Part shown: piece after piece, positions 1 through 45,400 of the stretch
Numbering within the stretch: the stretch's first letter is position 1
Layout: the number at the start of each line of letters is the position of its first letter
Source of the DNA: a virus
Reading direction: 5' to 3' (one strand)
Virus record (IMG/VR): IMGVR_UViG_3300013285_000025
Location: 1 to 45,400 of that record
DNA: 45,400 nucleotides
Notes under the pieces: generated by a model
Database searches by the model: none
What the model was told of the DNA's origin: nothing
What the model saw: only the letters and a program-made list of their open reading frames with translations
Translations under genes and position numbers: made by a program

Positions 1-9
1 CACCCGCCA
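1..9 (+). tRNA. possible 3' end of a truncated tRNA
   Basis: The first nine bases read CACCCGCCA. This would fit the last acceptor-stem bases, a G discriminator and CCA of a tRNA cut by the window edge. It lies directly before a run of tRNA genes that all encode CCA. Only these few bases are visible, so this is a guess from context. Confidence 0.2.
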
Positions 10-23
10 CAATTTAGTTTTAT

Positions 24-98
24 TCCAGAGTAGCACAGCGGTAGTGCAGTTGACTGTTAATCAATTGGTCGTAGGTTCGATCCCTGCCTCTGGAGCCA
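24..98 (+). tRNA. tRNA-Asn(GTT)
   Basis: The acceptor stem TCCAGAG pairs with CTCTGGA at 88-94, followed by a G discriminator and an encoded CCA at 96-98. The anticodon loop CTGTTAA places GTT at 56-58. The T-loop TTCGATC is canonical. It is the first complete gene of a phage tRNA island reaching to 1281. Confidence 0.93.
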
Positions 99-110
99 TA
101 TATATTAAAT

Positions 111-188
111 CGCAGAGTATGGAAGTGGTCTATCCGTCTGGTCTCATAAGCCATGAAATCGTTGGTTCGAATCCAACCTCTGCAACCA
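111..188 (+). tRNA. tRNA-Met(CAT), initiator-like
   Basis: The anticodon CAT is at 145-147 in loop CTCATAA, and CCA is encoded at 186-188. Base 1 is C (111) opposite A (184), the unpaired 1:72 position that marks bacterial initiator tRNAs. The D-stem has G121:C135 at positions 11:24, a purine:pyrimidine pair typical of initiators and opposite to elongators. The lower anticodon stem has two G-C pairs (GG at 140-141 with CC at 151-152), and a U-G pair replaces the third. These features favour an initiator-type tRNA over elongator Met or lysidine Ile2. The rest of the fold is ordinary. Confidence 0.85.
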
Positions 189-192
189 AAAT

Positions 193-269
193 GCCCCGAT
201 GACGGAATTGGTATACGTGTGTGCCTTAGAAGCACAATTTTGCGAGTTCGAGTCTCGCTTGGGGCACCA
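193..269 (+). tRNA. tRNA-Leu(TAG) with a short variable loop
   Basis: The acceptor stem GCCCCGA pairs with TTGGGGC (259-265), the discriminator is A266 and CCA is at 267-269. The anticodon TAG is at 227-229 in a 5-bp stem. The D-arm TGACGGAATTGG is characteristic of tRNA-Leu. Only five bases (237-241) separate the anticodon stem from the T-stem, so the long class II variable arm expected of bacterial tRNA-Leu is missing. Confidence 0.85.
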
Positions 270-360
270 TTGTTGAATGTGTGAGCAAAAGAAAGGGCAT
301 CCCAACTGTTAGGGAAGATAATCGCCAGTCAAGACAGCGTCCATTATTTGGAGAGAATTT

Positions 361-426
361 ATGACTACCCATCATAGATTGAAATGCTTGAGGATCTGGT
401 GGCAGGAATTTAAAGCTGCCAACTAA
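361..426 (+). CDS. 21-residue mini-protein in tRNA island
   Basis: This short frame encodes 21 residues starting MTTHHRLKCLR and ending KAAN. It has a good ribosome binding site, GGAGAG at 350-355, five bases before the ATG. The product is basic with a Trp pair in the middle. It fills the gap between tRNA-Leu and the second tRNA-Met. I have no firm family assignment. The start signal argues for translation, but the length leaves doubt. Confidence 0.4.
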   Translation: MTTHHRLKCLRIWWQEFKAAN

Positions 427-450
427 ACACACAACAGTACATTCAACAAT

Positions 451-525
451 GGTGATGTAGCACAACGGTAGTGCAACTCCTTCATACGGAGTAGGTTAGT
501 GGCTCGATTCCACTCATCACCACCA
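451..525 (+). tRNA. tRNA-Met(CAT), elongator or Ile2 type
   Basis: The acceptor stem GGTGATG pairs with CATCACC (515-521), the discriminator is A522 and CCA is at 523-525. The anticodon CAT is at 483-485 in a CTCC/GGAG stem. Base pair 1:72 is G-C, so it is not an initiator. Sequence alone cannot tell elongator Met from an Ile2 tRNA whose C34 would be changed to lysidine by the host TilS. Confidence 0.9.
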
Positions 526-540
526 ATATAAGTAGACTAT

Positions 541-1008
541 ATGATTAATAGAAACCTTGTTAATTTTAATATACAACCAATCTTGTCTGAGATCAATTGT
601 ATTATTGCCGCAGACCCAGTTGGTAGGATTAATAATTCAACAGGCAAAACTAAACCAAATGGTGCACAACATTCATTAGTGCGTAATGAAGTATTACTAC
701 CGCTGTTCTTAGAAATAACATCTTTGGCTAATAAACATAATTTATTTGTTGGTGATGTTTGGACAAATGTATGTTATCCAAATGCGATTGGTGGGAAACA
801 TAAACATATACAAGCAATTATTGCTGGATGTTTTTATGTTTATGTGCCCAATGATTCAGGTTCACTTGAATTTGAAACTGGAGAAATAATATATCCAAAA
901 GCTGGTGAGTTTTATTGGTGGGATGCTAATATAATTCACTGGACAAATGAAAACAAATCAAACGAAACAAGAATTTCAATAGCATTTAATTTAAATATGC
1001 CCTTGTAG
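541..1008 (+). CDS. 2OG-Fe(II) oxygenase-like protein
   Basis: This 155-residue protein has the layout of short phage 2OG-Fe(II) dioxygenases of the TIGR02466 type. A His pair (H87, H89) precedes a strand-rich segment, and a distal H133 is followed eleven residues later by R144, the probable 2-oxoglutarate carboxylate ligand. The substrate is unknown. The gene lies inside the tRNA island, starts 15 bases after tRNA-Met without a visible Shine-Dalgarno, and its TAG stop falls inside the following tRNA-Thr gene. It is shorter than the other nine oxygenases of the window because the N-terminal domain is reduced. The superfamily is fairly sure; the activity is not. Confidence 0.7.
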   Translation: MINRNLVNFNIQPILSEINCIIAADPVGRINNSTGKTKPNGAQHSLVRNEVLLPLFLEITSLANKHNLFVGDVWTNVCYPNAIGGKHKHIQAIIAGCFYVYVPNDSGSLEFETGEIIYPKAGEFYWWDANIIHWTNENKSNETRISIAFNLNMPL

Positions 1009-1074
1009 CTCATTTGGTAGAGCAACTGATTAGTAATCAGTAGGTGGGCGGTTCGAATCCGTCTAAGGGCACCA
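999..1074 (+). tRNA. tRNA-Thr(AGT)
   Basis: The acceptor stem GCCCTTG pairs with TAAGGGC (1064-1070), the discriminator is A1071 and CCA is at 1072-1074. The anticodon loop TTAGTAA sits on stem ACTGA/TCAGT and gives anticodon AGT at 1032-1034. Elongator Thr tRNAs of bacteria normally carry TGT, GGT or CGT, so A34 is unusual. The first ten bases overlap the end of the upstream oxygenase gene, whose stop codon TAG is tRNA bases 8-10. Confidence 0.88.
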
Positions 1075-1129
1075 ATATTAGTTCTGAAATTGAACTTATG
1101 CAGCAAAGAATATAGTAAATAAGAAAAAT

Positions 1130-1204
1130 ATGCCCTTGTTCTAACGGCAAGATGCGGGTCTCCAAAACCCTGCGATGGGAGTTCGAATCTCTCAGGGTAT
1201 GCCA
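1130..1204 (+). tRNA. tRNA-Trp(CCA)
   Basis: The acceptor stem ATGCCCT pairs with AGGGTAT (1194-1200), with one G-U pair. The discriminator is G1201, the Trp identity base in bacteria, and CCA is at 1202-1204. The anticodon CCA is at 1162-1164 in loop CTCCAAA. Confidence 0.92.
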
Positions 1205-1207
1205 ATT

Positions 1208-1281
1208 GCAGGGTTAGTTTAATGGTAAAACTGTAGATTTCCAATCTTCCGTTGAGAGTTCGATTCTCTCACTCTGCTCCA
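1208..1281 (+). tRNA. tRNA-Gly(TCC)
   Basis: The acceptor stem GCAGGGT pairs with ACTCTGC (1271-1277), the discriminator is U1278 as in bacterial Gly tRNAs, and CCA is at 1279-1281. The anticodon TCC is at 1240-1242. It starts three bases after tRNA-Trp, so the two are probably processed from one transcript. Confidence 0.92.
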
Positions 1282-1314
1282 GTTTTTAATGAGGTAAGAA
1301 GAAAAGAGGTAATC

Positions 1315-1788
1315 ATGCGTAAAGCGATCAACATTGATGAAGTTAGAGATTTCATCATGGCACAGACACCAGAAACCAAGATCTATATTGGCGGTGATTC
1401 TGAACGATTTCTAATAGGAAAAGATTGGTACGCAGATTACATTATGGTTGTTGTTGTTCATATCAATGGAAACAATGGCTGTAAAATCTTTGGTGAAGTG
1501 GTGCGTGAACGTGACTGGGATCAGAAACGAGACAAACCACGTATGCGTCTTATGAATGAAGTTTATAAAATTGCAGAGTTGTACTTAAAGTTGCATGATG
1601 TTCTAGAAGATTATGAAGTAGAAGTTCATTTGGATATTAACCCAAATGAGATGCATGGTTCTTCTTGCGTTATCAACGAAGCAACTGGATATATCAGAGG
1701 AATGTGTAACGTAATTCCTATGGTTAAACCACGAGCATTTGCTGCATCATATGCTGCAGATAGGTATAAGTCATATATGGCTGCATAA
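1315..1788 (+). CDS. YkuK-like RNase H-fold protein (DUF458)
   Basis: The 157-residue product resembles the RNaseH_like/DUF458 family founded by Bacillus YkuK. Acidic motifs sit in RNase H-like positions: GGDSER early, HLDINPNE in the middle and a C-terminal AASYAADR helix. The biochemical role of the family is not established. A nuclease or nucleic-acid binding role is inferred from the fold. The ATG at 1315 was chosen because GAGGT stands 6-7 bases before it. The longer frame from 1252 would begin inside tRNA-Gly and is unlikely. The gene follows the tRNA island and may be cotranscribed with it. Confidence 0.8.
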   Translation: MRKAINIDEVRDFIMAQTPETKIYIGGDSERFLIGKDWYADYIMVVVVHINGNNGCKIFGEVVRERDWDQKRDKPRMRLMNEVYKIAELYLKLHDVLEDYEVEVHLDINPNEMHGSSCVINEATGYIRGMCNVIPMVKPRAFAASYAADRYKSYMAA

Positions 1789-1793
1789 TAAAT

Positions 1794-1822
1794 TTGCTTT
1801 GCATTATGGTTTAATGTATAAT
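1794..1822 (+). promoter_or_regulatory. sigma70-like promoter (TTGCTT-17-TATAAT)
   Basis: TTGCTT at 1794-1799 and TATAAT at 1817-1822 are spaced by exactly 17 bases just after the stop of the RNase H-like gene. The end of the spacer, TAATG, and the hexamers match the promoter before the tmRNA at 26242-26270. It should drive the oxygenase/carbamoyltransferase operon. Confidence 0.75.
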
Positions 1823-1829
1823 ATAAGAG

Positions 1830-1837
1830 TATAAATA
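1830..1837 (+). promoter_or_regulatory. T4-type late promoter TATAAATA
   Basis: A perfect TATAAATA octamer, the T4 late promoter consensus read by the gp55/gp33 polymerase, lies eight bases after the sigma70-like -10 and 30 bases before the methyltransferase start. With gp33 encoded at 30684, the operon may be transcribed both early and late. Confidence 0.6.
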
Positions 1838-1867
1838 CATTTATAAATGTGAATTAAAGGAAAATCT

Positions 1868-2545
1868 ATGAATCATATATTTTATGAGAAGTGGTACAAA
1901 AAACGTGTAAAAAAGATAATTGATATTTTTGGTGAGGATTGGTTTCCTGCGAAAAAAGTATTAGAACTTGGTGCGTGTCATGGTGAGATAGGAACTGAAT
2001 TACTCAAACTTGGTGCAGAAGTTTCCTTCACTGATGTTCGTCCTGAACATCTACAAATAATACAAGATAGATTTAAAGATCTTAATTATGAGCCGTTGAT
2101 CGGTATGATTAATCAGAATTTTGATTACTCATTCGATCGTCATTTCGATTTGATTCTCCATTTCGGCACATTGAGTCATGTTGAACAATGGAAGAATGAT
2201 TTATTTACTGCAATGAAACATACTAATTGTATGTTACTTGATACCGTTGTTAATCCAACTGAGGGCGCAGAAGACTCACTTAGAGATAACACTGATAATT
2301 ACCAATATGATGGTTACCAATGTAAAGAACCTTTATTTACTCAAGAATCTGTTGAACAAACTCTAGCAGATATTGGCTGTAAATTTCTAAGGTTAGACAC
2401 AGCATCATTGAACGCTGATTGGTCTTGGGTGCGCAATGGAGAGTTAATCCGACATGTTTATGATTGGGATTATACTACCAAAGAATTGTATCGCAGGGGT
2501 ACTCATCAAGTTCACTTTAGACGTTTCTGGATAGTTCTCAAATAA
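1868..2545 (+). CDS. class I SAM-dependent methyltransferase
   Basis: The 225-residue protein has methyltransferase motif I, VLELGACHGEIG, at about residues 32-43. An acidic residue ends the next strand (FTDVRPEH), and motif IV-like FDLILHFGTLSHVEQW follows. This is a type 11/12 methyltransferase that binds S-adenosylmethionine in the cytoplasm. The target cannot be read: small molecule, glycan or peptide are all possible. A Shine-Dalgarno AAAGGA precedes the ATG. It is the first gene of the modification operon and overlaps the next gene by one base (TAATG). Confidence 0.85.
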   Translation: MNHIFYEKWYKKRVKKIIDIFGEDWFPAKKVLELGACHGEIGTELLKLGAEVSFTDVRPEHLQIIQDRFKDLNYEPLIGMINQNFDYSFDRHFDLILHFGTLSHVEQWKNDLFTAMKHTNCMLLDTVVNPTEGAEDSLRDNTDNYQYDGYQCKEPLFTQESVEQTLADIGCKFLRLDTASLNADWSWVRNGELIRHVYDWDYTTKELYRRGTHQVHFRRFWIVLK

Positions 2546-3105
2546 TGTATATTAAAGATCCATCCCTGTTAACACCAAATGAATGTAAACTTCTTATTGA
2601 GATGCACAATAAGTATTATAATGTACATGGTAGGCAGCATAGAGATACATTCTTAATTCAAGATAATAAATTAAGAATGTGGCTTAAAGATAATGACATG
2701 CATGAAAATGACTTTATACGTTTAATTGATTCTAGAATTAATGGTCATATACAACAAATAGATAAAGATTCTTTTGCTGCTTACTGGCAAATTGTAAAAT
2801 GGCCAAGTGGTTCTAAACAAGAGTGGCATTATGACTTTCCAAAATCAGATGATGGTTATGTTCAAGACTATAATGAAAATAGATTTACGTCAGTTATATA
2901 CTTGAATGATACGTATTCTGGTGGAATTACTGAAAGTAGAACTTGGGATAACAATGGCAATATAGTTGAGTCATGGTTACACCAAAAACAAGTGGGTTCT
3001 ATAATAACATTTAAAGGATGTGTTGAAGAACATCGTGTTCAAGAAGTAGTAGATGGACCACGTTGGACAATCCTAGTTCATTACACAAAGTTTGTATACA
3101 AATAA
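2545..3105 (+). CDS. 2OG-Fe(II) oxygenase (prolyl hydroxylase-like)
   Basis: The 186-residue enzyme shows a full facial triad: WHYD gives H95-x-D97, H163 is the distal His, and R173 ten residues later would bind 2-oxoglutarate. The segment FTSVIYLNDTYSGGITE is typical of the prolyl-4-hydroxylase type fold. It would hydroxylate an unknown substrate using Fe(II), O2 and 2-oxoglutarate. The start overlaps the methyltransferase stop, and its own stop overlaps the next oxygenase. Confidence 0.85.
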   Translation: MYIKDPSLLTPNECKLLIEMHNKYYNVHGRQHRDTFLIQDNKLRMWLKDNDMHENDFIRLIDSRINGHIQQIDKDSFAAYWQIVKWPSGSKQEWHYDFPKSDDGYVQDYNENRFTSVIYLNDTYSGGITESRTWDNNGNIVESWLHQKQVGSIITFKGCVEEHRVQEVVDGPRWTILVHYTKFVYK

Positions 3106-3725
3106 TGGATTTAACCTTACATGAAAATTATATCTACACGAGATTGCTTGATCTTGATGTTGATGAAATAAGAAACTCTTCAATTGAATTGAGGAATTTT
3201 GTTCTAAGCAATTTTACTGATGATGGTACTGGGTTTGATCCCAAACAATCAAAGGGTAATGTTCCAGCTGAAGCAAAATTATATTCTCAATATAATCTTA
3301 TGATGTATCCACTCCCTGGTTTCCACTCACTCTACAATGAAATACGAGAAACATTTCATAGGGTTAGAGAACATCAAGATATGCCATATAAACCATGTTA
3401 TCTTCAATGTTGGGTAAATGTTTTTGAACAGGGACAATACATAGATTGGCACTATCATTGGCTTCCAGAATTTCAAGCATGGCATGGATTCTATTGTGTT
3501 GACGTTGAACCAAATTCTAGCACAACGTATAAATTAGATAAAGAAGTTGTTATTCAAAGTAAAAATAATTTACTTGTAATTAGTAAAAGTGCGGGAGACC
3601 TTCATAGATCATCTGAGTGGAATGAAACTCATCCAAGAATAACCATTGCATTTGATATAATTCCAGCAGATACATTATGCGATGGTTTCTATGATAAAAA
3701 ATTAAACCACTGGATTCCAGTTTAA
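3105..3725 (+). CDS. 2OG-Fe(II) oxygenase-like protein
   Basis: This 206-residue protein carries DWHYHW (H116-x-H118), distal H167 and R178, the pattern of a 2OG oxygenase with His in place of the usual Asp of the HxD pair. That substitution is shared by other phage members of this window and may alter metal binding. The ATG at 3105 overlaps the previous stop (TAATG). An in-frame ATG at 3063 lies inside the upstream gene and is less likely. The substrate is unknown. Confidence 0.75.
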   Translation: MDLTLHENYIYTRLLDLDVDEIRNSSIELRNFVLSNFTDDGTGFDPKQSKGNVPAEAKLYSQYNLMMYPLPGFHSLYNEIRETFHRVREHQDMPYKPCYLQCWVNVFEQGQYIDWHYHWLPEFQAWHGFYCVDVEPNSSTTYKLDKEVVIQSKNNLLVISKSAGDLHRSSEWNETHPRITIAFDIIPADTLCDGFYDKKLNHWIPV

Positions 3726-3737
3726 AGGGAAAATAAT

Positions 3738-4430
3738 ATGCCAATGGATAATGAGAAAATGGCTGATGGAAGCGTTACTGTATTAAAATATAATGGTAAA
3801 GAAGAAGTGCACAAGCTGTGGTATACTCCAATTTCAATTTCAAAACCATTTAGTGACTCGTTCATAGAGCAATTGAAGAAAGATGTTAAAGTAGTTTCTG
3901 ATTATGCTGATAAAAATAGTATTGATGTTTGGCAACTACCAAATTTACCTCAAACTCTGTTAGATGTAAGAGATAAAAAATTAGAAATTGCAGAACGTAT
4001 CTTCAAAGAAGATGCAGAGATGCCATTACCTCCTCTAAGAATAGCCAAAGGATATTTTAGAGTAATCTCACCACATGTTCCTTACCGTATAACACCACAT
4101 CACCATGGTTCAACCCTTGGTGCTGGTATTTTCTATATTAATGTAAATAATAATAATGCTGGCAATCTAGTAATGCTAGATCCTCGAGGTGGTGTAAATT
4201 ACAATAATCAATTCAGTCCTTTTAAACGCATTCGTGTTGAACAGGGTTTAATGGTAATTTGTCCAGGTTATGTAACTCATTTTGTTGAGCCAACAGATTA
4301 TAGCAAACCAATCTATGATTCAGAAAGATTTATGATTGTATCAAACATACATAGAATATATGAAGACTTTCTAAAAGAATTAGAGAAGAACGATGCCTAT
4401 GTTACATCAATGGGGTCATTAGAATTATAA
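3738..4430 (+). CDS. 2OG-Fe(II) oxygenase-like protein
   Basis: The 230-residue product has an HHH run at 121-123, distal H181 in YVTHFVEP and R197 in SERFMIV. It fits the double-stranded beta-helix oxygenase layout with LGAGIFYINV as an early strand. An AAGGGAA ribosome binding site precedes the ATG. A second ATG two codons later is also possible. The Asp of the classic HxD is not evident, so catalysis rests on the fold. It lies just before the Lys-rich small protein. Confidence 0.7.
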   Translation: MPMDNEKMADGSVTVLKYNGKEEVHKLWYTPISISKPFSDSFIEQLKKDVKVVSDYADKNSIDVWQLPNLPQTLLDVRDKKLEIAERIFKEDAEMPLPPLRIAKGYFRVISPHVPYRITPHHHGSTLGAGIFYINVNNNNAGNLVMLDPRGGVNYNNQFSPFKRIRVEQGLMVICPGYVTHFVEPTDYSKPIYDSERFMIVSNIHRIYEDFLKELEKNDAYVTSMGSLEL

Positions 4431-4440
4431 GGAGAATTAT

Positions 4441-4638
4441 ATGACAGAAGAAAAAAAACCATCTGCTTTTGCTGAAAAATATCATGCTGAGAAATTACTC
4501 AAGAAAGCCAAGAAGAAAGCCAAAAAAGGTATGATGGCAAAGGGATTAAGTAGCAAAGAAGCAGGTAAACTTGTTAAGAAAGCAGTAAATAATATTGCTA
4601 ACAAACCAATAAAAAGATCAGCGGGAAGAGGTCGTTAA
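4441..4638 (+). CDS. Lys-rich 65-residue basic protein
   Basis: The product is 65 residues with about 19 Lys and a tail of SAGRGR. It contains KKAKKKAKKG, then a second helix-like part (GLSSKEAGKLVKKAVNN). There is no Cys and no signal peptide. A strong AAGGAG site six bases upstream supports translation. It is placed between an oxygenase and the carbamoyltransferase in one operon. It could bind nucleic acid as a small histone-like protein, or it could be a substrate of the surrounding modifying enzymes. Neither role can be shown from sequence. Confidence 0.7.
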   Translation: MTEEKKPSAFAEKYHAEKLLKKAKKKAKKGMMAKGLSSKEAGKLVKKAVNNIANKPIKRSAGRGR

Positions 4639-4639
4639 T

Positions 4640-6277
4640 ATGAGTGATATTTGGATTGCTGGTATTAATACCATGCATAATGCTTCGACATGTTTACTTA
4701 AGAATGGTGAGATCGTTTTTCATATTGAAGAAGAACGTCTATCGAGAAGAAAATATGATGAACATCCATTTCTTGGTATTGCCAAAATCAAAGAGTTTAC
4801 CGATAAATTAGATTACTTTGTTGTACCAATTGAAGATTGTAAAGCTGGATTTATTGATAACCCTTATGTTGCGTATGCTCGTAAAATTGGGTTGATTAGT
4901 AAAGAGAGCCAGTTAGTTACCAATGAATATCCAGTGCACCATGACTATCATGCTTATGGTGCATTTTACAATTCAGGATTTGATGAAGCAATTTGCATAG
5001 TGCTTGATGGTTCAGGAGCAATGATGAATTACTCTCAGTTCCAACATGGTGGTGAGATTAATTCCGTATATCATATGTCTGGAGTTTCAGAATTTAAAGT
5101 ATTACATAAAGTATCATCGAATCGAACTAATCTACCAACATCTTGGGTAGGTGAAATTAAATTTACCAGCTATCCAGGTATAGGAATGATTTATAATTCT
5201 TTGGCTAGAGCACTTGGTCATTCTATTCTTGAGTGTGGTAAAGCCATGGGTCTATCATCATATGGTAAACCAGATGAATCTATCCCACCAATCTATGTTA
5301 CCCTTGATGGCGAGAAGATGCCAAATAGAAATTTATTCATTCATAATGAAGTAACACGTGGTTGGAGTTCACCAATACTACAAAACGCAGATCAATACAA
5401 CAAAGAAAACTTATGCTATGCTGTTCAAAGAGCAGTTGAACAAGAAGCAAAAGAATTTATTCATACTGCAATTAAAACATCAGGATGTAAAAACGTAGTT
5501 ATCAGTGGTGGCTTTGGTTTGAATTGTGTTGCGAACTACGAATATCTTAAAGATCTGCCAGAGGGAGTTAAACTTTATATTGACCCACCTGCATATGATG
5601 GTGGTTTAAGTATTGGTTCCACTAAACAAGCATATGCTTCTATTACTGGCAAGAAACCAGAACCACAAAAAGATTACTACCTTGGACCAACCCCTACATA
5701 TGAATACACACTGACCGAAGAGTTTATTTCTAAGCCAGCCACGTATAAAGATATTGTTGATTTGATTCTTGCTGGTAATATTGTGGCAATGTATCAAGGT
5801 AGATCTGAGGCTGGTCCACGTGCTCTCGGTAATAGATCTATTCTGTTTGATCCTCGTTTACCAAATGGTAAAGATATTGTCAATGAAGTTAAACACAGAG
5901 AATGGTATCGCCCATTTGCTGGGTCTATCCTTAAAGAATATGTGCATGACTACTTTGATATGCGTGGTCTTGAAGAATCACCATTCATGATGTATGCAGT
6001 TGATGTGCTTGAAGATAAGAAATTAGTTATCCCTGCCATTACTCACGTTGATGGCACCTGCCGTATTCAAACTGTTACTGAAGAACAGAACAAACATTAC
6101 TATAACTTAATATCTGAATTTAATAGACAGACCAATGTGCCCATACTTTTTAATACTAGTTTTAATCTTGGTGGTGATCCAATTGTGGAAACAGTTGATG
6201 AAGCACTGGCAACTCTACGTAAATCAGAATTAAAATATTTGTATCTACCTGAACTCGGAATCCTAATTTCAAAATGA
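4640..6277 (+). CDS. NodU/CmcH-family carbamoyltransferase
   Basis: At 545 residues it has the usual length of O-carbamoyltransferases. The N-terminal Kae1-like domain shows HNAST near residue 14, EEERLSRRK, the metal site HHDYH near residue 100 and LDGSGAM. The C-terminal YrdC-like domain shows GRSEAGPRALGNRSIL at about 387-402 and ILFNTSFNLGGDPIV near the end. The family transfers a carbamoyl group from carbamoyl phosphate through carbamoyl-AMP to a hydroxyl of a sugar or antibiotic. A plausible reading of the operon is that oxygenases create hydroxyls that this enzyme carbamoylates. It starts one base after the previous stop and overlaps the next gene by four. Confidence 0.93.
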   Translation: MSDIWIAGINTMHNASTCLLKNGEIVFHIEEERLSRRKYDEHPFLGIAKIKEFTDKLDYFVVPIEDCKAGFIDNPYVAYARKIGLISKESQLVTNEYPVHHDYHAYGAFYNSGFDEAICIVLDGSGAMMNYSQFQHGGEINSVYHMSGVSEFKVLHKVSSNRTNLPTSWVGEIKFTSYPGIGMIYNSLARALGHSILECGKAMGLSSYGKPDESIPPIYVTLDGEKMPNRNLFIHNEVTRGWSSPILQNADQYNKENLCYAVQRAVEQEAKEFIHTAIKTSGCKNVVISGGFGLNCVANYEYLKDLPEGVKLYIDPPAYDGGLSIGSTKQAYASITGKKPEPQKDYYLGPTPTYEYTLTEEFISKPATYKDIVDLILAGNIVAMYQGRSEAGPRALGNRSILFDPRLPNGKDIVNEVKHREWYRPFAGSILKEYVHDYFDMRGLEESPFMMYAVDVLEDKKLVIPAITHVDGTCRIQTVTEEQNKHYYNLISEFNRQTNVPILFNTSFNLGGDPIVETVDEALATLRKSELKYLYLPELGILISK

Positions 6278-6939
6278 TTAAAACACCATATGTTGTAGAT
6301 AATTTATTGACTCCTGCATATGCTGAGGCAATACATCATGATGCTCTTAATTTTTTGTTCTATGAGTACAAACAAAAAACATCAATAAAAGATCCAAGTC
6401 TTCGATTTTCTAATATAGTAATGGAAGATGAAAACACAGTTGATGAAGGACAAATGGTTTGCCCAATTTGGTCACCACCTGGAGCTATGGCAGAGCCACC
6501 ATTTGGTAAATATGAATTTTTTATTCGTCCATTAACACTTACGATTATGGATATACTGAAACAACAAGGAATTACAGTAGCACCACAAAAAATTAAATTT
6601 AATCTTCTTAGGAAAACTAATTTTCCAGAGAGTCATTATAATATTCCTCATGCAGATAATAGTAATCCAAACATGTTCAGCGCAGTTTATTACATAAATG
6701 ATTCTGATGGTGATACATTTGTCTTTAATGAAATGGTTCTGCCAGATAAATTACCAGATAAACTTACTGTAATGCAAAGAATCTCACCAAAGAAAAACAG
6801 ATTAGTTATATTTGAATCAGATAGATTCCATGCATCATCAAACCCAAGAGTTACTACAGAACGATTAATTATAAATTTTGTGTTTGAAACTGTATTCAAC
6901 CAAACTACATTAGATACTGTATCCAATGCAAGTAATTGA
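6274..6939 (+). CDS. 2OG-Fe(II) oxygenase-like protein
   Basis: The 221-residue protein shows PHADNSNPN (H126-x-D128), distal H186 in DRFHASSNP and R197 in TERLII, a complete 2OG oxygenase triad plus Arg. SAVYYINDSDGDTFVFNE is the typical adjoining strand pair. The DRFHASSNP motif is common in phage and bacterial members annotated as 2OG-Fe(II) oxygenase. It overlaps the carbamoyltransferase by ATGA, suggesting coupled translation. The substrate is unknown. Confidence 0.85.
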   Translation: MIKTPYVVDNLLTPAYAEAIHHDALNFLFYEYKQKTSIKDPSLRFSNIVMEDENTVDEGQMVCPIWSPPGAMAEPPFGKYEFFIRPLTLTIMDILKQQGITVAPQKIKFNLLRKTNFPESHYNIPHADNSNPNMFSAVYYINDSDGDTFVFNEMVLPDKLPDKLTVMQRISPKKNRLVIFESDRFHASSNPRVTTERLIINFVFETVFNQTTLDTVSNASN

Positions 6940-7525
6940 TCCATGGTCGCCTATTATTTTTAGAGATAACTGCCCAGTTCAGAATTGGGATGATATCAAA
7001 CAGAAAGCAGATGCCTTACTTAATACTACTCCAAAAAATTCTCAATTAGAATCAGGTAATTCATTAAGCACTGTAATTACAGTTCAACAAGGAGCAGAGC
7101 CACCATATAATTGGAATGAGTTCCAATATTTTATACGATGGTTAAGAGATAAGATTCCAGAAGTTGAACGCCAATGGAAACTATCATATGATCAATACAC
7201 AATTGCAGGTAGTTGGATTAATAGGCACTACCGAACTGGAAAAACATTAGAACACTGTCATCGTGGTTGTGAGATCGTAGTAACATATTATCTTAGTGTT
7301 CCAGAGAATAGTGGTAGATTTATAGCAAGAGATCCACTTGAGAATCATTGGAATAATACTATTAGTCATGAAAGAAGTACAATGGATCTAACTAATGGAT
7401 ACCCAATTGATATTAAAACTGGTGATGTTCTGTTCTTTCCTGGATGGTTATTACATTCAACTGAAGAATCAAACACAGATGAACCACGTTATGTCATGTC
7501 AACTAATTTCTCAGGTAAGAAATGA
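6926..7525 (+). CDS. 2OG-Fe(II) oxygenase-like, copy A of tandem pair
   Basis: This 199-residue protein has LEHCHRG (H110-x-H112), distal H177 in WLLHSTEE and R188 in EPRYVMS. VPENSGR before the core and FFPGWLLH are typical of the TIGR02466 oxygenase group. It is clearly paralogous to the next gene: both share DPWS/NPWS, RDN, NW, VPENSGR and RDPLE. It overlaps the upstream gene by 14 bases and the next by four. Confidence 0.82.
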   Translation: MQVIDPWSPIIFRDNCPVQNWDDIKQKADALLNTTPKNSQLESGNSLSTVITVQQGAEPPYNWNEFQYFIRWLRDKIPEVERQWKLSYDQYTIAGSWINRHYRTGKTLEHCHRGCEIVVTYYLSVPENSGRFIARDPLENHWNNTISHERSTMDLTNGYPIDIKTGDVLFFPGWLLHSTEESNTDEPRYVMSTNFSGKK

Positions 7526-8127
7526 ATAAGTATAATCCATGGTCAAGTGTTATCCTTAGAGATAACTACCAATTAAATAATTGGAATGAAGTTAAGTTAA
7601 ACCTTGATGTACTACTTGATTCTGTTAAAGAAAACTCTCAGCACGAGTTTGATGGTGGCATAAGTACAATTACATTATCAAGAGGTAAGAGTAATATTAA
7701 TGAAGAAACTCCACTACACTGGCCAGAACTTCAGCCATTAAGAGATTGGATTCATAGTAAGATAGATGAAGTTGTTGATGAATGGAATTTACAAACGCAA
7801 ACGTATATGCCATTGCTTAGCTGGGTAAATCGTCATGGTAATGGAGCATACACTGGTGAACATACACATCGTGGTGCACATATAATTGCTGCTTACTATC
7901 TCCATGTGCCAGAGAACAGTGGTAGATTAATGGTAAGAGACCCATTAGAATATCATTGGGGAGGAATGCCTTCTAATCTTAGAGGCACAGATGACTTCTG
8001 GTATCCTATTAATATATCTACAGGAGATCTAATATTTTTTCCTGCGTGGCTACCACACAAGACAGAAGTAAATAATTCTAACGATGATAGATATGTTATG
8101 TCAATAAACTATACAGGTATATTGTGA
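7522..8127 (+). CDS. 2OG-Fe(II) oxygenase-like, copy B of tandem pair
   Basis: The 201-residue paralogue of the preceding gene carries EHTHRG (H114-x-H116), distal H179 in WLPHKTE and R190 in DDRYVMS. Metal and 2-oxoglutarate ligands are kept in both copies, so both are probably active. The N-terminal third has diverged more than the core, which would fit different substrates. It overlaps the upstream gene by ATGA. Confidence 0.82.
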   Translation: MNKYNPWSSVILRDNYQLNNWNEVKLNLDVLLDSVKENSQHEFDGGISTITLSRGKSNINEETPLHWPELQPLRDWIHSKIDEVVDEWNLQTQTYMPLLSWVNRHGNGAYTGEHTHRGAHIIAAYYLHVPENSGRLMVRDPLEYHWGGMPSNLRGTDDFWYPINISTGDLIFFPAWLPHKTEVNNSNDDRYVMSINYTGIL

Positions 8128-8612
8128 ATCAAGAATTTATTATTAAACAATTAAATGAGTGGATGGTTGAGTTCTTAGAGAAACCAGATCCATTGCTTGG
8201 TAATTGGCCACCATGTCCCTATGCTAGACAGGCTCGTATTAATAACAAGATTGATATTAGATTCTCTGACATCAATGATCTAACAATTTCTATTAATGAT
8301 TCTTTTCCTGCATTAGAAGAAAAAGATGTTGTTATAATTTGTTTTGATCATAACAAAATAGAACCAAAACAATTACAACAATTTGTTAAAGATTTAAATA
8401 CACATCTATTGATAAAAAACTATGTTGTTCTTGAAGATCATCCATACGCAGTTGAATTTATAAATGGATTGCTAATGAACTTCAACTATTGTGGTTTACT
8501 ATTCATACAGAAAGCAGATAAATTAAAGCATGCATCTGACCAGCTGAAGAGTAAAGGCTACTATGATGTTTGGGGACAACAAGAATTAGATGATGTGGTA
8601 AACTGGCGATGA
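8124..8612 (+). CDS. hypothetical protein with WPPCPYARQA motif
   Basis: The 162-residue protein starts with GTG overlapping the previous stop. It has an N-terminal helix, then GNWPPCPYARQA near residues 26-37 and alternating strands such as DVVIICFDHN. The CPYAR motif slightly resembles the CPFA motif of DUF1415 proteins, but I do not recognise it securely. It belongs to the modification operon by overlap on both sides, so a role in the same pathway is likely. Confidence 0.65.
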   Translation: MNQEFIIKQLNEWMVEFLEKPDPLLGNWPPCPYARQARINNKIDIRFSDINDLTISINDSFPALEEKDVVIICFDHNKIEPKQLQQFVKDLNTHLLIKNYVVLEDHPYAVEFINGLLMNFNYCGLLFIQKADKLKHASDQLKSKGYYDVWGQQELDDVVNWR

Positions 8613-9028
8613 AATTTTGTAGAATTGATTTAAATAAAACTAATTACATAAGTGTCACTGAATGGTATTTGCATAGTGAACTCGAAGATGAATATAATAG
8701 GATATACAGAGAGTATTGTCTACATAAGAATTTTGATAGTGTGATGCCGATATTCAGCAGTCAATATAATGATGCCAATATTGAAATGATATGCTACTAT
8801 GATGGTGGGAAATTCATTGCGTGGGACATGATTAGATTACATGATAGGTATAATGCTGAAGCAATTCAATTTGCTTGGGACTACAAAAACCCAGATCTTA
8901 AACTCGGTATAGAAAGTTTAAAGAACGCATGCGCAATCTACAAAGATAGAGGATACAAATACCTTTACCTTGGAGAAGCAGCAAAGTATAAACAAATAGA
9001 TGGTTACGAAGAATTAGGAAAATTATAA
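8609..9028 (+). CDS. GNAT-fold protein, ATE/FemX-like
   Basis: The 139-residue protein ends with a segment resembling the C-terminal GNAT domain of arginyl-tRNA-protein transferases and FemX-type aminoacyl transferases: CYYDGGKFIAWD, QFAWDYKNPDLKLGIES, then YKYLYLGEA. Such enzymes move an amino acid from tRNA to an amino group, or acylate amines from CoA. The N-terminal Cys-rich part of true ATE is absent, so the activity is uncertain. It sits between the CPYAR protein and the amidinotransferase, overlapping both. Confidence 0.6.
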   Translation: MKFCRIDLNKTNYISVTEWYLHSELEDEYNRIYREYCLHKNFDSVMPIFSSQYNDANIEMICYYDGGKFIAWDMIRLHDRYNAEAIQFAWDYKNPDLKLGIESLKNACAIYKDRGYKYLYLGEAAKYKQIDGYEELGKL

Positions 9029-10146
9029 TGTATTCTGTTTATCAACACTGGGATCCACTCCGCACCTGTTTGGTTGGTAGATCTTACTCACCACAATTCT
9101 ATTCATTTATTAAGAATCCAAGAGTTAGAACAGTAATGGAACGTATCGCTGCAGAGACAGAAGAAGATTACCAATCATTGATTCATTTGTTGGAGAAGTT
9201 TAGCGTCAAGGTTATTCGTCCACAACTTAGTGATGACTACAGAACTTACATGTATAATGGTAAGATTATACCACCTCCAATGTGTCCGAGAGATTGGACA
9301 ATTATGCTTGGTGATAAATTCTATTTTAAATCACAATTTATGCAAGCAATTCATGAAGATGGATTTAATCCAAACTATTTTGGTAGTACTGATGTTATGT
9401 GGGATGAGGCATTGAATCATATCAATCAGCAGGGCAATAAAATCATTAATGATATCAGAGTAGTTAACCCACCAAAAGATCCAGCATTATTGTATTGGTT
9501 CAACTCAGCAACAACTACACGCATTGGTAAAGATCTATACTTTGGCACCAATACTGGTTGGTGGAATGAAGGTAAAGTTCTGAATAGATTTAAAGAACAA
9601 GCACTTGATGAACTAAAGAAACATTACCAAGACCAATTTCCAAACTATCGTTGCCACATTATTGATACCGAAGGGCATGCCGATGGAACTTACTGTCCTG
9701 TTGTTCCTGGGCTGATTATTAGTCTATGCGATATACCTACGTATAAAGATACATTCCCTGATTGGGAAGTAATTTATCTTAAAGATCAAGGATGGAACAA
9801 AGTAAAACCATTTCTTGAGTTGAAGAATAAGAACAGAGGTAAATGGTGGGTGCCAGGAGAAGAACTGAATGATGAGTTTACTGAGTTCGTTGAATCATGG
9901 CTTAGTCATTGGGTTGGTTATGTAGAAGAAAGTGTGTTTGATGTCAACATGCTTGTTATCGATGAACACAATGTTGCGTGCTCTGGTTACAGTGAGGAAG
10001 TTTTTAATGCGTTTAGTAAACGTGGTATAACTCCGCATCTTGTTAACTTCAGGCATCGTTACTTCTGGGATGGTGGATTGCATTGCATCACCTCGGATAT
10101 AAGTAGAGAAGGCTCAATGCAAAACTATTTCCCAGAGAGATTATGA
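9028..10146 (+). CDS. amidinotransferase (GATM/ADI superfamily)
   Basis: The 372-residue enzyme belongs to the guanidino-group modifying superfamily. Visible catalytic elements are CPRDW near residue 91, EGHADGTYCP in the middle (His and Asp of the triad) and the nucleophile Cys353 in GGLHCITSDI close to the C-terminus. The length matches glycine/inosamine amidinotransferases, which move an amidino group from arginine to an amine. The acceptor is unknown. Such enzymes occur in aminoglycoside-like and toxin pathways, which fits the neighbouring carbamoyltransferase. Confidence 0.9.
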   Translation: MYSVYQHWDPLRTCLVGRSYSPQFYSFIKNPRVRTVMERIAAETEEDYQSLIHLLEKFSVKVIRPQLSDDYRTYMYNGKIIPPPMCPRDWTIMLGDKFYFKSQFMQAIHEDGFNPNYFGSTDVMWDEALNHINQQGNKIINDIRVVNPPKDPALLYWFNSATTTRIGKDLYFGTNTGWWNEGKVLNRFKEQALDELKKHYQDQFPNYRCHIIDTEGHADGTYCPVVPGLIISLCDIPTYKDTFPDWEVIYLKDQGWNKVKPFLELKNKNRGKWWVPGEELNDEFTEFVESWLSHWVGYVEESVFDVNMLVIDEHNVACSGYSEEVFNAFSKRGITPHLVNFRHRYFWDGGLHCITSDISREGSMQNYFPERL

Positions 10147-10277
10147 AAAGATATTGTTGTGATGATAGATGTAACCAAGGCAGAGACTGCCCAAATATAA
10201 CGCAGTATCATATGCGTTTCCATAACCTACTACAATCAATGAAAAGTTTATATGCTAGAATGTTTAATCGTAGGTGA
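10143..10277 (+). CDS. 44-residue Cys-rich small protein
   Basis: The frame starts ATGA-coupled to the amidinotransferase stop. It encodes 44 residues beginning MKRYCCDDRCNQGRDCP, with Cys at 5, 6, 10 and 16, then a basic helix. The Cys spacing suggests a small metal site. It overlaps the start of the SGNH hydrolase by 26 bases in another frame. Short proteins with a C-N-Q-G-R-x-C-P motif occur in many phages. The function is unknown. Confidence 0.55.
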   Translation: MKRYCCDDRCNQGRDCPNITQYHMRFHNLLQSMKSLYARMFNRR

Positions 10278-10650
10278 TTCAATAGCAGTAGGTACTCAGA
10301 TGTTCGCAAAGGAATGCGTGGCATATGCCAAAGGTGGAATCAACTCAAAACAATGGGTTGATAAAAATGTTGGCAATATGCCACTTCAAGCCAAACATGT
10401 TATTATCTCGCTCGGTAGCAATGATCATCAGTATATCAAAACAGAAGCAGAATTGGACATGATTCGTCAACTCACTAAAGCAGATAGAGTTTACTGGATT
10501 ATGCCAGCCATCAAGCCAAACATTCAAGAGATCGTTCGCAAAATTGCAACAAAGTATGGTGACGTAATTATCCCAATCACCAAATTGCAACCAGATGGAA
10601 TTCACCCCAGTTGGGCTAGTTACAAAGAGATAGTGGAGAAAATAAAATGA
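10252..10650 (+). CDS. SGNH/GDSL-like hydrolase
   Basis: The 132-residue protein has the SGNH blocks in order: VGDSIAVG at the N-terminus (nucleophile Ser of GDS), ISLGSNDHQ (block III) and PDGIHPSWASY (block V Asp and His). It is short compared with the 180-200 residues of typical family members, so some block II elements are reduced. It would be an esterase, for example deacetylating a glycan. It lies at the end of the modification operon. Confidence 0.85.
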   Translation: MLECLIVGDSIAVGTQMFAKECVAYAKGGINSKQWVDKNVGNMPLQAKHVIISLGSNDHQYIKTEAELDMIRQLTKADRVYWIMPAIKPNIQEIVRKIATKYGDVIIPITKLQPDGIHPSWASYKEIVEKIK

Positions 10651-10859
10651 AAATAGATCTAGTCAAGTATCGCGACGCTGGCATGGCAACGTATACTTAC
10701 TTCTGGAAGAACGAGACCAACAACGTAGCGAGTCCTTTCTTCAATAGCGAAGCCGAAGCTCTGGCTTGGGAGAAAGTAGAGAAACCAGAGCCGAGAATCT
10801 TAGATGATGCCCGAGCCGAGGATGAGGAATTCGCCAGGATCGCGAGAAAACAGACCTGA
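10647..10859 (+). CDS. hypothetical 70-residue acidic protein
   Basis: The product starts MKIDLVKYRDAGM and has a charged C-terminal half (DDARAEDEEFARIARKQ) likely to form a helix. The start overlaps the SGNH stop by ATGA. Its codons use more G and C than the oxygenase genes before it, as do the next several genes. It is the last gene before a strong terminator. No family recognised. Confidence 0.7.
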   Translation: MKIDLVKYRDAGMATYTYFWKNETNNVASPFFNSEAEALAWEKVEKPEPRILDDARAEDEEFARIARKQT

Positions 10860-10890
10860 TTTCCCTCCAGTTAGTCGTCAGAAAACAGAT

Positions 10891-10916
10891 AACCCTATCA
10901 AAAATAGGGTTTTTTC
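10891..10916 (+). terminator. rho-independent terminator
   Basis: AACCCTAT at 10891-10898 pairs with ATAGGGTT at 10904-10911 around a CAAAA loop, followed by a T run. It closes the 1868-10859 operon and separates it from the small-gene array. Confidence 0.9.
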
Positions 10917-10973
10917 GCATTTGAGAGCACGTAAGTCATTGATTTAGAAAGGTATTTTAGAGTCAAATTTCGC

Positions 10974-11002
10974 TTTACTTTCATTGTAGATTGGCGTATA
11001 CT
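10974..11002 (+). promoter_or_regulatory. early-type promoter (TTTACT-17-TATACT)
   Basis: TTTACT at 10974-10979 and TATACT at 10997-11002 are spaced by 17. It belongs to the recurrent family with the TTTACTTT core. An ATG lies exactly six bases after the -10, at 11009. The start of its transcript (CTTACTGTATGA...) is nearly repeated after the promoter at 14290. Confidence 0.8.
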
Positions 11003-11008
11003 TACTGT

Positions 11009-11083
11009 ATGAAAATTGAAAACGAACTGAATACGGTAAAACCCTCAAAAACTGAGGGGATTGCAAATATCCCTTTACTTTAA
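11009..11083 (+). CDS. possible 24-residue leader peptide
   Basis: An ATG six bases after the -10 opens a 24-codon frame (MKIENELNTVKP... IPLL). A CCCTCA/TGAGGG hairpin lies inside it, and its TAA overlaps the next promoter. No ribosome binding site could be transcribed. It may be a leaderless leader peptide, or the region may be an untranslated RNA. Confidence 0.3.
   Translation: MKIENELNTVKPSKTEGIANIPLL
11042..11058 (+). other. hairpin between two tandem promoters
   Basis: CCCTCA (11042-11047) pairs with TGAGGG (11053-11058) around AAAAC. No T run follows, so it is not a standard terminator. It could be a pausing or stability element of the short transcript from 10974. Confidence 0.5.
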
Positions 11084-11102
11084 TGTCGGTTCGTAGTAAA
11101 CT
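11074..11102 (+). promoter_or_regulatory. early-type promoter (TTTACT-17-TAAACT)
   Basis: TTTACTTTAAT begins at 11074, and the -10 TAAACT is at 11097-11102 with 17-base spacing. The -10 is weaker than in its sisters. It drives the AAA ATPase gene. The predicted start near 11109 excludes the ATG at 11105 as initiation codon. Confidence 0.75.
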
Positions 11103-11134
11103 ATATGTATAAATTGATTGAAATGGAAAATAAT

Positions 11135-12034
11135 ATGAAAACTCTGATCTCCTTTGACTCTGCTTCTGGTAAGTTTGTCGGTACTGTTGACGGTAAAGTT
11201 GTTGTTCGTTCTAAGTACGAATCCGCTGTTAAGGATCGCCTCGCTGAAATGTCTGGCACTATCGCTGATGCCCAGAAAGCATTCGCTGAGAAGTCTGAGC
11301 GTTTCGATATCAATACTCGTTTTGGTTTCGTTGAGAAATTGGTTAACATGGTTGCCTCTGGTGTTCAGCCCTCCGCTGTTATCACTGGTGAAGGTGGACT
11401 CGGTAAGACTTATACCGTTACAAAAACCCTCGAAGCCAATGGCTATAAAGATATCTCTGACCTCGCTGATTTTGAAGTCGGTTCGATTATCTCTACTCGC
11501 AAATGCTTTACTTTCGTGAAGGGTTATAGCACTGCCAAAGGTTTGTATCGTACCCTGTTCGAAAACAATAAGTCTATCATCGTGTTTGATGACTGTGACG
11601 CTGTTCTTAAGGATCCAGTTGCTTTGAACTTACTGAAGGGTGCGTTGGATTCCTACGGTAAGCGTATTATCTCTTGGAATGCTGATATGCGTGACGACGA
11701 TCTTCCTAAGTCATTCAACTTTGAAGGTCGTGTGATCTTTATCTCTAACATGAGCCAAGACAAAATCGACCAAGCGATCCGTAGTCGCTCGATGATGATT
11801 GACTTGTCCATGACTACTACTCAAAAGATTGACCGTATGGAATATATCTCTAAGATGGAAGAATTCCTCCCTGAGTATGATAAGTCAGTGAAAGCCGATG
11901 CGCTTGCTTTGATTCGTGCTATTAAAGATGACTGCAAAGAAATCTCTCTGCGTACCTTGATCGCTGTGTCTAAGGTTCGTGCTTCTAACCCTACTGATTA
12001 TCGCGACTTGGCCACGTATATGTTGACTGCTTAA
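11135..12034 (+). CDS. AAA-family ATPase
   Basis: The 299-residue protein has Walker A GEGGLGKT at about residues 85-92, Walker B SIIVFDDCD at about 147-155, a sensor-1 like IFISNMS and an Arg-rich AIRSRSMM that may hold the arginine finger. The N-terminal 70 residues look like a separate small beta domain. It is an ATP-driven remodelling factor of unknown partner, known widely in T4-like phages only as a putative ATPase. The ATG at 11135 follows GGAAAA. Upstream ATGs at 11105 and 11123 lie at or near the transcription start. Codon choice is more GC-rich than in the tail genes. Confidence 0.85.
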   Translation: MKTLISFDSASGKFVGTVDGKVVVRSKYESAVKDRLAEMSGTIADAQKAFAEKSERFDINTRFGFVEKLVNMVASGVQPSAVITGEGGLGKTYTVTKTLEANGYKDISDLADFEVGSIISTRKCFTFVKGYSTAKGLYRTLFENNKSIIVFDDCDAVLKDPVALNLLKGALDSYGKRIISWNADMRDDDLPKSFNFEGRVIFISNMSQDKIDQAIRSRSMMIDLSMTTTQKIDRMEYISKMEEFLPEYDKSVKADALALIRAIKDDCKEISLRTLIAVSKVRASNPTDYRDLATYMLTA

Positions 12035-12054
12035 TAAGAACAAGGGAGGAAGTT

Positions 12055-12144
12055 ATGAAGAAAACACTAAATGATTTACTACGTAAGAAGTTGGGTTTGA
12101 AACCTACTCTGGGATATCTGTTGAGAAAGAGGTTAGCGAAATGA
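12055..12144 (+). CDS. 29-residue basic mini-protein
   Basis: A very strong GGGAGGA site precedes an ATG at 12055. The 29 residues include LLRKKLG and LLRKRLA and are strongly basic and helical. The stop overlaps the next start (ATGA), which supports real translation. The function is unknown. Confidence 0.6.
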   Translation: MKKTLNDLLRKKLGLKPTLGYLLRKRLAK

Positions 12145-12341
12145 TTGATTTAAGAAAATATCAGTTTGATGGTTTACCCCTATACAAAGGTATCCCGATC
12201 GACCAACTGACAGAAGTGCAAGCGCATTTCCGTAAGAACATTACGGGAATTCGATATATATTTCGTGGTCCTCGCTATGACTCAATGCGTTGCTCCACTC
12301 TTAAGAGAAATGCTCACTCGTTTGACATTTATAGAAAGTAA
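12141..12341 (+). CDS. hypothetical 66-residue protein
   Basis: The protein begins MIDLRKYQFDGLPLYKG and is basic, with no recognisable domain. It is coupled by ATGA to the preceding mini-protein and lies in a run of small overlapping genes downstream of the AAA ATPase, probably early genes acting on the host. Confidence 0.65.
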   Translation: MIDLRKYQFDGLPLYKGIPIDQLTEVQAHFRKNITGIRYIFRGPRYDSMRCSTLKRNAHSFDIYRK

Positions 12342-12343
12342 TT

Positions 12344-12487
12344 ATGGAAACCCTACAACAGCAAGAAACCAAAGCATTCCTGGAACTGATTGAAGCCATG
12401 AAAGCCATGGAAATCAAACTGGCAATCGCTCAACAACTGGCAATCGCTTATCTTGAAGCCCAAATATATGGAGGGAGTACCAAATGA
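12344..12487 (+). CDS. 47-residue helical protein
   Basis: The frame encodes 47 residues starting METLQQQETKAFLELIEAMK. It is rich in Ala, Glu, Gln and Leu and likely to form one long helix, possibly a coiled coil. It begins two bases after the previous stop, and its own stop overlaps the next ATG. No family recognised. Confidence 0.6.
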   Translation: METLQQQETKAFLELIEAMKAMEIKLAIAQQLAIAYLEAQIYGGSTK

Positions 12488-12615
12488 AAGTAAATAAACT
12501 AATCCGTAAGATGTATAAAGCAATCGTCCAATCGGACAAGGTAAAAGAAAAGAAATTATATCTAAAGATCCTTAAGAAATCCCTCAAGCATAAACATACG
12601 GAAGCAGTACAATGA
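12484..12615 (+). CDS. 43-residue Lys-rich protein
   Basis: The product begins MKVNKLIRKMYKAIVQ and contains about 13 Lys in 43 residues, without Cys. Starts and stops are ATGA-coupled on both sides (12484 and 12612). It could bind nucleic acid, which is inferred only from charge. Confidence 0.6.
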   Translation: MKVNKLIRKMYKAIVQSDKVKEKKLYLKILKKSLKHKHTEAVQ

Positions 12616-12815
12616 TTAATACCGTTCATTTTCATCGCGATGATGTAGAAACCATTCTACAATTCATCAAGAAATATCCTGAGGTTGAGTTCGTTACTGT
12701 TACCTCAGATTCTTCCTCGGGAATTGGTTCTATTATTGACGCATCGCTCAAGACTGTAATCAATGGTGACGTAGTTACACTCACTAAACATATCGTGGAC
12801 GAATCATCATGGTAG
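12612..12815 (+). CDS. hypothetical 67-residue protein
   Basis: The protein starts MINTVHFHRDDVETILQF and has an alternating strand/helix pattern (EFVTVTSD, GIGSIIDASL, DVVTLTKHI) like a small alpha/beta fold. It overlaps its neighbours at both ends. No family recognised. Confidence 0.65.
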   Translation: MINTVHFHRDDVETILQFIKKYPEVEFVTVTSDSSSGIGSIIDASLKTVINGDVVTLTKHIVDESSW

Positions 12816-13081
12816 ATAAGTTAAAAGAAGAATGGTATCGTCTTAACAACATAGATACAAGCGAGATGGATAATCTAGACAAACGATTCCACTCTGGTTT
12901 GAAAGCAGGTATTCTTAAAGCAATAAACATTCTTGCTGGCGCAGAGCATATGTCTGATAAAGGATATCGTTTATCCACTCATGAGGAAGCCAAAGCATTT
13001 GCCAAGAAACGTAGTTACCATATAAGCAATACCACTAATCCAATAGACTTTCCCGATGAAGACATTAGTGATCGCAGGTAA
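12809..13081 (+). CDS. hypothetical 90-residue protein
   Basis: The product begins MVDKLKEEWYRLNNID and is charged and mostly helical in its first two thirds (KAGILKAINILAGAEHM). The start overlaps the upstream stop by seven bases. No known domain is visible. Confidence 0.65.
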   Translation: MVDKLKEEWYRLNNIDTSEMDNLDKRFHSGLKAGILKAINILAGAEHMSDKGYRLSTHEEAKAFAKKRSYHISNTTNPIDFPDEDISDRR

Positions 13082-13358
13082 TAAATTCGAAGCAGTTACT
13101 TGGATCTACGCAGATCTAGATAAGATATATGCAACAAATCCAACCACAAAAAGCATGTCCGATTATATCATAGTTACCAACCCAGACCAACTACGAGGAA
13201 TGCGAGATCCTAGTGGTATATTCGTAGGTACGTGGAAACAACGACCAGATATATTTGAAGTGCTTAATATGCTGTTGGTGATAATGACCCATAACAATAG
13301 CAAGCATAAGATAATTCAAGACTTACTCGTACAACATATTATAGAGAAAACAAAATGA
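13056..13358 (+). CDS. hypothetical 100-residue protein
   Basis: The protein starts MKTLVIAGNKFEAVTW and looks like a small alpha/beta protein, with strands at KTLVIAG, YIIVTN and GIFVGTW. The GNKFEAVTWI opening resembles phage proteins related to nucleotide or ADP-ribose binding, but this is not secure. It overlaps the upstream gene by 26 bases in another frame. Confidence 0.65.
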   Translation: MKTLVIAGNKFEAVTWIYADLDKIYATNPTTKSMSDYIIVTNPDQLRGMRDPSGIFVGTWKQRPDIFEVLNMLLVIMTHNNSKHKIIQDLLVQHIIEKTK

Positions 13359-13546
13359 ACGAACGAATTCAAGAACTTGCTGAACAGGCTGGATACTTAC
13401 CTGATAGTTTTGGTATTGGACATTGGGATATGCCAGAGTGTAAAAAGTTCGCCGAGTTGATTGTTAGGGAATGTATTGATACTGCTTTTCATAAAGGTCA
13501 TCCTGATTTAGAATTTTTGTTGAAACATTTTGGAGTACAAGAATGA
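13355..13546 (+). CDS. small phage protein, MNERIQELAEQAG type
   Basis: The 63-residue protein opens MNERIQELAEQAG and contains KKFAELIVRECID. Short proteins with this opening and helix are scattered through many phage genomes as conserved hypotheticals. Translation is coupled on both sides by ATGA. The function is unknown. Confidence 0.7.
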   Translation: MNERIQELAEQAGYLPDSFGIGHWDMPECKKFAELIVRECIDTAFHKGHPDLEFLLKHFGVQE

Positions 13547-13782
13547 ACACAATCAATACCCCAACTGGGCGACCTTATCTATCTGTACTTGATACTGGGG
13601 ATACGGTACAAATAATGACAGCTCCAGAACTATTAGCAAGAGAAATGCCACTGGTTAGGATGATAGAGAAGCAATTATCCGTATACACCTATGATAGCAG
13701 AGAAGAATATATGAGAGTGTTTGATTCGTCTATTGCGTTCTATCGTATGTTCGGCTGGTCGGTATCATCGCGGATCGGCTAA
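13543..13782 (+). CDS. hypothetical 79-residue protein
   Basis: The protein begins MNTINTPTGRPYLSV and has a helical C-terminal half. It is the last of the chain of ATGA-coupled genes starting at 12055. About 40 bases of non-coding sequence follow. No family recognised. Confidence 0.6.
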   Translation: MNTINTPTGRPYLSVLDTGDTVQIMTAPELLAREMPLVRMIEKQLSVYTYDSREEYMRVFDSSIAFYRMFGWSVSSRIG

Positions 13783-13823
13783 ATAGTCTCCCGTCTTGTT
13801 ACCCTTGCGCTTCCACAATCGCC

Positions 13824-14120
13824 ATGCCAACTAAACGCACACGAATATATCCCGAGAAGAACTGCTTAACCTGCGGTGTGGTATTCGCCAAGCAAGGCAA
13901 GTACTGCTGTAGAGCATGTGGCAATGTCCGCACATTTACCCCTACGTATAAAGCCAAGATCAGCCGTGGTGTCCGTAAAAAGATGGCAGATGATCCTGAA
14001 CATAAACAAAAAATCATCGCAGCTATTCAGCCAGATATACCAATTCCCCCTATGACCGAATCGCCTGTTGGATTAAATCAGTTTATATCTGATGGTGACC
14101 TTTGGACCAACGCTGATTAA
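13824..14120 (+). CDS. zinc-ribbon protein
   Basis: The 98-residue protein has C14-x2-C17 and C28-C29-x2-C32, a probable zinc-binding ribbon, followed by a basic helix (KAKISRGVRKKMADD) of the kind that binds DNA. Similar zinc-ribbon and basic modules accompany phage homing endonucleases and small regulators, but no nuclease motif is present. No strong ribosome binding site is visible before the ATG. Confidence 0.6.
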   Translation: MPTKRTRIYPEKNCLTCGVVFAKQGKYCCRACGNVRTFTPTYKAKISRGVRKKMADDPEHKQKIIAAIQPDIPIPPMTESPVGLNQFISDGDLWTNAD

Positions 14121-14145
14121 CTGCAAGAGTAGCGATCAAATTTAC

Positions 14146-14174
14146 TTGACTTGCAATGGGATCAACGGTATAAT
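14146..14174 (+). promoter_or_regulatory. early-type promoter (TTGACT-17-TATAAT)
   Basis: TTGACT at 14146-14151 and TATAAT at 14169-14174 have 17-base spacing and the family GGTATAAT end. No gene follows for 170 bases, only an ATG at 14179 opening a 12-codon frame. It therefore either makes a small RNA or adds transcription into the 14349 gene. Confidence 0.8.
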
Positions 14175-14289
14175 AACCATGTTGGGTTTGATATTCCCTA
14201 AAGACACAACTGATTAAACACCCGAAAACAACCGATTATCCTACCGTAGTTTATTCCCTACTAATCTGTAAGGTTGTTCAATATATCCC
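14175..14289 (+). other. non-coding transcribed leader between two promoters
   Basis: There is no convincing gene here. ACAACC at 14228-14233 can pair with GGTTGT at 14272-14277, enclosing the segment. It lies between the promoters at 14146 and 14290 and may be a short RNA or a leader. Confidence 0.4.
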
Positions 14290-14318
14290 TTTACTTTAAT
14301 CCTACTCTAAGGTATACT
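14290..14318 (+). promoter_or_regulatory. early-type promoter (TTTACT-17-TATACT)
   Basis: TTTACTTTAAT starts at 14290 and GGTATACT ends at 14318, with 17-base spacing. An ATG (14325) occurs six bases after the -10, in frame with the next gene. The first 30 transcribed bases resemble those of the promoter at 10974. Confidence 0.8.
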
Positions 14319-14348
14319 TACTGTATGATAATTGAAAAAGGAACTAAA

Positions 14349-14627
14349 ATGACTGAGTTTGAAAAGAATTGCTACGGGATGTCCCAAGCCGATATTCGCG
14401 AAGAATATATGGGGTCAATCACTGCTCGTCTGTCTGGACTAGAGATGGTTGCAATGGGTGTGTTAAGCGATGCCCAAGAGTTGATCGCAGCTGATCGTAC
14501 AGAGTTGGCTCGCAAGAACATTAACATTGCGAAATTTATCCTGTCTGAGATGATGGAATCTCGGTTGACTGATCTTCCTAGAGGGGGTCATTCTATAGAG
14601 GGGTCACCTGTAGGAGCATCACTATAA
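14349..14627 (+). CDS. hypothetical 92-residue helical protein
   Basis: The protein begins MTEFEKNCYGMSQADIRE and is mainly helical (SGLEMVAMGVLSDAQELIA), with a Gly/Ser-rich tail. The start at 14349 was chosen because AAGGAA lies six bases before it. An in-frame leaderless start at 14325 would add eight residues. Its stop overlaps the following gene by one base. Confidence 0.65.
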   Translation: MTEFEKNCYGMSQADIREEYMGSITARLSGLEMVAMGVLSDAQELIAADRTELARKNINIAKFILSEMMESRLTDLPRGGHSIEGSPVGASL

Positions 14628-14791
14628 TGAGAGGTTCTATTCGTGTATTCACTGGTCTTATCATCACTATGTTTGCTGCTGGCGGTATGGATAATGCTGC
14701 AGATAATCAGCTTTATGTGGTCCTACTCGTTGCTTGCGCTGGTCTTGCTCTTATGTACTCTGGGGTATCTGCTATGAAGGAGAATCGCTAA
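14627..14791 (+). CDS. 54-residue two-helix membrane protein
   Basis: The frame encodes 54 residues with two hydrophobic stretches, roughly residues 6-20 (VFTGLIITMFAAGG) and 29-46 (LYVVLLVACAGLALMYSG), joined by the short polar loop MDNAADNQ. TAATG coupling to both neighbours supports translation. It is a small inner-membrane protein of unknown role, possibly acting on host envelope or exclusion functions. Confidence 0.65.
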   Translation: MRGSIRVFTGLIITMFAAGGMDNAADNQLYVVLLVACAGLALMYSGVSAMKENR

Positions 14792-15006
14792 TGGCCAAGA
14801 TTCGTGCGATTGTTAATGGTGTCTCTTACTACACAACTACTACTGCTCTAAAGAAGCAATCCTCTAGTTGCCATAGTATGCAGAACACTGCGCTGTTCTA
14901 TGCTCTAGATAAGATGGGTAAGAATCTAGGTGTTGCTACCAACGTTGCTGTGTATGATTCAAAGATGAAGCGACATGCGTTCGACATCCAATTGTGTGTG
15001 GTATAG
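14791..15006 (+). CDS. hypothetical 71-residue protein
   Basis: The protein starts MAKIRAIVNGVSYYTTTTALKK at the ATG overlapping the previous stop. The longer frame from 14734 lies in the membrane protein gene and is rejected. It is basic and Ser/Thr-rich. No family recognised. Confidence 0.65.
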   Translation: MAKIRAIVNGVSYYTTTTALKKQSSSCHSMQNTALFYALDKMGKNLGVATNVAVYDSKMKRHAFDIQLCVV

Positions 15007-15202
15007 GGGGTAGGGGTAAATTGAAATCTATATTAGAAAAGACGGGAGTCTCTCCTACAGATCGGCTATACAACCCCATCAGTATTTCTCTCTACCCTAC
15101 ACACATTGAAAACCACTTGCCAGAAAAAAATTCCCGTGGAAAAATTTCATCATTAAACCTTTGTAGAAAGAACTATATTATAGCGAGTATTTGGAGACAT
15201 TG
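15007..15202 (+). other. 196-base intergenic region
   Basis: No convincing gene is seen. A 70-codon open frame crosses the region but has no start signal and unlike codon use. TTAAAC (15153) and TATTAT (15176) with 17-base spacing could be a weak promoter for the 15203 gene. Confidence 0.4.
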
Positions 15203-15490
15203 GTGAGTACACTTAAAGAACAATTTGAAAAACGTGATGCGGATAAACCCTCACCAAAGTGGATATATGGCGATCGTGTCTCGGGTAAGTTTGTAAGGCA
15301 AGAACCAATAGATGATATTAAGTTTCAGCTGGTTTATATCCCTGTTATTGGCATGGTTATTCGTGAAGACTATGAAGATAGTTCTATGGTATTATGTCAT
15401 CTCGATCTCCCAGTAGTAGACGGAGACGAATATAAGTGGATTGTGCGTGTTCCCAGTAAGAGTATGAAACGATTAAAGGAGATCGTATGA
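15203..15490 (+). CDS. hypothetical 95-residue protein
   Basis: The protein starts (GTG) with STLKEQFEKRDADKP and has a strand-rich middle (FQLVYIPVIGMVIRED). GGAG at 15193-15196 lies six bases before the GTG at 15203, so that start is preferred over the in-frame TTG at 15191. It overlaps the next gene by ATGA. No family recognised. Confidence 0.65.
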   Translation: MSTLKEQFEKRDADKPSPKWIYGDRVSGKFVRQEPIDDIKFQLVYIPVIGMVIREDYEDSSMVLCHLDLPVVDGDEYKWIVRVPSKSMKRLKEIV

Positions 15491-15684
15491 AGCGAATGAA
15501 TCGACTGGCATCAGATGCTAATCTAGATCTTTACGCTCTAGGTATGGATAGAGCCAAGTGGGATGCTAGGTTAGAAGCGTATACTGCAGCTGTTGTTGCA
15601 CATTGTGTGTGGAAGTTTGGGCAAACTCGTATGGAGCCTAGTCTGGAGAAATATATTATGGAAAGTTTAAAAAATGAGCCTTGA
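15487..15684 (+). CDS. hypothetical 65-residue protein
   Basis: The product begins MKRMNRLASDANLDLY and is helical (DARLEAYTAAVVAHCV). The start is ATGA-coupled to the upstream gene, and the 3' end overlaps the next gene by 11 bases. The pattern resembles small conserved phage proteins of unknown role. Confidence 0.65.
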   Translation: MKRMNRLASDANLDLYALGMDRAKWDARLEAYTAAVVAHCVWKFGQTRMEPSLEKYIMESLKNEP

Positions 15685-16015
15685 TGTTGATTTGATGGTT
15701 GGTCAACCAGTATCGGTGTTCAGTCAGAACATTACTCATAATCTGGGTAAGATGGCTGCACAAGTTACGTTGTCTAATGGTAAGACGTTATATGATGTTC
15801 TTTGGCGTCCAGATGAACATAATTACTTTACGGCTGAGGATATATCTGAGTTATTGGATGAGGGATTTAATATTCTACTCTCTGACCCTCAGAAGTTTAA
15901 AGCATTCAATCCCGAGAATGGTTGGGGTGAATATAATGGATTGCTAAACTTTGTTTATGCATATCGTAACGCATGTTGGGATACTCCAACAGCAGAATTA
16001 AGGATAAGTCGATGA
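15674..16015 (+). CDS. conserved phage protein (NITHNLGKMA family)
   Basis: The 113-residue protein contains VFSQNITHNLGKMA, VLWRPDEH and a Trp/Gly-rich C-terminal part. This combination is familiar from a conserved hypothetical family found in many phages of diverse hosts. The invariant His, Asn and Trp hint at an enzyme or metal site, but no activity is known to me. It is coupled to neighbours by overlaps. Confidence 0.75.
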   Translation: MSLDVDLMVGQPVSVFSQNITHNLGKMAAQVTLSNGKTLYDVLWRPDEHNYFTAEDISELLDEGFNILLSDPQKFKAFNPENGWGEYNGLLNFVYAYRNACWDTPTAELRISR

Positions 16016-16338
16016 GTAATTATAGACCTGATAAATGGGTAATGGTTAAGATTGGTGAGGGTAATCTCTATAAGATTTTCGCTTGCTGGTATGGAGGATA
16101 TCTTAGCTCTGATTCATGGAAGTTAAATAGTGGCGTGACCCAAGTAAGTAAAGAAGGTCATGTGTATTCTTTTGAGGGATCCTCTGGCTCTACTTATGAG
16201 TGTCATGAGGATACCTATGGAACCAATATGTATGGTGGTGACGTTCTTGATGGAATGATTAAGAACGCTTCCGAGCATGGAGTTGAGATAAAAATTCTTG
16301 ACGAGAAAACTAACTTTATGGAGTTACCCTATGAATGA
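16012..16338 (+). CDS. hypothetical 108-residue protein
   Basis: The protein starts MSNYRPDKWVMVKIGE at an ATGA overlap. It is strand-rich and Gly/Ser/Trp-rich (CWYGGYLSSDSWKLNSG), suggesting a small beta-barrel or sandwich. Similar PDKWVMVKI proteins occur in other aquatic phages as hypotheticals. The function is unknown. Confidence 0.68.
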   Translation: MSNYRPDKWVMVKIGEGNLYKIFACWYGGYLSSDSWKLNSGVTQVSKEGHVYSFEGSSGSTYECHEDTYGTNMYGGDVLDGMIKNASEHGVEIKILDEKTNFMELPYE

Positions 16339-16486
16339 TCTACAAGAAGTAAGACTCGCTCGTCAACTTGGTGTAGTGATCGAAGCGGAACTTATAAAGG
16401 GTGAGAAGTTACCCGATGAAGTGATCCGAGCATATAGAGAACTATTGGCTCACTGGCAATTGCAAATGCAGAAGGAAATAACTTGA
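16331..16486 (+). CDS. hypothetical 51-residue protein
   Basis: The product begins MNDLQEVRLARQLGV and forms probable helices (PDEVIRAYRELLAHW). The ATG at 16331 overlaps the preceding gene by eight bases. The longer frame from 16298 lies inside it. The end overlaps the CDGSH gene. Confidence 0.6.
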   Translation: MNDLQEVRLARQLGVVIEAELIKGEKLPDEVIRAYRELLAHWQLQMQKEIT

Positions 16487-16659
16487 TCTCGGCAGAAGAT
16501 ATGATGGCATGCTGGTGTGGACGATCCAAGACTGGATTGTGCGATGGATCACACACCTTCACAGATGATCAGTGGGCAGATATTAATTATGAGTATAAAG
16601 GAGAAGATAATCCTCAGGACTCATGGCATCAGAAAACAGATGATTACTACGACAAATGA
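16483..16659 (+). CDS. CDGSH-type iron-sulfur mini-protein
   Basis: The 58-residue product has CWCGRSKTG followed by LCDGSH, giving Cys10, Cys12, Cys20 and His24, the 3Cys-1His ligand set of CDGSH [2Fe-2S] proteins. Seven residues separate Cys12 and Cys20, where the usual motif has eight and a Pro, so the loop is one residue short. The rest of the protein is acidic and ends YYDK. The TTG at 16483 is preferred because AAGGA lies seven bases upstream; ATGs at 16501 and 16504 would keep the motif. ATGA-like overlaps link it to both neighbours. The family stores or transfers iron-sulfur clusters or electrons; its role in a phage is unknown. Confidence 0.65.
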   Translation: MISAEDMMACWCGRSKTGLCDGSHTFTDDQWADINYEYKGEDNPQDSWHQKTDDYYDK

Positions 16660-17054
16660 TTAGAATAATTGTTGATCATATCGCAAAGGTTGAGCCAACC
16701 CTTACTGCGAATCATTTCTTAAAGATAACTACTGAAACTGACATCTATGGGTTTTCTGTTGAAGAGTTACGTAATGAGATGATTGCTCAGGATAAGTATC
16801 ATCTATTGTCTGGACCATTTAAAAATCATAATTCAATAACACAAAATGAAGTTAATTCCAACCTTCATGAAGAATTTGAAGTGGATGAAAACGAAGTACC
16901 AGATATTACTCTGGAAAATTGTTTTTGGATTATGAAAGAATCAAAACTAACTGAAGCAGTTCGTTATGGTGGCGCAAAGTTTCGATGTTTCCAGCGTCTA
17001 TATTTACGGGAACATTACAATACAACATGGAAAGCACATTATGATCGGTCTTGA
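16656..17054 (+). CDS. hypothetical 132-residue protein
   Basis: The protein starts MIRIIVDHIAKVEPTLTANH at an ATGA overlap. It is mixed alpha/beta with an acidic middle (EEFEVDENEVPD) and a basic end (FQRLYLREH). No known domain is visible. It is part of the continuous small-gene array. Confidence 0.65.
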   Translation: MIRIIVDHIAKVEPTLTANHFLKITTETDIYGFSVEELRNEMIAQDKYHLLSGPFKNHNSITQNEVNSNLHEEFEVDENEVPDITLENCFWIMKESKLTEAVRYGGAKFRCFQRLYLREHYNTTWKAHYDRS

Positions 17055-17379
17055 AATTGATATGGAAACAGCAAACAATATTACTAGGTTGACACTAACT
17101 GATTACCGAGATTATTGTATTAGTGAGAATAAACAGTGGGAAGCAAATCCAAGGGATGAAGATAATCCAGAAGGATATTGGTTGCATCCCGAGGATTATG
17201 CTCGGAACTTCAAAACAGTTAGACGCATTGATAAACTTTTAAACGACTTCGGGGGAGAATTATATGGCGAATGTAAAGCAAGGGAATTTAGCTCGTCCCC
17301 CTCAATGGTGGAAGCATCTAAGAGATTGGAAGCGTATTTTCTGGAAATCCGAAAGAGCGCAGCAAAAAAAGAGGATTAA
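17041..17379 (+). CDS. hypothetical 112-residue protein
   Basis: The product begins MIGLEIDMETANN at 17041, with GGAAAG about eight bases upstream. The frame from 16966 would start deep in the preceding gene. It is charged and contains YWLHPEDYARNFKTVRRIDK. Similar Trp/Tyr-rich short proteins occur in phages without known function. Confidence 0.62.
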   Translation: MIGLEIDMETANNITRLTLTDYRDYCISENKQWEANPRDEDNPEGYWLHPEDYARNFKTVRRIDKLLNDFGGELYGECKAREFSSSPSMVEASKRLEAYFLEIRKSAAKKED

Positions 17380-17381
17380 GA

Positions 17382-17669
17382 ATGAGTTATAGTCGTTGGG
17401 GTAGCAGTTCTTGGTATACTTTTTGGGCAGTTCGAGGAGAAGAACTCTTGCAAGGTAATATCAACGAAGAAGTATTCGCAGGATGGTACAGTATGGATAA
17501 GTGTATCGATTGGTCTTATGAAGAAGTAAATAATTTATTGTTTAAAGATCCAGAATATATTATCAAATTACTTGAGATGACTTATGGGTGTTCTCCAGAT
17601 GAAGCCAACGAATTGCAAGAGTATATGCAAATTTGGCGCAGTGACGTAAAACGTGAATATTTCGCTTGA
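17382..17669 (+). CDS. conserved phage protein (MSYSRWGSSSWY family)
   Basis: The 95-residue protein opens MSYSRWGSSSWYTFW, an opening seen in a conserved family of phage hypotheticals. An acidic helical C-terminal half follows (PEYIIKLLEMTYGCSPDEA). Its TGA stop is itself part of the TTGACT -35 of the next promoter. Confidence 0.7.
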   Translation: MSYSRWGSSSWYTFWAVRGEELLQGNINEEVFAGWYSMDKCIDWSYEEVNNLLFKDPEYIIKLLEMTYGCSPDEANELQEYMQIWRSDVKREYFA

Positions 17670-17694
17670 CTTTAATTAAGAAGTAAGGTATAAT
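17666..17694 (+). promoter_or_regulatory. early-type promoter, leaderless arrangement
   Basis: TTGACTTTAAT begins at 17666 and GGTATAAT ends at 17694, spacing 17. The ATG of the next gene is at 17701, six bases after the -10, where transcription should start. The -35 overlaps the previous stop codon. Confidence 0.85.
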
Positions 17695-17700
17695 TGTAGT

Positions 17701-17895
17701 ATGAGATACTTACTAATAACATTGTTACTTACTGGATGCAGCACTACTAATCTTACTGTGGTTGAGATGAAAAACGTGCACGTTGATAATTCTGCAAAGA
17801 ATAATTTTGTTGGTAATCCCTGTAAATTTTATGTTGGTGAATATTGTATGTTAGTAAAGCCAACTCCCCGTAATCCTGATAGTCCTTTAAAATGA
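17701..17895 (+). CDS. small lipoprotein
   Basis: The 64-residue product has a short hydrophobic signal and the lipobox LLTGC with Cys13, so it should be lipidated and anchored in the host envelope. The mature part has two further Cys (PCKFYVGEYC) that may form a disulfide. The start is fixed by the signal peptide. There is no transcribed ribosome binding site because the promoter -10 ends seven bases before. Phage lipoproteins sometimes block superinfection; that role is only suggested here. Confidence 0.75.
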   Translation: MRYLLITLLLTGCSTTNLTVVEMKNVHVDNSAKNNFVGNPCKFYVGEYCMLVKPTPRNPDSPLK

Positions 17896-18047
17896 CAGAT
17901 GAAGAAGTAGAAATTTTATATAATGAAATGGAGAAGTTCTACGGGAAACTCCCAAGTTTTGAGCATGAACCTATTCAGTTTGCAAACTGTGTAAAGTTGT
18001 TTAAATATTATAAGAAACGAGAACTAGATGAAAACCGATCTGAATGA
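17892..18047 (+). CDS. hypothetical 51-residue acidic protein
   Basis: The frame starts ATGA-coupled to the lipoprotein and encodes 51 residues beginning MTDEEVEILYNEMEKFYGK, with one central Cys (ANCVKLFKYY). The last 20 bases overlap the next gene. No family recognised. Confidence 0.6.
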   Translation: MTDEEVEILYNEMEKFYGKLPSFEHEPIQFANCVKLFKYYKKRELDENRSE

Positions 18048-18237
18048 AATTGCGCATTCTGTTGATAATGTTTTAAGTAAGATGTTACTGGAAACTGATT
18101 TAGGACCACTAGAGTTGTCCTCCGTTATCCTTGCTCGTCTTGTGAGAATGAATCAAGAGTTTTCATGTCATGAAGAATTTAACAAGATTATGGAAGTTGC
18201 AACACTAAAAAAACCAGAATTTAGAACATATCAATGA
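18028..18237 (+). CDS. hypothetical 69-residue protein
   Basis: The product begins MKTDLNEIAHSVDNVLSKM and is mostly helical. It overlaps both neighbours, 20 bases upstream and ATGA downstream. No domain recognised. Confidence 0.62.
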   Translation: MKTDLNEIAHSVDNVLSKMLLETDLGPLELSSVILARLVRMNQEFSCHEEFNKIMEVATLKKPEFRTYQ

Positions 18238-18857
18238 AAGAACACGAAATAAATTCCATGGGTATGTTTATCCTGGGATGGTATGGAGATCCTGTTAATG
18301 CTGATTCATTAGTTGAAATCTATAATAATACAGAAATAAAAACTATTGCGCCAGTTGGTTATAGTGGAAATCGTGTTGTTGATAAAAGTATGAAAGACTC
18401 ATCTGATGTTTCTTTGGGTCCAGAATTTTTAAACGATTCTTTGTATGGTGCTCATATTAGAGAATGTGTTAGATTATATTCGGAGAAATATACATTCTCT
18501 AAAGTGAATGGTGTGTTCCCAGCAGAAGGTGTTAATATTCAGAAATATCCTATTGGTGGTGGATTTAAAGTTTGGCATCATGAACGAATGGAACCAGTGT
18601 TCCCAGAAATAGCAAGACATTTTGTGTTCATGACATACTTAAATGACGTTCCAGATGGTGGTACTGAATTTTATCATCAAGGTATTAAAATTCGTGCGGA
18701 CAAGGGCTTGACTTTAATTTGGCCAGCTGATTGGACATATACTCATCGAGGTGAAGTTTCGCATACTAAAGAAAAAATTATAGCAACTGGTTGGTTGCAT
18801 TTATTAGAAAGTGAAAGAAAACATGAAAATCGCAATTTGCTCGGACGTCCATCTTGA
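18234..18857 (+). CDS. prolyl 4-hydroxylase-like 2OG-Fe(II) oxygenase
   Basis: The 207-residue enzyme has VWHHERME (His115/His116 before Glu117), FMTYLNDVPDGGTEFYHQG, distal H171 in TYTHRGEVS and a Lys about ten residues later in KEKIIATGW. The order and the YLNDVPDGGTEF strand closely follow prolyl 4-hydroxylases of bacteria and phages. It would hydroxylate a protein or small molecule. It is separate from the 2545-8127 oxygenase cluster and precedes a phosphoesterase. Confidence 0.87.
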   Translation: MKEHEINSMGMFILGWYGDPVNADSLVEIYNNTEIKTIAPVGYSGNRVVDKSMKDSSDVSLGPEFLNDSLYGAHIRECVRLYSEKYTFSKVNGVFPAEGVNIQKYPIGGGFKVWHHERMEPVFPEIARHFVFMTYLNDVPDGGTEFYHQGIKIRADKGLTLIWPADWTYTHRGEVSHTKEKIIATGWLHLLESERKHENRNLLGRPS

Positions 18858-19734
18858 ATTTGGACAACTACAATTAGAGAATACTCAGAATGCTGAAGTT
18901 CTTATTTTATCTGGTGATATTTGTACTGCTTGTGACCTTCGTGTTACCGACAATATTTTATCTTCTGCTAAAACTGATAGGTATCTTGATTTCTTTCATG
19001 CTTGTAGTAGGAATTTCCCTCATGTGGTTTATGTTATGGGTAATCACGAGCATTACCATGGTGACTATGCTACTTCTGCAGGGTATTTAAGAGATGCCAT
19101 GAAACAGTGTGGTAATAATATTCACTTTCTTGACAAAGAAGTTTGGGAACATAATGACTATGTGTTTATCGGTGGTACTCTTTGGACTGATATGAATGGT
19201 GAAGATGAGATGACCATGCAACATGTGTCACGTCGTATGAATGACTTTCAGATCTGTAAGAATAGTTTGCGAGAAGTCAACTTCAGAACTCAGGAACCAA
19301 CACTTGATGAAACTGGTGATCATAAAAAAGATGCTGATGGTAAGGGGTTGTATCATGCAGTCTTTAAGACTCGTGAAGCATATCTTTCCCCGCAGGATGC
19401 TGTGCTTGATCACAAAGCAATGTTAAGATTCATTGAGGATACTTATACAGAAACTCCTCCATGGAAGACTGTTGTTGTAGTTGGTCATCATGCGCCAAGT
19501 AAAGGTTCTGAACATCCAAAATATAAGCATGATCAATTGATGAATGGTGCTTATAATTCTAGACTTGAGAGTTTTATTCTTGCTCGTCCAGGGATTAAAC
19601 TTTGGACTCATGGGCATACTCATGAAGACTTTGATTACATGGTTGGTAGTACTCGTGTTGTATGCAATCCTCGTGGCTACATCAACTACGAAGATCGTGC
19701 AGATAGGTTTGAACTAAAATACGTGGAGGTTTAA
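18823..19734 (+). CDS. metallophosphoesterase (calcineurin-like)
   Basis: The 303-residue protein has the family motifs in order: SDVHLEF (residues 7-13), LSGDICTA, MGNHEHYHGD, VVVGHHAPS and THGHTHEDFDY near the C-terminus. These ligate two metal ions for hydrolysis of phosphodiesters or phosphomonoesters. The ATG at 18823 is preferred to 18811 because family members begin right at MKIxxxSDxH. It overlaps the oxygenase by 35 bases. The substrate is not evident. Confidence 0.92.
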   Translation: MKIAICSDVHLEFGQLQLENTQNAEVLILSGDICTACDLRVTDNILSSAKTDRYLDFFHACSRNFPHVVYVMGNHEHYHGDYATSAGYLRDAMKQCGNNIHFLDKEVWEHNDYVFIGGTLWTDMNGEDEMTMQHVSRRMNDFQICKNSLREVNFRTQEPTLDETGDHKKDADGKGLYHAVFKTREAYLSPQDAVLDHKAMLRFIEDTYTETPPWKTVVVVGHHAPSKGSEHPKYKHDQLMNGAYNSRLESFILARPGIKLWTHGHTHEDFDYMVGSTRVVCNPRGYINYEDRADRFELKYVEV

Positions 19735-19928
19735 TGAGAGATCGATGGACATTAACTGTTGAAGAAGATCCAGAAACGGGAGATTTAATGCTTCCGTTTA
19801 CTGAAGAGATTCTTACTAAATGTGGTTGGAAAGAAGGTGATACATTAACATGGACCGTAAAAACAAACGGATCTATTATTTTATCTAAGAAGGAAATTGA
19901 AGATGCCGAAATACACACTGATAGCTGA
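19734..19928 (+). CDS. AbrB/SpoVT-like small protein
   Basis: The 64-residue product has the swapped-hairpin pattern WTLTVEEDPETGDLMLPF... GDTLTWTVKTNGSIILSKK, as in conserved phage proteins related to AbrB/MazE-type DNA-binding folds. A GGAGG site precedes the ATG. It may act as a small transcription regulator, inferred from fold only. Confidence 0.65.
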   Translation: MRDRWTLTVEEDPETGDLMLPFTEEILTKCGWKEGDTLTWTVKTNGSIILSKKEIEDAEIHTDS

Positions 19929-20193
19929 ACATAAAGATATGTTTGGAAAATCGCTTAGTAAAACTACTCATGAATTTGAGGTAGATTTTATCGGGGATGT
20001 TCTTGAAAACGTAGATTTGTTTTTACGTGGAGTAGGATTTTATCCAACTGGAATTCTTGATTATCAAGAAGAATACCAAGAAGAATACCAAGAAGAATAT
20101 GTGCCTGATTGGTCTGAAGAGTGGGAAACTCCTCAGGAAGACCATGTTGTTCATTCAAACCATTATTTTGACACAGAAAGAAATAAAAAATGA
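19903..20193 (+). CDS. hypothetical protein with YQEE repeats
   Basis: The 96-residue protein begins MPKYTLIAEHKDMFGKSLSKTTHEFE. It has a strand-rich first half and a triple tandem YQEE stretch in the middle, followed by an acidic Trp-rich tail. The ATG at 19903 follows AGGA by eight bases, so the earlier in-frame TTG is not needed. It overlaps the regulator gene by 26 bases. Confidence 0.65.
   Translation: MPKYTLIAEHKDMFGKSLSKTTHEFEVDFIGDVLENVDLFLRGVGFYPTGILDYQEEYQEEYQEEYVPDWSEEWETPQEDHVVHSNHYFDTERNKK
20062..20097 (+). repeat. three 12-base tandem repeats in coding sequence
   Basis: The unit TAYCAAGAAGAA is present three times in a row, encoding YQEE. Copy number can change by slippage without a frame change. 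Confidence 0.85.
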
Positions 20194-20564
20194 GTAAAAC
20201 ATTCACTGATGTAGCAGTATTTCTTGCAGCATGTGGTCAAAACCATGCTAATACTCCAGTGCCACAAAACGATTTGTCAAAATTGTATCTAAAACTAATT
20301 CATGAAGAGTATGACGAGTTCAGAGAAGCGTTAGCAGAAGATGATGACGCTGAACAACTCGATGCTTGCTTTGATATGATGTGGGTTATCATCGGTTATA
20401 TGAAATCTCGTGGTTGGGATTGTGAAGCAGCATGGGATGAGGGTGCAAAATCTAACTTGATTAAGATTGACCCTATTACTGGCATGGTCATTCGTCGTGA
20501 AGATGGTAAAATTATGAAACCAGAGGGTTGGAAACCACCTAATTTCGCAAAATTCGTGAAATAA
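20190..20564 (+). CDS. MazG/PRA-PH-like nucleotide pyrophosphohydrolase
   Basis: The 124-residue protein has the all-alpha NTP-PPase signature: IHEEYDEFREAL (metal-binding Glu residues), then AEQLDACFDMMWVIIG with paired acidic residues and a conserved GAKSNLIKIDP tail. Phage members of this group hydrolyse nucleoside triphosphates to monophosphates and are often annotated as MazG-like or phosphoribosyl-ATP pyrophosphohydrolase-like. It is ATGA-coupled to the upstream gene. It forms a nucleotide metabolism pair with the next gene. Confidence 0.82.
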   Translation: MSKTFTDVAVFLAACGQNHANTPVPQNDLSKLYLKLIHEEYDEFREALAEDDDAEQLDACFDMMWVIIGYMKSRGWDCEAAWDEGAKSNLIKIDPITGMVIRREDGKIMKPEGWKPPNFAKFVK

Positions 20565-20565
20565 C

Positions 20566-20594
20566 TTGACTTTAATTGAAAACTCAGGTATAAT
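20566..20594 (+). promoter_or_regulatory. early-type promoter, leaderless arrangement
   Basis: TTGACTTTAATTG begins at 20566 and GGTATAAT ends at 20594, spacing 17. The ATG of the nucleotidase is at 20601, six bases after the -10. The whole promoter fits in the 36-base gap between two genes. Confidence 0.87.
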
Positions 20595-20600
20595 ATTGTT

Positions 20601-21125
20601 ATGATTACACTATACTTAGACATGGATGGTGTGCTTTGCAACTTTGACAAAGCATATCGTTCACTACGCACTCATGCAACTGACGGAAAACGATTCCGTG
20701 CAGCTGTTATGGATTATTACATCTTCGAAGATCTGGAATTTATGCCAGATACGCAAGAATTGTTGACTTATGTTGCAAAACTTGAGAATATTCACATTGA
20801 AATTCTGACTTCAATGGGTACTTTTGATGTTCAACAAGGAAATGCAGCAAAAACACAAAAACAAAAGTGGTTAGATAAATGGAACATTCCATACAAAGCC
20901 AATTTTGTTCGTTCCAAAGAAGAAAAATCAAAATTTGCTCATGATAGAGCAATTTTAGTTGATGATTCTATTGGTTGTATCACACCATTTGCTGCTAAAG
21001 GTGGTCATGCCATTCATCATAGCAAATCTTCTGATACAGTTCAGCAAATTCATGATACCATTCGTGGTATTCGTGGAATATCTGCGTTAAGATTTAATTT
21101 TGATGACATGGGAACATATGCTTGA
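20601..21125 (+). CDS. 5'(3')-deoxyribonucleotidase-like HAD hydrolase
   Basis: The 174-residue protein starts LYLDMDGVLCNFDKAY, with nucleophile Asp7 and Asp9 of HAD motif I. ILTSMGTFD is motif II, KEEKSKFAH supplies the motif III Lys, and AILVDDSIGCI is motif IV. Phage and bacterial 5'(3')-deoxyribonucleotidases share this layout and remove phosphate from dNMPs, complementing the adjacent pyrophosphohydrolase. The start is unambiguous from motif I and lies at the predicted transcription start, with no transcribed ribosome binding site. Confidence 0.88.
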   Translation: MITLYLDMDGVLCNFDKAYRSLRTHATDGKRFRAAVMDYYIFEDLEFMPDTQELLTYVAKLENIHIEILTSMGTFDVQQGNAAKTQKQKWLDKWNIPYKANFVRSKEEKSKFAHDRAILVDDSIGCITPFAAKGGHAIHHSKSSDTVQQIHDTIRGIRGISALRFNFDDMGTYA

Positions 21126-21408
21126 TATTTTTGGACCAACATTGCAATGGATAAAAGATGATTACTCTTCTAATCGAATTCGTTTTTGTGTTGAGTTGCT
21201 GGCTTGGGCTGTATCTATTGGTTGCTCACTTACTATGGCGATCACAGTCCCCAATCCTCCTCTTTTGGCTCTTTACCCTGTGTGGATCAGTGGTTGTGCT
21301 ATGTATGCTTGGGCTGCTTATACTCGGCAATCATTTGGCATGCTTACTAACTACCTCTTGCTTACTGCCATAGATACAGTAGGATTAGTACGAATGGTGA
21401 TAGCATGA
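21118..21408 (+). CDS. conserved membrane protein of aquatic T4-like phages
   Basis: The 96-residue protein begins MLDIFGPTLQWIKDDYSSN and has three hydrophobic segments around residues 24-44, 48-66 and 72-92, including ITVPNPPLLALYPVWISG. This sequence type is familiar as a conserved hypothetical membrane protein in marine T4-like phages. It overlaps the nucleotidase by eight bases. The in-frame ATG at 21100 is less likely. The function is unknown. Confidence 0.78.
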   Translation: MLDIFGPTLQWIKDDYSSNRIRFCVELLAWAVSIGCSLTMAITVPNPPLLALYPVWISGCAMYAWAAYTRQSFGMLTNYLLLTAIDTVGLVRMVIA

Positions 21409-22004
21409 CTACTGCACATTATTTTCCAAATAAAGGATTCTTAGAAGTAAAATTACAAGAAGAAAATTTAGTCACGTTAAAAAATGAAGTTGCAGAGATT
21501 CAAGCTGACCCATCAAACATTGAAAAATTTAATACCACACTGGCTGGAAATATTAAACGTGAATATAAAATTACAAAATCACATAATGATATTGAACGAT
21601 TAGTTTTGCCATACGTTAATGCGTATGTTCGTGAATATTTTAAAACTGAAGGAAACTTAAAACTTAATAGTGTCTGGGTAAATTTTCAAGAGAAATATGA
21701 ATTTAATCCATTACATTCTCATATTGGAATGTACTCGTTTGTTCTCTGGTTAAAAATTCCATATAACATAGAAGATGAACTGGCCAATGGTCCAGGAAAT
21801 TCTTCACTTAATAATCTTGCTGGAACTTTTCAGTTTATGTTTTTTGATTCGATGGGAGTAATACAACCTTACAACATTTATGCTGATAAAAAATACGAAA
21901 ATACGTTGATCGTATTCCCAGCAGCACTTTTTCATTGCGTTCATCCATTTTATACTTCTGATGAATATCGAATTTCAGTTTCAGGAAACTTTATACTAAC
22001 ATGA
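21405..22004 (+). CDS. 2OG-Fe(II) oxygenase-like protein
   Basis: The 199-residue protein has LHSHIGMYSFV (H104-x-H106), FHCVHPFYTSDEYRISVSGN with His177 and His180, and R189. WVNFQEKYEFNPLHSH is the hallmark lead-in of the TIGR02466 oxygenases of marine phages. An acidic ligand at the second HxH position is missing, as in several other copies here. It is ATGA-coupled on both sides, to a membrane protein and to UvdE. Confidence 0.8.
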   Translation: MTTAHYFPNKGFLEVKLQEENLVTLKNEVAEIQADPSNIEKFNTTLAGNIKREYKITKSHNDIERLVLPYVNAYVREYFKTEGNLKLNSVWVNFQEKYEFNPLHSHIGMYSFVLWLKIPYNIEDELANGPGNSSLNNLAGTFQFMFFDSMGVIQPYNIYADKKYENTLIVFPAALFHCVHPFYTSDEYRISVSGNFILT

Positions 22005-23032
22005 CTACACTCGGTAAAATTGGTTTTGCTTGTAAATGGATAGATACACCAGAACAAGTTGAATGTATTGGTGTAAAAGACGATGCTCGTAAGTACTCAA
22101 CAGGTACTACTACTATCGCTTGGCTCTCTCGTCAAAGTGTAGAAGTTGCTGAACAAAAACTTTACAATCTAGTAAAGCAAAATCTGCAAAACACACTTAA
22201 TCTTGTAATTAAGGTTTCTACATTACCAGAGCGTTTGCGTATGGTCAGACTTTCCAGTGAAATCTTACCAGTATATACTCACAAAAACTGGTCTTACTTT
22301 TACAAACGTAATGATGTTATTAGATTAACAGAATATTGTTTTAACAAGATAGGTGACGTTGCTAGAGCTTCTGGTGTTCGCCTTTCTTTTCATCCAGGAC
22401 AGTTTACTGTGCTTGCATCAGAGAATCCAGGTATTGTTAATAACTCTATTGATGAGTTTGAATATCATGCTGATATGGCACGTATGATGGGCTATGGTAA
22501 AACATTTCAAGACTTTAAAATTAATGTACATATCTCAGGCAAACTTGGACCAGAAGGTATTCGTGCAGCATATAAACGATTATCAATTGAAGCACGTAAT
22601 TGTATCACTATCGAGAATGAAGAAAATGCGTGGGGTCTTGACGACTCTCTAGAACTTGCTGATTTGTTGCCAATTGTTCTTGACGTACATCATCACTGGT
22701 GTCGTGAGGGTGAGTGGCTTGATCCAACAAATACTCGTGTTCAGCGTGTTATTGATTCATGGCGTGGTGTTCGTCCAACTATGCATTATTCGCAATCTCG
22801 TGAAGATTATCTTATTGGTCATGCAACTTATGCTCAACCAGACATGAATGCTTTAAAAGACATGGGATACAAAAAACAAAAACTGCGTGCTCATTCAGAT
22901 TTTTACTGGAACACTGCAACAAATGATTGGGTATTAGGTTATTTGTCAACTCATGATATTATGTGTGAAAGCAAAGCAAAAAATCTTTCAAGTTTTGCTC
23001 TTTATGAGAAATCGCTTACTGTATGCACATAG
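22001..23032 (+). CDS. uvdE: UV damage endonuclease (UvdE/UvsE)
   Basis: The 343-residue length fits UvdE. The TIM-barrel metal-binding sites are visible: RLSFHPGQFTVLAS, DEFEYHADMARMMG, INVHISGK, ITIENEE, IVLDVHHHWC and MHYSQSRED. The enzyme nicks DNA 5' of UV photoproducts such as cyclobutane dimers and 6-4 products, starting repair without a glycosylase. For a virus of sunlit water this replaces the DenV or photolyase route of other phages. It overlaps the preceding oxygenase by four bases. Confidence is high. Confidence 0.95.
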   Translation: MTTLGKIGFACKWIDTPEQVECIGVKDDARKYSTGTTTIAWLSRQSVEVAEQKLYNLVKQNLQNTLNLVIKVSTLPERLRMVRLSSEILPVYTHKNWSYFYKRNDVIRLTEYCFNKIGDVARASGVRLSFHPGQFTVLASENPGIVNNSIDEFEYHADMARMMGYGKTFQDFKINVHISGKLGPEGIRAAYKRLSIEARNCITIENEENAWGLDDSLELADLLPIVLDVHHHWCREGEWLDPTNTRVQRVIDSWRGVRPTMHYSQSREDYLIGHATYAQPDMNALKDMGYKKQKLRAHSDFYWNTATNDWVLGYLSTHDIMCESKAKNLSSFALYEKSLTVCT

Positions 23033-23088
23033 TTTCATATTATACTGCACTGTATCAATTTGAGGCAGAAAATATAAAAAGAGATTAA

Positions 23089-23691
23089 ATGAAGTACTTT
23101 GATGTTTTCCCAACCCCAATCTATGTTAGTATTGAAGAAGATCTTCGATGCGAATTACTACCAATTGCTGTCGATTATATTTCTCGTTACGGATCTCCAT
23201 ATTTGGGACAAGCTGGGTATATTTCTACATATGGAAATCAATTTGCCGCAGAAGAACAACATAATGATCTAAGATTAATAAATTTCAATAAGTTTTTAAA
23301 ACAAACAGCTTTAAAATATTTTTCTGATCATATGGTCGATGCTTCGCATTGGAAATTTACTCCATATTATCTTTGGAATAAAATAACAAAAACAGGCGCA
23401 CATCCATCACATTCTCATCCAGGCTCAATACTATCTGGCTGTTTTTATTTGCAAATTCCTAAACAAGCATCTCCGATTATTTTTAATGATCCAAGATCAT
23501 ATCAGAATCATGTTCAATACCCAACTGTGTTTGGTGATACTAGCCAAAAATATAAACTATTACCAGAATATGTGTTAAACCCTACTGAGAGTATGATACT
23601 GATGTGGCCAAGTTGGTTACAACATGAGGTACCAAATTCAGTAATCGAAAGTGAACGAATTGTTGTTGCGTTTAATCTTCAACCATACTAA
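23089..23691 (+). CDS. 2OG-Fe(II) oxygenase-like protein
   Basis: The 200-residue protein opens YFDVFPTPIYVS, the typical opening of TIGR02466 oxygenases. It shows PSHSHPGSILSG (H108-x-H110), FYLQIPKQASPIIFNDPR, distal H179 in WLQHEVPNS and R190 in SERIVVAF. The N-terminal VFPTPIY opening is absent from most other copies in the window, so it is a different branch. A 56-base gap with no clear ribosome binding site precedes it. Confidence 0.85.
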   Translation: MKYFDVFPTPIYVSIEEDLRCELLPIAVDYISRYGSPYLGQAGYISTYGNQFAAEEQHNDLRLINFNKFLKQTALKYFSDHMVDASHWKFTPYYLWNKITKTGAHPSHSHPGSILSGCFYLQIPKQASPIIFNDPRSYQNHVQYPTVFGDTSQKYKLLPEYVLNPTESMILMWPSWLQHEVPNSVIESERIVVAFNLQPY

Positions 23692-23711
23692 ATAGATCGC
23701 AAGGAGTTATT

Positions 23712-23960
23712 ATGCCAACCTATGTATTTCGTAACAAAGAAACTGGTGAACAGTTTGAACAAGTGATGAAGATGTCTGAACTTGACTCATTTAGAGCCGA
23801 GAACCCTCAATTAGAAACAGTAATTCAAGCAGTGGCATTTGGAGATCCCACTAAATTAACCACAACCAGAAAATTTGATTCAGGATTTAAGGAGGTTCTA
23901 CAGAAAATACATTCCCGTGCACCTGGAAGCGAATTAAATAAAACATCATCACAACTGTAA
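23712..23960 (+). CDS. FmdB-like protein without zinc cysteines
   Basis: The 82-residue protein starts MPTYVFRNKETGEQFEQVMK, matching the first strand pair of the FmdB/CxxC_CxxC_SSSS family. The two CxxC pairs of that family are absent. Marine T4-like phages carry such short Cys-less forms, usually near PhoH as here. A good AAGGAG site precedes the ATG. The role is unknown. Confidence 0.75.
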   Translation: MPTYVFRNKETGEQFEQVMKMSELDSFRAENPQLETVIQAVAFGDPTKLTTTRKFDSGFKEVLQKIHSRAPGSELNKTSSQL

Positions 23961-23969
23961 GGATTTTCA

Positions 23970-24743
23970 ATGGCTCGTACATCAGCAGCAAAAAGAATAG
24001 TAGACATAGAAGAACAGCGAGATAAGCCAATTGCCAGTAATCAATTAAAATTACGATTAGATAATCTAAAAACATTTCAGCCATTAACAGATAATCAAAA
24101 GAAATTCTTTGATGCTTATAAACTTGGAGACTACTTTATAGCATTGCATGGTGTGGCAGGAACAGGTAAAACTTTCATTGCGCTTTACAAAGCAATCGAA
24201 GAAGTTCTTGATAAAAATAATCCATTCAATAAAATTATTGTTGTTCGCTCTGCCGTACAAGGTCGCGAGATTGGTCACCTTCCAGGTGATGTTACTGAAA
24301 AGATGGATATCTATCAGCAACCTTATAGACAAATCTGCGAACAATTATTTGATCGTAAAGATGCCTGGAGTCGTTTAGAAGAACAGCACCATGTTCAGTT
24401 TATTTCTACCTCGTTTATTCGTGGTATGTCTTTTGATAATGCAATCATCATTGTTGATGAAATGCAAAATATGACTTATGAAGAAATTGATACAGTTATG
24501 ACTCGTGTGGGTCATATGTCTAAAATTATTTGGTGTGGTGACTATCGTCAGACCGACCTAAATAAACGTAAGAACGATGTTACAGGTATCTTGAAATTCT
24601 TTGATATTGCTCAGCATATGAAAGCATTTACTCGTATTGAATTTACCGTAGATGATATTGTTCGGTCATCCCTAGTCAAGGATTATATTTTGGCTAAACT
24701 AAAATATGAAGATCACGAAGATATTAAGGAATATAAAAGATGA
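23970..24743 (+). CDS. phoH: PhoH-like ATPase
   Basis: The 257-residue protein has Walker A GVAGTGKT at residues 60-67, KIIVVRSAVQGREIGHLPGD (the PhoH signature after the P-loop), IRGMSFDNAIIIVDEMQN with Walker B, and WCGDYRQTD (sensor region). PhoH proteins are ATP-binding, RNA-related ATPases, frequent in marine phages. Their role during infection is not settled. The ribosome binding site is AAGGA. It is ATGA-coupled to the lysin gene. Confidence 0.95.
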   Translation: MARTSAAKRIVDIEEQRDKPIASNQLKLRLDNLKTFQPLTDNQKKFFDAYKLGDYFIALHGVAGTGKTFIALYKAIEEVLDKNNPFNKIIVVRSAVQGREIGHLPGDVTEKMDIYQQPYRQICEQLFDRKDAWSRLEEQHHVQFISTSFIRGMSFDNAIIIVDEMQNMTYEEIDTVMTRVGHMSKIIWCGDYRQTDLNKRKNDVTGILKFFDIAQHMKAFTRIEFTVDDIVRSSLVKDYILAKLKYEDHEDIKEYKR

Positions 24744-25360
24744 TAACAGTAGAACAGTTTCATAAACTTTTCCCAAGCAACCCAGAACCAGAGTTATGGG
24801 CAAACGCAATGGCAGAAGTATTCCCCACTTACGGTATTGATACCCCACAACGTATCGCTGCATTCCTTGCTCAATGTGGCCATGAGTCTGGTGGGTGGAC
24901 AGTATTTGAAGAAAACCTTTATTACTCCGCTCAAGGATTAACTAAGGTATTCCCAAGATATTTCCCAACACTAGACTCAGCAGCAGCCTTTGCTAAAAAA
25001 CCAGAGATGATTGCCAATAAGATCTATGCCAATCGTATGGGTAATGGTGGTCCAGAAACAGGTGATGGTTATCGCTATCGTGGACGTGGTCCGATTCAAT
25101 TAACTGGTAAAGCAAACTATATCTCATTCGCAAAAGACATGTTTGACGACTGGGAAAATTTACTTTCTAATCCTGACTGGGTTACGTTTGATAAAGATTT
25201 TGCTTTGATGTCTGCTATTTGGTTCTGGAATAAAAATGGTTTAAACAAAGAAGCAGATGCAGGTGATATAAAAACAATGACACGTAAAATCAATGGTGGT
25301 TACATTGGTCTTGAAGATCGTATTAAACATTATAATGAGTGCATCGCAGAATTGGCTTAA
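24740..25360 (+). CDS. GH19-family endolysin (lysozyme/chitinase-like)
   Basis: The 206-residue protein is a glycoside hydrolase family 19 domain. Its elements are AAFLAQCGHESGGWT with His48 and catalytic Glu49, NLYYSAQGL, a second acid near YANRMGN, and YRGRGPIQLTGKANY. No signal peptide or membrane anchor is seen, so export would need a holin such as the one encoded at 35826. It would cleave peptidoglycan glycan strands at lysis. A second GH19 domain occurs in the gp5 homologue at 41347. Confidence 0.9.
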   Translation: MITVEQFHKLFPSNPEPELWANAMAEVFPTYGIDTPQRIAAFLAQCGHESGGWTVFEENLYYSAQGLTKVFPRYFPTLDSAAAFAKKPEMIANKIYANRMGNGGPETGDGYRYRGRGPIQLTGKANYISFAKDMFDDWENLLSNPDWVTFDKDFALMSAIWFWNKNGLNKEADAGDIKTMTRKINGGYIGLEDRIKHYNECIAELA

Positions 25361-26013
25361 TGAAAACATTTATATATCATGATTTCCCTAAACTTGAACG
25401 TGACACCGCACCAAATGGTTCGAGGGTATACAAAACCCCTTCGGGTCGAGCCTATCCCTCCGTTACAACAGTTACAGGACTGCACTCAGCAAAGGGAATC
25501 GCAGAATGGCGAAAGAGGGTCGGGGAAACAGAAGCAAACCGAATCTCTGGGAAGGCATCAGCAAGAGGAACAAGAATTCACCAGTATTGTGAAGACTATT
25601 TACGAGGAAATATATTCGAAGCAGATATGTTCGACCTCGAAATGTTCAACTCCATCAAACCCCTACTTGACCAAGTCGATAACATCCACTGCTTGGAAAC
25701 TCCATTATGGTCTGACCATTTACAAGTCGCTGGCACAGTTGACTGTATCGCAGAGTTCCAAGGTAAACTCTCTGTCATAGATTTTAAGACATCCAGCAAA
25801 CCCAAAGATAGAGATGACATTCATAATTATTTTATGCAGACTGCAGCATATGCAGTAGCGTTTGAAGAAAGAACAGGAATACCTATTGGTAGACTAGTAA
25901 TTATTATGGCAGTTGACAGTGATGATCCAAGATGGTTCATTGAGAAACGAGACAACTGGATTGGTGGTTTTAGAAAGTTACGATTAGATTTTAAAAACTT
26001 GAAAGGAATATAA
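25360..26013 (+). CDS. PD-(D/E)XK exonuclease-like protein
   Basis: The 217-residue protein has the Cas4/MGME1-like nuclease core: ASARGTRIHQYCEDYLRG, LETPLWSDHLQVAGTVDCIA (core Asp) and KLSVIDFKTSSK (the E/D-x-K part), followed by YFMQTAAYAVAFEERTG. It probably degrades or trims DNA during recombination or host DNA breakdown. The start at 25360 overlaps the lysin stop by one base. The frame from 25339 is inside the lysin. Confidence 0.87.
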   Translation: MKTFIYHDFPKLERDTAPNGSRVYKTPSGRAYPSVTTVTGLHSAKGIAEWRKRVGETEANRISGKASARGTRIHQYCEDYLRGNIFEADMFDLEMFNSIKPLLDQVDNIHCLETPLWSDHLQVAGTVDCIAEFQGKLSVIDFKTSSKPKDRDDIHNYFMQTAAYAVAFEERTGIPIGRLVIIMAVDSDDPRWFIEKRDNWIGGFRKLRLDFKNLKGI

Positions 26014-26241
26014 ATGGTCCAGCCTAAATTTTATGAAAAAACAATGCGATCTCTTGGTAAAGTAGTAACATGGCGTATTTTAGTAACTATTACTAATTTC
26101 GTTGGTGGATATCTTGCATCAGGTTCTTGGGTAGTCGGTTTAGGTGTTGTTTCGTTTGCTCTTGTGGTAAACTCAATCCTTTACTTCTTCCACGAACGTA
26201 CATGGAATAAAATTGATGCAGGTAAAGAAATAAAAGAATAG
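26014..26241 (+). CDS. DUF2061 membrane protein
   Basis: The 75-residue protein has the DUF2061 pattern: an N-terminal SLGKVVTWRILVTITNF, two membrane helices around residues 17-35 and 39-57, and the family end FHERTWNKI. Bacterial homologues are small inner-membrane proteins of unknown role. A GAAAGGA site precedes the start. It ends directly before the tmRNA promoter. Confidence 0.88.
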   Translation: MVQPKFYEKTMRSLGKVVTWRILVTITNFVGGYLASGSWVVGLGVVSFALVVNSILYFFHERTWNKIDAGKEIKE

Positions 26242-26270
26242 TTGCTTTACAAACATATATAATGTATAAT
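26242..26270 (+). promoter_or_regulatory. promoter of the tmRNA gene
   Basis: TTGCTT at 26242-26247 and TATAAT at 26265-26270 are spaced by 17. The -35 overlaps the DUF2061 stop. The sequence resembles the promoter at 1794 (TTGCTTT... TAATGTATAAT) and differs from the GGTATAAT family. Transcription should start near 26277. Confidence 0.8.
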
Positions 26271-26497
26271 AAGTGATATTGCTGTATGAAGCAAAGAGAA
26301 AAGTGTTCTGGACGGGAGTTCGATTCTCCCCACCTCCACCAAAAGCATTTGCGTATTAGCCGAACCAGAAATGATGTATTCGGGGGAATGTAAATCGAAA
26401 AGTGCTTTTGATGGGGGTGACTAGGTTTCGACAGGGCAACAAGTAAATGCGTGGACAGCACGACACAGATAGTCGTAAAAACTAAAACAACGTAAAC

Positions 26498-26530
26498 GCA
26501 AACGACGCACAGTTCGCATTAGCAGCCTAA
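26498..26530 (+). other. tmRNA proteolysis tag reading frame
   Basis: The frame GCA AAC GAC GCA CAG TTC GCA TTA GCA GCC TAA gives ANDAQFALAA, ending in the ALAA degron recognised by ClpXP. It is preceded by TAAAC, typical before the resume codon, and followed by ACACTGCTTAG, matching the conserved helix after the tag. Confidence 0.9.
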
Positions 26531-26548
26531 ACACTGCTTAGGGTTTCG

Positions 26549-26587
26549 GTAGGTTTCCTCGTAACAGAATAACCTACTACATTTTTT
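26549..26587 (+). terminator. terminator hairpin at the tmRNA 3' end
   Basis: GTAGGTT at 26549-26555 pairs with AACCTAC at 26571-26577, followed by TACATTTTTT. It probably ends the coding piece of the tmRNA transcript. Confidence 0.75.
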
Positions 26588-26608
26588 AAATTTAAAAAGG
26601 TATTATAA

Positions 26609-27052
26609 ATGAAAAACTTAATTCTTGTAGCTGCACTTATGACCACACTTTCTGCACAAGCAGTTGAGTTTGGTGTGAATGGAAGCGCGGATACTGCTAA
26701 TACAGATCGCACTGGTTATGGCGTAACAATTGGTCAGAAATTTGACAAGGTTGGCGTAACTGCTGGTTTTGATCGTTATACTAAAGGTAACGACCTTGAC
26801 AAATATACTGTAATTGGTTCTTATGATGTTACTAAAGTTGGCACTGCCACTGTTGCTGTTAAAGCAGGTGCTGCATATTTAAACCAGAAAACTGGTAGTG
26901 ATGGTTATGCAGCGTTGATTGGTGCTGGGGTTTCTATTCCAGTTACTACTTCTGTAGCCGCAACTGTTGATTATCGTTATCAAGCAGGACAAAGTCGTGT
27001 TAACAATCTAGATGGTAGTACTGTTACTGCTGGTATTAAATACTCATTCTAA
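26609..27052 (+). CDS. outer-membrane beta-barrel protein
   Basis: The 147-residue protein has a clean signal peptide (cut after SAQA, residue 18). The mature part is made of amphipathic strands (GYGVTIGQKF, VGVTAGFDRY, YTVIGSYDV, ATVAVKAGAAY, VAATVDYRYQAG) and ends in Tyr-Ser-Phe, the terminal aromatic signal for BAM-mediated insertion. The size suggests an eight-strand barrel like OmpX/OmpA. An AAAAAGG site precedes it. A phage-made porin-like protein could mask receptors or alter permeability, but this is conjecture. Confidence 0.8.
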   Translation: MKNLILVAALMTTLSAQAVEFGVNGSADTANTDRTGYGVTIGQKFDKVGVTAGFDRYTKGNDLDKYTVIGSYDVTKVGTATVAVKAGAAYLNQKTGSDGYAALIGAGVSIPVTTSVAATVDYRYQAGQSRVNNLDGSTVTAGIKYSF

Positions 27053-27054
27053 TT

Positions 27055-27318
27055 ATGGAAATTAAACCACTGAGAAAAATGGTTTTGATCGCTGAGAATG
27101 CAGTCGATCAAACCACTGGATCTGGGATTATTCTTGACGGAACAACATCTGCTCGAGATTCAAAAACTGGAACAGTCCTTGCAATAGGTTCTGAGGTTAC
27201 TGATGTTAAAGTTGGTGACAAAGTTTATTTGGAATGGAATAAAGGTCAAGTCGTTAAGATTGACGATGCGCAACGTGTAATGATTAAAGAAGAATTTATT
27301 GTTGCAGTGGTTGATTGA
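27055..27318 (+). CDS. groES: GroES-like co-chaperonin
   Basis: The 87-residue protein follows GroES from end to end: IKPLRKMVLIAENAVD, GSGIILDGTTS in the mobile-loop region, SKTGTVLAIGSEV, VKVGDKVYLEWNKG and a final IKEEFIVAVVD strand. It would cap host GroEL, as T4 gp31 does for capsid folding, but it resembles host GroES more than gp31. It starts two bases after the outer-membrane protein stop and overlaps the next gene at TGATG. Confidence 0.92.
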   Translation: MEIKPLRKMVLIAENAVDQTTGSGIILDGTTSARDSKTGTVLAIGSEVTDVKVGDKVYLEWNKGQVVKIDDAQRVMIKEEFIVAVVD

Positions 27319-27830
27319 TGAAAGCTGCAGTGGTTTGCAATAGTCCAAGTAGATTTGCCTTTCAAGGAAAATCGGGGTATAATTATACTATTGGTTGTAA
27401 TATACCTTGGACTAATGTGGACGCTACGGTCATACTTGATGGTAATGTAATACATCGCTGGGCAGGAGATCCAAATTTGATTTCTTGTCCAGCCTTTTTT
27501 ACAACCAGAGCATGGCGCACTGCTGATGAAATTAGATTTAGAAACTATATACTAGAGAATAATTTGTTTATTGACTTAATGCCAGATGCTCCTGAATTCT
27601 TTTCAGCTGGTCATGTTGCTGCGCAAATTATGTGTGAGAATGATTTTACGGAACTTGATATATTTGGGGTTGACTCAATGTTCAAGGATACTGTTGAAAG
27701 TTTTACTAATACGTTATTATATGATCAGAATTTTGATTCAGAAAACCAACGTATAGTAAATTGGCGAAAGAATTGGGAGAAATTGCAAAACGACTATCCT
27801 GATGTATCTTTCAATTTTGTTAAAGTCTAA
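27318..27830 (+). CDS. hypothetical 170-residue alpha/beta protein
   Basis: The protein starts MKAAVVCNSPSRFAFQGKSGYN at the ATG overlapping the GroES stop. It has a Rossmann-like pattern with ATVILDGNVIHRW and LDIFGVDSMFKDT. The GVDS motif and layout recall MptE/DUF115 or CST-type sialyltransferase folds, so a glycosyl or nucleotide transferase is possible. I do not recognise the family firmly. Confidence 0.65.
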   Translation: MKAAVVCNSPSRFAFQGKSGYNYTIGCNIPWTNVDATVILDGNVIHRWAGDPNLISCPAFFTTRAWRTADEIRFRNYILENNLFIDLMPDAPEFFSAGHVAAQIMCENDFTELDIFGVDSMFKDTVESFTNTLLYDQNFDSENQRIVNWRKNWEKLQNDYPDVSFNFVKV

Positions 27831-27917
27831 GCTGGATGCAAGACCCTCTATACCTATTGTATAGATCTGGATTGCTTAAGGATGACGAAGCATTTAATTT
27901 AACTTAGGAAACCTAAT

Positions 27918-28115
27918 ATGAAAACACTTATCGCATTGATTGCAACTATGTTTGCTTTGACTTCTTTTGCTGCAGAACCAGCTAAGAAAGAAGAAAATAA
28001 ACCTGCTGTTGCTGAAAAGAAAGCTGAAAAGAAAACACCTTCTGATCATAAACCTACTCCTAAGAAAGTAGAAGAAAAGAAAGTTGCTGCTCCAAAAGCA
28101 GATGTTAAGAAATAA
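27918..28115 (+). CDS. secreted Lys/Ala/Pro-rich small protein
   Basis: The 65-residue product has a signal peptide (MKTLIALIATMFALTSFA, cut after residue 18) and a mature part made of Lys, Glu, Ala and Pro repeats such as KKAEKKTPSDHKPTPKK. It should end in the periplasm as an unfolded basic peptide. Host-like secreted peptides of this composition are common in betaproteobacteria. AGGAAA precedes the ATG. Confidence 0.7.
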   Translation: MKTLIALIATMFALTSFAAEPAKKEENKPAVAEKKAEKKTPSDHKPTPKKVEEKKVAAPKADVKK

Positions 28116-28120
28116 TATTA

Positions 28121-28128
28121 TATAAATA
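28121..28128 (+). promoter_or_regulatory. T4-type late promoter TATAAATA
   Basis: An exact TATAAATA lies in the 82-base gap between the secreted peptide gene and the 28198 gene. Genes downstream include a cell-wall hydrolase, which fits late expression. Confidence 0.6.
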
Positions 28129-28197
28129 ATGTTACAGTGGGTTGGTGGAACCCAATAAAACCACCATTTTACACACAACACACAAAAGGAGTATTTT

Positions 28198-28482
28198 ATG
28201 TCAAATTTGACACCATTCGAAATCCGTCTTGAACTATTAAAAATGGCGAAAGACATGTTAAACGATGATTATTATGGTAAGCGTGAAGTAATTAGCAATA
28301 GTTGGCATGCCAAACTAGAAATTGCTAAAATCAATGGTGGTGAGTTACCTGAACATCCAGGATTCCCAGCTTATCCATCTGAAGCAGAAATAATTGCTAA
28401 GGCTCAAACCCTTAATGGTTTTGTTTCAAATGTTTCAAATATCCCACTAGATACAAAGACTATTAGCAAAAAGTCCACCTGA
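28198..28482 (+). CDS. hypothetical 94-residue phage protein
   Basis: The protein starts MSNLTPFEIRLELLKMAKDML and has the helix-turn pattern found in a conserved hypothetical family of marine T4-like phages that begins LTPFEIRLELLKMA. A good AAAGGAG site precedes the ATG. It is followed by a terminator hairpin. The function is unknown. Confidence 0.72.
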   Translation: MSNLTPFEIRLELLKMAKDMLNDDYYGKREVISNSWHAKLEIAKINGGELPEHPGFPAYPSEAEIIAKAQTLNGFVSNVSNIPLDTKTISKKST

Positions 28483-28490
28483 TAGGGATT

Positions 28491-28520
28491 GAAAGAGAGC
28501 ATCCGCTCTCTTTCTCTTTT
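28491..28520 (+). terminator. rho-independent terminator
   Basis: GAAAGAGAGC at 28491-28500 pairs perfectly with GCTCTCTTTC at 28505-28514 around ATCC, followed by TCTTTT. It ends the 28198 gene shortly before the hydrolase gene. Confidence 0.82.
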
Positions 28521-28533
28521 ACAAGGAGATCAT

Positions 28534-29130
28534 ATGCGTACATACCGTATATACATACCAATAATATTATTATTTTTAAGCGTTATATTATTAACAAAAA
28601 ATATATTTTCTGATGCTATACTACTTGATGTAAGTTACAACCAACTAACTAAAGAAACACAAACACAGATCGATTGTCTTGCCGAAAATATTTACCACGA
28701 AGCTGGCTTTGAATCCAGACAAGGTAAGGAAGCAGTTGCTCTCGTTACACTTAATAGGATGCAAGATCCTAGATTCCCGAAAGATATATGTGGAGTTGTT
28801 AAACAGAAAACAACTTCAGTTTGTCAATTTTCATGGTTCTGTCACAACCCATCTATAAAAAATAAAGATGCTTATGAAGACGCAAAACAAGTAGCAGTTT
28901 ATGTCTATGCTAATTATGAAAATTTAAAAGACATTACAAAGGGTGCATTATATTATCATGCAGATTATGTAAATCCAAAATGGAAACTCGAAAAGACTAC
29001 TGTAATAGGTAGACATATTTTTTATAAAGAAGGTGGTAAATACTATGATGTCAAAAATGAATCTGCAACTGAAGGAAGAACAGTCAAAACACTCTTTCAT
29101 GCTTCTGATGGAGGAGATTACTCTTACTAG
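28534..29130 (+). CDS. SleB-type cell-wall hydrolase with N-terminal anchor
   Basis: The 198-residue protein has one hydrophobic helix near residues 5-24 and then a Hydrolase_2 (SleB/CwlJ) domain: LAENIYHEAGFESRQGKEAVALV with catalytic Glu56, VTLNRMQDPRFP, and VCQFSWFC. The domain is a lytic transglycosylase-like peptidoglycan hydrolase. The N-terminal helix may act as a signal-anchor. AAGGAGAT precedes the ATG at 28534. The frame from 28489 begins in the terminator. It overlaps the ClpP gene by 86 bases. Confidence 0.87.
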   Translation: MRTYRIYIPIILLFLSVILLTKNIFSDAILLDVSYNQLTKETQTQIDCLAENIYHEAGFESRQGKEAVALVTLNRMQDPRFPKDICGVVKQKTTSVCQFSWFCHNPSIKNKDAYEDAKQVAVYVYANYENLKDITKGALYYHADYVNPKWKLEKTTVIGRHIFYKEGGKYYDVKNESATEGRTVKTLFHASDGGDYSY

Positions 29131-29602
29131 CGTTAAAACTGCTGTTGAGTGGATTTTTGAAGCGAACTTCTCTGAAGAACCACCAGAACTACTTAATTTA
29201 ATTATTACTAGTCCAGGTGGGGATCTTAATGCCGCATTTGCATTAATTGACACAATGAAGGGTTCAGCAATACCAGTTAGAACAATTGGTCTTGGTCAAG
29301 TTGCTTCTGCTGGACTTATGATTTTTATTGCTGGCGCCAAAGGACATCGTCTACTTACTCCAAATACTTCTATTCTGAGTCATCAATACTCATGGGGTGC
29401 ATTTGGTAAAGAACATGAACTTTTTGCTACTGTAAAAGAATTTGACTTAACTACGAAAAAAATGATTGCACACTATAAAAAGTGCACTGGTTTATCTGAA
29501 GCGAAAATACGTGAGGTATTATTGCCACCTCAAGATATTTGGTTAAGCGCAATTGAAGCAAAAAAATTAGGACTATGTGATGACATTAAAGACCTTACTT
29601 AA
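29045..29602 (+). CDS. clpP: ClpP-like serine protease
   Basis: The 185-residue protein has a complete ClpP triad: Ser88 in GQVASAGLM, His113 in SHQYSWG and Asp164 in PPQDIWLSA, with spacings close to E. coli ClpP (97, 122, 171). ITSPGGDLNAAFALID is the family handle region. The N-terminal 30 residues differ from host ClpP, so pairing with ClpX is uncertain. The start at 29045 follows AGGTGG by eight bases; 29048 is also possible. It may degrade tmRNA-tagged or structural proteins. Confidence 0.9.
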   Translation: MMSKMNLQLKEEQSKHSFMLLMEEITLTSVKTAVEWIFEANFSEEPPELLNLIITSPGGDLNAAFALIDTMKGSAIPVRTIGLGQVASAGLMIFIAGAKGHRLLTPNTSILSHQYSWGAFGKEHELFATVKEFDLTTKKMIAHYKKCTGLSEAKIREVLLPPQDIWLSAIEAKKLGLCDDIKDLT

Positions 29603-29771
29603 TTATTGCAAATATTCTGGGATATGGATTAGTATTGCACTAAACCCATATCACTGGAGACTTTGGTTTGATTTTGTTAAACCAGACGATATGGATCCAG
29701 GGCGATATGCTTTTAATATCGGTGTTGGTCCAGTAGCGATTAAATTAGTTTTAGATGATGGATCATGGTAA
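29580..29771 (+). CDS. hypothetical 63-residue protein
   Basis: The product begins MTLKTLLNYCKYSGIWISIALNP and is rich in Trp and Tyr, with WRLWFDFVKPDDMDPGRYAFN. Short proteins with this Trp-rich pattern are conserved hypotheticals in aquatic phages. The start overlaps the ClpP gene by 23 bases. Confidence 0.65.
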   Translation: MTLKTLLNYCKYSGIWISIALNPYHWRLWFDFVKPDDMDPGRYAFNIGVGPVAIKLVLDDGSW

Positions 29772-29788
29772 ATTTTAAGGAGAGTGTT

Positions 29789-30022
29789 ATGACAAATGAA
29801 AATGTGTTTATAGTTGCAATTTTACTTTCTGTTCTTGCATTGATTGGAAGTTTTACTTACAACAAAAATGCTGAACTAAAGTCGATGGAGAGAAATATTG
29901 AATCGGCTATTGTCAAAGGAATTGACCCTTTGGCTGTTCGTTGTGCATATGGTGATTCTAGCTGGATTTGTATGCAATATGCTTCTATCCACGGAAAAGA
30001 GTCAAATAATTCCAAAAAATAG
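29789..30022 (+). CDS. small membrane-anchored protein
   Basis: The 77-residue protein has one N-terminal membrane helix (VFIVAILLSVLALIGSF) and a periplasmic-looking tail with two Cys (VRCAYGDSSWICMQYA) that could form a disulfide. A strong AAGGAG site precedes the ATG at 29789. The longer frame from 29765 is not needed. The function is unknown. Confidence 0.68.
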   Translation: MTNENVFIVAILLSVLALIGSFTYNKNAELKSMERNIESAIVKGIDPLAVRCAYGDSSWICMQYASIHGKESNNSKK

Positions 30023-30033
30023 TCAAAAATCGC

Positions 30034-30062
30034 TTTACTTTAATTAAGAAGTAGGGTATAAT
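30034..30062 (+). promoter_or_regulatory. early-type promoter, leaderless arrangement
   Basis: TTTACTTTAATTAAG begins at 30034 and GGTATAAT ends at 30062, spacing 17. The GTG start of the next gene is at 30070, seven bases after the -10. It is nearly identical to the promoter at 17666. Confidence 0.85.
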
Positions 30063-30069
30063 ATATACT

Positions 30070-30441
30070 GTGAATAACTATTTTGATGACTATATTATGC
30101 AAATGATTTTTACATCACCTGGAAAGTCTAAGAAGAAAAAACCTAACGCAAAGCAACGTGAGTTACGAGAGAGTTGGGAACAGATGTTAAAGAAGTATAC
30201 CACAAAGAAGGTTGTTCATAAAGAACAATCACTCAGTGATGTATACTCACTTGGAAAACCTGCTTGTCGTGAGACACCTAAGATTCCGAGTCTTCCATTT
30301 ACTGGTGGTCCATGCACTAAAAAAGAATCACCAGTTTACACAGGAACTATGATCAAGGGTATTGGCACAATGCATAAATCAAATGCTGTTCCAGTATTCA
30401 GTAATCAAGAAGCAAAAGATATTGCAACAATGCGCAGATAA
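30070..30441 (+). CDS. conserved phage protein (SLPFTGGPCT family)
   Basis: The 123-residue protein has a basic N-terminal half (SKKKKPNAKQREL) and the conserved tail RETPKIPSLPFTGGPCT... GIGTMHKSNAVPVFSNQEAKDIATMRR. This tail is shared by many phage hypotheticals in T4-like and other groups. The GTG start fits the predicted transcription start, so translation would be leaderless. The function is unknown. Confidence 0.8.
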   Translation: MNNYFDDYIMQMIFTSPGKSKKKKPNAKQRELRESWEQMLKKYTTKKVVHKEQSLSDVYSLGKPACRETPKIPSLPFTGGPCTKKESPVYTGTMIKGIGTMHKSNAVPVFSNQEAKDIATMRR

Positions 30442-30443
30442 AT

Positions 30444-30472
30444 TTGACTTTTATGAAGAACTAAGGTATAAT
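30444..30472 (+). promoter_or_regulatory. early-type promoter, leaderless arrangement
   Basis: TTGACT at 30444-30449 and TATAAT at 30467-30472 have 17-base spacing, with GGTATAAT. The ATG of the next gene is at 30479, six bases after the -10. The promoter starts two bases after the preceding stop codon. Confidence 0.87.
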
Positions 30473-30478
30473 TATATA

Positions 30479-30691
30479 ATGGATTACAAAACTAAACGAC
30501 AAGAACTTCTAATTCAGAAGATGAAACTAGATAAGTTCTTTACAATGTATTTGGATAAATTTGATAAACAATTAGATCCTGATCGAACAGATACTCCTAT
30601 TTGGAAACTGTTTAAACAAAAATCTAATGAATACAATAAATTGTGTCAGGAGATTCGTAACACAGAATATTGGATTAAGAAAAATGTTTAA
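30479..30691 (+). CDS. hypothetical 70-residue helical protein
   Basis: The protein starts MDYKTKRQELLIQKMKLDKFF and is almost entirely helical and charged. An open frame continues upstream to 30362, but that part lies in the previous gene and the promoter. The ATG at 30479 is the first codon at the predicted transcription start. It overlaps the gp33 gene by eight bases. Confidence 0.68.
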   Translation: MDYKTKRQELLIQKMKLDKFFTMYLDKFDKQLDPDRTDTPIWKLFKQKSNEYNKLCQEIRNTEYWIKKNV

Positions 30692-30899
30692 ATCTTCGAA
30701 CGACTTTTCAATGCATATTGAGCAAATTGTTCGTGACAAAAAGATATCTTACATGGAAGCTGTTCTTCAATATTGTAAAGAAAACTTTATTGAACCCCAA
30801 GATGTAGAGAAACTTGTTAATAAATCCCTTAAAGATAAACTTGTGGTAAATTTTCAAGATGAAAACTACTTACCTAAAAGAGCAAAATTGGATGTGTGA
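30684..30899 (+). CDS. gp33: late transcription coactivator gp33-like
   Basis: The 71-residue protein matches the gp33 pattern of aquatic T4-like phages: IEQIVRDKKISYMEAVLQYC, NKSLKDKLVVNFQDENYLPK. In T4, gp33 binds the polymerase beta flap and links it to the sliding clamp for late transcription from TATAAATA promoters with gp55. The position directly upstream of gp59 and near gp32 repeats the T4 order. The ATG at 30684 is inside the preceding gene's end. Confidence 0.8.
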   Translation: MFKSSNDFSMHIEQIVRDKKISYMEAVLQYCKENFIEPQDVEKLVNKSLKDKLVVNFQDENYLPKRAKLDV

Positions 30900-31507
30900 T
30901 GGATGGGTTTAAAGCGTATCGCTATTACCTTGCATTAAAATTACACTTTACTTCTGAAAAATTTAACGTCTTCGAAAATAGAGGAAATGTTAGAGGTTCA
31001 CGTGAAGCATTTAATGCTAGGAATGATAGATATATATTTGAGAAGCTGGCAAAAAAGTTCGGCAATGATCGTGATATTATTCAGTTCTTTGTTGCTAACT
31101 TTGCTTACGGTAATGAATCTGCAATTTACGCAGGTCAAGAATCTGATGATAATTTAGCCGAGTGGAACAAAACAAAACAAAGTATTACTAAAATCTTTAT
31201 TGATGATCTAGCGTCTTTATTGACTCATGTTGAGATAAATAAGTTACCAACTAATAGTATTTTTGATTTTAACTTTAACCAATATCCTGTTGCATTAACA
31301 TTATTTCTTGCCAATAAAATTTCAATTGAAACACTTGTAATTATAAATGAACTTGATCATATTATTGAACACTGGCTTGACAATACTTCAGTACAGTATA
31401 TTTGGAATAATGAATTCTTACGAATACAGAAGTTAACAGGTTTCGTTAAATACGATAAAAATAAATTAAGTAAAATATTTACACATTTCGTTCAAGAGTT
31501 AGATTAA
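30899..31507 (+). CDS. gp59: helicase loader gp59-like
   Basis: The 202-residue protein (T4 gp59 is 217) starts MDGFKAYRYYLALKLHFTSEKFNVFENRGNVRGS. This two-helix start with a basic DNA-binding RGNVRGSREAFNARND is typical of gp59 homologues. It loads the gp41 helicase on forked DNA coated with gp32. The ATG overlaps the gp33 stop (a GTG three bases before is possible). Synteny with gp33 and gp32 supports the call. Confidence 0.85.
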   Translation: MDGFKAYRYYLALKLHFTSEKFNVFENRGNVRGSREAFNARNDRYIFEKLAKKFGNDRDIIQFFVANFAYGNESAIYAGQESDDNLAEWNKTKQSITKIFIDDLASLLTHVEINKLPTNSIFDFNFNQYPVALTLFLANKISIETLVIINELDHIIEHWLDNTSVQYIWNNEFLRIQKLTGFVKYDKNKLSKIFTHFVQELD

Positions 31508-31508
31508 C

Positions 31509-31730
31509 ATGGGTCGCACATATTATAAATCGTCAAAGGGTTTTGATGATTCAGATTTTGGTAATCGTTCAGGGAAACCTGCCAAACATTCCAATGGTCG
31601 AAAGACTGGTGGTATGAGAACGATAAATAGTTATGATGATGAAGATTATGATTTAAACAATGAAAACTTTGATGATGACATTGAACTAGATGATAAGATT
31701 CAGATTCAACATACTAAAAATAAACCGTAA
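31509..31730 (+). CDS. hypothetical 73-residue polar protein
   Basis: The product begins MGRTYYKSSKGFDDSDFGNRS and is low in hydrophobic residues, basic in the first half and very acidic in the second (YDDEDYDLNNENFDDDIELDD). It is likely disordered. It lies between gp59 and gp32, one base after gp59. The acidic tail could interact with DNA-binding partners, but no function is known to me. Confidence 0.65.
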   Translation: MGRTYYKSSKGFDDSDFGNRSGKPAKHSNGRKTGGMRTINSYDDEDYDLNNENFDDDIELDDKIQIQHTKNKP

Positions 31731-31751
31731 TATTAATACAAAGGAAATACG

Positions 31752-32663
31752 ATGGACATTCAAACACTCCGCAAAATGCGCAATCAAGACTTCGGTAAAA
31801 TTACTGAACAGTTTGATAAAATTGCAAATCCCCAGTCAGGCGAAAAGAAGTCTTATCAAGACGATCGCTTTTGGCGTCTAGAAGGTGATAAAGCTGGTAA
31901 TGGTACAGCTACTCTCCGATTCCTACCACGTGTAGAAGGTGATGAACTCCCATGGGTTCGCATGTTCAACCACGGATTCCAAGGTCCAACTGGAAAATGG
32001 TATATTGAAAACTCTCTAACAACTCTTGGTGAAAATGATCCAGTCGGTGAATTGAACACCATGCTTTGGAACTCAGGTTCTGATGCAAACAAAGAGATTG
32101 CTCGTAAACAGAAACGTAAGTTGTCATTTATTGCCAACGTACTAATCGTTTCAGATCCTAAGCATCCCGAGAATGAAGGACAGGTTAAACTGTTCAAGTT
32201 CGGTAAGAAAATCTTTGATAAGATTATGGATAAAGCACGTCCGACTTTTGAAGATGAAAAGCCAGTAAACGTGTTTGATTTGTGGGAAGGTGCCAACTTT
32301 AAATTGCGTATGCGCAAGAAAGATGGTTATGCTAACTACGATGAGTCAATCTTTTCTGACCCATGTCCTGTTGCTGAAAGTGATGAAGAAATTGTTCGTA
32401 TCGTTAATGCTCAAAATAAGTTGTCTGAGTTTACCGATCGTAGTAATTTCAAGTCTTATGATGAATTGAAGAAGAAACTTGATGCAGTTCTTTCTGGTGA
32501 TACTTTTGCAGGTAAGTCTGCTGCGCAGATGGCTGAAGAAGATCGTCCGGTTGCTCAAGCACCTACCTTTGCTTCTAAGGCAGCACCTACTCAGAAGTCA
32601 ATCGATACTGATGACGATGAAGATGTAATGTCTTATTTTAAGAAAATTGCTGCAGAAGAATAA
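31752..32663 (+). CDS. gp32: single-stranded DNA-binding protein gp32
   Basis: The 303-residue protein matches T4 gp32 (301): an N-terminal cooperativity domain, an OB-fold core with LSFIANVLIVSDPKHPENEGQV and KFGKKIFDKIMDKA, then an acidic tail (DTDDDEDVMSYF) that recruits replication proteins. Only one Cys is present, so the T4 zinc site (three Cys and one His) is lost. It coats single-stranded DNA in replication, recombination and repair. An AAAGGAAA site lies before the ATG, and a strong terminator follows. Confidence 0.96.
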   Translation: MDIQTLRKMRNQDFGKITEQFDKIANPQSGEKKSYQDDRFWRLEGDKAGNGTATLRFLPRVEGDELPWVRMFNHGFQGPTGKWYIENSLTTLGENDPVGELNTMLWNSGSDANKEIARKQKRKLSFIANVLIVSDPKHPENEGQVKLFKFGKKIFDKIMDKARPTFEDEKPVNVFDLWEGANFKLRMRKKDGYANYDESIFSDPCPVAESDEEIVRIVNAQNKLSEFTDRSNFKSYDELKKKLDAVLSGDTFAGKSAAQMAEEDRPVAQAPTFASKAAPTQKSIDTDDDEDVMSYFKKIAAEE

Positions 32664-32682
32664 TCTTCCAAAGCAAATACTA

Positions 32683-32709
32683 AAGGGGATCTTCGGATCC
32701 CCTTTTTTT
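32683..32709 (+). terminator. rho-independent terminator after gp32
   Basis: AAGGGGATC at 32683-32691 pairs with GATCCCCTT at 32696-32704 around a stable TTCG loop, followed by a T run. It separates gp32 from the convergent tail gene. Confidence 0.95.
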
Positions 32710-34498
32710 ATGCGTATTTGCTAGTAAGGTATCTGCCTTGACTTGACTCTTGATTTCTAATTGGAGATTTGATAACCTGAGTAGTTGTATTGTTGGTAGT
32801 AACTGGAGCATTAACTACAGCAGAATTACCTGCAGATTGTTGAGGTGTGTCTTTGGCGCCAGCATTCTCAGCGGACTTTGATTCAACTTGATTTGCTGCA
32901 GTTGGAGGTAGTGCTGATGGTTTAGCAGGTTCTGGTTTAGCATCAGATTTAAATGGATAGTACGGACCAATTGAAACCTTACCAGTAAGTTTATTATCAA
33001 GTAATGTTATTTCTGGAATTCCAATACCATCTAGCACACTCTTAAATGACGTCTTAACACTTTCCCATAAATCTACAAATGGTTTTACAATATGGTCATA
33101 AGTCCACTTACTGAAGTCACCAATAACTTCTTTGATCTTTTCTTTATCAAATAAACCGAATGTTAAGAAGTCAATAATTCCAGCAAGACCAGCGATAAGT
33201 GCTTTACCAATATCACCTGTCTTCATAAATTCATCGAAGCCATCCATAACACCTTCGAATAATGCTCCAATAATCATACCGATAGCGAATACTTTACCCA
33301 GAGTTTTAAGTATATTCATTGGATTAAACAATGCTTTAAACGCAGTCATTAAACCAGTTCCAAGGAAACCCATAATAGTATCTAAAAGACCACCACCTTC
33401 TGGTTTCTTTTCTTCGGGTTTCTTAGCACTAGCATTCTTATTTGCTCCACCAGTATTCTCAGCAATTATTTTTAGATATTCTAACTCTTGTTCAGCAGTA
33501 CGTTTCCCTTCTTCAGCAACTTCTGCTCCTTGTGTTGCTTCAGCTGCAGTTGCTGTTGGTGTTCTACCAAGTTCTGGTGTAGACGGAGTTGGTACCATGT
33601 TGCTCATAGTTTTAGGAGCAAGAGGATTATCCATTGCTGCAGCAGCTTTCTGCGCAAGTGGAGCAGTTTTAACTGCAGCCTCTTTTGCTTTGTCGGTATT
33701 AGATGCTTGTTGATGCGGCAATAGACCAGCCATCTCAGCATTTTTTCTATCTGGACTAAACTGCCTTGCGCCACGATCATATGTACTAAGTTTCTCAGTA
33801 TGCGCTTGGCGATCTTCCAAAAGTTTAGCTGCAGCAGGTGACTGCGCTCTTAGTTCATCTTCATTACTAATACCTGTTAATTTCTTAAGACCTTCTAATT
33901 TGCTTTCATTTTTCTGTATGGCTTTTGTAGCAGCTTGTGCGTGAGCAAAGTCTTTCTTTATATCTTTAGCTCCACGTGTGTCGCCCAATGCTTGTTGTTT
34001 CTTAACAAACTCATCTTTAGCCAATGTTTTATCAAACACACCACCAACATTTAGTGCACCTAGGACAGTTTTCTTTAAACCACCAGTAGCAATACCAAAC
34101 TTTTCTTTAAGACCTTCTTTTTTGTCAGCCATTTTTTCACCAAGGGTTTTAAAAGTCTTCATACCTTTCGCCATCTCAGCAATATTTTTGGCTTCAACAT
34201 CCCATTCTTTTTGGAACTCTTGTTGAGTTTTTAAAATAGTTCTACTTGTCTTTAAATGTTCTTTAGCAACTTCAAACATTTTTTCAGTAATTCTATCAAT
34301 ATCAGGCGCAGCTGCATTAGAACTAGAAGTCTCTGCCTTTTTAACATCTTTAGAAAGTTCTAATAATTTTTTAATTGACGTTAATTCACCAAGCGATGCT
34401 TGTTGTGCAGCCAGCAGACTAGTCAAACCTTCATTGTTTGAAGTTGTCTGTTGTCTAATACTAGAATTAACTGAGCTGTTTCCTGTTCTTTTTGCCAT
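32708..34498 (-). CDS. tail tape-measure/baseplate hub protein, gp29-like
   Basis: The 596-residue protein is close in length to T4 gp29 (590), the tail-length determinant in the baseplate hub. The first 350 residues are long charged helices (SIKKLLELSKDVKKAE, coiled-coil type) with an Ala-rich middle. A hydrophobic segment around 370-460 (GLMTAFKALFNPMNILKTLG, FAIGMIIGALFEG, GLAGIIDFLTFG) could insert into the host membrane. The C-terminal 100 residues are Ala/Pro-rich and polar. It follows the gp26-like gene on the minus strand, as expected for a hub operon. The call rests on length, composition and synteny. Confidence 0.6.
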   Translation of the reverse strand: MAKRTGNSSVNSSIRQQTTSNNEGLTSLLAAQQASLGELTSIKKLLELSKDVKKAETSSSNAAAPDIDRITEKMFEVAKEHLKTSRTILKTQQEFQKEWDVEAKNIAEMAKGMKTFKTLGEKMADKKEGLKEKFGIATGGLKKTVLGALNVGGVFDKTLAKDEFVKKQQALGDTRGAKDIKKDFAHAQAATKAIQKNESKLEGLKKLTGISNEDELRAQSPAAAKLLEDRQAHTEKLSTYDRGARQFSPDRKNAEMAGLLPHQQASNTDKAKEAAVKTAPLAQKAAAAMDNPLAPKTMSNMVPTPSTPELGRTPTATAAEATQGAEVAEEGKRTAEQELEYLKIIAENTGGANKNASAKKPEEKKPEGGGLLDTIMGFLGTGLMTAFKALFNPMNILKTLGKVFAIGMIIGALFEGVMDGFDEFMKTGDIGKALIAGLAGIIDFLTFGLFDKEKIKEVIGDFSKWTYDHIVKPFVDLWESVKTSFKSVLDGIGIPEITLLDNKLTGKVSIGPYYPFKSDAKPEPAKPSALPPTAANQVESKSAENAGAKDTPQQSAGNSAVVNAPVTTNNTTTQVIKSPIRNQESSQGRYLTSKYA

Positions 34499-34502
34499 TT
34501 GA

Positions 34503-34685
34503 TTATCTCTTATTTGCTTCTATCCGTTGTTTTTCTTCTTCTAAATACTGGATCAACATTGCTACATAAACTTCTCTCTCAAAGGGTATCATATTTTCAA
34601 TCTCTGCCAAGGAGTATTTGTGGTACTGCATCAAAGCGAAATTTAGTTTATAATAGTTCGCCAAGTTTTCATGACAGAGATTCAT
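34503..34685 (-). CDS. 60-residue hub-operon protein
   Basis: The protein begins MNLCHENLANYYKLNFALMQ and has a second helix with PFEREVYVAMLIQYLEEEK. It follows the gp26-like gene with a one-base TAATG overlap and precedes the tape-measure gene, the position of gp28 or of tail-assembly chaperones. It may be a second part of the gp26 chaperone system. This is inference from position and from its conserved helix pattern in marine T4-like phages. Confidence 0.65.
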   Translation of the reverse strand: MNLCHENLANYYKLNFALMQYHKYSLAEIENMIPFEREVYVAMLIQYLEEEKQRIEANKR

Positions 34686-35407
34686 TAAAAAAAACTTTGC
34701 ATTCCCTCCAAAACTTTCTTATGATGTAGACCGCAAAGTGGACAGTCGTATTCAACTTCCTTTTTAATCCTTGGTATCGTCGCAAAGAAATTTTGTATTT
34801 TAACAAACTGTTCAGAGTTTAGATTATATAAGAAATCTAGTAACTCTTGTTTCTTTTGTTCTTTTGCATAATGAATCTTATCGCCTTCGTAGATAAAATC
34901 AATACAGCTGGCAACAATATCAAAAATATTATCAAGATCATCATGGTCAGTTTTCTCTAACTTACCTATTACTTCGATAGTTGGGTATTTCATCATTACC
35001 CCAACCTCACCAAATAATTCAATTTTATTAGTATGTCCTTCTGGGACTTCTACTTCAATTTTAGTAAGATCAATAGAGATCTTTACTTTTGCTTTCTCAT
35101 TATCATCCCCATGGTCAACATCACATGGAAAGAATAAATCAATAAGTTCTCCCACAGATTTAGCACGTATTTGAGTAAAGATATACTCAAGATCAAACGT
35201 CGCCAAAGAATCTGGATCAATCTTATCTAAGATACAAGATTTAATTACATCTTTTAAAGTATCAACCATAACAACAACGTCTTCACTTTGCTGCGCAATT
35301 AATATAGACTTCTCTTCTTTAACTAAAAATGGGCGATATTTTACACTCTTTTTAGTAGAAGGTATCACCAAGTTATATGTTGGTGTACTCATCATTGGCA
35401 ATGCCAT
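34685..35407 (-). CDS. gp26: baseplate hub assembly protein gp26-like
   Basis: The 240-residue protein matches the T4_baseplate (gp26) family: PTYNLVIPSTKKSVKYRPFLVKEEK at the start, FTQIRAKSVGELIDLFFPC in the middle, and a C-terminal zinc-binding CPLCGLHH. It is slightly longer than T4 gp26 (208). It acts in assembly of the central baseplate hub and may be a chaperone for the tape measure. It is the start of the hub block on the minus strand after the small terminase. Confidence 0.82.
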   Translation of the reverse strand: MALPMMSTPTYNLVIPSTKKSVKYRPFLVKEEKSILIAQQSEDVVVMVDTLKDVIKSCILDKIDPDSLATFDLEYIFTQIRAKSVGELIDLFFPCDVDHGDDNEKAKVKISIDLTKIEVEVPEGHTNKIELFGEVGVMMKYPTIEVIGKLEKTDHDDLDNIFDIVASCIDFIYEGDKIHYAKEQKKQELLDFLYNLNSEQFVKIQNFFATIPRIKKEVEYDCPLCGLHHKKVLEGMQSFF

Positions 35408-35409
35408 AA

Positions 35410-35823
35410 TTATTCTCCTTTATTCATTTTATTAATTAACTTATTCAACTCAGCAGTGCTACCCACAAAGATAGCATTATTCGTCACTTTATCAGAACCC
35501 TTTTTAGGCGCATCAAGTTTGGCTTTTTGTTGATGTATGTCCATAAGTTGTTGGTTTACATCAGCCAATTGTTTCATAAGATTACCCACAACTTCAAAAG
35601 CACGTGGATGTTCAGATTGCTTAGCAACTTCTAGCGCATGGAATAAAGCATTCTGTCCAGTCACTAAAAGTTCACGTAGATTTGTTCTTGTAGTTTCATA
35701 ATCGTTTTCAATTTTACCCTCTGATGTTTTTATAATTTCACCAGTAGTATTATCAATCACTTCAAGTTCTTTTTGTTGAGGCATTGTATCAAACACCTCA
35801 GATAATGTATCATCGATTTTCAT
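35410..35823 (-). CDS. gp16: small terminase subunit gp16-like
   Basis: The 137-residue protein has the gp16 core: ETTRTNLRELLVTGQNALFHALEVAKQSEHPRAFEVVGNLMKQL, a central helical hairpin, then NNAIFVGSTAELNKLINKM. In T4, gp16 forms rings that activate the gp17 motor during headful packaging. The large subunit gp17 is not next to it here, unlike in T4, where 16 and 17 are adjacent. Confidence 0.85.
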   Translation of the reverse strand: MKIDDTLSEVFDTMPQQKELEVIDNTTGEIIKTSEGKIENDYETTRTNLRELLVTGQNALFHALEVAKQSEHPRAFEVVGNLMKQLADVNQQLMDIHQQKAKLDAPKKGSDKVTNNAIFVGSTAELNKLINKMNKGE

Positions 35824-35825
35824 AT

Positions 35826-36254
35826 TTATCCGTCGTTACGTGTGTTTCTCACTGGAGGGTCGCCTGGGAATCCAGCACCAAACCCTGCTGCTGAAGTTAC
35901 AACTTGGGGTTGGAATGTTGCCGCAGGTACACTAGATGATGTTGACATACCAACTGGAAAGGCTGGCGCTGCTGTAATAGGCAAATCACTTGATTTCCCT
36001 GCAATTTTTTCTTGAGTTCTTCCAAACGCTGAGATACCTAATACTGCACCCATTGCTAGGTGAAATAAGCCAGCACCTTGTAGTGTTAGAGGGTTCCACT
36101 GAGTAATTGGTTGTTTCATTACTGCTTGTAGCAATGCCCACAGAACTGGGAATATAACCATGTCGCACATACATACAATCATGTACATCCAACCCATGGC
36201 TGGACGCCATTTCTTTTGCATCCAGTCTTCGTCTTTTTTAATTTCTTCTGCCAT
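35826..36254 (-). CDS. holin of the 3-TM type
   Basis: The 142-residue protein has DWMQKKWRPAMGWMYMIVC followed by FPVLWALLQAVM, WNPLTLQGAGLFHLAMGAVLG and a Pro/Ala/Gly-rich cytoplasmic tail. This matches Holin_3TM (GTA_holin_3TM) proteins of marine T4-like phages. It would form membrane holes that release the GH19 lysin. It is encoded between the gp54-like gene and gp16, away from both lysin genes. Confidence 0.85.
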   Translation of the reverse strand: MAEEIKKDEDWMQKKWRPAMGWMYMIVCMCDMVIFPVLWALLQAVMKQPITQWNPLTLQGAGLFHLAMGAVLGISAFGRTQEKIAGKSSDLPITAAPAFPVGMSTSSSVPAATFQPQVVTSAAGFGAGFPGDPPVRNTRNDG

Positions 36255-36256
36255 TT

Positions 36257-37015
36257 TTATCTCCTTGAAAGTATTCCTGGTAATTTTGTTACTACTTTAG
36301 ATCCAACTGCACCAATAGCAAAATTCTTTAAACGATTTATAAATGCATTAAGTGGATCGTTTTGCGTTACAACTGCTGATGGTGTTTCGTTAAATATTGG
36401 TTGATAAAGACTTGGAGTATCTCCATTAAAATTAGCTGAAGCAAAACCACCATCAACTCCATCTGTATTCTTAATATATCTTAGATTACCAACTACATAA
36501 TATTTGTAAGCAAAATTAATAGATACTTTCATAATATCTTTATTTCCTTGATCCAACTGAACTGCGCCAATACTTTTGGGGAATGCTTCTCTTAATTGAA
36601 CTGCGTATCTAGATTGATTCTTCAGATCTTGTACTTCAATTGTAATATCTGATGTATAGTCGTCATAATAATTAAAATTTCGTGTTCCTGGGTTTTGTAT
36701 ATAAGTCATCCAGTTATCAAAGAAATATTTTACCGACATCGAAGTATCAACATAGAATGACATATTAATATCTTCATATAGACGTTCATATGGAGCTTTT
36801 CTTACTTCTCCATATGTATGCAGTTCAGTTGTATTAAAATTAGTTCCAGGAAGTTGAACTTGATCACATAATAGTAAAACATCTTGTAACCAAGAACCAG
36901 TTGGATCTAATTGATACGGTTGTCTTGGGGTGATACAAACCAGAAATCTATTATTTCTAGCAAGACCATCTTGTTTTATTTTAGATATAAAATCATTTAA
37001 TGGAGATTGTGCCAT
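36257..37015 (-). CDS. gp54: tail-tube initiator protein, gp54-like
   Basis: The 252-residue protein has the tail-tube fold features shared by gp54, gp48 and gp19: NRFLVCITPRQ, LLLCDQVQLPGTNFNT, ERLYEDINMSFYVDTSMSVKYFFDNWM, DITIEVQDL, and a late FAYKYYVVGNL strand. T4 gp54 polymerises on gp48 to start the inner tail tube. A gp48 homologue is encoded separately at 38122, so this protein is best assigned to gp54. It abuts the 37016 gene with no gap. Confidence 0.7.
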   Translation of the reverse strand: MAQSPLNDFISKIKQDGLARNNRFLVCITPRQPYQLDPTGSWLQDVLLLCDQVQLPGTNFNTTELHTYGEVRKAPYERLYEDINMSFYVDTSMSVKYFFDNWMTYIQNPGTRNFNYYDDYTSDITIEVQDLKNQSRYAVQLREAFPKSIGAVQLDQGNKDIMKVSINFAYKYYVVGNLRYIKNTDGVDGGFASANFNGDTPSLYQPIFNETPSAVVTQNDPLNAFINRLKNFAIGAVGSKVVTKLPGILSRR

Positions 37016-37618
37016 TTATGCTCTTCTTATAATTTTTCTGGAGTCTGACCAGACTTGTTGTTTAGATGCGCCAACAAATCTTTCAACAGGCAACAACATA
37101 GCAGTTGCCCAATCTTCTGAGTAGATTTGTCTAAACTGGCTTCTTACGTGGCCAGATAAATATTGTTTTACGCAAGGTTTAGCTGCAGCATAACGAGAAA
37201 CTCCATCAATTAATGCCCAACTATATTTGATTTTTGTAGTTTCATCCCAACGACTATTATTCTTAAATACTAACAATTGGTCTAGTAATTTTATACGTAA
37301 TTCATATGGCAGATAATGCATGTTTAACCCATAGAATCCATCTGGGGTTTTTCTAAAAGGAAACACTAAAGGAAACCTATCATAGTAAGGTAATGTCTCT
37401 TTAGTTTTAGGATCATATACATACATGTATAAGTTTCCTGGCATAATAGATGGTCGCATAGCTGCAGGCGCACCCTTTAATACTTTATTTGGGGTGATGT
37501 TTTGCTGCGCCATTGAGGCGACTTGTTTCTCGAACCAGCTTCTAGATCTCTTCACCGCAGTTAAAAGATCGTATTTATTTTGGTCGAAAACGTCTTGAAT
37601 TGGTTTCTTGATGGCCAT
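37016..37618 (-). CDS. conserved T4-like structural/packaging protein
   Basis: The 200-residue protein contains NLYMYVYDPKTKETLPYYDRFPLVFPF, GLNMHYLPYELRIKLLDQLL and KPCVKQYLSGHVRSQF, a pattern I associate with a conserved protein next to gp4 in marine T4-like phages. Some annotations call it a DNA end protector (gp2), but the similarity to T4 gp2 is not evident to me. A late-promoter-like CCTAAATA stands six bases before its ATG. Confidence 0.7.
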   Translation of the reverse strand: MAIKKPIQDVFDQNKYDLLTAVKRSRSWFEKQVASMAQQNITPNKVLKGAPAAMRPSIMPGNLYMYVYDPKTKETLPYYDRFPLVFPFRKTPDGFYGLNMHYLPYELRIKLLDQLLVFKNNSRWDETTKIKYSWALIDGVSRYAAAKPCVKQYLSGHVRSQFRQIYSEDWATAMLLPVERFVGASKQQVWSDSRKIIRRA

Positions 37619-37634
37619 ATTGTTTATTTAGGTG

Positions 37635-38072
37635 TTATGTAAGACCAAGTTCTTTTTCTGTTATAATTTTAAATTCCCAACCACGATCTTTACAATATTC
37701 CGTGGCTGCTTTCCACTTTGCTTGATTCTTTATGTAAGTAAAAGATTCTTGTAAATATCTCTTTGTTTGACGTCCAGGATACTCTGGTGGAACACATTGT
37801 TTAGCTGGTTTTACTTCAACCAGATAACGCTTTAATTTACCGTCTTTTTGTTGAACTTGAATTTGAAAGTCCACATAGTAACGATGTAATTTATTATCGG
37901 TTGGGCAACGATATGGGACTATGGTTTCTTCTGAAGACCACTTTAAAATACTTGGGTTTTTATCACACCATGATGCAAATCTAGTCTCCCAACTAGATCG
38001 CATAATAATATTAGTCGGGTTTCCCGTATATTTTTCTGGGTATAAAGGTTTAAACAATCTTTTATGGAACAT
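37635..38072 (-). CDS. gp4: head completion protein gp4
   Basis: The 145-residue protein (T4 gp4: 150) has SWETRFASWCDKNPSILKW, YYVDFQIQVQ and YLVEVKPAKQ, a TnsA-like restriction-fold core with the D...E-x-K arrangement. T4 gp4 (gp50/65) completes the filled head before tail joining. Synteny with the gp2/gp53 region supports the call. It is the first gene of the minus-strand block. Confidence 0.9.
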   Translation of the reverse strand: MFHKRLFKPLYPEKYTGNPTNIIMRSSWETRFASWCDKNPSILKWSSEETIVPYRCPTDNKLHRYYVDFQIQVQQKDGKLKRYLVEVKPAKQCVPPEYPGRQTKRYLQESFTYIKNQAKWKAATEYCKDRGWEFKIITEKELGLT

Positions 38073-38110
38073 AAATAAGATACAGAATAGGTAATAATCT
38101 ATTATTTAGA
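38070..38110. promoter_or_regulatory. divergent late-promoter-like elements
   Basis: The gap between divergent structural operons has CATAAATA on the plus strand (38070-38077), 44 bases before gp48, and TCTAAATA on the minus strand (38103-38110), 30 bases before gp4. Both differ from the T4 late box TATAAATA in the first two bases only. The gap holds no other signal. Confidence 0.5.
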
Positions 38111-38121
38111 GAAAAAAATAA

Positions 38122-39294
38122 ATGCCAAAAATCCTCGATAGCCAAGGTAATGTTGTATCTAGCACACCCAATTCAATAGAAAATTCTGGTGGTGGTGGAT
38201 TATTGACCGCAGCCGCACCAGCAACTACTGCTCCGAAAGAAAACTTGTATAAAGGGAGGGGAGATCCAACAGCATTTAATGCTGGTAAATATGATATTGA
38301 AAATTTCTCATATCCTCAAGACTTAATGGCAGACGATTCTAGATATGGTGGTAACTATGCTATATTTTATATCAATGTAGCAGTAGATTCTAAATTAATA
38401 ACAAGAGATTCAGCCCCAACCGTAGAAGATAATACACCAAGAGATCGTGGTGACTTGATTGGTATGGGTTTATCTAAGAAACAATTAGTTGCTGCAAACG
38501 TAGGAGCAGGAGCAGTGGAAGGTGCTATTGCTGGCGGATTAATGACTGGAGATGTAAAGGGTGCAGCTTCTGGAGCAGTAAAGGGTGGTGTTGTTGGTGG
38601 AGTAGTTGGGGGTGTTGTTGCTTTAAATGCACCTGATGCTCAAAGAAGTCAAAAGCGTTTAAAAACTGCGATTGCTTTACACATTCCAAATAATCTCTCT
38701 ATTAGTTATGGAATGGAATGGTCTGAAGAAGATACTGCTGCAGTGGCAATGGCTGGTGCACTTGGCGGTGAGGTAATGAAAGCACTCCAGTCTAAAGGTA
38801 AAGATAGTGATGTTACTGGAACTGGTGCTGCAGTATTAACTAGTCTAGCATTATCAAAAGGTCCACAAGGTGCTGCTAATTCAGTCGCTACTGGTATGGC
38901 AGCCAATCCAAAGAAAGAACAAGTATTTAAAGGTGTTCATTTCAGATCATTTAGTTTTGACTATAAGTTTTTCGCGAGAAATCCTGGCGAAGCAGAAAAC
39001 ATATTGAATATCATTAAGATGTTTAAATTACATATGCACCCAGAATTCAAAGATGCTAACAATTTCGTGTATATTTATCCTTCAGAATTTGATATATTTT
39101 ATTATGCTGGTGCAAAGGAAAATGATAAAATACATCGTCACACTTCTTGTGTATTAACTGATATGAATATTAATTATGCTCCAAATGGAATGTTTACTAC
39201 ATTCCCTGACGGCACGCCAACGCAGATTGATATTACATTATCATTCCGTGAACTTGCTCTTCTTACTAAAGATAAAGTTAAGGATGGTCTATAA
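38122..39294 (+). CDS. gp48: baseplate tail-tube cap protein gp48
   Basis: The 390-residue protein (T4 gp48: 364) has the typical gp48 end: GVHFRSFSFDYKFFARNPGE, NILNIIKMFKLHMHPEF, DIFYYAGAKENDKIHRHTSC and QIDITLSFRELALLTKDKV. gp48 sits on the baseplate and nucleates the tail tube with gp54. A glycine-zipper-rich insert at about 125-170 (GAIAGGLM, VVGGVVGGVVAL) is an oddity for a virion protein. It overlaps gp53 by one base. Confidence 0.88.
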   Translation: MPKILDSQGNVVSSTPNSIENSGGGGLLTAAAPATTAPKENLYKGRGDPTAFNAGKYDIENFSYPQDLMADDSRYGGNYAIFYINVAVDSKLITRDSAPTVEDNTPRDRGDLIGMGLSKKQLVAANVGAGAVEGAIAGGLMTGDVKGAASGAVKGGVVGGVVGGVVALNAPDAQRSQKRLKTAIALHIPNNLSISYGMEWSEEDTAAVAMAGALGGEVMKALQSKGKDSDVTGTGAAVLTSLALSKGPQGAANSVATGMAANPKKEQVFKGVHFRSFSFDYKFFARNPGEAENILNIIKMFKLHMHPEFKDANNFVYIYPSEFDIFYYAGAKENDKIHRHTSCVLTDMNINYAPNGMFTTFPDGTPTQIDITLSFRELALLTKDKVKDGL

Positions 39295-40049
39295 TGTATT
39301 TTAAAAATTTCCCGCAGTTTTTATATGACTTCGATATAACAACTACTGTTGGTTCTGGTACCCAAGCCTTTGCATATTCAGAATTATCTGGAGATACTGT
39401 TGGTTCTGTTCAAATAACAAATAGTGGTTCTGGTTATGTTAAAGCAGTTATCACATTCTCTGCTCCACAAACAGGAGATGTAGCTGCTGTTGGTTTTGCT
39501 GTTATTGAATCGGGTTCTATTACTGATATTGTAATTACTGAGCCTGGAACTGGATACTCTTCTCCACCGTATGTTACTATTTCGCAACCATTTACGCATC
39601 AAGAAACTAATACTAAGGCATGGGCATTAACTGATATTACTAGAAATATTCGTTTCCGTAGAGATATCCTTGCTAATGTAACTGTATACGATAACTATGA
39701 TATTGTTGCAGGAGAAACTCCAGAAATTGTTGCAGAAAAAGTTTATGGTAATGCTCAGTATCATTGGGTTATAATGTTGGCTAATGATCGTTATGATTAT
39801 CTTGCTGACTGGCCAATGACCCAAGTTGCTTTAGATCAATATGTTATCGACAAGTATGCTGGTAATGCAGATGCAGTTCACCACTATGTGGATTATGACG
39901 GATTTATAGTGAGTAGTGATATTCCTGGAGCAGCATCAATATCAAATAGACAATATGAAGATAACTTAAATGAGTCAAAACGAACAATTAAAATTATCTC
40001 GAGAGATCTAATTAGTACTGTATTGAAGAACTTTAAAGATCAACTATAA
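39294..40049 (+). CDS. gp53: baseplate wedge protein gp53
   Basis: The 251-residue protein has the gp53 core ITRNIRFRRDILANVTVYDNYDIV, GETPEIVAEKVYGNAQYHWVIML and DRYDYLADWPM. At about 20-100 it carries an inserted pair of beta units ending in SGYVKAVITFS and TGYSSPPYVTIS, which resemble tail-fibre type repeats, so it is longer than T4 gp53 (196). gp53 links wedges into the hexagonal baseplate. It overlaps both neighbours by TAATG. Confidence 0.87.
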   Translation: MYFKNFPQFLYDFDITTTVGSGTQAFAYSELSGDTVGSVQITNSGSGYVKAVITFSAPQTGDVAAVGFAVIESGSITDIVITEPGTGYSSPPYVTISQPFTHQETNTKAWALTDITRNIRFRRDILANVTVYDNYDIVAGETPEIVAEKVYGNAQYHWVIMLANDRYDYLADWPMTQVALDQYVIDKYAGNADAVHHYVDYDGFIVSSDIPGAASISNRQYEDNLNESKRTIKIISRDLISTVLKNFKDQL

Positions 40050-41347
40050 TGCAGCCTGCAGATCAAACCATAAGTTTTGCTGGTGAAGTCAGCATTGATA
40101 AATGTGATATTAGTACCAGTGGTGGTGTAAAACAAGATGTTGCCGCACAGGTTATTTCTATTTCAATTTATGAGGATATTTTCTCTCCATTCATAACAGG
40201 ATCATTAATTCTTAAAGAGTCTTTTGACCTTGTTAATTTATTTCCTTTTGTTGGTGAGGAGATGATCGATATTGAAGTTAGCACACCAACCCTTGATTCT
40301 AAAAAGAATATTAAAGGTAAATTTTATATTTACAAATTATCTGACCGTGAATTGGTTGGTGATAAAAACATTGTTTACCAACTTCATTTTATTTCAATTG
40401 AAGCAATTATTGATTTAAATAAGAAAATTAGTAAAGTATACTCAGGAAGTCCAGCAGATATTGTAAAATCTTTAGTTACAGATACATTTAATGGTTTGCA
40501 AAGTAAAAAAGAAGTTAATGTTGAGGCAACTACAAAAGATATAAAATTTATTTCTAATTTTTGGTCCCCTGTTAAAGCAATCAATTTTGCAACTCAATAT
40601 GCTATTAATAAAAATGACTCTCCAAATTATGTCTTTTTTGAAAATAGATATGGATTTTATTTTATTAGTTTAGATACGCTATACACAAATGGTGTATATC
40701 AAGAGTTTACTTATGACAAATATACTAGAGATAAAACTGGTTCTGGACTAATGAGTGGTGATGTAAGAAATGTTGATAAAGATTATAAAAGAATTGATAG
40801 TATCTCAGTTCCAACTGGATTTGATTATATTGATAGATTAAGAAGTGGTATGTTTTCTTCTAAAGTAACTTCTTTTGATTTACACAGAAAACTTTATAAT
40901 GTAAAAAATTATGATTCAAAAACAGATTATGATAAATTAAATCACCTCAACAAAAATTCTGTTATTGGTGATAATGCTATTTTTAGATCTAATGCACTAT
41001 TGATAAATTACCCAAGAAATAATGCCAATTTTAGTGGATTCGGTGACGCAACTAATTTTAAAAACCTTCAGAAACGCATTTCATTAATGAAAATGGCGGA
41101 AGCAAATAAAATAGAAATTGTTGTTCCTGGAAGAGCAGATTATACAGCTGGACAAAAAGTTTCTGTAACACTTAATAAAATTGAACCAGCCAGTGAGAAA
41201 GATGATGATAATGAATTGATTGATAAGATGTTTTCTGGTTTTTATTTAGTTTCTGCAATTAACCATTATATTACTCGTGAGCGACATGAATGTAATATGG
41301 AATTAATTAAAGATTCTTTACAAATGAATATTGATAGGAAGAAATAA
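40049..41347 (+). CDS. gp27: baseplate hub protein gp27
   Basis: The 432-residue protein (T4 gp27: 391) has SGGVKQDVAAQVISISIYEDIFSPFITG at the start, typical of hub proteins with two tube-like domains, a KYTRDKTGSGLMSG region and NKIEIVVPGRADYTAGQKV, which is the second tube-like barrel. It forms the trimeric ring that holds gp5. It sits directly before the gp5 gene with a one-base overlap, as hub and spike are often paired. Confidence 0.85.
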   Translation: MQPADQTISFAGEVSIDKCDISTSGGVKQDVAAQVISISIYEDIFSPFITGSLILKESFDLVNLFPFVGEEMIDIEVSTPTLDSKKNIKGKFYIYKLSDRELVGDKNIVYQLHFISIEAIIDLNKKISKVYSGSPADIVKSLVTDTFNGLQSKKEVNVEATTKDIKFISNFWSPVKAINFATQYAINKNDSPNYVFFENRYGFYFISLDTLYTNGVYQEFTYDKYTRDKTGSGLMSGDVRNVDKDYKRIDSISVPTGFDYIDRLRSGMFSSKVTSFDLHRKLYNVKNYDSKTDYDKLNHLNKNSVIGDNAIFRSNALLINYPRNNANFSGFGDATNFKNLQKRISLMKMAEANKIEIVVPGRADYTAGQKVSVTLNKIEPASEKDDDNELIDKMFSGFYLVSAINHYITRERHECNMELIKDSLQMNIDRKK

Positions 41348-44300
41348 TGTTTTATACTGGTATAGTTGAAAGTCGTTCAGATCCATTAAAACTTGGTCGA
41401 TGCCAAGTTCGAATTGTTGGATTGCACACGCACGATAAGAATCAGCTACCGACTGATCAGCTTCCTTGGGCAACACCAATCCAGTCAATTGGTTCTGCTG
41501 CAATGAATGGTATTGGGTCAACCCCTGTTGGTCCAGTTGAAGGCACTACTGTTATTATTATGTTTGCTGATGATTCTATGCAGCAACCATTAATATTTGG
41601 TACTGTTGGTGGCATTTCTTCTGCACCAGTTGCCATTACTGATGATGATAGCGCAAATACAATTCAAGAATATACAGGTAAAACAAAAGATATACTTTTA
41701 AAAACTATCGTTGGTCCAGTATCAGGTAAACAATTAACTTTTGTTGACGCAGAAACAAATGCAACTAATCTAACATCACCACTAAAAGCCAATATGAAAG
41801 TTGTTGGTTTTGGGTTATCTGAAAACTGTACTATTGTAACAATTGATTCTGGTACTCAGATAACAATTAGTGAAACAGTTACTGGTTATGGTGAAAACAT
41901 TATAACCTTTAAAGACCCACCTACTAATTTAGATGCAGTAAATCAAAGTAAGGCTGAGGGTGTTGTAACAACATCTTCTGGTCAACCTTTGGTAGATGGT
42001 TCTGGCCAGCCAGTAAAAACTGCACAACCTGAAGCCACTAAAACAACTCCTGCTCCAGTTGCGCAAACAAATACAAATACATCAATACCAACAGTACCCC
42101 CACCAAAATCTTCTTCAAATGCTAGTAAAGCATCTGATGGAATTAAGGCACTTATTGCTGCCTGCGACAAAGTTGGCTTAACAACCAAAGAACAAAAATG
42201 CGCATTACTTGGTATTGCAGGTGGTGAGTCTGGTTGGATTCCTCAGTTAGAGGGTTACAATTATAGTGAGTCACGCTTAAAACAGATATTTTCTTTTGCT
42301 AATGAAACAACTGCTAAACAATACTCAGATGCGTCAAAGAAAGGTGTTACACGAGAACAGTTTTTCTCTTGGGTATATGGTCCATCAGTTCGTGGTAAAA
42401 ACTTTCTTGGTAATCAAACTGATGCTGATGGTGGAAAATATTATGGTCGTGGATTTATTCAATTAACTGGTAAAGCAAATTATAAAAAATATCAGGATAT
42501 GGCCAACAAAATGGGTCTTAGTTTAGACCTTGTGAACAATCCTGATTCTCTTGATACTGATATCAATACATCTGCCTTAGTTGCTGCTCTTTATATTAAA
42601 GATCGAGTGCCAGCTTCAGCTAAATCAACGGATCATCCTGGATATTTTTATGCTGCTAAAAAAGCAGTTGGTGTAAATTCTCCAGACATCGCTGCACGTA
42701 AATTAACATACTATGAATATTTTTATGGCGCACAGGCTACTGGTTCTGTTGATAAAAGCGCAGACACTCCTGCGCCTACTCCACCAGCAGACAATGCTCC
42801 AGTAACACCTGGACCATCTCCTGAGAGTGTAAAAAGTGGAACAGATAATACTGGATTTAGAGATCCGAATAACAAATACCCATTAAAAGATTATATTAAT
42901 GAACCAGACACTAATCGTCTTGCTCGTGGTATCCTTGAAGGCACTATTGTAGAAAAGAAAGATGCTAATCGTAGAGCAGGTGTTCCAACTGCCAATGATA
43001 ACGGTAGCTGGGAACAACCACTAGCACCCTTTGGTGCAAAATATCCATACAACAAAGTAATGGAAACTGAATCTGGCCACGTTCAAGAATTTGATGATAC
43101 TCCAGGACAGGAAAGAATTCATACATATCATAGAGCAGGAACATATACTGAAATAGACCCCAATGGTTCTCAAGTCAATTATATTATTGGAGAGAATTTT
43201 ATATTAATGGAGCGTAATGGTTATATCCATGTAGGTGGTGATTGTAATATTACTGTTGATGGAAATACAAACATATACGCTAGAACAGATGCAAATATTC
43301 AAGTCGCGCAAGATGCCAATGTTATTGTTGGGAATAATTTAACAATTGGAGTTGCAAATGATTTAGATATCGCCGTTGGTGGTGATATTCAGATTAAAGC
43401 AGCAGGATCCTTAAAGATTGCTGCGGATAACATTACTACCAAATCTGCAAATAATTTATTGTTCCAAGCAGGTCAAGGTGCTAGCATTAAATCTAATTCA
43501 CTTCAACTAGAGTCTGCTGCTAGTATGGATATTAAAGCAGGTGGTACCCTTCATGCTGACTATTCAGAAGGGCAGTTTGGCAATGGCGCATCAGGTGGGC
43601 AAGATGTTGAAGATTTCAATCTCCCCGCACCAGCAGCTGGAGCTCCAGTTGGCGCAATTATGCCGCAATTACAACCACCTGATCGTCAAATAGAAAGCGC
43701 AGCTGCAGCAGAAACACCAGAAGATTATTCTACCCCAGAGGGTCGCAAATTTAGTAATGATCAGGCTCAAACTCAGGGAGTTCCTAATCCACCACCAGTA
43801 GTTGCAGCTGAACCACCAGCAGCACCATCAGGTGGAAAGAATGAGCAGGTTCCAGCTGATTGTAAAATAATTTATAATACTACTAATTTTCCAAAGGATT
43901 ATAGATTATCTCAGAACTTTACGCTTGGTATGTTAATAGCAAGTAATGATCATAAGTTAGTGGATCAAGTATTAAAAGATTCTCCAGGTGGACCAGATAG
44001 AGTTTATACAGTTCAAGAAATTGTGTGTAATCTTGCCAATGTATGTACAAATGTTTTAGAGAAATATCTTGAAATTCTGCCAGGTGGTATTGGTGGATAT
44101 AAGAAACAATGGACTATTACATCAGGATATAGATTGAAAGGAGTTATCCCACAAGAAAGTCCAACTTCTGGACACTGTAAAGGATTTGCTGTTGACATTG
44201 CGTTATTATTACCAGACAAAATGAATAAGACATATGAGATGGCGCAGAAGATGGAAAAACTTGTTAATTATGATCAATTAATTTTAGAATATAGATATCC

Positions 44301-44439
44301 TGGACAAGTTTGGATTCATTCAGCGTATAATGCAAAGGGTAATAGAAAAATGGCGTTTACCATGGTAAATGATAAAACATCCAATAGAAATGGGTTTACT
44401 CTTATTGCTGATGGTGCACCACCTCAGGCCAAAGGATAA
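41347..44439 (+). CDS. gp5: gp5-like spike with GH19 and M15 peptidase domains
   Basis: The 1030-residue protein combines four parts. Residues 1-95 form the gp5 OB domain (GIVESRSDPLKLGRCQVRIVG). Residues about 262-470 are a GH19 lysozyme/chitinase domain with Glu294 in GGESGW and YYGRGFIQLTGKANY. Residues about 600-740 form a repetitive triple beta-helix like the gp5 needle (GNTNIYAR, DANVIVGNNLTIG, GGDIQIKAAGSL). Residues 850-1030 form an M15-type D,D- or L,D-peptidase with His943, Asp950 and His991. T4 gp5 (575) has only one lysozyme of another family. The protein would pierce the outer membrane and cut both glycan strands and cross-links. Confidence 0.9.
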   Translation: MFYTGIVESRSDPLKLGRCQVRIVGLHTHDKNQLPTDQLPWATPIQSIGSAAMNGIGSTPVGPVEGTTVIIMFADDSMQQPLIFGTVGGISSAPVAITDDDSANTIQEYTGKTKDILLKTIVGPVSGKQLTFVDAETNATNLTSPLKANMKVVGFGLSENCTIVTIDSGTQITISETVTGYGENIITFKDPPTNLDAVNQSKAEGVVTTSSGQPLVDGSGQPVKTAQPEATKTTPAPVAQTNTNTSIPTVPPPKSSSNASKASDGIKALIAACDKVGLTTKEQKCALLGIAGGESGWIPQLEGYNYSESRLKQIFSFANETTAKQYSDASKKGVTREQFFSWVYGPSVRGKNFLGNQTDADGGKYYGRGFIQLTGKANYKKYQDMANKMGLSLDLVNNPDSLDTDINTSALVAALYIKDRVPASAKSTDHPGYFYAAKKAVGVNSPDIAARKLTYYEYFYGAQATGSVDKSADTPAPTPPADNAPVTPGPSPESVKSGTDNTGFRDPNNKYPLKDYINEPDTNRLARGILEGTIVEKKDANRRAGVPTANDNGSWEQPLAPFGAKYPYNKVMETESGHVQEFDDTPGQERIHTYHRAGTYTEIDPNGSQVNYIIGENFILMERNGYIHVGGDCNITVDGNTNIYARTDANIQVAQDANVIVGNNLTIGVANDLDIAVGGDIQIKAAGSLKIAADNITTKSANNLLFQAGQGASIKSNSLQLESAASMDIKAGGTLHADYSEGQFGNGASGGQDVEDFNLPAPAAGAPVGAIMPQLQPPDRQIESAAAAETPEDYSTPEGRKFSNDQAQTQGVPNPPPVVAAEPPAAPSGGKNEQVPADCKIIYNTTNFPKDYRLSQNFTLGMLIASNDHKLVDQVLKDSPGGPDRVYTVQEIVCNLANVCTNVLEKYLEILPGGIGGYKKQWTITSGYRLKGVIPQESPTSGHCKGFAVDIALLLPDKMNKTYEMAQKMEKLVNYDQLILEYRYPGQVWIHSAYNAKGNRKMAFTMVNDKTSNRNGFTLIADGAPPQAKG

Positions 44440-44441
44440 TC

Positions 44442-45005
44442 ATGCCATGGATTCCATCAGATACTTTGCTGGGAACTCATGGAGAGTTAGCAACTTTCTC
44501 GCATTCAATTCAATATTATGTTCCAGGTGCTGCAGCCGATGCTACTGCTGATCCACCAGTTGAAGCAGGAGTAGATGTTTATTATAAAATTAGAATAACT
44601 GCATTAGATTCTAATCAGAGCACAGTTATTTGTACTTACCCAACTCCTTTAGATCCAGGAGTTATTTCTGGATATTACAAAGGTATTTTTAATGATACAC
44701 TCACAACTAGAGCAAAAGATGGGACATTTACTACCCTTACAACTTTAGGTGTTGGTGCTGGAGTATTTGATGCTGTGAGTAGAGATAAAGTATACGAGGT
44801 AATATCATTTAAAGCAGATACGGTTAGAAGCAAAACTTTTTCATATTTGGCTGAAGCAATTAATACTACAATAGGAAGTCCAACATATAATCAAGTTATT
44901 GTTTCACAAACATATACTATAAAAGCAGAAGATAAAAATTGGAGTCCAGGACTAAATAATCTAAAGGAATTGGTATCATATGCCAGCAGTAAGTCAAAAA
45001 GGTAA
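44442..45005 (+). CDS. structural protein next to spike, unknown
   Basis: The 187-residue protein starts MPWIPSDTLLGTHGELATFSH and is strand-rich, with a first half rich in Ala and Pro, and ends in SYASSKSKR. An AAAGGATAA site stands before the ATG. Between gp5 and the PAAR tip it is probably a minor baseplate or spike protein. No family recognised. Confidence 0.7.
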   Translation: MPWIPSDTLLGTHGELATFSHSIQYYVPGAAADATADPPVEAGVDVYYKIRITALDSNQSTVICTYPTPLDPGVISGYYKGIFNDTLTTRAKDGTFTTLTTLGVGAGVFDAVSRDKVYEVISFKADTVRSKTFSYLAEAINTTIGSPTYNQVIVSQTYTIKAEDKNWSPGLNNLKELVSYASSKSKR

Positions 45006-45285
45006 AATGTCAACTGGACATGGCGCATGGCCACCAACAGCCATGATTTCTACTCCAGTAAGGAAAACTTATTTTAATGGTATATTGGCTGGGGTTGTTG
45101 ATGCCCAATGTCAATTTGCCGATCACACTGCACCCATAAATCAAGTACACCCAGCCAATACTAGATATCCATCTTCAGGTGCATCAAAAACCTATATTGA
45201 AGGTAAAAAAGCAGCAAGGATTAGTGACCCATTAAATGATGGAGATTCAATAGCTGAGGGTTCTGCAAATTCCTTTGTAGAATAA
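44980..45285 (+). CDS. PAAR-like spike tip protein (gp5.4)
   Basis: The 101-residue protein shows the PAAR layout: STGHGAWPPTAMIS with a conserved His, an inner VNG-like turn (FNGILAGVVDAQCQFADHTA), and ARISDPLNDGDSIAEGSANSF at the end. PAAR proteins cap the gp5 beta-helix with a metal-bound sharp tip. It overlaps the preceding gene by 26 bases and follows it in the order known from T4 gp5/gp5.4. Confidence 0.88.
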   Translation: MPAVSQKGKMSTGHGAWPPTAMISTPVRKTYFNGILAGVVDAQCQFADHTAPINQVHPANTRYPSSGASKTYIEGKKAARISDPLNDGDSIAEGSANSFVE

Positions 45286-45286
45286 A

Positions 45287-45294
45287 CCTAAATA
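45287..45294 (+). promoter_or_regulatory. late-promoter-like CCTAAATA
   Basis: CCTAAATAAAC lies five bases before the gp25 start codon. It matches CCTAAATAAAC at the same place before the minus-strand gene ending at 37016. It is a variant of the T4 late box TATAAATA. If used, transcription would start close to the ATG. Confidence 0.4.
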
Positions 45295-45299
45295 AACTT

Positions 45300-45400
45300 A
45301 TGGCAAAGAATACTAGAATTTTTTCGGACTTAGACTTTAACTTCACGTTAAATCCCGTGACGCACGACGTAACACGTAGATACGATGAGGATGCTATAAA
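45300..45400 (+). CDS. gp25: baseplate wedge protein gp25, 5' part
   Basis: The first 33 residues, starting MAKNTRIFSDLDFNFTLNP and continuing THDVTRRYDEDAIK, match gp25 homologues, which begin with FSDLDxNF and VTxDV. gp25 is the T4 lysozyme-like wedge protein in contact with the sheath and gp53. The gene runs off the window. No ribosome binding site is visible; CCTAAATAAAC lies in its place. Confidence 0.88.
   Translation, partial: MAKNTRIFSDLDFNFTLNPVTHDVTRRYDEDAI

Follow-up and report, generated by a model that had tools for sequence, protein, structure and literature searches.

A circularly permuted tmRNA gene of betaproteobacterial type on a fragment of a T4-like phage

A tmRNA frees stuck ribosomes and marks their unfinished proteins for destruction, and for a phage that keeps such a gene one may ask whether the RNA does no more than rescue ribosomes or instead directs degradation. 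The question is raised here by a linear 45.4 kb virus fragment (hereafter the window, meaning the whole stretch of 45,400 nt that was analysed), whose T4-like proteins (gp5 lysozyme, tail tube, gp59, gp32, DNA end protector and PhoH) place it among the T4-like myoviruses. Intact genes, a conserved site, tags unseen in bacteria and the usual presence of ClpP make the question testable, and the cultured relatives BUCT-ZZ01 and Melnitz permit experiments.

A preliminary description of the window had proposed a complete permuted tmRNA gene on a phage and suggested the Rfam permuted-tmRNA models as a check. ARAGORN returns a permuted call (tmRNA*) spanning 26249-26621 with the tag ANDAQFALAA (tag frame 26498-26530), and together with two Rfam models it places the gene on the + strand at about 26276-26582. 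The beta_tmRNA model (RF01850) scores 130.4 bits (E 1.3e-39, cut-off 84) and tmRNA_permuted (RF04321) 126.1 bits (cut-off 47), versus 67.6 bits for the alpha model. The three calls agree, and a complete permuted tmRNA of betaproteobacterial type on a phage is confirmed at the level of sequence models. The accompanying list of occurrences of permuted tmRNA (alphaproteobacteria, cyanobacteria and some betaproteobacteria) was incomplete in that it omitted phages, where such genes were already published (PMC9004378). The elements of the gene are as follows.

26242..26275, + strand: promoter region, with a weak -35 TTGCTT (26242-26247), a 17-nt spacer and a -10 TATAAT (26265-26270)
26276..26341, + strand: acceptor piece (ARAGORN, Rfam, covariation; 5′ end inferred)
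26342..26412, + strand: intervening segment of 71 nt, predicted to be removed from the precursor, with closing stem AAAAGCA/UGCUUUU
26413..26582, + strand: coding piece (ARAGORN, Rfam, covariation; 3′ end approximate)
26498..26530, + strand: tag reading frame, ANDAQFALAA and stop TAA (ARAGORN)
26549..26587, + strand: 3′ helix GUAGGUU/AACCUAC (26549-26555 with 26571-26577; strong covariation), then six T (26582-26587)

Direct reading of the sequence bears out the order first noticed, with the acceptor half and its encoded CCA (26339-26341) upstream of a coding half that starts at 26413. The acceptor piece runs from UGCUG (5′ part of the inter-piece helix) through the T stem-loop and the 3′ acceptor strand to the CCA, which is completed by its A in 136 of 152 related genes. 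The coding piece consists of GGGGGUG (5′ acceptor strand), UUUCGAC, strands of the inter-piece helices (CAG, GCA and CAGCA), the PK1 stem CGAC/GUCG, the tag frame and the 3′ helix. The seven acceptor pairs, described from the outset as perfect save one G-U, are G26413-C26337, G26414-C26336, G26415.U26335, G26416-C26334, G26417-C26333, U26418-A26332 and G26419-C26331, the sole G.U being the third pair, G3.U70. In tRNA-Ala and in tmRNA this pair is the established site of alanine identity, and the G.U is thus a functional mark and no blemish. The stem said to close the removed segment, AAAGCA/TGCTTT, is seen as AAAAGCA/UGCUUUU, which includes the A of the CCA and is supported in viral relatives.

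Related genes from viral contigs were aligned and pairs were counted over 110 distinct rows. Pairing reaches 100% in the T stem (85 two-sided changes), 90% in the 3′ helix (114) and 82% in the inter-piece helix UGCUG/CAGCA (95). When the partner strand was slid by 1-3 columns, the inter-piece and 3′ helices lost their pairing, and the T stem was still 57-89% paired but with few two-sided changes. For the PK1 stem (77% of cells paired) gaps in the alignment make the picture less distinct, and G3.U70 is invariant in 96 of the 96 viral rows having letters on both sides. A removed-segment stem of at least 6 pairs is present in 65 of 95 viral segments, versus a mean of 20.5 and a maximum of 31 when ends were swapped between loci. 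Free single-strand folding of the precursor, a method poorly suited to a permuted, pseudoknotted RNA, gave a z of only -2, dominated by the removed-segment stem. Both the intra-piece and the inter-piece helices covary, as does the stem that closes the removed segment, and judging from these alignments the RNA is therefore under selection.

Among the 91 viral tags of the window form, residues 1-3, 7, 9 and 10 never change, residue 8 hardly does (L 89, I 2), and residues 4 and 5 are variable; a tree built with the tag masked shows 39 tag changes versus a minimum of 14. The conserved residues indicate that the resume codon and the C-terminal LAA read by ClpX are retained; the window tag itself has an Ala resume codon, a stop and a degradation-type C terminus. 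The form (A)AND..[FY]ALAA also retains the E. coli tag positions that SspB is known to use.

The claim that the gene has its own promoter and terminator stands only in part. Its strong -10 element, a perfect TATAAT, recurs in many relatives: TATAAT lies within 40 nt upstream in 51 of 86 distinct relatives' regions (59%) versus 6% of control windows, a 10-fold enrichment, mostly 13-14 nt ahead of the mature 5′ end, and the window has a second copy at 26258-26263. The -35 is weak, and a generic promoter/terminator scan made no call at the tmRNA gene. The motif ATAAATA, which resembles the T4 late promoter (e.g., viral loci L041, L072 and L087), is found upstream in about a quarter of the viral loci (23% of the 86 regions versus 2% of controls) and suggests that expression timing may differ between phages. 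At the 3′ end, GUAGGUU/AACCUAC followed by six T is a plausible candidate intrinsic terminator in the window that is not general among relatives, of which only 30 of 69 have a comparable T-rich 3′ flank.

In loci collected via gp32, the tmRNA lies between a PD-(D/E)XK exonuclease and a block of cell-wall hydrolase, gp59 and gp32. The order PhoH, PD-(D/E)XK, tmRNA, gp59, gp32 is found in the window, in Melnitz and in gp32-centred viral loci, and the window's neighbourhood comprises:

25339..26013, + strand: PD-(D/E)XK exonuclease, upstream side of the conserved tmRNA site (same order in Melnitz)
26014..26241, + strand: DUF2061 membrane protein, directly upstream of the tmRNA
26609..27052, + strand: OmpA/YfaZ-like outer-membrane protein, directly downstream of the tmRNA (weak, E about 1e-4)
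27055..27318, + strand: GroES-like co-chaperonin (PF00166, E 2.8e-15)
29033..29602, + strand: ClpP protease subunit (PF00574, E 3.3e-30)
30896..31507, + strand: gp59 helicase loader (T4-like)
31752..32663, + strand: gp32 single-strand DNA-binding protein, the anchor for collecting relatives

The same site is common to window-type phages and to phages with alpha-like tags such as ANDNVAFAGYALAA. Beta/alpha scores are graded across it (window 130/68 bits, L293 91/83, L304 52/50, Melnitz 25/107), a gradient that would fit an old, vertically inherited gene that has diverged as well as a gene replaced at the site. Elsewhere in the window, seven tRNA genes are clustered at 24-1281, including a Thr tRNA with anticodon AGT, and a UvdE-type UV endonuclease at 22001-23032 shares about 47% identity with its closest matches, from jumbo phages of Erwinia and Dickeya.

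What would such a gene do? Our best reading is a long-resident phage tmRNA that would use host SmpB, AlaRS and ClpX and perhaps the phage's own ClpP; we consider it probable that this permuted gene is a functional resident of the phage and works with host machinery. Neither SmpB (0 of 36 tmRNA-bearing viral records) nor ClpX (0 of 26) was found in searches whose bacterial controls were positive, and as these records are mostly fragments, absence of the two proteins is unproven. From the gene, its tag, the covarying structure, the conserved locus, the nearby ClpP and the lack of a detected SmpB or ClpX, we infer transcription, processing, charging, tagging and a benefit to the phage along the following lines. 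A single precursor would be transcribed, probably from the gene's own -10 element; host tRNA-processing enzymes would cut out the 71-nt segment, and the acceptor and coding pieces would stay joined through the acceptor and inter-piece helices. Charged by host AlaRS via G3.U70, the tmRNA would be brought by host SmpB, in the infected cell, to ribosomes halted on broken messages and would append (A)ANDAQFALAA to the stalled products. Host ClpX, which reads the LAA ending of the tag (PMC9382460), would then feed the tagged product to ClpP, possibly also to the phage's own. Ribosomes and amino acids would in this way be freed for phage translation while host and phage messages are cut, the fragments being recycled.

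ClpP is a subunit of the protease that degrades tagged proteins, and the phage copy invites a stronger interpretation. The preliminary suggestion that the gene may be kept to tag phage or host proteins thereby gains one concrete candidate partner. The window ClpP, whose catalytic-triad Ser, His and Asp align with solved ClpP chains, is encoded 2.5 kb downstream of the tmRNA, and the GroES-like gene also lies within 3 kb downstream. ClpP was found in 29 of 40 records searched; in gp32-centred loci whose upstream sequence is 6 kb or longer, it is close in 12 of 13 beta-type tmRNA loci versus 0 of 7 alpha-type loci, and in 0 of 9 gp32-centred loci without a tmRNA call (a group of which a re-check with Rfam covered only some). 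This distribution, the intact triad and the presence of both genes in BUCT-ZZ01 would favour a dedicated phage proteolysis module: tmRNA, ClpP and GroES would act in concert, and the phage's ClpP would retool host ClpXP for destroying tagged fragments of host or phage proteins and for recycling their amino acids. We nonetheless find such a module unlikely: the co-occurrence of tmRNA and ClpP tracks phylogeny, Melnitz-type phages have a tmRNA without ClpP, and ClpX was not found in the 26 viral records searched for it. As shared ancestry can explain the co-occurrence, a functional link between tmRNA and ClpP is at this level of evidence a lead only, and the phage ClpP could serve another role, e.g., in head maturation. 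It is likewise doubtful, though worth stating, that a widespread T4-like lineage has its own tagging-and-degradation route, with a phage tmRNA, phage-specific tags and mostly a phage ClpP evolving as a unit; if true, this unit would steer which proteins are destroyed during infection.

A long residence in phages, as in our preferred reading, has to be weighed against the possibility that an ssrA gene was recently captured from a betaproteobacterial host. Such a capture would account for the beta score of 130 bits versus 68 for alpha, and for the 10-residue form that the window tag shares with Burkholderiales tags. The tag itself points elsewhere. The exact sequence ANDAQFALAA matched 65 viral stretches and no contig from 84,980 bacterial and archaeal species (one genome each, short contigs excluded, with a pattern lacking its own positive control, so that a rare bacterial carrier is possible), and we found no mention of it in the papers searched. 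The earlier remark that the tag differs from the usual types is upheld. At residue 4, 63 of 69 Burkholderiales tags have E and none has A or S, whereas 59 of the 91 viral tags have A (37) or S (22). Only 16 of 399 Burkholderiales genomes exceed the beta_tmRNA cut-off, and one-piece tmRNAs are present in most of the other Burkholderiales genomes inspected. With the mature gene region as query, BLAST against 398 Pseudomonadota reached only the tRNA-like part, in three genomes. A FastTree phylogeny of 153 genes puts the window gene inside an all-viral clade of 94 sampled genes (support 0.957), although the viral set was chosen with motifs from the window, a bias toward clade purity; the clade is separate from the sampled bacterial genes, with weak deeper nodes (0.235). 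The preliminary suggestion of acquisition from a host with a permuted tmRNA is therefore not supported as a recent event, given the absence of the tag from the bacterial and archaeal contigs searched, the all-viral clade, the conserved phage locus and the BLAST result, and we regard recent capture as very improbable.

A near-identity DNA search among phages gave no close isolate, the sole match to the gene in a more distant search was weak (Xanthomonas phage Rb1), and a plasmid search returned only Thermus plasmids with tRNA-like matches. The exact TLD 30-mer of the window occurs in 15 genomes of the one-genome-per-species collection, mostly in one-piece tmRNAs of unrelated bacteria. In several Patescibacteria (Kaiserbacteria and similar; L162, L164, L168-L170 and L173) the one-piece tmRNAs carry long tags, e.g., ANKVARAVLSPIQMADLQPAYALVA. 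Other bacteria, namely Noviherbaspirillum (L176/L178), a Herminiimonas MAG (L163/L177) and L166/L179, have a one-piece tmRNA plus a second, permuted one whose tRNA-like core equals that of the window and whose tag is odd, such as VNNVYVEGKDIGSRF... or ANDANYLVQVYG.

The RNA might instead be a decoy that ties up host SmpB or ribosomes and so inhibits host trans-translation. That SmpB was not found in the 36 phage records would suit a decoy, and there is a precedent in a mycobacteriophage study (PMC4131195), where inhibition was proposed for the TLD-only RNA of phage DS6A. A TLD-only decoy would, however, need neither tag frame nor stop nor 3′ helix, all of which are conserved here, and this makes the idea hardly probable. 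Dead cargo or an attachment-site remnant of a prophage integrated into ssrA, a frequent phage integration site (general knowledge, mentioned in PMC9004378), was rejected with a probability close to nil, being contradicted by a complete gene with covarying helices and tag, by the conserved site in T4-like phages and by the lack of any integrase in 14 of 14 records (controls positive).

Phage-borne permuted tmRNA is already published: Melnitz, a phage of OM43, was described together with 53 two-piece tmRNAs, 50 of them from aquatic phages, in a set of 18,146 phage genomes (PMC9004378), and 79 phage tmRNAs of all forms have been listed (PMC11915505). The window gene adds a member to this group; we have found no earlier description of the set of phage-specific tags, of the conserved site common to beta- and alpha-type genes, or of the association with ClpP. 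Mycobacteriophages such as Bxz1 and Wildcat also carry tmRNA genes, but these form an actinobacterial-phage set for which the available part of their description reports neither permuted order nor beta type (PMC4131195). The Burkholderiales beta_tmRNAs (RF01850) share with the window gene the permuted order, the tRNA-like domain and a 10-residue tag ending in LAA or IAA; unlike it, they score up to 336 bits versus 130, have E instead of A at residue 4 and are separate in the tree. Methylophilales phage Melnitz (ssrA, MZ577097, PMC9004378) is, like the window, a T4-like phage with a permuted tmRNA in the equivalent place, from PhoH and the PD-(D/E)XK nuclease to gp59 and gp32, but its gene is of alpha type (107 bits alpha versus 25 beta) with the tag ANDNYVPVDYALAA, and ClpP was not found in its genome. 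Permuted tmRNAs are present without annotation in other isolates, namely Xanthomonas phage Rb1 (L161, tag ANDDNFRPALRLAA), Alcaligenes phage QDWS595 (L218, ANDNVYAAAA) and Synechococcus phage BUCT-ZZ01 (L216, ON615601.1 116861-117279, minus strand). Judged by tail protein and ClpP, the nearest isolate found is BUCT-ZZ01 (ON615601): like the window it has a permuted beta-type tmRNA (94.5 bits) and a ClpP, 54.5% identical, whereas its tag is ANDETFSMALAA and its tmRNA, part of a large tRNA cluster, is separated from clpP by about 41 kb.
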